DNA of 20,542 bases, taken from positions 1 to 20,542 of the forward strand of contig JALFGI010000137.1 of assembly GCA_022777455.1 (NCBI GenBank). The letters are read 5' to 3'. The first letter of the stretch is position 1. Each line of letters begins with the position of its first letter. The translations under genes were made by a program, and so were the position numbers. The notes beneath the pieces were generated by a model, which saw nothing but the letters and a program-made list of their open reading frames with translations, searched no databases and was not told where the DNA came from. Source of the DNA: Clostridiales bacterium. Lineage in GTDB: Bacteria > Bacillota_A > Clostridia > Oscillospirales > Oscillospiraceae. Shown here piece by piece: positions 1 through 20,542 of this stretch.

Positions 1-148
1 TTTGGGAGATGTCACCGTAATGTTTCATAAACGGCAGCCGTTTCGTGGTGACCCGAATCGGAAACGGCTCGATCTCCGATGCCCACACAGGGGTAATGCC
101 AGAAATCAAGCCGCCTAACGGAAAGCCACCGGAGCCGTCAACCCTCAT
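1..148 (-). CDS. DNA cytosine-5 methyltransferase, N-terminal part (runs off window, 5' end damaged)
   Basis: Reading the minus strand from the ATG at 148-146 gives an N-terminus beginning MRVDGSGGFPLGG, followed by SGITPVWASEIEPFPIRV and then KRLPFMKHYGDIS before the window edge. This matches motif I and the following region of phage Dcm-type C5 methyltransferases, which use SAM to methylate cytosine in DNA. Family members usually start with about eight more residues and read LFDGSGGFPL; here the Phe of motif I is replaced by Val. The ATG overlaps the last codons of the ParB-methyltransferase gene in a different frame. I infer that the natural 5' end was removed by the deletion that truncated that gene. 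Whether the catalytic PCQ motif exists cannot be seen. The family call is firm; the start and function are uncertain. Confidence 0.72.
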   Translation of the reverse strand, partial: MRVDGSGGFPLGGLISGITPVWASEIEPFPIRVTTKRLPFMKHYGDISQ

Positions 149-752
149 AGTTCACATTATACGGCGGGTCGGTGATAATGAGGTTCGCTTTGGTATCGCC
201 CATCAGGAGAGCATAGATTTCAGGCTGCGTGCTGTCCCCGCAGACCAGGCGGTGGCGGCCCAGCGTCCACACATCGCCCGGTTTGGTGATGGTGGGCTTC
301 TGAAGTTCCGCGTCCACATCGAAATCATCCTCTTTGATGCCGTCCTTCAGCGTATCCTTGAAGAGCGCATCAATTTCGGCGGGTTCAAATCCGGTGAGGG
401 ATACATCAAAATCCGCACCCTGCAGATCGGCAATCAGCAGCGCCAGCTTGTCCTTGTCCCAGTCGCCGGAGATTTTGTTGAGTGCGATGTTGAGGGCCTT
501 TTCTTTTTCCTTATCCAGTTCCACCACAACGCATTCCACTTCTGTGATGCCCATGTCAATGAGCACCTTGAGTCGCTGGTGGCCGCCGACCACACGTCCA
601 GTGGCCTGGTTCCAGATCACCGGCTCCACATAGCCGAACTGTTCAATGGAGCGTTTCAGCTTTTCGTATTCCGCGTCACCCGGCTTGAGGTCCTTGCGGG
701 GATTGTAATCTGCCGGGAGCAGGTCTTTTACATTTTTCTTCTCAATGTTCAT
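138..752 (-). CDS. ParB-domain DNA adenine methyltransferase, C-terminally truncated
   Basis: The 204-aa product begins MNIEKKNVKDLLPADYNPRK and has a ParB/Srx-type N-terminal domain (about residues 3-90, with the GRVVGGHQRLKVL motif). After a linker comes the start of an N6/N4 methyltransferase domain (LGRHRLVCGDS, then motif IV DPPYNVNYEG). It stops right after motif IV, although relatives of this phage family usually run to roughly 400 residues, with the SAM-binding FGGSG motif near the C-terminus. That half is absent, so activity is unlikely. The start at 752 is preferred because its ATG overlaps the TGA of the MetK-like gene as ATGA; the GTG at 764 is less likely. It lies in the modification cluster after the terminase small subunit. 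The truncation coincides with the damaged start of the downstream Dcm gene. Confidence 0.85.
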   Translation of the reverse strand: MNIEKKNVKDLLPADYNPRKDLKPGDAEYEKLKRSIEQFGYVEPVIWNQATGRVVGGHQRLKVLIDMGITEVECVVVELDKEKEKALNIALNKISGDWDKDKLALLIADLQGADFDVSLTGFEPAEIDALFKDTLKDGIKEDDFDVDAELQKPTITKPGDVWTLGRHRLVCGDSTQPEIYALLMGDTKANLIITDPPYNVNYEG

Positions 753-1531
753 ACCAGACCCCACTCGGCGAACTTCTCAAACCCGCCAATCTGGCGGATG
801 AAGTCTCTTGCCGTTTCTACGATTTCAGAATATGGAATGCCGCCCACGGTATCATCTCCAATGGCACAGCAGAGTTCCACGGGTTTCCCGGTTTTCTGCG
901 CCAGCAGCCATGCGTAGATGTTGACGGACACATCGGCCTTGCTGAGATCCTTGCCATGCAGGCCACCGCCAGTCACGGAGTCGGCCATGTCACTGCCCAG
1001 CTTGCGGTTGGTGGCTCCGGTGTCCACATTGGTGCCTCCGGTCCAGTCTCCCAGAGGATTGATCTCCGCACCGGGATACCAGCACTCCAGCTCATCCGCA
1101 TCCGCATTGCTCTGGCAGATGATCAGGCGGATGCCGTCCAGAATGTATTTGCCGTCAGACTCATATTCGCCGTAGATGATATGGGCAATGTGAGAGAGAG
1201 TTTTCTGCTCCTCGGTTACGGGCATTCCCTTGAAGATACCATTGTCGCCGCAGTGAATACCATCTGCCTGGTTCTCGGAGAGATGGGCGTCCTGCGGCAC
1301 TTCCTCATAATCCACCTCATGCCATCCGGCAATGCGATAGACCGCAGCCACCACAATCTCCGTAGGAATATGCACGGAGGTTTCCACAATGATATGGCAC
1401 TTGCCGTGGCCGAGCAGAACTTCCACAGCGATTCTGGGGTCACGCTCTTTGGTGTAGGCGTAATCCACCAGGGCACCGGCGATGCGGTCGGCCAGCTTGT
1501 CCGGGTGGGAAGGGTTCACTTTCTCAAACAT
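749..1531 (-). CDS. metK: MetK-like S-adenosylmethionine synthetase, short phage form
   Basis: The 260-aa product resembles methionine adenosyltransferase, which makes SAM from methionine and ATP. Near the N-terminus it has SHPDKLADRIAGALVDY, matching the GHPDK region. The segment CGDNGIFKGMP resembles the GDQG loop, and NVDTGATNRKLGSDMADS then GGGLHGKDLSKADVS matches the conserved DTGLTGRK and GGGAFSGKDPSKVD regions. Typical MetK is about 380-400 aa; this one lacks part of the middle and the C-terminal portion, as is usual for the prophage form. It abuts the terminase small-subunit stop and overlaps the ParB-methyltransferase start by four bases, so the genes are probably translationally coupled. 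Sitting next to two SAM-dependent methyltransferases, it may supply their cofactor; that is inference, and catalytic activity is untested. Confidence 0.85.
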   Translation of the reverse strand: MFEKVNPSHPDKLADRIAGALVDYAYTKERDPRIAVEVLLGHGKCHIIVETSVHIPTEIVVAAVYRIAGWHEVDYEEVPQDAHLSENQADGIHCGDNGIFKGMPVTEEQKTLSHIAHIIYGEYESDGKYILDGIRLIICQSNADADELECWYPGAEINPLGDWTGGTNVDTGATNRKLGSDMADSVTGGGLHGKDLSKADVSVNIYAWLLAQKTGKPVELCCAIGDDTVGGIPYSEIVETARDFIRQIGGFEKFAEWGLV

Positions 1532-2077
1532 TCACATCGTTCCTTTCCTTGCGCGAAGCAATCGTTCCATGACATCGTCCTGGGGATTGGCTCCGCTGTA
1601 TTCGCCGGTACAGTTCTCCCGGACGATCTGATAGATTTCCGACCACAGGCGGTTTGCCTGGGTCATATATTTATCCGCAATGGCCACATAGGGTGACTGG
1701 ATGGCAGCACCCGTGGTGGGGTGCTTTGCCAGAAAGCCCAGTTCACTGGTGATGGACTCACACTGAATCCACCGGGCGCTGGCCATGGCGTATCGCTCGA
1801 TGAGCTGCGGATTGACCAGCGCCGCGCAGCCCCGGTCTTTCAGCCAGTTCCACACATTTTCATAAATTTCTGCGGCACAGAGGGTGGAGCCGTCTTTCTG
1901 CCGGGCAGACAGAAATTCGGACGGCTTCGGCATTTCCTGACCCTCAAGGTCAGCCGCGCTGTCACCAAAATCGATAACAGTCAGCGGTCGTCTGCCGGGA
2001 TTGCCGTCCGTAATCTTGTCCGCGATGGCCTTTTTCGGCCTGCCTCCGGTGCCTGGTTTGGGTCCTCGCTGGCCCAT
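1532..2077 (-). CDS. terS: Phage terminase small subunit, P27 family
   Basis: The 181-aa product begins MGQRGPKPGTGGRPKKA and continues DGNPGRRPL, the basic N-terminal signature of P27-type terminase small subunits. These bind the packaging site on phage DNA and recruit the large subunit. The middle contains an acidic and helical region (AAEIYENVWNWLKDRG, then LIERYAMASARW), also typical. The ATG at 2077 is preferred over the in-frame GTG at 2086 because AGAAGG lies about eight bases upstream of the ATG. An HNH nuclease lies just upstream, as in many cos phages. The large terminase subunit is not in the window and would be expected beyond base 1, past the methyltransferase cluster. Confidence 0.88.
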   Translation of the reverse strand: MGQRGPKPGTGGRPKKAIADKITDGNPGRRPLTVIDFGDSAADLEGQEMPKPSEFLSARQKDGSTLCAAEIYENVWNWLKDRGCAALVNPQLIERYAMASARWIQCESITSELGFLAKHPTTGAAIQSPYVAIADKYMTQANRLWSEIYQIVRENCTGEYSGANPQDDVMERLLRARKGTM

Positions 2078-2197
2078 TCTGTACACCTTCTTTCCGTCAG
2101 GGGGGTATTCCCCCGAAAACTTATGCGATTTTACACGCGTGACCCCACGCCCGTTCCCAGGGCCTTGCCGCCTGGAGATTTTGACCGCCCCTGGGGG
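2078..2197. other. GC-rich intergenic region with dyad symmetry between HNH and terS (possible cos region)
   Basis: This stretch has no gene. It contains a five-G/five-C hairpin with a TATT loop (2101-2114) and a second dyad ending at the HNH stop (about 2182-2200, GACC/GGTC enclosing CCC/GGG). In cos-type phages with an HNH-TerS pair, the cohesive-end site often lies here. The assignment to cos is inference from position and symmetry only. Confidence 0.3.
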
Positions 2198-2557
2198 TCA
2201 GCGGTTGTGCCATCGGTCACCGTGCTGAGCGTGGATTCTGGCATGGCAGGGCTTACAGAGGGCAATCAGATTCTCCCGTGCGTGAGTGCCGCCTTCCGAC
2301 AGCGGTTTGATATGGTGGATCTCCTCGGTTTTCACATACCGTCCTTCCTTCAGACACAGTTCACACAGCGGATGGGCGGCGGCATAACTGTCGCGGATGC
2401 GTTTCCAGGCACGACCATACCGACGCTTGGTTTCTGGGTTGCGGTCATATTTTTCATACCGCTGGGCTTCCAGTTTGGCGTGTTCCTCACAGAATCTTCC
2501 GTCTGTCAATTTGGGGCAGCCAGGAAAGGAGCAGGGGCGCTTTGGTTTTCTCGGCAT
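2198..2557 (-). CDS. HNH endonuclease (packaging-associated)
   Basis: The 119-aa product starts MPRKPKRPCSFPGC. The HNH core lies in the C-terminal half: a CxxC pair (C65, C68), EEIHHIKPLSEGG with H81/H82, N96 in ARENLIALC, a second CxxC (C101, C104), then H105 and H109. The cysteines should bind structural zinc and the His/Asn residues the catalytic metal. Small HNH nucleases beside the terminase genes of cos phages are known to stimulate terminase cutting, and the terminase small subunit follows here. The start at 2557 is chosen because a GGAGGTGAACAG ribosome site precedes it; the upstream in-frame extension runs through the terminator and promoter region and would be non-coding. Confidence 0.9.
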   Translation of the reverse strand: MPRKPKRPCSFPGCPKLTDGRFCEEHAKLEAQRYEKYDRNPETKRRYGRAWKRIRDSYAAAHPLCELCLKEGRYVKTEEIHHIKPLSEGGTHARENLIALCKPCHARIHAQHGDRWHNR

Positions 2558-2581
2558 CTGTTCACCTCCATCCGGGCATGA

Positions 2582-2613
2582 GAAAAGCCCCACGGGATTG
2601 CTCCCATGAGGCT
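2582..2613 (-). terminator. Intrinsic terminator upstream of HNH-terS
   Basis: On the minus strand a 12-bp stem (AGCCTCATGGGA pairing with TCCCGTGGGGCT, three G-U pairs) closes a GCAA loop (+ positions 2586-2597 and 2602-2613) and is followed by TTTCT. It lies between the DUF1492 gene and the HNH gene, directly downstream of a good promoter. It is therefore either the end of the early transcript or a read-through-controlled terminator of the late operon. Confidence 0.75.
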
Positions 2614-2630
2614 CTCTGCATTTTCTTCGC

Positions 2631-2665
2631 ATTATAATGATATCATAAAGGGAATGTGCATTATA
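2631..2665 (-). promoter_or_regulatory. Candidate late promoter with repeated TATAATGC
   Basis: On the minus strand TGCACA (2660-2655) and a perfect TATAAT (2636-2631) are separated by 18 bp, giving an expected start near 2624. TATAATGC occurs twice (2665-2658 and 2636-2629), 29 bp apart, and a 10-bp palindrome ATGATATCAT (2637-2646) lies in the spacer. The position just after the late-regulator-like DUF1492 gene suggests that it drives HNH-terS and the rest of the late genes. Confidence 0.5.
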
Positions 2666-2672
2666 GTGGCTT

Positions 2673-3101
2673 TTAGTGGCTTCTTTCGTTGCCGTCAAGA
2701 ATCTGCTGCACAGCATCCAGGGCCTTGTCATGCAGCCGGAAGATCCAGCGGCGGTTGTGGTAGAGATTCATGGTGATTTCCTCCCATGTCGCACCGCACA
2801 GATACCGCTGTTCCAGCAGGATGCGCAGTTCCACATCTTCGACCTTGCTGATCACATCCACGATATCCTTTTTGATCTGAACCAGTCGGTCCATATCCGA
2901 TGCGATCTCGTTCTGCAGGTCGATGATCTTACAGACGGCGTCTGCCATCCGGGAAGTGCCGCGATTGGGATTGTGGGGCATTCCGGTCATGGTTGCCGTA
3001 CAGCTGGTGGCGAGTTCATTCAGGGACTGTATCTGCTCGGATTTGCTTTTTATCCGCTGATCCAACAGATAAGCCTGGTTCAGAAAGTCCTTCGCGGTCA
3101 T
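2673..3101 (-). CDS. DUF1492 / ArpU-like phage transcriptional regulator
   Basis: The 142-aa product starts MTAKDFLNQAYLLDQRIKSK. It has a helical N-terminal half and a sigma-region-4-like C-terminal helix-turn-helix (about residues 100-135: ILLEQRYLCGATWEEI, then NRRWIFRLHDKAL). This is the DUF1492/ArpU/RinA-like group, whose members control late transcription in phages of Firmicutes. The gene overlaps the preceding hypothetical gene by four bases (ATGA). A strong promoter, terminator and packaging genes follow directly, which fits a role in switching on late genes; that target is inferred from position. Confidence 0.8.
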   Translation of the reverse strand: MTAKDFLNQAYLLDQRIKSKSEQIQSLNELATSCTATMTGMPHNPNRGTSRMADAVCKIIDLQNEIASDMDRLVQIKKDIVDVISKVEDVELRILLEQRYLCGATWEEITMNLYHNRRWIFRLHDKALDAVQQILDGNERSH

Positions 3102-3328
3102 GCTGCCACCTCCTGTCGCACCATACGGCGAACCCCTGTCATAAGGACTTCGCCGTCAAGGTTGGTCAGCATCCCGTACCAGCCGGAACGGAAAAACCGC
3201 TCCAATGATGCGACCTCGTTTGCGTAATCCTTGTTATTGGGAAAACGGAAGTGTTGTTTGAGGGCTTTCTTGTAGTCTTTTACTGCCAGTTCTACGATGG
3301 CGTTGGCTAATGCCTGATAAGGTTCCAT
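3098..3328 (-). CDS. Hypothetical phage protein, 76 aa
   Basis: The product begins MEPYQALANAIVELAVKDYK and includes KKALKQHFRFPNNKDYANEV and RFFRSGWYGMLTNLDGEVLM. It is small, mostly helical in appearance and without a signal peptide or membrane segment. I do not recognise a named domain, but similar short proteins occur at this place in clostridial prophages. The start at 3328 is supported by GGAGGT six bases upstream. The stop overlaps the DUF1492 start as ATGA, which indicates translational coupling. Confidence 0.7.
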   Translation of the reverse strand: MEPYQALANAIVELAVKDYKKALKQHFRFPNNKDYANEVASLERFFRSGWYGMLTNLDGEVLMTGVRRMVRQEVAA

Positions 3329-3357
3329 ATTCGTACCTCCGATATTTTGTGATCCTC

Positions 3358-3396
3358 GGATTGGCACGGATTGTCTTAGGTTGTCGATAGATTGTC
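3358..3396. repeat. Four helically phased RGRTTG direct repeats
   Basis: GGATTG at 3358 and 3368, AGGTTG at 3378 and AGATTG at 3389 repeat every 10, 10 and 11 bases; the last three continue as TC. They fill the short gap between the helicase stop and the 76-aa gene. One repeat per helical turn suggests a protein-binding array, but no partner is known. Confidence 0.4.
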
Positions 3397-4761
3397 TCAG
3401 ATTTTCAAATCGGCCTTGACCGCATCAATCAGCGCGGACTGGGTGCGCTCCTTGCTTCGCAGTGCCTTCATGATCCGCTCGTCAATGGTGCCTTTGGTGA
3501 TGATGTGCTGCACCACCACGGTTTTGGAGGTCTGGCCTTGCCGCCAGAGACGGGCTACGGTCTGTTGGTAGAGTTCCAGACTCCAGGTCAGGCCGAACCA
3601 CACCAGCGTTGAGCCGCCGGACTGGAGATTCAAACCATGACCCGCCGATGCCGGGTGGATCAACGCCACCGGAATCTCACCGTTGTTCCATCTGCGAATG
3701 CTGTCGGAAGTGTCCAGCTTGGAAAACGGGATATGGCACTTTTTCAGCCGTTCCGAAATGCGGTCATAATCATGCTTGAACCAGTAGGCCACCAGAACCG
3801 GATTGCCGTTAGCCACTTCGATGATATCTTCCAAAGCGTCCAGCTTGCGGTCATGGATGTTGTGGACATCACCGGCATCATCGTATATGGCACCGTTGGC
3901 AAGCTGGCTCAGTTTTCCGGAGAGGGATGCGGCGTTGGCAGCAGTGATTTCTCCACCCGGGATGGTCAGAACCAGTTCACGCTTCAGATCCTCATAGTCT
4001 TCCTGTTCGGAATCGGACAGACGCACGATATATTCGCTGCTGACCAGTTCCGGCATCTGCAGGTGGTCGGTGGACTTCATGGAAATTGTGATATCGGAAA
4101 TCTGCCTGTAAATGGCATCCTCCGCATACGGCAATGGTTTGTAGGAGTAAATGATCTGACCGTTCCGTTTGTCCGGCATAAAGTAGTCGGTGCGGTACTT
4201 GGTGATAAACCGCCCCAGCCGCTGGCCCATGTCCAGTATGCGGAACTCTGCCCACAGATCCATCAGGCCGTTGGAGGCGGGAGTGCCGGTCAGGCCAACA
4301 ATGCGGCTGACCTTGGGTCTGACTTTCAGCAGGGACTTGAACCGCTTTGTGTTGTGGTTCTTGAAGGAGGACAGCTCGTCAATCACGATCATGTCGAAGG
4401 TGAAGGGAATGCCGCTTTCCTCAACGAGCCACTGGACATTTTCCCGGTTGATGATGTAAATGTCAGCCTGCCGCATAAGCGCCGCTTTGCGTTCTGTCTC
4501 AGTGCCGACAGCCACGGAGCAGATGAGGCTCTGAAGGTGATCCCACTTATCCACTTCAGCCGTCCATGTGTCCCGTGCCACACGCAGGGGTGCAATCACC
4601 AGCACCCGGTGAACCTCGAAGCTGTCAAACAGCAGGTCAAAAATGGCGGTCAGCGTAATGCTCGTTTTGCCAAGGCCCATGTCCAAAAGGACTGCTGCGA
4701 TGGGGTGGGTTTCGATGTAGTCAATGGCATAAGCCTGGTAGTCATGAGGCTTGTATCTCAT
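3397..4761 (-). CDS. SNF2-family DEAD/DEAH helicase
   Basis: The 454-aa product starts MRYKPHDYQAYAIDYIETHP. It shows a superfamily 2 helicase layout: a Q-motif-like start, Walker A DMGLGKTS (about residues 27-34), VLVIAPLRVARDTW, motif II VIDELSSF (about 122-129), LTGTPASNGLMDLW, and the C-terminal RecA-like half with HGLNLQSGGSTLVWF and motif VI TVARLWRQGQTSKT. Phage SNF2 proteins of this type remodel or translocate on dsDNA during replication or packaging. The start at 4761 is chosen because GGAGGT lies seven bases upstream; it overlaps the end of the VRR-NUC gene by 20 bases. The nuclease and helicase genes are a recurring pair, probably working on the same DNA intermediate. Confidence 0.92.
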   Translation of the reverse strand: MRYKPHDYQAYAIDYIETHPIAAVLLDMGLGKTSITLTAIFDLLFDSFEVHRVLVIAPLRVARDTWTAEVDKWDHLQSLICSVAVGTETERKAALMRQADIYIINRENVQWLVEESGIPFTFDMIVIDELSSFKNHNTKRFKSLLKVRPKVSRIVGLTGTPASNGLMDLWAEFRILDMGQRLGRFITKYRTDYFMPDKRNGQIIYSYKPLPYAEDAIYRQISDITISMKSTDHLQMPELVSSEYIVRLSDSEQEDYEDLKRELVLTIPGGEITAANAASLSGKLSQLANGAIYDDAGDVHNIHDRKLDALEDIIEVANGNPVLVAYWFKHDYDRISERLKKCHIPFSKLDTSDSIRRWNNGEIPVALIHPASAGHGLNLQSGGSTLVWFGLTWSLELYQQTVARLWRQGQTSKTVVVQHIITKGTIDERIMKALRSKERTQSALIDAVKADLKI

Positions 4762-5023
4762 CCAGGATACCTCCAATCTGTTCTTCGTTGTCCAGGACAT
4801 AGACCTTGAAGCCGAGGCGGGTCAGTAATTTGTGCCTTGCGATTTGGAGCGGGCGGGGCTTTTTGCCGGGAGCCTTGACCTCCACAAAGGCAAAATGGCA
4901 ACCCGGCAGCAGCACGATTCGGTCGGGCATCCCATCATATCCGGGAGACACGAATTTCGGACAGATGCCGCCGCGCTTTTTTACCATCAGGGATAATTTT
5001 TGCTCGATTGCTTTTTCTCTCAT
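4742..5023 (-). CDS. VRR-NUC domain nuclease
   Basis: The 93-aa product starts MREKAIEQKLSLMVKKRGGI and is essentially a single VRR-NUC domain of the PD-(D/E)xK superfamily. The catalytic residues are visible as GYDGMPDRIVLL (D34) and FAFVEVKAPG (E48, K50), followed by a conserved Gln (Q60). This family is found as a stand-alone nuclease in phages and fused in FAN1, where it cuts branched DNA. The start at 5023 follows a GGAG site about eight bases upstream. It is followed with overlap by the SNF2 helicase and preceded by a 140-base non-coding region carrying inverted operator-like repeats. Confidence 0.9.
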   Translation of the reverse strand: MREKAIEQKLSLMVKKRGGICPKFVSPGYDGMPDRIVLLPGCHFAFVEVKAPGKKPRPLQIARHKLLTRLGFKVYVLDNEEQIGGILDEIQAS

Positions 5024-5056
5024 AATGTGTTCTCCATCTTGATTTCCGGCAAAGTG

Positions 5057-5156
5057 CAAGGTGTATCAATGTCTTTTCCTAAACTTTTCCTTATGGTTTT
5101 TTCTGAAATTTTCCCTTAAGAAAACTTTTATATATGACCTTGATACACCTTGTCAT
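5057..5156 (-). promoter_or_regulatory. Promoter with paired 13-bp inverted operators upstream of VRR-NUC
   Basis: CAAGGTGTATCAA at 5057-5069 recurs exactly inverted at 5140-5152. On the minus strand ATGACA (5156-5151) and TATAAA (5132-5127) form a plausible -35/-10 pair 18 bp apart, with the distal repeat inside the spacer. The second repeat lies in the presumed 5' leader, about 83 bp away centre to centre, close to eight helical turns. This suggests a repressible promoter with looping operators for the nuclease-helicase genes. The A/T-rich middle also holds two related TAAGG(G)AAAA tracts. Confidence 0.45.
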
Positions 5157-5164
5157 TGCCGCGC

Positions 5165-7432
5165 TTAGTTCAGAAAATCCTCGTCCTCGGACTTCAGGCT
5201 CAGGCCCTTAAAATAGCGCTTACGGCTTACCACCAAACGCTCGAAGCCTGCGTTCTCCAGCGCCAGATAGAAGTCAGCGGTGTTGCGCACATACTCGTTG
5301 CAGTCCAGACAGTAGTTGCGATATGCCTGATACAGCGCACTGGAGCTCTCCTTCAAGCCATCGCCCACATCGCATTTCTCGGCCAGGAAATTGCCAAACC
5401 AGTCATTCTGGCTGCGGTAATCATCAATGGCTTTCTGTACGATAGCGGGAACAGGAAATTTGTAGTCCAGGTCAATGACCTTTTTGGCACCCTCGATGAT
5501 CCAGGCGAGAATGCTTTCGGCGGCATTCTGATACAGGTAGTCACCGTAATTTTTGATGTCGCTCTTGCCCTCAATCTTGGCATTGAACGGGATCACGATC
5601 AGGCGACGCCAGGTGCCATCGTCAGAGGCACTGACCCTGGGGAGGTGATTGGTGTACAGCACCAGGCTGTGGCTGGGAGAGAAGCTGAACGGGTCCTTGT
5701 ATTTCTTTTCGGCAAAGATATCATCGGTGGAACAAAGCTGTTTGACGGTAGAGTCATTCAGACGCGCACCTTCCTGCATCTCTGCTGCGATGAGCAGACG
5801 CTTTCCCTTGACCTCGGCCATCTCTGGCTTCACATTGCGGCGGCATCCGAAGGTCAGCGTGTCGGCAGAGATGTTGCCGCTGTAAAGACCCATGACGCGG
5901 GAGATGGAGTTCCAGAAGGTGGACTTGCCGTTGCGGCCACAGCCATAGGCAATGATGAGGGCCTCGACCTGTACCTTACCGATTGCAGCAAGGCCGCAGA
6001 TCAGCTGCACATAGTCGATGAGTTCCTGATCGCCGCAGAAGATGGTGTCCAGGCAGTCCAGCCAGATCTGTTTGCCACGGTCACCGGGAGAGACTGTGGT
6101 GGTCTTGGTGATGAAATCCTCTGGGGAATGCTCCCTTGCTCCGGCCATACCCAGGCGCAGATCATAGGTGGCGTCCGGGGTGCAGAGCAGGAAGGGGTTC
6201 GCATCCAAATCCTGTGGCGTGATTTCCAGCATCGGACGGGACTCCTTCAGCGTGGCGGTGATGTTTTTGGATGCGCGCCGCTGAATGACATAGGACTGAT
6301 ATGCTTTCGCCGCAAGGAATGCCTTGTATGCTTCCAGCTGTTCATCGTTCATCATGCTTTCGGCCTTAGCTTTGCTGGTGTTTTCCAGGATTTCCTGTGC
6401 GCCGCAAGCCTTAAGTGCGGCGAGGGCCGAGAGCATATCGTTGGATGCCTCCCTCATCTGACGGCGGGTCAGTTCATGGGCAACGGCCTGTGCGCCGGGT
6501 TCAGTTTCTTGCCAGTACCGACCGTTGTAGCGGATGTAGTGAGTTGCCGGAGAATAACGCAGTTCCCCGGAGAAGTGCTTTGCCAGCACCTCGGCCTGTC
6601 CTACATCGGAAAAATCGTCCGGCTTGTAGGAGGTATCATCGTTGTACAGTTCGGGAGGGACGTATCCGTCCTGCTGTTGAACCTTGGCATAGAACTTCTG
6701 TGCGGAGTGCCAAATGGTCATCAGTTCCTGCTGTTCCAGCGGAGGAGTGCATTTGTCCGCTTCTTCCATAAAGCAGTTGAAGGCTTCTTCGCAGTCACCA
6801 TATTTCTTGATAACGCGACCGGCAAAGCGGGACATAGTGGCGTTACGGCTTCCTTCGGGAATAACCTGCGTGCCACCGTGGGAACCGCCGGGCAGATCCG
6901 CATCGAAATCGTCAGCGGAAAGATATTCGCTCAAGGTCATCTCGCCGGGGTACATTTCCACCTCTGGGGTAGCTGTGCCGAAGAAGAACCGGGCGGCATC
7001 CAGCGCCTTGGTATCGAAGTATGGGAAAATGGTATTGACCAGCTTCTTCATTTCGCTGTAAGCGGCAGCGTCCGTCATGTACTCGATGGGAAACAGCACA
7101 TGGAACTTAGGCCGGGCGGGTTTTCCATTCTTTTCACGCATATGGAACCGGCTGTAATGCACCGCAAAACTGATGCCGGGAAATGCGGCCTGGACATCTG
7201 CCGGGGTGACCCAATCGGCAGGGTTCTCGGAGTGGTCATTGTCACAGTCCACGGGCAGGCAATCGGAGCCGAGGAAATTATCACCGTTGCGGTAGCTGTT
7301 CATATACTCGGCGCAGACATAGTCGTGGCTGACCGCCGCAGCGAGAGTGGTCTCATCCGTTACGATGATCTTGTGGGGATAGGAGCAGTTGCCGGGAGAA
7401 TTGATATAATCCGCACTGTACAGCGTGAACAT
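5165..7432 (-). CDS. D5/P4-type phage primase-helicase
   Basis: The 755-aa product starts MFTLYSADYINSPGNC. The N-terminal part resembles an archaeo-eukaryotic-type primase (LPVDCDNDHSENPADW, then SRFHMREKNGKPARPKFHVL, then DARFFFG). A D5_N-like middle region (about residues 270-450) follows, then a superfamily 3 helicase domain with Walker A YGCGRNGKSTFWN (about residue 495), Walker B-like GKRLLIAAEM and FSPSHSLVLYTNHLPRV (sensor region). This is the usual phage/plasmid replication primase-helicase that opens and primes the origin. The ATG shares its A with the stop of the upstream 107-aa gene (TGATG), so translation is probably coupled. Its size is normal for the family. Confidence 0.93.
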   Translation of the reverse strand: MFTLYSADYINSPGNCSYPHKIIVTDETTLAAAVSHDYVCAEYMNSYRNGDNFLGSDCLPVDCDNDHSENPADWVTPADVQAAFPGISFAVHYSRFHMREKNGKPARPKFHVLFPIEYMTDAAAYSEMKKLVNTIFPYFDTKALDAARFFFGTATPEVEMYPGEMTLSEYLSADDFDADLPGGSHGGTQVIPEGSRNATMSRFAGRVIKKYGDCEEAFNCFMEEADKCTPPLEQQELMTIWHSAQKFYAKVQQQDGYVPPELYNDDTSYKPDDFSDVGQAEVLAKHFSGELRYSPATHYIRYNGRYWQETEPGAQAVAHELTRRQMREASNDMLSALAALKACGAQEILENTSKAKAESMMNDEQLEAYKAFLAAKAYQSYVIQRRASKNITATLKESRPMLEITPQDLDANPFLLCTPDATYDLRLGMAGAREHSPEDFITKTTTVSPGDRGKQIWLDCLDTIFCGDQELIDYVQLICGLAAIGKVQVEALIIAYGCGRNGKSTFWNSISRVMGLYSGNISADTLTFGCRRNVKPEMAEVKGKRLLIAAEMQEGARLNDSTVKQLCSTDDIFAEKKYKDPFSFSPSHSLVLYTNHLPRVSASDDGTWRRLIVIPFNAKIEGKSDIKNYGDYLYQNAAESILAWIIEGAKKVIDLDYKFPVPAIVQKAIDDYRSQNDWFGNFLAEKCDVGDGLKESSSALYQAYRNYCLDCNEYVRNTADFYLALENAGFERLVVSRKRYFKGLSLKSEDEDFLN

Positions 7433-7755
7433 CAGTCATACACCTCCTTGGCCCCATCTTCCAGGGCTTTCGTAATAAACTTGAGTGCCGTAATCATGGT
7501 TTCCAATTCGCAGTCGCCGCCGAGATGCAGTTCAAAGCCATCCCCGCCGTCATGCCCCAGTGCGTTCACTTGAATGGCGGTGCCGCCCATATTCTCAATG
7601 CGGATATAAGCGCGGCTGCCGTGTCCTGCATCGCCACCCTGGAACCCGTTTGTACCGGCCTCCACTTCCAGAAGGTTGGCACTGACGACGTCTCTGGTGT
7701 AGGTGGTGATTTCCGTTCCGAAAACCTTTCTGGTTCCTTCAGTTATTGCAAACAT
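7432..7755 (-). CDS. Hypothetical phage protein, 107 aa
   Basis: The product starts MFAITEGTRKVFGTEITTYT and continues with an apparently beta-rich central region (FQGGDAGHGSRAYIRI, then DGGDGFELHLGGDCE) and a helical C-terminus. I do not recognise a named family. It is acidic and lacks signal or membrane segments. The start at 7755 has AAGGAGG about six bases upstream. It lies between the DUF4406 gene, which it overlaps by 17 bases, and the primase, whose ATG overlaps its stop. It is therefore a regular member of the replication operon, function unknown. Confidence 0.75.
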   Translation of the reverse strand: MFAITEGTRKVFGTEITTYTRDVVSANLLEVEAGTNGFQGGDAGHGSRAYIRIENMGGTAIQVNALGHDGGDGFELHLGGDCELETMITALKFITKALEDGAKEVYD

Positions 7756-8176
7756 TGTGTACCTCCTTAAAATCTTCAGAAAAATAACGCAGTCTGTAAT
7801 TCTTCCACTTGGCGCGCTTGATCTCCGCAGCCATGCCTTCTGAGATATGCTCTCCAAATACCCACACCTCGCTGCACTTGCTCATGAGGGCATTCCCGAA
7901 GAACAGCCCAAGCTGGCGCTCTTTCGGATTGGTATCATTCAGAAACTGCGGAAACAGCAGGTGGGGTGCGATGGGAATATATCCGGCATCCACGGCGAAG
8001 CGGCTGTACTTTCGAGCATTTTCGACATTGGCAGGAACATCTCCGGCATAGGGTGAGCAGATGTACACGATGGGACGGAATGCACGGAGCGCCTTCTCTT
8101 CTTTTTCTACCGCTGACATTGCCTCGAAGGCAGTGGGGTCATAATACCCCTCGCTGTTGAATTTGTTTATACTCAT
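7739..8176 (-). CDS. DUF4406 protein (nucleoside 2-deoxyribosyltransferase-like)
   Basis: The 145-aa product begins MSINKFNSEGYYDPTAFEAM. The core reads VYICSPYAGDVPANVENARKYSRFAVDAG, then PIAPHLLFPQFL, then CSEVWVFGEHISEGMAAEIKRA. The SPY(A)GD start, the DAG-x-IPIAPHL strand and the EGMAAEI helix are characteristic of DUF4406, which has a nucleoside 2-deoxyribosyltransferase-like Rossmann fold. Substrates in phages are not established; a role in nucleotide metabolism is plausible in this replication operon. The start at 8176 follows GAGGT seven bases upstream. It lies between the DNA polymerase, 13 bases away, and the 107-aa gene. Confidence 0.85.
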   Translation of the reverse strand: MSINKFNSEGYYDPTAFEAMSAVEKEEKALRAFRPIVYICSPYAGDVPANVENARKYSRFAVDAGYIPIAPHLLFPQFLNDTNPKERQLGLFFGNALMSKCSEVWVFGEHISEGMAAEIKRAKWKNYRLRYFSEDFKEVHNVCNN

Positions 8177-8189
8177 GGGATTTACCTCG

Positions 8190-10130
8190 TTAATCTTTCT
8201 TATAAAAATTGGTCTCATAGCCATCGGCACGAAGCTGCAGCCCCTTTGCCCAAGGCGGAGTCATGCCCATCTGGTCGCAGACTGCCTGCATGGACATCCG
8301 GGGATCAGCCTCAATGACTACCTCGTCATGGATGTGCATCACGATGGAGCAGCAACGGAGCGTATTCATGGCATAGCAGAGGATGTCTCGGGCGGTTGCC
8401 TGCACAATGTTTTCCACGAACTTGGGACCGTAAGAATCCAGCCGCTCCCACTTTTTCGTACTGCCGATGCCCTCGTAGGTGATACAATCGCCGCCGAACT
8501 TGTTCTCTCCGATTTTCGGCTTCACATAGGCAAGCTGTCTGCCGGAAGGGAGCGAGATGAACAACATCCCGCTTTTGCAGGAAAATTCAATGCCGTGGGT
8601 TTCATTGGTGTGCTTGTATCGGACAGCCTCCATAGCGGCGCGGTCAACATCCCACCACAGCTTGGTAATGTTGGGGTTGGACTGTCGCCAGGCAGCCACC
8701 AGGGGCGGCAATTCCTCTTCCGTCAGGCCCATTTCCAGAGCACCCATTGCTTTCAGCGCCCCTACCGAGCCACCATAGCCAAGGGCCAATTCGGCAATTT
8801 TGCCTTTCTGACGGAGGTGACCGTTGATGCCGTGCTTTTCCACCGGAACGCCGAACATCTGAGATGCAGACGCGCAGTAGATGTCCTTGCCCTCGGCAAA
8901 GACCTCCTGCCGCCAAGTCTCCCCGGCAAGCCATGCAATGACCCGGGCTTCAATGGCAGAGAAGTCGGCAACGATGAATTTCCTGCCGTTCTGAGGGACA
9001 AATGCTGTGCGGATCAGCTGGGATAACGTGTCCGGTACATCCTCATAGAGCATCTCCACAGCTTCAAAATCACCGCTGCGGACAAGGCTTCGGGCTTCAG
9101 AGAGGTCGTTCAAATGGTTCTGGGGCAGATTCTGCATTTGAATGATGCGGCCTGCCCATCTTCCGGTGCGATTGGCACCATAGAACTGGAACATACCCCT
9201 GGCGCGGCCATCGGCGCAAACAGCAGTCTCCATTGCCTGGTATTTCTTCACCGAGGATTTGGCAAGCTGCTGACGCAGGGTCAGAACAGTCTGCAATTCT
9301 GGGGGCGCGGTCTTCAGCATTTCAGCCACGGCTTTTTTGCCCAGGGTATCCGTTTCCAGGCCATTATCCGAAAGCCACTGCTTCATCTGCTGGACGGAGT
9401 TGGGGTTGTCCAGGGCGGTCAGTTCCTTCATGGCATGAGTCAGTTCGGAGCGGGATCGACCGTCCATCTGAATGGCCTGCCGCACCAATTCCATATCCAG
9501 CCCCACACCCCGATCATTGATCTCCTGATCCAGGTGGTACTCGTCCCATACGCTGTCCGGCACCGGAAATTTAGAAAGCCGAGCCTGGATAGCCATTTCG
9601 GTTTCCACATCACGGATATTGTATTTTTTGAAAGCCAGCCACTTATCCGGGGCATGGGCCGGAAGGTTGCGGGTACGCTGACCGTTGGATTTCGTGGGCG
9701 CACAGGGCTGACAAAAATACTTGATGAGTTCTTTGCCTTCAGTCAGCTTTTGCTTTTCCAGACCCAGCACGGCACCGACGCCTTCCAGGGAAAGCGGCAG
9801 TCCCATTGTGGCAGCCCAGACCATGGAGCATTTCCAAGAGTCCGGAGCAAGGTATTCACCGGTGGGATAGCCAAGATACCGGGAAAGGCAGATGCGTTCA
9901 AAGCTGGCATTGAAGGCCCACTTGGTAACAGAATCGTCCTCCAGAGCGGCGAGAATGTCTGTCGGAATCTTCTCTCCGCAGGCCAGATCGACCAGCTGGA
10001 CGGGACCACCATCCGCACTATAGGAGAAAAGCAATATTTCAAATACGGGAGACTCCACATAGCGATATACGCCGGTTTTTGCAAGTGGCTGATCGCTGTA
10101 AGTCTCGATATCAATTGAGAGAGTTTTCAT
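8190..10130 (-). CDS. Family A DNA polymerase (phage PolA-like)
   Basis: The 646-aa product begins MKTLSIDIETYSDQPLAKTG. It has a DnaQ-like 3'-5' exonuclease domain with the first motif SIDIETYSD (D7, E9) and later WAFNASFERICLSRYL. The C-terminal polymerase domain shows motif A FIVADFSAIEARVIAWLAGE, motif B QKGKIAELALGYGGSVGAL and motif C MHIHDEVVIEAD, so the catalytic aspartates are present. No 5'-3' exonuclease domain is seen. It should be the replicative polymerase of the element. The ATG at 10130 is preferred over the in-frame GTG at 10148 because AAGGA lies upstream at suitable distance. A strong hairpin (10151-10190) separates it from the preceding small membrane protein. Confidence 0.95.
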   Translation of the reverse strand: MKTLSIDIETYSDQPLAKTGVYRYVESPVFEILLFSYSADGGPVQLVDLACGEKIPTDILAALEDDSVTKWAFNASFERICLSRYLGYPTGEYLAPDSWKCSMVWAATMGLPLSLEGVGAVLGLEKQKLTEGKELIKYFCQPCAPTKSNGQRTRNLPAHAPDKWLAFKKYNIRDVETEMAIQARLSKFPVPDSVWDEYHLDQEINDRGVGLDMELVRQAIQMDGRSRSELTHAMKELTALDNPNSVQQMKQWLSDNGLETDTLGKKAVAEMLKTAPPELQTVLTLRQQLAKSSVKKYQAMETAVCADGRARGMFQFYGANRTGRWAGRIIQMQNLPQNHLNDLSEARSLVRSGDFEAVEMLYEDVPDTLSQLIRTAFVPQNGRKFIVADFSAIEARVIAWLAGETWRQEVFAEGKDIYCASASQMFGVPVEKHGINGHLRQKGKIAELALGYGGSVGALKAMGALEMGLTEEELPPLVAAWRQSNPNITKLWWDVDRAAMEAVRYKHTNETHGIEFSCKSGMLFISLPSGRQLAYVKPKIGENKFGGDCITYEGIGSTKKWERLDSYGPKFVENIVQATARDILCYAMNTLRCCSIVMHIHDEVVIEADPRMSMQAVCDQMGMTPPWAKGLQLRADGYETNFYKKD

Positions 10131-10150
10131 GTTCACCGGTCCTTTCACAT

Positions 10151-10190
10151 TCCCCGATAGGGCGGCAGATTGCTCTACCGCCCATGGGGA
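10151..10190 (-). promoter_or_regulatory. Intergenic hairpin upstream of the DNA polymerase
   Basis: TCCCC/GGGGA (10151-10155 and 10186-10190) and GGGCGG/CCGCCC (10160-10165 and 10178-10183) form a two-part stem. It lacks a T-run on either side, so it is not a standard intrinsic terminator. It ends about 20 bases upstream of the polymerase ATG and might stabilise or process the mRNA. Confidence 0.35.
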
Positions 10191-10197
10191 TGGATGA

Positions 10198-10386
10198 TTA
10201 CTTGTTCAGCAGTTCCTCCATGCGCTTGGCATGATATTCCTTGTCACGTTCAGCCTGGGCCAGCTCACGCTTTTCGCGTTTGCGGTCATAGACGAAGGAC
10301 TGGATGGAAGTCACCAGGAAGCTGATGCTGATGCACAGCCAGGCGAACAGGAGTGCGGTGATGAGAATGGTCTGAATCGTTGTCAT
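10198..10386 (-). CDS. Small single-pass membrane protein, 62 aa
   Basis: The product begins MTTIQTILITALLFAWLCIS. One hydrophobic segment (about residues 5-27) is followed by a highly charged helical tail (RKREKRELAQAERDKEYHAKR) that could form a coiled coil in the cytoplasm. GGAGGT lies eight bases upstream of the ATG. It sits between the DUF2815 ssDNA-binding protein and the DNA polymerase. I do not recognise the family; membrane tethering of replication proteins is one possibility, but nothing in the sequence proves it. Confidence 0.75.
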   Translation of the reverse strand: MTTIQTILITALLFAWLCISISFLVTSIQSFVYDRKREKRELAQAERDKEYHAKRMEELLNK

Positions 10387-10406
10387 AGTTTTTTACCTCC
10401 ATTGTC

Positions 10407-10982
10407 TTAACCGAGGAAATCCTCGTCATCGTCAGTTGCGAAATCGGACTCAGCGCTGGCTTTGCCGCCCAGAGGCTCACCGGGACGAATCAGCTGCAGG
10501 TTGTTCAGACCGCAGGCGATTCCCTTATTTCCGTTGGAGTTGAAGGCATAGAAGTTGATGCTGGCACGGCCATATACGCCGGAATAAACTTCGGAACGGG
10601 TCAGCACGGGGTTGCGGTCCGCATCCACGATGCCGGGAGCGGTAGCGGAGTTGGCGTTGACGAAGTATGCGTTAGCATACGCGGGGTCGTCGGGACGCTC
10701 CAGATCTCCGTCTCTCAACGGATTTTTAATGGCAGCGAGAGGAGGCACGGAGCGACCGTTGCCCTTCAGCTTGGCCTGACCCTCCTGGTATGCAGCTTCG
10801 ATTGCCGCCTTGATCTTAGCGACTGTCTTGGTATCGGATTTCGGGATGATGAGGCTGACGCTGTACTTCGCTGCGCCGCCGTTGATGGACTTGGGCTCCC
10901 AGACATTGGCGTAAGACCAACGGGTATCGGGACCGGTGATAACTTTCATGGGATTGGTGGCTCTGGTTGTGTTGTTAGACAT
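10407..10982 (-). CDS. DUF2815 ssDNA-binding protein
   Basis: The 191-aa product begins MSNNTTRATNPMKVITGPDT. It contains RWSYANVWEPKSINGGAAKY and SVSLIIPKSDTKTVAKIKAA, then YSGVYGRASINFYAFNSNGN, then KGIACGLNNLQLIRPGEPLG, and an acidic tail ending DDDEDFLG. This matches DUF2815, a phage ssDNA-binding family with an OB-type fold; the acidic C-terminal tip resembles that of SSB, which recruits replication proteins. It starts one base after the DUF2800 stop and precedes the polymerase region, so it is part of the replication operon. Confidence 0.9.
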   Translation of the reverse strand: MSNNTTRATNPMKVITGPDTRWSYANVWEPKSINGGAAKYSVSLIIPKSDTKTVAKIKAAIEAAYQEGQAKLKGNGRSVPPLAAIKNPLRDGDLERPDDPAYANAYFVNANSATAPGIVDADRNPVLTRSEVYSGVYGRASINFYAFNSNGNKGIACGLNNLQLIRPGEPLGGKASAESDFATDDDEDFLG

Positions 10983-10983
10983 A

Positions 10984-12111
10984 TCAAAATTCCTCCATAA
11001 AATCGTTTTTGGCTGTATTCATCGCCGGACGTTTGTCGCTCTCCGGCACGAGCGTGGGTTTCCCTTGCGGCTTTTCAATGTAGGGAGAGAGAAGCTCCTC
11101 AAAGCGGGTCTTGCCCAGCAGCTTTTGCATGGCGGTGACACCAAGAACTTTTCGCTCATAGGGGTCAAGTCCTACGCTTTCAACAGCAGCGGCAACATCG
11201 GCCTCACTGGTGTACTTGCGGTTGGAACGACCTTCGACCAGTTTCCAGCCGGTCCATTCCTTACCGCTGATGGCTTGCTGAAGGGCATATTCCTTTACAT
11301 CGGATGCCCAGGATGTCAGTGCATCGATACGACCCAGAATGTCGGCAATCTCCTCGTCCTGGAGCAGAGCCGGGTTCAGGAAGTCGTATTGGGCGAGCCT
11401 CAGATTGTAGATGGCGCGTTCTCTGCATTCGGCCTTTGCCTTGCAGAACCGGCACCATTCGCCGCAGCTGAAGTTGCCCTGACCCTCGTATGCCAGCCGT
11501 GCTTTTTCGGTCAGTTCAGTGTCTGCCCAGGTGAGCAGAGCGTCCTTGGACATCTCGAAGATGCTGATGTTGGACTTCCGGGGCTGATAGATGGTCATGC
11601 GGACGGTGTCAATGTCGTAGATGCCATCGAAGATTTCCAAGGCACCCAAGGCGTAGAGCATCATCTGGGGATTGTGGTCTGCGCTGACTTCAATCCCGGC
11701 ACCGTATTTCAGATCCACTATGTTCAGCAGACCTTCTGCGATGCAGATACAGTCGCCGGTGCCGAATCCTCCGGGGACCCAACGGGAGAAGTCCACCCGT
11801 TGCTCGATCATGACCACAGGGTCGGAGCAAGTCTGTTTGGCGGTTTCCAAAAGCTCTACCACATAGGCTGCATACCCTTGGGCGCAATCTTCCATCTCAG
11901 CGTTGTACCAGGTGAGATTTTCGACCGGGTCTTCCGTGGGAATTCCCAGTGCCTGCTTGAGCCTGGCTTCAGCCAACGCATGAGCATCGGTACCTTCGGC
12001 GGCATAGTCACTGCTTTTGTCCTCGTAGGTTTCGCATAGCCTTGCGGAGGGTGGGCAGTTCAGCCATCGCTCGGACGATGATGCGGACAGAACAGCGTGC
12101 TTAGTTGCCAT
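10984..12111 (-). CDS. DUF2800 Cas4/RecB-like nuclease
   Basis: The 375-aa product begins MATKHAVLSASSSERWLNCP and continues with AAEGTDAHALAEARLKQALG. The nuclease core is visible as GFGTGDCICIAEGLLNIVDLK (D and DxK of a PD-(D/E)xK fold) and the following helix HNPQMMLYALGAL. The cysteine set FSCGEWCRFCKAKAEC resembles the iron-sulfur cluster ligands of Cas4/AddB-type nucleases. DUF2800 genes routinely sit beside DUF2815 in phages, suggesting a nuclease/ssDNA-binding recombination pair. The start at 12111 follows GGAGGT eight bases upstream and overlaps the preceding gene by 11 bases; in-frame sequence upstream of it is part of that gene. Confidence 0.9.
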   Translation of the reverse strand: MATKHAVLSASSSERWLNCPPSARLCETYEDKSSDYAAEGTDAHALAEARLKQALGIPTEDPVENLTWYNAEMEDCAQGYAAYVVELLETAKQTCSDPVVMIEQRVDFSRWVPGGFGTGDCICIAEGLLNIVDLKYGAGIEVSADHNPQMMLYALGALEIFDGIYDIDTVRMTIYQPRKSNISIFEMSKDALLTWADTELTEKARLAYEGQGNFSCGEWCRFCKAKAECRERAIYNLRLAQYDFLNPALLQDEEIADILGRIDALTSWASDVKEYALQQAISGKEWTGWKLVEGRSNRKYTSEADVAAAVESVGLDPYERKVLGVTAMQKLLGKTRFEELLSPYIEKPQGKPTLVPESDKRPAMNTAKNDFMEEF

Positions 12112-12484
12112 CACCGAGTACCTCCGCTTCGGCAACGAGTGCCTTGTAGTGGACGGGGTCGATTCCGGACAGCTTGGCTGCGCCGTACTTCTGGAGCAGA
12201 GCGCGAATTTCAGCGGTGTGCCCCTTTCGGGACTTGTCCGCGAGGACGGCTCTGACCTGTTCCAAAGAAGGAGTGGCTTCAGCTTTGGCCTCTTGAGGCA
12301 GGGCTTTCGGCTCTTCAGGATGAGCATCTACGCGTTCTGCCTTCGTTTCCGTAGATGCCAGGGCATCTGCTACAGCCTGCAGGCTCTCGGCCAGGTTCTT
12401 GAATTTCTCGATAACCGGGATAAGACTATCGGCTACAGCACGGGCATCCTCGACGACATCCAAAAGCAACTTGATTTTGCTCAT
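12101..12484 (-). CDS. Hypothetical phage protein (prophage 'rrp5-like' type), 127 aa
   Basis: The product begins MSKIKLLLDVVEDARAVADS. It has a helical N-terminus (about residues 1-45), a Pro/Glu/Ala-rich linker (about 46-72) and a C-terminal segment SLEQVRAVLADKSRKGHTAE with ALLQKYGAAKLSGID. Proteins with this C-terminal motif are common in Firmicutes prophages before the DUF2800 gene and are often labelled rrp5-like, although no ribosomal role is shown. The HTAEIRALLQKYGA region resembles a small SAP/Rho-N-like fold. AAGGAGG precedes the ATG. It overlaps both neighbours. Confidence 0.8.
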   Translation of the reverse strand: MSKIKLLLDVVEDARAVADSLIPVIEKFKNLAESLQAVADALASTETKAERVDAHPEEPKALPQEAKAEATPSLEQVRAVLADKSRKGHTAEIRALLQKYGAAKLSGIDPVHYKALVAEAEVLGDGN

Positions 12485-12635
12485 TCTGTTTTCCTCCTTC
12501 CTTGGTTTGACTCTGCTGGCTGACGGCTGCGATATTCCGTGCCAGTCTACGGGACACCACGCTGATGGCGGTAAGGATTTCCACGATATCTTCGTCCGCC
12601 GCGGTGCCGGGGTAGTTTTTTGCGGTGTTACTCAT
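12426..12635 (-). CDS. Hypothetical small protein overlapping the next gene, 69 aa
   Basis: The product begins MSNTAKNYPGTAADEDIVEI and continues LTAISVVSRRLARNIAAVSQ before a polar, Cys-rich tail (GCRRGCPCCSR). AGGAGG lies eight bases upstream of the ATG at 12635. The last 59 bases overlap the start of the following 127-aa gene in another frame, an unusually long overlap for this operon. The N-terminal 40 residues look like genuine coding sequence; the tail may be the product of a frameshift or a deletion that fused the reading frame into the neighbour. No function is recognised. Confidence 0.55.
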   Translation of the reverse strand: MSNTAKNYPGTAADEDIVEILTAISVVSRRLARNIAAVSQQSQTKEGGKQNEQNQVAFGCRRGCPCCSR

Positions 12636-12730
12636 CGGCGTTTCCTCCTTTCCCAAGGCGTCTTGTGTTGCCTTTCATCGATCCATCTGGACAGAAAAGG
12701 AAGAAATGGCCGAAAGAGAAATTATTTTTT

Positions 12731-13240
12731 TTAGAAATTTTCGCGGATGCGCTTCAACAGCTGATTTTTCTTGTACACAAAGGTGTTTCGAGGCATATTC
12801 AGCTTTTCAGCACTGGCGCGCTCGGACAGCCCGTCAGCCAGAACCATAAGAATCTGATAGCTTTCCGGGTCGGAATCCCGCAGTTCGGAAAGAAGGTGGT
12901 TCAGGATCATACTGTCGATGCCGATTTCTGTGGTCATGGCCTCATCGGCAAGGAAGCTATTTCGTGTGCCGTTCTTCTGCGTAATTTCCATCTCGCCATC
13001 GATGGAAAGGTGCTGGGGTGCATCCTTGGGAATACAGCGATACTCACATTCCTCACACAGGCCATCGCACTTGTAGCTTTTCTTATAAGGAATGCAGCAG
13101 GTGCCTGCTCTCTGCTTCGATTTGCGGGTTGTGCCGATGAAGCGTTCCCAATTCTGTTTTTCCTCCAGGGTGACTTCAATCCACTTATGGAGGGGGCGAT
13201 AGTAGATCTGCGGGGTGGTCTGATTGTCATTGGTTTTCAT
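12731..13240 (-). CDS. Sigma-70 region-4-like regulator of the early operon
   Basis: The 169-aa product begins MKTNDNQTTPQIYYRPLHKW. A Cys-rich middle (TCCIPYKKSYKCDGLCEECEY, about residues 47-67) could bind zinc. The C-terminus, MVLADGLSERASAEKLNMPR followed by NTFVYKKNQLLKRIRENF, looks like a helix-turn-helix of sigma region 4. Such proteins occur at the head of early operons of clostridial phages and related elements and probably control transcription, though true sigma activity is unproven because no region 2 is seen. The start follows GGAGGA seven bases upstream. Unusually, this ribosome site is the 3' arm of a strong hairpin, so expression is likely controlled by RNA structure. Confidence 0.7.
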   Translation of the reverse strand: MKTNDNQTTPQIYYRPLHKWIEVTLEEKQNWERFIGTTRKSKQRAGTCCIPYKKSYKCDGLCEECEYRCIPKDAPQHLSIDGEMEITQKNGTRNSFLADEAMTTEIGIDSMILNHLLSELRDSDPESYQILMVLADGLSERASAEKLNMPRNTFVYKKNQLLKRIRENF

Positions 13241-13241
13241 G

Positions 13242-13281
13242 AAAAAGTCCTCCGATTTTCGATTTCTCGAAACGGAGGACT
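13242..13281 (-). terminator. Terminator-like hairpin that also buries the ribosome binding site of the sigma-like gene
   Basis: On the minus strand AGTCCTCCG (13281-13273) pairs perfectly with CGGAGGACT (13254-13246); a second helix TTTCGA/TCGAAA closes a GAAA loop inside it. A five-T run (13246-13242) follows. The GGAGGA ribosome site of the downstream gene (13253-13248) lies inside the 3' arm, and the ATG begins at 13240. The hairpin could stop transcription or block translation. Confidence 0.7.
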
Positions 13282-13374
13282 CTGGGTGCTGCCTAAAAAT
13301 GGGTGCAAGAAACCGACCGCAGTCCTAACGGAGTTCTCCGTTTCGGTCTGCAGCAAACCCGCTCAAAAGGCAGC
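13267..13374 (-). promoter_or_regulatory. Leader with alternative (antiterminator) pairing upstream of the sigma-like gene
   Basis: In the minus-strand RNA, segment 13346-13331 can pair over 14 of 16 positions with 13282-13267, which contains the 5' arm of the terminator-like hairpin. The same upstream segment can instead fold on itself as AACGGA-GAAC-TCCGTT (13342-13327). An outer helix GCTGCCT/AGGCAGC (13374-13368 and 13294-13288) closes the domain. These mutually exclusive pairings have the logic of an attenuator or riboswitch; no known riboswitch class is recognised. Confidence 0.5.
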
Positions 13375-13391
13375 TACATTATTTACTTGTG

Positions 13392-13500
13392 CCGCCGGGT
13401 ACCGTTGAGCCATCAGTGATCAAATGATGCGGTATCCGGCGGTGAGCAGTTAATGTCTGCTCGGGACAAAATTTGGCGGGTTGATTGTTATCAGTCGCCG
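13392..13500. other. Structured intergenic segment, possible RNA element
   Basis: Between the 43-aa gene and the attenuator, a 13-bp stem (13392-13404 with 13430-13442) is fully paired on the plus-strand RNA with one G-U, and has one A/C mismatch on the minus strand. It is followed by GAGCAG/CTGCTC (13444-13449 and 13457-13462) and a bulged stem near 13475-13499. No open reading frame is supported here. It could be a long 5' leader of the sigma-like gene or a separate small RNA. Confidence 0.35.
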
Positions 13501-13514
13501 CCGACCAAAGATGA

Positions 13515-13646
13515 TTAATTCTTCTTGGTCTGTGCTAAAGCGCTTCCAGCAACGGATTTAGACTTTGCGCCGTAGCGGTTGTCCCTCAAAATCTTGCTTG
13601 CTTTGGAAGCAACAGCTTTTGAGGTCTGCTTCGTGTTCTTAGCCAT
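13515..13646 (-). CDS. Small basic conserved protein, 43 aa
   Basis: The minus strand from 13646 encodes MAKNTKQTSKAVASKASKIL, then RDNRYGAKSKSVAGSALAQT and KKN before a TAA stop. AGGAGGTGAAGATC precedes the ATG, an excellent ribosome site. Lys/Ser/Ala-rich proteins with the pattern VASKASK-L-D-R-SKS-AGSALAQ are widespread in bacteria, often as tandem repeats of the same motif, and of unknown function; this is a single-unit version. It is the first minus-strand gene next to the divergent intergenic region. The charge suggests nucleic acid contact, but that is only inference. Confidence 0.8.
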   Translation of the reverse strand: MAKNTKQTSKAVASKASKILRDNRYGAKSKSVAGSALAQTKKN

Positions 13647-13916
13647 GATCTTCACCTCCTCATAGTCAAATGGCGAAAGGGCGAGTTCACGATTGCGACT
13701 TCAAATTTGCGAACGCAGAAAGGAAATTAGCGAAACGGGTAGAAATATTCACAAGTTTCTGTTACAATATATATATTGCAGTCGCTGCCGCAGGGGTTTG
13801 CCCTGTCGCGGAAGCTGTTTTGTGTCAGCTTCTGTAATCATTATAGAAAATCGGGCTGATAGGATTAGGTAGCCACTGATAGGCTTTGATAGGTTTCGGC
13901 GAGGAGATAAGAAAAC
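13647..13916. promoter_or_regulatory. Divergent intergenic region between phage block and accessory block
   Basis: No gene is supported in these 270 bases. They hold a perfect 14-bp palindrome CAATATATATATTG (13765-13778), a CAGGG/CCCTG hairpin (about 13791-13805) and a GAAGCTG/CAGCTTC hairpin (13811-13817 and 13826-13832). A weak candidate plus-strand promoter is TTGTGT (13820-13825) with TATAGA (13842-13847), 16 bp apart. Three TGATAGG heptamers follow at 13857, 13877 and 13887. The ribosome site GAGGAG lies at 13901-13906. Confidence 0.45.
13857..13893 (+). repeat. Three phased TGATAGG direct repeats before the accessory operon
   Basis: TGATAGG occurs at 13857-13863, 13877-13883 and 13887-13893, 20 and 10 bases apart, so all copies fall on the same face of the helix. 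They lie just downstream of the possible promoter and upstream of the first gene of the operon, where a repressor would bind. The Xre protein encoded at 17452 is one candidate, unproven. Confidence 0.4.
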
Positions 13917-14480
13917 ATGGAATTCAAGGACTTCGTGCAAATACTGCATCCGATAATTGGCGGGTCAAGTAGCCAGGGGGCTTTTGTAAAAACACTTTTT
14001 GAAGTCATCGTCACGGAAGATGGCCAAAGTGCGCTGGACGAGCAGTCTGAGGTCACTTATCGTTCTTATTTCAATGGACAAACGGGCATCTCCAGAATTG
14101 CAAAGAAGATTAGCCCATATATCGAAACTGAAAATTTTGTGTCCTACATCCATGACTTTTCGGATGAGACGGTTTTGAGTCTTTGTGACAGTTTTAGGGA
14201 ATACCTGCCTGAAATAGATAGCTTCAACGCAGGAAGGCAGCTGGCAGATTTGTTCCTTTCTATTTTGAAAAATGCTGCCGGGACAAAAAGAAAAAGCCCA
14301 GCATCATCAGAAGATGACGCTGAACCAATAGAGGCGGAGGTCGTGGATGACGATGAGCCATCAGGTGCCGCCCAAAACGATAAAAAAATGACCGTTATTC
14401 AACAGCAGATCAATGTCATCCAAAACGGAGAAAAAAACTTCAATCTGACGAATAACGGTACGATGAACTTTAACTTTTGA
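13917..14480 (+). CDS. Unknown protein, first component of a three-gene ATPase system
   Basis: The 187-aa product begins MEFKDFVQILHPIIGGSSSQ. Residues 1-115 form a compact, probably helical domain (TYRSYFNGQTGISRIAKKIS, then ENFVSYIHDFSDETVLSLCD). An acidic linker (about 125-152) follows. The last 30 residues (MTVIQQQINVIQNGEKNFNL, then TNNGTMNFNF) are an Asn-rich, beta-strand-like tail. I do not recognise the domain. No signal peptide or membrane segment is seen. GAGGAG precedes the ATG. The next gene starts 11 bases after the stop, and its N-terminus carries a similar Asn/Gly-rich segment, so the two proteins may assemble through it. It could be an adaptor or sensor for the ABC ATPase encoded two genes on. 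Base composition appears more AT-rich than in the phage block. Confidence 0.8.
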   Translation: MEFKDFVQILHPIIGGSSSQGAFVKTLFEVIVTEDGQSALDEQSEVTYRSYFNGQTGISRIAKKISPYIETENFVSYIHDFSDETVLSLCDSFREYLPEIDSFNAGRQLADLFLSILKNAAGTKRKSPASSEDDAEPIEAEVVDDDEPSGAAQNDKKMTVIQQQINVIQNGEKNFNLTNNGTMNFNF

Positions 14481-14491
14481 GGCGGTACATT

Positions 14492-15142
14492 ATGAACAAC
14501 GATCTGAGCATTAAGCAGACCGACCAACTGGCTACCCCCACCCTACAGCAGACCGGTACTAACAATGTTGCTGTATCCAATCAGCCGGGAGGCACGGTCA
14601 ACTTAACATACAATATTAATTATCCCCAGATGGCAGACTCCTCGGCAGAGATGATGATTGCCATCCAATCCTTCAGCAAGGAGTATTATCAGCTGATTGT
14701 TACTTGCGATGAGGATGTTTTTAGCACGGGCGTGGTGTCGGTGATCGCAAACCGTGCGTTAACAAAATACAATGTTCCGCCGGAGATTTTTGACAGATGT
14801 TCTACTCTCACGGAAGAGGGCATTGCGGAACTGAAACGTTTCCCGGCAATCATCTGCAAGGAAAATACAGAGATGAAGGGCGTAACTTCTCCCGACCAAT
14901 ACTGTATGCTGTGCTATATCCAGAAGGTGATGAAGGTTGGAAAAAATATAAAAATCGCATTTAAGCCGATTGCACCCATTCAGCAGTTGAAACTGTGTGA
15001 CAAACGGAATGCAATGTTCTTCGGCTTGAATATGGATTGCGCGATTACGGACCTGAACCATAGCGCCTGGTCCGTTCGTAAAGTAAATGTATTCGAGGCG
15101 TTTAAGGAAGCCGGAATTCCGGGCATTCCGATGCCTGTATAA
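14492..15142 (+). CDS. Unknown protein, second component of a three-gene ATPase system
   Basis: The 216-aa product begins MNNDLSIKQTDQLATPTLQQ. Its first 50 residues contain TNNVAVSNQPGGTVNLTYNI, a segment like the tail of the preceding protein. The remainder (about 55-200) is a globular domain with FSKEYYQLIVTCDEDVFSTG, then CKENTEMKGVTSPDQYCMLC, then KVGKNIKIAFKPIAPIQQLK. No known catalytic motif is evident. The ATG at 14492 has AGGCGG about six bases upstream; an in-frame TTG at 14477 is less likely. It ends 12 bases before the ABC ATPase, joined by a perfect GGAGGTG site. The arrangement resembles the middle component of the computationally described ABC three-component systems, but I cannot assign the family from sequence alone. 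Confidence 0.8.
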   Translation: MNNDLSIKQTDQLATPTLQQTGTNNVAVSNQPGGTVNLTYNINYPQMADSSAEMMIAIQSFSKEYYQLIVTCDEDVFSTGVVSVIANRALTKYNVPPEIFDRCSTLTEEGIAELKRFPAIICKENTEMKGVTSPDQYCMLCYIQKVMKVGKNIKIAFKPIAPIQQLKLCDKRNAMFFGLNMDCAITDLNHSAWSVRKVNVFEAFKEAGIPGIPMPV

Positions 15143-15154
15143 GGAGGTGTCTTT

Positions 15155-17437
15155 ATGGCTGACAAAATCAAATCAGAGATTGTCCGCATTGATTTGACGG
15201 ATGCAAGCTATAAGGACAGCCATGCCTATATTGAGCCGACCTATGTCAATTTCTTCTTCGGCAATAATGGCGCTGGTAAATCTACGATAGCAAAAGCCAT
15301 AAAAAGCGGTGCTGGCATAACCTACGCTCCCGGGAGAACAGCATCAGATTATTTGCCACTGGTATATAACCAGGATTTCATTGATGAGAATTTTCGCAGC
15401 TACCGTAATATGAAAGGCGTGTTTACGCTGAACGCTAAAAATGCGGAAATCCAAAAACAGATTGACGAGGTTACGGAAAAGCGTACTCAAGTAAAGAAAC
15501 TCTTGTCCGAGGCAAGTGACAAGAGAGGTAAAATTGCCAACGCTAAAGATAAGCTGCACAAGGATTTCCTTAAAGAGTGTTGGGAACGCGGCAGAACTCT
15601 CCGTGATGATTTTCCAGGTACCATGGACAAAAAGGGAAAGTCTGATCCATTTGCCCGTGAAATTTTGAAGCACGCCCCGGCAGATATTGATATGGAGGAT
15701 TTGCGGCGGCTTTATGAATCGGCGTACTCTGAAACAGCAAAGCGTTACCAAAGGTTTACTACTATCGCTGACCCTATGGTTATGGACACGGTAGATGGAC
15801 GAGAAATACTGAGTAAGCCCATTGTCAATAGTGCAGATACTGAACTTGCCGGATTCCTGCGTGATATTGGCGCAACGGAATGGATGCGGCAAGGGCATGA
15901 TGCGTATTCTCATAATGCGAACGGAAGATGTCCATATTGCGGCGGTGATTTACCTGCGGATTTTGAGCAAACCTTTATTGCCAGCTTTGACAACAGGTAT
16001 CAGGAAAACCTGCGTCTCCTGGATGAATTTCTGGCGCGGTATAAAAAATCTGCAAATGAGTTATTCGTGCCTTTACAGACAACACCGGTCGAACTGTATC
16101 CGCAAATTGATCTGAAACCGTATGCCGATAAGCTGGCAGTCCTCAAGGCGGCTATTCAGGCCAACATCGAAACGATAAAGTCCAAAACGGAGAATCCAGC
16201 TTCTGCAGTAGCTCTTACAGATATTCAGCCCATTCTTGAAGATTTAGCTGAGATCATTAATGGATTTAATTCTTTGATTGACGCAAATAACGCCATCGTT
16301 GCTGCGGGTCCTACCAAGCGTACTGAATGCACCGATGCTGTCTTCAGCCTTCTCGCTTTTATGCTGAAGGATGTCATTGCTACCTATAGGAAAAGTGATG
16401 GAGATATGCAGGCTGAACTGGACGCTCTTGATGCGGAAATAAAGGCGCACAATGCCACTCTGGATGAAATCAAGACACAGCTCAAGACGCTCCGGGGAAA
16501 AACGGTAGAAACGGATACCGCTAAAGACAGCATCAATCTTATGCTGCACGATTCAGGTATGCGAGGCTTCAGCCTTGAACCAAAGGCTGGGGTCGACAAC
16601 GTATATGAAGTGCGCCGTCCTGATGGTACCATAGCTGATAATTTGAGTGAGGGCGAAAAGAACTTTATCGCGTTTCTGTATTTCTACCATCTGGTACACG
16701 GAAGCGACTCTGCTGACGGCGAAACCAGAGAGAAAATCGTTGTCATCGATGATCCTGTTTCCAGTATGGACAGCGGTTCACTATTTATTGTAAGCACTCT
16801 TGTTCGGCAGATGATTGAGATCTGCAGGAACAATGCCGACAACCGGAACCGAACAGCCGAAGGAAACTTCATTAAACAGATTTTTATTCTAACCCATAAT
16901 GCGTACTTCCACAGAGAGGTGTCTTACAGCTATGTGGCAAAGTACGATTATGCATCATTTTATCTGATTCGCAAGATCGGCACAAAATCCACGATTAAGC
17001 TGTGTGATGATGTTAATCCGAATGCGCCGACCGAACGGATAAATGTGAACCCAGTCAAAAATTCTTATGCTGCTCTTTGGGATGAGTATAAAGAAGTACA
17101 GTCCGCAGTTCCGCTGATGAATGTCATTCGCCGCATTCTGGAATATTACTTCCTTCAGTTATGCGGATACGAAGGGTCGCAGCTTCGTCAGGTCATTTTG
17201 ATTCAGGGCAAAGCTGAGGGCCGATTTAAGGATGCTGATGGCAATGACGATGAAGAAAAATTTCAACTTGCCTCCGCCATGTTGGCATACATCAATGCAA
17301 GTTCTATAGGTATGAGTGATGGTATGGACTTTGTCGAAGATTGTCTAAATGCCGATGAGTGCCGGAGCATTTTTGAAATGATATTTGACGCCATGGAACA
17401 GAAGCAGCACTATGACATGATGATGGGAAATCAGTAA
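15155..17437 (+). CDS. RloC/PrrC-like ABC ATPase (AAA_13 type) with zinc-hook-like motif
   Basis: The 760-aa product shows Walker A FFGNNGAGKST (about residues 35-44), a Q-loop-like VYNQDFIDENF, a coiled-coil region, CPYCGG (C259, C262) in mid-protein like a zinc hook, more coiled coil, the ABC signature LSEGEKN (497-503), Walker B VVIDDPVSSMD (529-539) and a switch histidine in FILTHNAYFH. This order is that of RloC/PrrC, stress-responsive ATPases whose C-terminus cuts tRNA anticodon loops during phage infection. In the C-terminal region R659 and E663 give the R-x3-E spacing of PrrC. The His expected further on seems missing: where I expect an N-x-x-S-H type motif, the sequence reads YINASSIGMSDG. 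It may be an inactive nuclease that signals through the two small upstream proteins, or a different effector. GGAGGTG precedes the ATG. Confidence 0.85.
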   Translation: MADKIKSEIVRIDLTDASYKDSHAYIEPTYVNFFFGNNGAGKSTIAKAIKSGAGITYAPGRTASDYLPLVYNQDFIDENFRSYRNMKGVFTLNAKNAEIQKQIDEVTEKRTQVKKLLSEASDKRGKIANAKDKLHKDFLKECWERGRTLRDDFPGTMDKKGKSDPFAREILKHAPADIDMEDLRRLYESAYSETAKRYQRFTTIADPMVMDTVDGREILSKPIVNSADTELAGFLRDIGATEWMRQGHDAYSHNANGRCPYCGGDLPADFEQTFIASFDNRYQENLRLLDEFLARYKKSANELFVPLQTTPVELYPQIDLKPYADKLAVLKAAIQANIETIKSKTENPASAVALTDIQPILEDLAEIINGFNSLIDANNAIVAAGPTKRTECTDAVFSLLAFMLKDVIATYRKSDGDMQAELDALDAEIKAHNATLDEIKTQLKTLRGKTVETDTAKDSINLMLHDSGMRGFSLEPKAGVDNVYEVRRPDGTIADNLSEGEKNFIAFLYFYHLVHGSDSADGETREKIVVIDDPVSSMDSGSLFIVSTLVRQMIEICRNNADNRNRTAEGNFIKQIFILTHNAYFHREVSYSYVAKYDYASFYLIRKIGTKSTIKLCDDVNPNAPTERINVNPVKNSYAALWDEYKEVQSAVPLMNVIRRILEYYFLQLCGYEGSQLRQVILIQGKAEGRFKDADGNDDEEKFQLASAMLAYINASSIGMSDGMDFVEDCLNADECRSIFEMIFDAMEQKQHYDMMMGNQ

Positions 17438-17451
17438 AGGAGAAACTAAAA

Positions 17452-17655
17452 ATGCGTATCAGCTACAATAAATTGTGGAAGATGCTTATCGATAAGAATA
17501 TGAAGAAAAGCGACCTAAAAGAGAAAGCTGGTATCAGTTCAGCATCCATCGCCAAACTCGGCAAGGGCGACAATATCACCACGGATGTTCTGATTAAGAT
17601 TTGCGAGTCCTTGGACTGCCGTTTGGAAGATATTATGGAGACGGTAGATGACTAA
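17452..17655 (+). CDS. Cro/C1-type (Xre) helix-turn-helix regulator
   Basis: The 67-aa product begins MRISYNKLWKMLIDKNMKKS. The helix-turn-helix is KSDLKEKAGISSASIAKLGK followed by NITTDVLIKICESLDCRLED, a standard compact Xre repressor fold that is the whole protein. AAAGGAG precedes the ATG, 14 bases after the ATPase stop. It sits between the ATPase genes and the methyltransferases, so it could act as a controller (C protein) for the restriction-modification genes, or repress the entire island by binding the TGATAGG repeats upstream. Which of these holds is not visible. Confidence 0.9.
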   Translation: MRISYNKLWKMLIDKNMKKSDLKEKAGISSASIAKLGKGDNITTDVLIKICESLDCRLEDIMETVDD

Positions 17656-17743
17656 GCCCCATTTATGGGACAGCCATTATGTTTTAATAAGAATGGGTTG
17701 ATGGATATGTTGGCCCACACGAGGAAAGAGGTGATGTCGCACA

Positions 17744-18505
17744 ATGGCAAAACAAGTGAAATCCAAGCAGCGTGTAGCTGATCACGGTGAGGTGTTTACA
17801 GCCGAGCGTGAAGTAGAAGCGATGTGCGACTTGGTAAAACAAGAAACGGAACGAATCGACAGCCGGTTTTTGGAGCCAGCCTGCGGGGATGGGAATTTTT
17901 TGTCCGTCATCCTGCAGCGAAAGCTGACAATCGTGACTAAAAAATATAGACGCAGCGCTTACGATTGGGAGCGCAACTCTTTGCTGGCTCTTGGCAGTGT
18001 ATATGGCGTGGACATCATGCTGGATAACGTTCTCGCCTGCCAGGGTCGTCTGTTTGAGATCTGGAATAAGGAATACAAAAAGGTCTGCAAAAAAGAGTGC
18101 AATGACGAGACGCGGGAGGCGGCTCGATTTATCCTCCGTTTGAACATTGTCTGTGGAAATGCATTAACTTTGCTGTGCTGCGATGACAATGGCCAAGAGT
18201 TAAATGTTCCTATTATCTTCTCTGAATGGACGTTCCCATTCAATGATGCCCGGATGCAGCGCAAGGACTATACTTTCGCCGAGCTTTTGGCAGAAGAGGA
18301 ACCGACCGGCAAGAAGAAAAAGACAGCGGATGAGGACTTCGTTCAGGGAACACTCTTCGACATGGAGCCGGAGCAGCCGGATGACGAAGGAGAATTTCTT
18401 CAGCAATATATAGCGCATTATCGGCACATTCAAGACGATGACACTCGATGGAGAGAAGCATATCTCCACATACACCCGACGAAGGAGGACAAGAGTAATG
18501 GCTGA
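17744..18505 (+). CDS. N6-methyltransferase-like protein lacking the NPPY motif
   Basis: The 253-aa product begins MAKQVKSKQRVADHGEVFTA. It has the N6-adenine methyltransferase start HGEVFTAEREVEAM (about 14-27) and SAM-binding motif I FLEPACGDGNFL (42-53), then SVYGVDIMLDNV. The catalytic [DN]PP[YF] motif is not found; the corresponding region reads IIFSEWTFPFNDARMQRKDY, followed by a charged linker. It therefore seems to be a SAM-binding, non-catalytic subunit, or half of a two-chain enzyme with the next protein, which has the same start plus NPPY. The genes overlap by eight bases (ATGGCTGA). An 88-base gap after the Xre gene suggests it may have its own promoter. A specificity or regulatory role is inferred. 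Confidence 0.82.
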   Translation: MAKQVKSKQRVADHGEVFTAEREVEAMCDLVKQETERIDSRFLEPACGDGNFLSVILQRKLTIVTKKYRRSAYDWERNSLLALGSVYGVDIMLDNVLACQGRLFEIWNKEYKKVCKKECNDETREAARFILRLNIVCGNALTLLCCDDNGQELNVPIIFSEWTFPFNDARMQRKDYTFAELLAEEEPTGKKKKTADEDFVQGTLFDMEPEQPDDEGEFLQQYIAHYRHIQDDDTRWREAYLHIHPTKEDKSNG

Positions 18506-20036
18506 TGGTCTTTTTGATAATGTATATAACCCGGACGTGCTGTCCTGCCTGGCAAACCTCTCCAACGATGAGGTGTTTACGCCGCCTGATGTTGTGAATC
18601 AGATGTTGGATATGCTCCCCCAGGAACTGTTTTGCAATCCTGATACCACGTTTTTAGATCCGGCCTGCAAAACGGGAGTTTTTCTGCGGGAAATCGCAAA
18701 ACGACTGATTGTCGGTCTGGAGCCCCAGTTCCCGGATCTGCAGGAACGAATCGACCACATTTTCCATAAGCAGCTTTTCGGTATTGCCATCACCGAGCTG
18801 ACCAGTCTGCTTTCTCGAAGAGGTGTATATTGCTCAAAATATCCCAACAGCGAGTTTTCTGTATCTCTGTTCGACGATGCCCAAGGTAATATTCGATACA
18901 AGCGTGTACAACATACTTGGGTGGATGGCCGCTGCAAGTATTGCGGCATATCCAAAAAGACCGAGCTTGGTGACTCGGCCCGTGGTGAAACCTTGGAAAC
19001 TCACGCATATGAACTGATACACACGCTCAAGCCGGAGGAGATATTTGGTATGAAATTTGATGTTATTATCGGAAACCCGCCATACCAGCTTAATGATGGC
19101 GGTAATGGTGTAAGTGCAGCGCCAATTTTTCAGCTTTTCGTGGAACAGGCAATGAAGCTCAAGCCGCGTTATTTATCGATGATTATTCCTGCTCGTTGGT
19201 ACGCAGGCGGCAAAGGTCTTAATGAGTTCCGTGAAATGATGTTGAACAACCGCCATGTAAGAAAGCTTATGGACTATGAATCCAGTAAGGACTGTTTTTC
19301 TGGAGTTAATATTGCTGGCGGTATCTGTTATTTTCTTTGGGACCGTGATAATGCGGGTCCTTGCGAAATCACAAATTGTTCCCTTGATACTCCTACTGTA
19401 ATGGAGCGTGAGCTTAATGAGTTCCCGATCCTCATCCGCTCTAATATGGCTGTTTCTATTGTACATAAAGTTCTCGCGACGGGGTGCGAAGTGTATAGCG
19501 ACCACGCATATCCCAGAAACCCCTTCGGCTTTGCTACAAATTTCCGTGGACGCACCATGAAGGAACCGGGGGACATTGAACTGCTGACCAGTAAAGGTTT
19601 TCAGTTCATCCGTCGATCTGATGTCAAAAAGAATGCCGATATTATCGATCACTACAAAGTTCTTATTGGCCGTCTTGTTCCGAGTAATGGTGAGCTTGAT
19701 GTCGATCCCAAAGACGGATACCGCGTTATCACAGACACCCGTATTATCGGGCCTGGCCAAATTAACACGGAAACCTACCTGGATATTGGTGTGTTCAAAA
19801 CTGAGGCTGAAGCCCTCCATTTTGATAAATTCCTTAAATCCAAATTACCGCGCTTCCTGTTGCGACAGGCTATTTCTTCTCTGAATGTTACCCGTGAATG
19901 CTTCCGTTTTGTTCCTTATGTGGACTTCACGGAAGAATGGGACGATCAGCGCCTTTACAAGATGTACGGTTTGACTGAGGAGGAAATCCAGCTTGTCGAA
20001 GCCACAATAAGGCCTTTTGAAAGTGAGGCGAACTAA
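18498..20036 (+). CDS. Eco57I-like N6-adenine DNA methyltransferase
   Basis: The 512-aa product begins MADGLFDNVYNPDVLSCLAN. It contains NDEVFTPPDVVNQML (about 23-37), motif I FLDPACKTGVFL (52-63), a small CKYCG knuckle and catalytic NPPY (193-196, in FDVIIGNPPYQLNDGG). The C-terminal half (about 230-512) is typical of Eco57I-type enzymes and may hold target recognition. The start at 18498 follows AAGGAGG and is preferred over sequence further upstream inside the previous gene. The stop is directly followed by the next start (TAAATG). With the upstream NPPY-less paralogue and the downstream nuclease-helicase it makes up a restriction-modification-like set; it should methylate host DNA to protect it. 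Confidence 0.92.
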   Translation: MADGLFDNVYNPDVLSCLANLSNDEVFTPPDVVNQMLDMLPQELFCNPDTTFLDPACKTGVFLREIAKRLIVGLEPQFPDLQERIDHIFHKQLFGIAITELTSLLSRRGVYCSKYPNSEFSVSLFDDAQGNIRYKRVQHTWVDGRCKYCGISKKTELGDSARGETLETHAYELIHTLKPEEIFGMKFDVIIGNPPYQLNDGGNGVSAAPIFQLFVEQAMKLKPRYLSMIIPARWYAGGKGLNEFREMMLNNRHVRKLMDYESSKDCFSGVNIAGGICYFLWDRDNAGPCEITNCSLDTPTVMERELNEFPILIRSNMAVSIVHKVLATGCEVYSDHAYPRNPFGFATNFRGRTMKEPGDIELLTSKGFQFIRRSDVKKNADIIDHYKVLIGRLVPSNGELDVDPKDGYRVITDTRIIGPGQINTETYLDIGVFKTEAEALHFDKFLKSKLPRFLLRQAISSLNVTRECFRFVPYVDFTEEWDDQRLYKMYGLTEEEIQLVEATIRPFESEAN

Positions 20037-20542
20037 ATGGCACAAGAATTTTTTGTACAGCGACCTGCTGTAACCCCAACAATTTATGTCTATAACCTCC
20101 CGCAGGTCTCGACACATAAGGGGTATGTCAAGGTTGGGTATACAGATCGCGACGCAGTAACTCGCATTAATGAACAGATGCATACCAGCGGTCTGGCTGC
20201 TAATATCCTTTATACCGAGTCGGCCATGTGTTCCGATGGCTCGATCTTTACGGATAAGGATGTCCACCGCATTCTCCGCCGCAAGGGATTTCGTCAGATG
20301 AACGAGGGCAGCGACCGCAATGAATGGTTTAACTGCTCTGTGGACGATGTCAAGGCCGCCATTGTTGAACTGAAAACCGGAATTGTCACCGACGCCAGCC
20401 GTACCGCCACCTTCAAAATGCGCCCGGAACAGTACCAAGCGGTTAAGCGCACGATGGAGTATTATGCTTATGCTGCGAAAGAGGACCCCGGCAGACCGCC
20501 GAAGTTTCTCTGGAATGCAAAGATGCGTTTCGGAAAAACCTT
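20037..20542 (+). CDS. GIY-YIG nuclease-helicase restriction protein (partial, cut by window end)
   Basis: The visible 168 residues begin MAQEFFVQRPAVTPTIYVYN. The N-terminal domain is GIY-YIG/T5orf172-like: IYVYNLP, then KGYVKVGYTDRD, an Arg helix (VTRINEQMHTSG), HRILRRKGF and NEWFNC with a likely catalytic Glu. A helicase domain begins with RPEQYQAVKRTMEYY and Walker A NAKMRFGKT at the window edge. In related proteins a full DEAD/DEAH helicase follows. Translation is coupled to the methyltransferase through TAAATG. It is probably the DNA-cleaving, ATP-driven part of the restriction system: GIY-YIG nuclease plus translocase in one chain. The rest of the gene lies beyond the window. Confidence 0.87.
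   Translation, partial: MAQEFFVQRPAVTPTIYVYNLPQVSTHKGYVKVGYTDRDAVTRINEQMHTSGLAANILYTESAMCSDGSIFTDKDVHRILRRKGFRQMNEGSDRNEWFNCSVDDVKAAIVELKTGIVTDASRTATFKMRPEQYQAVKRTMEYYAYAAKEDPGRPPKFLWNAKMRFGKT

Follow-up and report, generated by a model that had tools for sequence, protein, structure and literature searches.

The 20,542-nucleotide stretch of Clostridiales DNA analysed here (the window) raises the question of whether an RloC-like ABC ATPase encoded directly behind two small proteins is a toxin with regulatory partners, a member of a known three-component conflict system, or part of a different kind of defence module. According to the ORF calls, three plus-strand frames encode the small proteins P1 and P2 and the ATPase (187, 216 and 760 aa; Table 1). 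They are separated by 11 bases (P1–P2) and 12 bases (P2–ATPase), and putative ribosome sites were recognised by eye ahead of P1 (GAGGAG), P2 (GAGGCGG) and the ATPase (AAGGAGGTG), which confirms the tight packing given in a preliminary description of the window. That description had also supposed a conserved multi-gene unit, and the triplet is one. The check for homologous ATPases without partners used a set of 107 loci, which was retrieved using ATPases with partners and for this reason leans towards close relatives; in 92 of them, the 3.5 kb upstream of the ATPase contain a P2 homologue. Each of six distinct P2-bearing genomes that were sampled has the ATPase on the same contig, and P1, P2 and the ATPase stay together even where about 11 kb of other genes intervene. 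Of 87 loci, 66 have a divergent sigma-like phage gene next to the cassette, and a homologue of the HTH gene follows the ATPase within 400 bp in 28 of the 107 loci (400 bp being visible in 97). Viral scans with the alignments A6, A4 and A7 returned 2, 7 and 3 loci, respectively, most of them already known. The three-gene operon is carried by a phage of gut bacteria and probably has an anti-phage role. A Lactococcus plasmid (L115) carries P1–P2 without such an ATPase, and two ATPases were seen without an adjacent P2, namely that of L055 and that of L025 (46% identical), whose locus is cut by the contig end.

Table 1. Positions of the operon features in the window
Feature	Position	Strand	Remark
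P1, 187 aa: LmuA/HamA N-terminal-type head (aa 1-122), acidic linker, C-terminal tail motif	13917..14480	+	
Tail motif of P1, VIQQQINVIQNGEKNFNLTNNGTMNFNF (aa 160-187), corresponding to the N-terminal motif of P2	14394..14477	+	Family-wide strong, window pair alone weak
P2, 216 aa from ATG: N-terminal motif and conserved core	14492..15142	+	
P2 N-terminal motif LQQTGTNNVAVSNQPGGTVNLTYNINY, aa 18-44	14543..14623	+	
P2 core, aa 61-213; also occurs as a TIR fusion in one proteobacterial family	14672..15130	+	
RloC-related ABC ATPase, 760 aa (Pfam AAA_13, PADLOC PDC-S06)	15155..17437	+	
Walker A of the ATPase, GNNGAGKST	15260..15286	+	
CxxC zinc-hook-like motif of the ATPase, CPYC, aa 259-262	15929..15940	+	
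R-x3-E of the RloC-type anticodon-nuclease triad, R659-E663	17129..17143	+	
Ser-Ile S717-I718 in the column aligned to RloC Ser-His; catalytic His missing	17303..17308	+	
Small gene for an XRE-type HTH protein of 67 aa, probably a regulator	17452..17655	+	

Neither small protein has an above-cut-off family in Pfam or NCBIfam, and a sequence search of solved structures gave nothing informative for P1, P2 or the ATPase. The earlier label of both small proteins as unrecognised nevertheless holds in full for P2 only, because residues 1–164 of P1 are matched by the PADLOC LmuA model PDLC03857 (residues 1–171 of 327; E 1.5e-18) and, weakly, by the HamA model (2.9e-5). The window thus contains an LmuA-type N-terminal module, and this head, which LmuA and HamA have too, probably acts as the output that is recruited. 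Since no enzymatic signature was recognised in it and it matches the N-terminal part of nuclease-bearing HamA models, the head may also be an adaptor rather than an effector. The core of P2 recurs at the N-terminus of proteins of proteobacteria (HMM 1.1e-19, from a 12-sequence search), which differ from the window in having a TIR domain directly fused to it; a motif of the kind described below was sought in one of them (L114) and none was found, and no adjacent ATPase of the window kind is annotated at L114 or L118. NACHT and NB-ARC models of Pfam matched none of P1, P2 and the ATPase. P2 is not an NTPase receptor.

What joins the two small proteins is a pair of Asn/Gln-rich motifs of about 20 residues, one on the C-terminal tail of P1 and one at the N-terminus of P2, that are alike within operons and unlike between them; this match is a new finding of the present analysis. 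The Asn plus Gln content is 26% in the motif versus 11% across the whole of P1 and P2. For the motif test the 107 loci were cut to 85 by leaving out 15 without P2, five with P2 whose upstream ORF was not found (L010, L028, L031, L040 and L062) and two for which the upstream ORF chosen did not encode the intact tail protein (L023 and L094), and then to 56, 40 or 25 non-redundant loci; where P1 is broken into two ORFs (L001 and L006), the tail-bearing piece alone was used. Across the 25 non-redundant loci, the match score was 55.1 for own pairs versus 29.6 for other pairs, a value reached by none of 5000 permutations, and the same test on two control segments was not significant. The own pair exceeded the mean of the other pairs in 24 of 25 loci, and the own partner was the best of all in 15. 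Strong as this signal is family-wide, the window pair is weak alone. In L002, which has exactly the window's P1 and P2, the own partner scores 33 and ranks seventh of 25, and of 300 shuffled versions of the P2 N-terminus 35 reach this score, so that the pair by itself is not significant. Relatives score 55–58 (L003, L007, L012) and 36 (L009), and further poor own pairs are those of L001 (28, ninth) and L087 (32, tenth).

Modules have also been exchanged in nature: L005, L019 and L020 are 90–93% identical to the window in the P1 head versus 18–21% in the tail, and the identity is 33–36% in P2 and 50% in the ATPase. By eye, two P2-like genes with a P1-tail-like motif occur in the near-identical loci L027, L042, L090 and L091 and in L098. 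When motif classes were defined by regular expressions, 49 of the 85 pairs had both motifs in one named class, 27 had neither motif in any class and 9 disagreed; this table was drawn up after seeing the data and is illustrative, and at least L014, L033, L058, L069 and L088 do share a motif by eye despite it. Searches of the sequence collections with the tail motifs alone, which have low power, gave one match (E 6), to a known Lactococcus P1. At identical residues, the codons were the same at 161 of 304 positions, where the codon use of the individual loci predicts 137.8 and pooled use 126.5; because of this slight excess, gene conversion or recent duplication may have a small part in the match.

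The motif pair is not confined to the family of the window. In L120, L121 and L130, LmuA is split at the P1/P2-type joint and bears motifs on both sides, although the split pair of L130, which is of Lamassu type by its CTD6 gene, is modest (53 versus a shuffled maximum of 53). Against any tail, five unsplit CTD6 proteins scored no better than their own shuffles. Fused LmuA without motifs is found in P0141 and L140, and a single P1-head/P2-core fusion, P0214, is likewise free of them. Split proteins with motifs and fused proteins without them are equivalent forms, and the loci suggest that Lamassu can be built from split LmuA. Since split LmuA has the motifs and the unsplit CTD6 proteins are without them, the motif pair apparently stands in for a covalent connection.

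The reading that we favour, and consider moderately probable, is a phage-borne three-gene module with the ATPase as sensor, P2 as adaptor and P1 as output, in which the motif pair acts in the manner of amyloid signalling. The ATPase would be a sensor of the RloC/Rad50 type whose ATPase motifs and CxxC hook are intact and whose tRNA-cutting domain is disabled, and its trigger might be DNA altered by a phage or interference with a restriction system. The core of P2 would partner the ATPase while its N-terminus presents the short motif; P1, with its exchangeable head, would be held via the matching tail. The P2 motif would then capture, and most likely template, the P1 tail, with the signal presumably running in this direction, and the P1 heads thereby brought together would stop the infected cell.

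A possible but somewhat doubtful alternative is that the motifs form a beta-strand heterodimer that permanently docks the split halves, so that signalling takes place elsewhere in the complex with no amyloid or templating. One-to-one docking would equally predict the equivalence with covalent fusions, and motif-free fused versions exist in both systems (LmuA and P2). However, the Asn/Gln/Gly-rich composition and the placement at protein ends fit amyloid pairs or triplets better, as do the many distinct, internally matched motif types and the operons with two motif-bearing P2-like genes.

That the operon is an ordinary Lamassu or ABC three-component system, whose CTD and middle component have diverged past recognition, appears unlikely. 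The LmuA match of the P1 head, the similar gene order and the presence of such motif pairs in split LmuA agree with this view, and the kinship to three-component (Lamassu) systems seen in the preliminary description is real. Against it, no ABC-3C CTD family of Pfam matched P1 or P2 up to E 1, and neither had a match to the MC/LmuC middle component in Pfam or PADLOC. Moreover, PDC-S06 (6.6e-204) is a far better model for the ATPase than any LmuB model (3.9e-20 at best), and the P2 core is fused to TIR in another family.

Toxin action of the RloC type found no support and is very improbable, also in the version of an anticodon nuclease with two regulatory partners. The protein does belong to Pfam AAA_13 (E 1.3e-115) and retains the CxxC hook and R-x3-E; among 97 aligned ATPases the Walker A Lys is present in 96, the window included, with one gap, and the signature Ser and Gly, the Walker B Asp-Asp and both cysteines are present in all 97, again including that of the window. 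The RloC study defines the ACNase triad as Arg-x3-Glu-x36-52-(Ser)His and states that replacing any one of R, E and H by Ala abolished activity (PMC2610378). This triad is incomplete in the window, where S717-I718 replaces Ser-His. After L025, L071 and L097, which could not be scored, had been set aside, Ser/Thr-His was absent from 84 of the 86 ATPases that have P2 close by, and Ser-His was kept in 7 of 8 without P2, as well as in the further partnerless L113; the ATPase is therefore probably not an RloC toxin. One ATPase with P2 (L083) retains R, E and the aligned SH, which suits the toxin reading, as does a homologue in Streptococcus phage Javan105 that carries the annotation ACNase RloC. 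Finally, that the genes are chance neighbours with separate functions is scarcely credible, for although the adjoining sigma-like gene would mark a phage hot spot where unrelated genes could accumulate, and the motif pair of the window scores poorly by itself, the family-wide co-variation of the motifs, the regular position of P2 upstream of the ATPase and the cohesion of the three genes across intervening DNA argue against it.

In other organisms, prion-like signalling connects immune receptors with killer proteins, and to our knowledge the amyloid-signalling pairs described so far occur with NLRs. A review of the field asks whether signalling amyloids also act in NLR-independent pathways (PMC7889193), and the operons are a concrete candidate for this. 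As they offer many natural cognate pairs, swaps and matched fused and split versions, short peptides would be enough to put the question to the test. More broadly, and tentatively, we suggest as a real possibility that NLR-independent amyloid signalling exists in bacterial and phage immunity, with RloC-derived sensors (with a dead nuclease) and Lamassu ATPase sensors recruiting one pool of exchangeable effector heads via rapidly diversifying cognate prion-like motif pairs.

Compared with known systems, the ATPase resembles RloC and PrrC in its ABC head, the R-x3-E of the triad and, for RloC, the CxxC hook, and restriction-modification genes adjoin some loci of the family; it differs in the lost catalytic Ser-His and the two partner genes, which suggests that the RloC annotation of such ATPases can mislead. 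It also matches PDC-S06, a phage defence candidate listed as stand-alone, the S of which presumably means a single gene, whereas in the window it belongs to a three-gene unit, of which PDC-S06 is suggested to be one part. With ABC-3C/Lamassu (LmuA-LmuC-LmuB; ABC-3C as described in PMC10586767 and by Pfam names) the operon shares three genes, an exchangeable N-terminal LmuA module and the ABC ATPase in last position, and the Lamassu-type loci with split LmuA have a motif pair of the same kind; the window, however, has an RloC-type ATPase in place of LmuB and the P2 core in place of CTD6 and the middle component. Amyloid signalling motifs are described as pairs or triplets on receptor N-termini and effector C-termini with typically collocated genes (PMC12261475; PMC7889193). 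Unlike these BASS systems of NLR and Bell proteins, the family of the window is without an NLR and takes its ABC ATPase from a separate gene, but as read from sequence alone it resembles them in a short motif that the C-terminal end of one protein has in common with the N-terminal end of the protein encoded next to it, and in its cognate pairs of many sequence types.

The triplet of P1, P2 and ATPase genes is borne out as first described. P1 homologues consist of a head module and end in a conserved tail, and a similar motif starts the homologues of P2, ahead of a core.

Features of the triplet and its surroundings in the window
Feature	Position	Strand	Remark
Sigma-like phage gene	12731-13240	-	divergent from the triplet (13917-17437, +)
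P1 (187 aa)	13917-14480	+	ORF
P2 (216 aa)	14492-15142	+	ORF
ATPase (760 aa)	15155-17437	+	ORF
XRE-type regulator, 67 aa	17452-17655	+	directly after ATPase
Two methyltransferase-like genes and start of a further gene	17744-20542	+	downstream of triplet

Motif pairs in related loci
Locus	P1 tail	P2 N-terminus
L017	VNQYGENNIHIDHVENLKI	VNQTGEKNVHIDHAENI
L103	QQNGDGNMVIPNYGTININ	VQTGNDNVLIPNYGTVNIN
L059	VHYGSGDIYSDIGTLNITKNYYGG	IHTGSGDIYSNIGTINQITYY
L049	TNIGHSVSKTYNIKDSTVTF	TNIGNQVIKTYNIQDSNVNIY
Window type	QNGEKNFNLTNNGTMNFNF	QTGTNNVAVSNQPGGTVNLTYNINY

The match was measured as the local BLOSUM62 score between the last 50 residues of P1 and the first 75 of P2, with redundancy filtered by identity of the P2 C-terminal parts. 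Below 50% identity (n = 25), own pairs averaged 55.1 against 29.6 for other pairs, the maximum among 5000 partner permutations being 40.3; filters at 70% (n = 40) and 90% (n = 56) gave 58.9 against 31.8 and 58.8 against 33.0. Control segments (P1 just ahead of the tail, P2 C-terminal part) gave no significant own/other difference, the closest to significance being 23.9 against 22.7 (p = 0.087, n = 25). Taken singly, 24 of the 25 loci scored higher with their own partner than on average with the others, and the own partner ranked top in 15 of 25. Poor scores were obtained for L087 (32, tenth) and for L001, the representative of the window's clade among the 25 (28, ninth, slightly under the mean of the others). 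The window's own motif pair is recognisable mainly via its relatives, because L002, whose P1 and P2 are identical to the window's, scores 33 (seventh of 25; reached by 35 of 300 shuffles of the P2 N-terminus) and L009 scores 36 (22 of 300), whereas L003, L007 and L012 attain 55, 58 and 57, reached by none of 300 shuffles each. Asn and Gln make up 26% of the aligned motifs vs 11% of whole P1 and P2. L027, L042, L090, L091 (near-identical to one another) and L098 carry a tandem pair of P2-like genes, both of which, by eye, start with a motif akin to the P1 tail.

In L005, L019 and L020 the P1 tail tracks the adjoining P2 and not its own head: the heads are 90-93% identical to the window's, the tails, of a VNQYG type, 18-21%, P2 33-36% and the ATPase 50%. 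Two head types, MEFK and LCGG in an illustrative classification, share tail types. By eye, long P1 variants (L009, L012, L049, L064) have an additional module between head and tail, which is found with both head types.

The ATPase and, after it, a five-member alignment (A2) served as queries against species genomes and viral contigs and yielded 107 loci. In 92 of these an HMM detected a P2 homologue upstream of the ATPase; the sample is tilted towards close relatives in that all five A2 members have partners. Ten of the 15 loci without P2 are labelled Bacteroidota or Sulfurimonas, with ATPases 27-33% identical and some partial (L034-L038, L041, L043, L044, L046, L047); the others are L025, whose ATPase is 46% identical and truncated at the contig end, the partial matches L045 and L107, and also L055 and L097. 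The partners of the last two may be located beyond the flank examined, since the same Mod/Res neighbours precede their ATPase as in L111 and L112; L055 also shares the gene lying between Res and ATPase. P2 was present in 2 of 295 genomes sampled by order and 5 of 398 sampled by phylum, six distinct genomes in all, each with ATPase and P2 on the same contig, adjacent in three and 10.8-11.5 kb apart in three; in two of the latter (L111, L112) the gap contains, by eye, a type III restriction-like operon and extra genes. Twelve distinct genomes gave an ATPase match at E 1e-20, and six of them had no P2: G107, G296, G324 and G585 offer fragments or cut genes and G277 an N-truncated ORF, and in G486 the match is an RloC belonging to a type I restriction operon. 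The Lactococcus plasmid pUCCL628C (L115, 12 kb) has P1, P2 and a small gene at 4459-6120 but no such ATPase; by eye, its P1 tail seems to match its P2 N-terminus.

Judged by its sequence, the ATPase lacks a working RloC nuclease. The excerpt of the RloC study (PMC2610378) states that this anticodon nuclease requires Arg-x3-Glu-x36-52-His, often with Ser before His, and that Ala at any one of Arg, Glu and His abolished activity. Across 97 aligned ATPases (the window and 96 loci with ORFs > 550 aa), the residues of the Walker, signature and hook motifs are conserved, save that the Walker A Lys falls in a gap once and the D-loop Asp is replaced by Gly once. In the 94 scorable ATPases, Ser/Thr-His was sought 31-75 residues beyond Glu. 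It is absent in 84 of the 86 with P2 in the locus, many of these 86 being so closely related that the losses cannot be counted as 86 independent ones, and found in 7 of the 8 without P2, at Glu+42 to +46, L055 being the sole partnerless one without it. Among the 86, only L069 and L083 have Ser/Thr-His; Arg and Glu have changed too in L069, and L083 retains Arg, Glu and an aligned Ser-His (Glu+56). The full triad, with spacing in range, is found in L113, a partnerless RloC within a type I restriction operon. In Streptococcus phage Javan105 (L117, 6903-9164), a homologue is annotated as translation-disabling ACNase RloC, despite a translated sequence without the triad Ser-His by eye.

The two methyltransferase-like genes after the XRE-type regulator are probably part of a restriction-type system; L004, L065, L073, L079, L082 and L089 hold homologues of all three genes of that region. 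Among annotated phages, the nearest one found was NatCom_9287 (human faeces), which has the same gene order as the window: P1, P2, ATPase, small gene, two DNA methyltransferases, two more genes and a restriction endonuclease. By eye, the remainder of the window resembles a phage replication module. Of 87 related loci, 66 have a homologue of the sigma-like gene no more than 2.5 kb upstream of P1, and all 60 listed among the 66 have it on the minus strand; this position is likely a conserved defence hot spot. An XRE gene follows the ATPase within 400 bp in 28 of 107 loci, and an excisionase-like short HTH gene separates P2 and ATPase in 37 of 107 (L024, L026, L056 and others). We infer a defence role of the operon from its kinship (PADLOC matches and the parallel to Lamassu), from restriction-type neighbours, which 11 queries revealed in at least 34 of 107 loci, and from its phage location. 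The PADLOC candidate model matching the ATPase, PDC-S06, appears in a published table of predicted systems.

In the mechanism that we propose, the ATPase would act as sensor and P2 as adaptor between ATPase and output, the matched motif would couple P2 to P1, and P1 would be the output. At the P1-P2 joint, the two motifs could either form a fibre by templating or pair as fixed strands.

Two Pseudomonas plasmids (L114, L118) encode a TIR protein whose N-terminal part is the P2 core (L114: TIR_2, 7.3e-9). A search with residues 1-138 of such a protein gave 498 relatives; TIR is carried by 111 of the 120 listed, the other nine appearing truncated or frame-broken. The P2 core therefore appears to be a control module open to reuse, with an output part that would be fused (TIR) or docked (P1). 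One metagenomic protein, P0214, lacks the motifs and joins P1 head and P2 core directly, which could reflect a deletion or an assembly fault.

The homologue P0141 has a head 93% identical to that of P1, running on into Pfam CTD6 (ABC-3C), and matches PADLOC LmuA over its entire length. Searching with P0141 retrieved L120 and L121, each with two genes followed by LmuC (MC2 1.8e-42 and 3.2e-44) and LmuB (8.6e-241 and 2e-238). Gene 1 comprises the head and the tail VNQYGDHPVHIDHVENLKL; gene 2 comprises an N-terminal motif, VNQYGDRSVHADHVENLNV (L120) or VNQYGDRSLHADHIDNLNV (L121), and CTD6. The LmuA model covers 1-144 on gene 1 and 144-327 on gene 2 in L120, and 141-327 on gene 2 in L121, gene 1 being unmatched. 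In a third split LmuA, L130, a window-type motif stands on both sides, and gene 2 matches CTD6 (8.1e-35) and LmuA 147-324; its contig ends before any LmuC or LmuB. Own-pair scores in L120, L121 and L130 are 88, 81 and 41, each best in its row save a tie in L121. Against all known tails gene 2 scores 80, 75 and 53, where 40 shuffles reach at most 41, 44 and 53; five unsplit CTD6 proteins (P0141, L140, L131, L132, L136) range from 28 to 40 and do not exceed their shuffled versions, whose maxima are 43-48. L140 has a complete unsplit LmuA (1-327) alongside LmuC and LmuB. A divergent gene in L120 and L121 looks similar to the sigma-like gene by eye; the homologue search used for the 87 loci gave no match there.

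A literature search, with subscription papers and preprints largely outside it, found nothing on Lamassu with amyloid and, going by titles and abstract starts, no description of operons like these. According to excerpts of the sources, amyloid signalling motifs form pairs (or triplets) on receptor N-termini and effector C-termini of collocated genes (PMC12261475), and the BASS families were discovered by seeking motifs repeated in adjacent genes (PMC9815663). The P1/P2 motifs follow the same kind of pattern, in an operon without an NLR. The split LmuA of L120, L121 and L130 has the same kind of joint, bearing motifs on both sides as P1 and P2 do.
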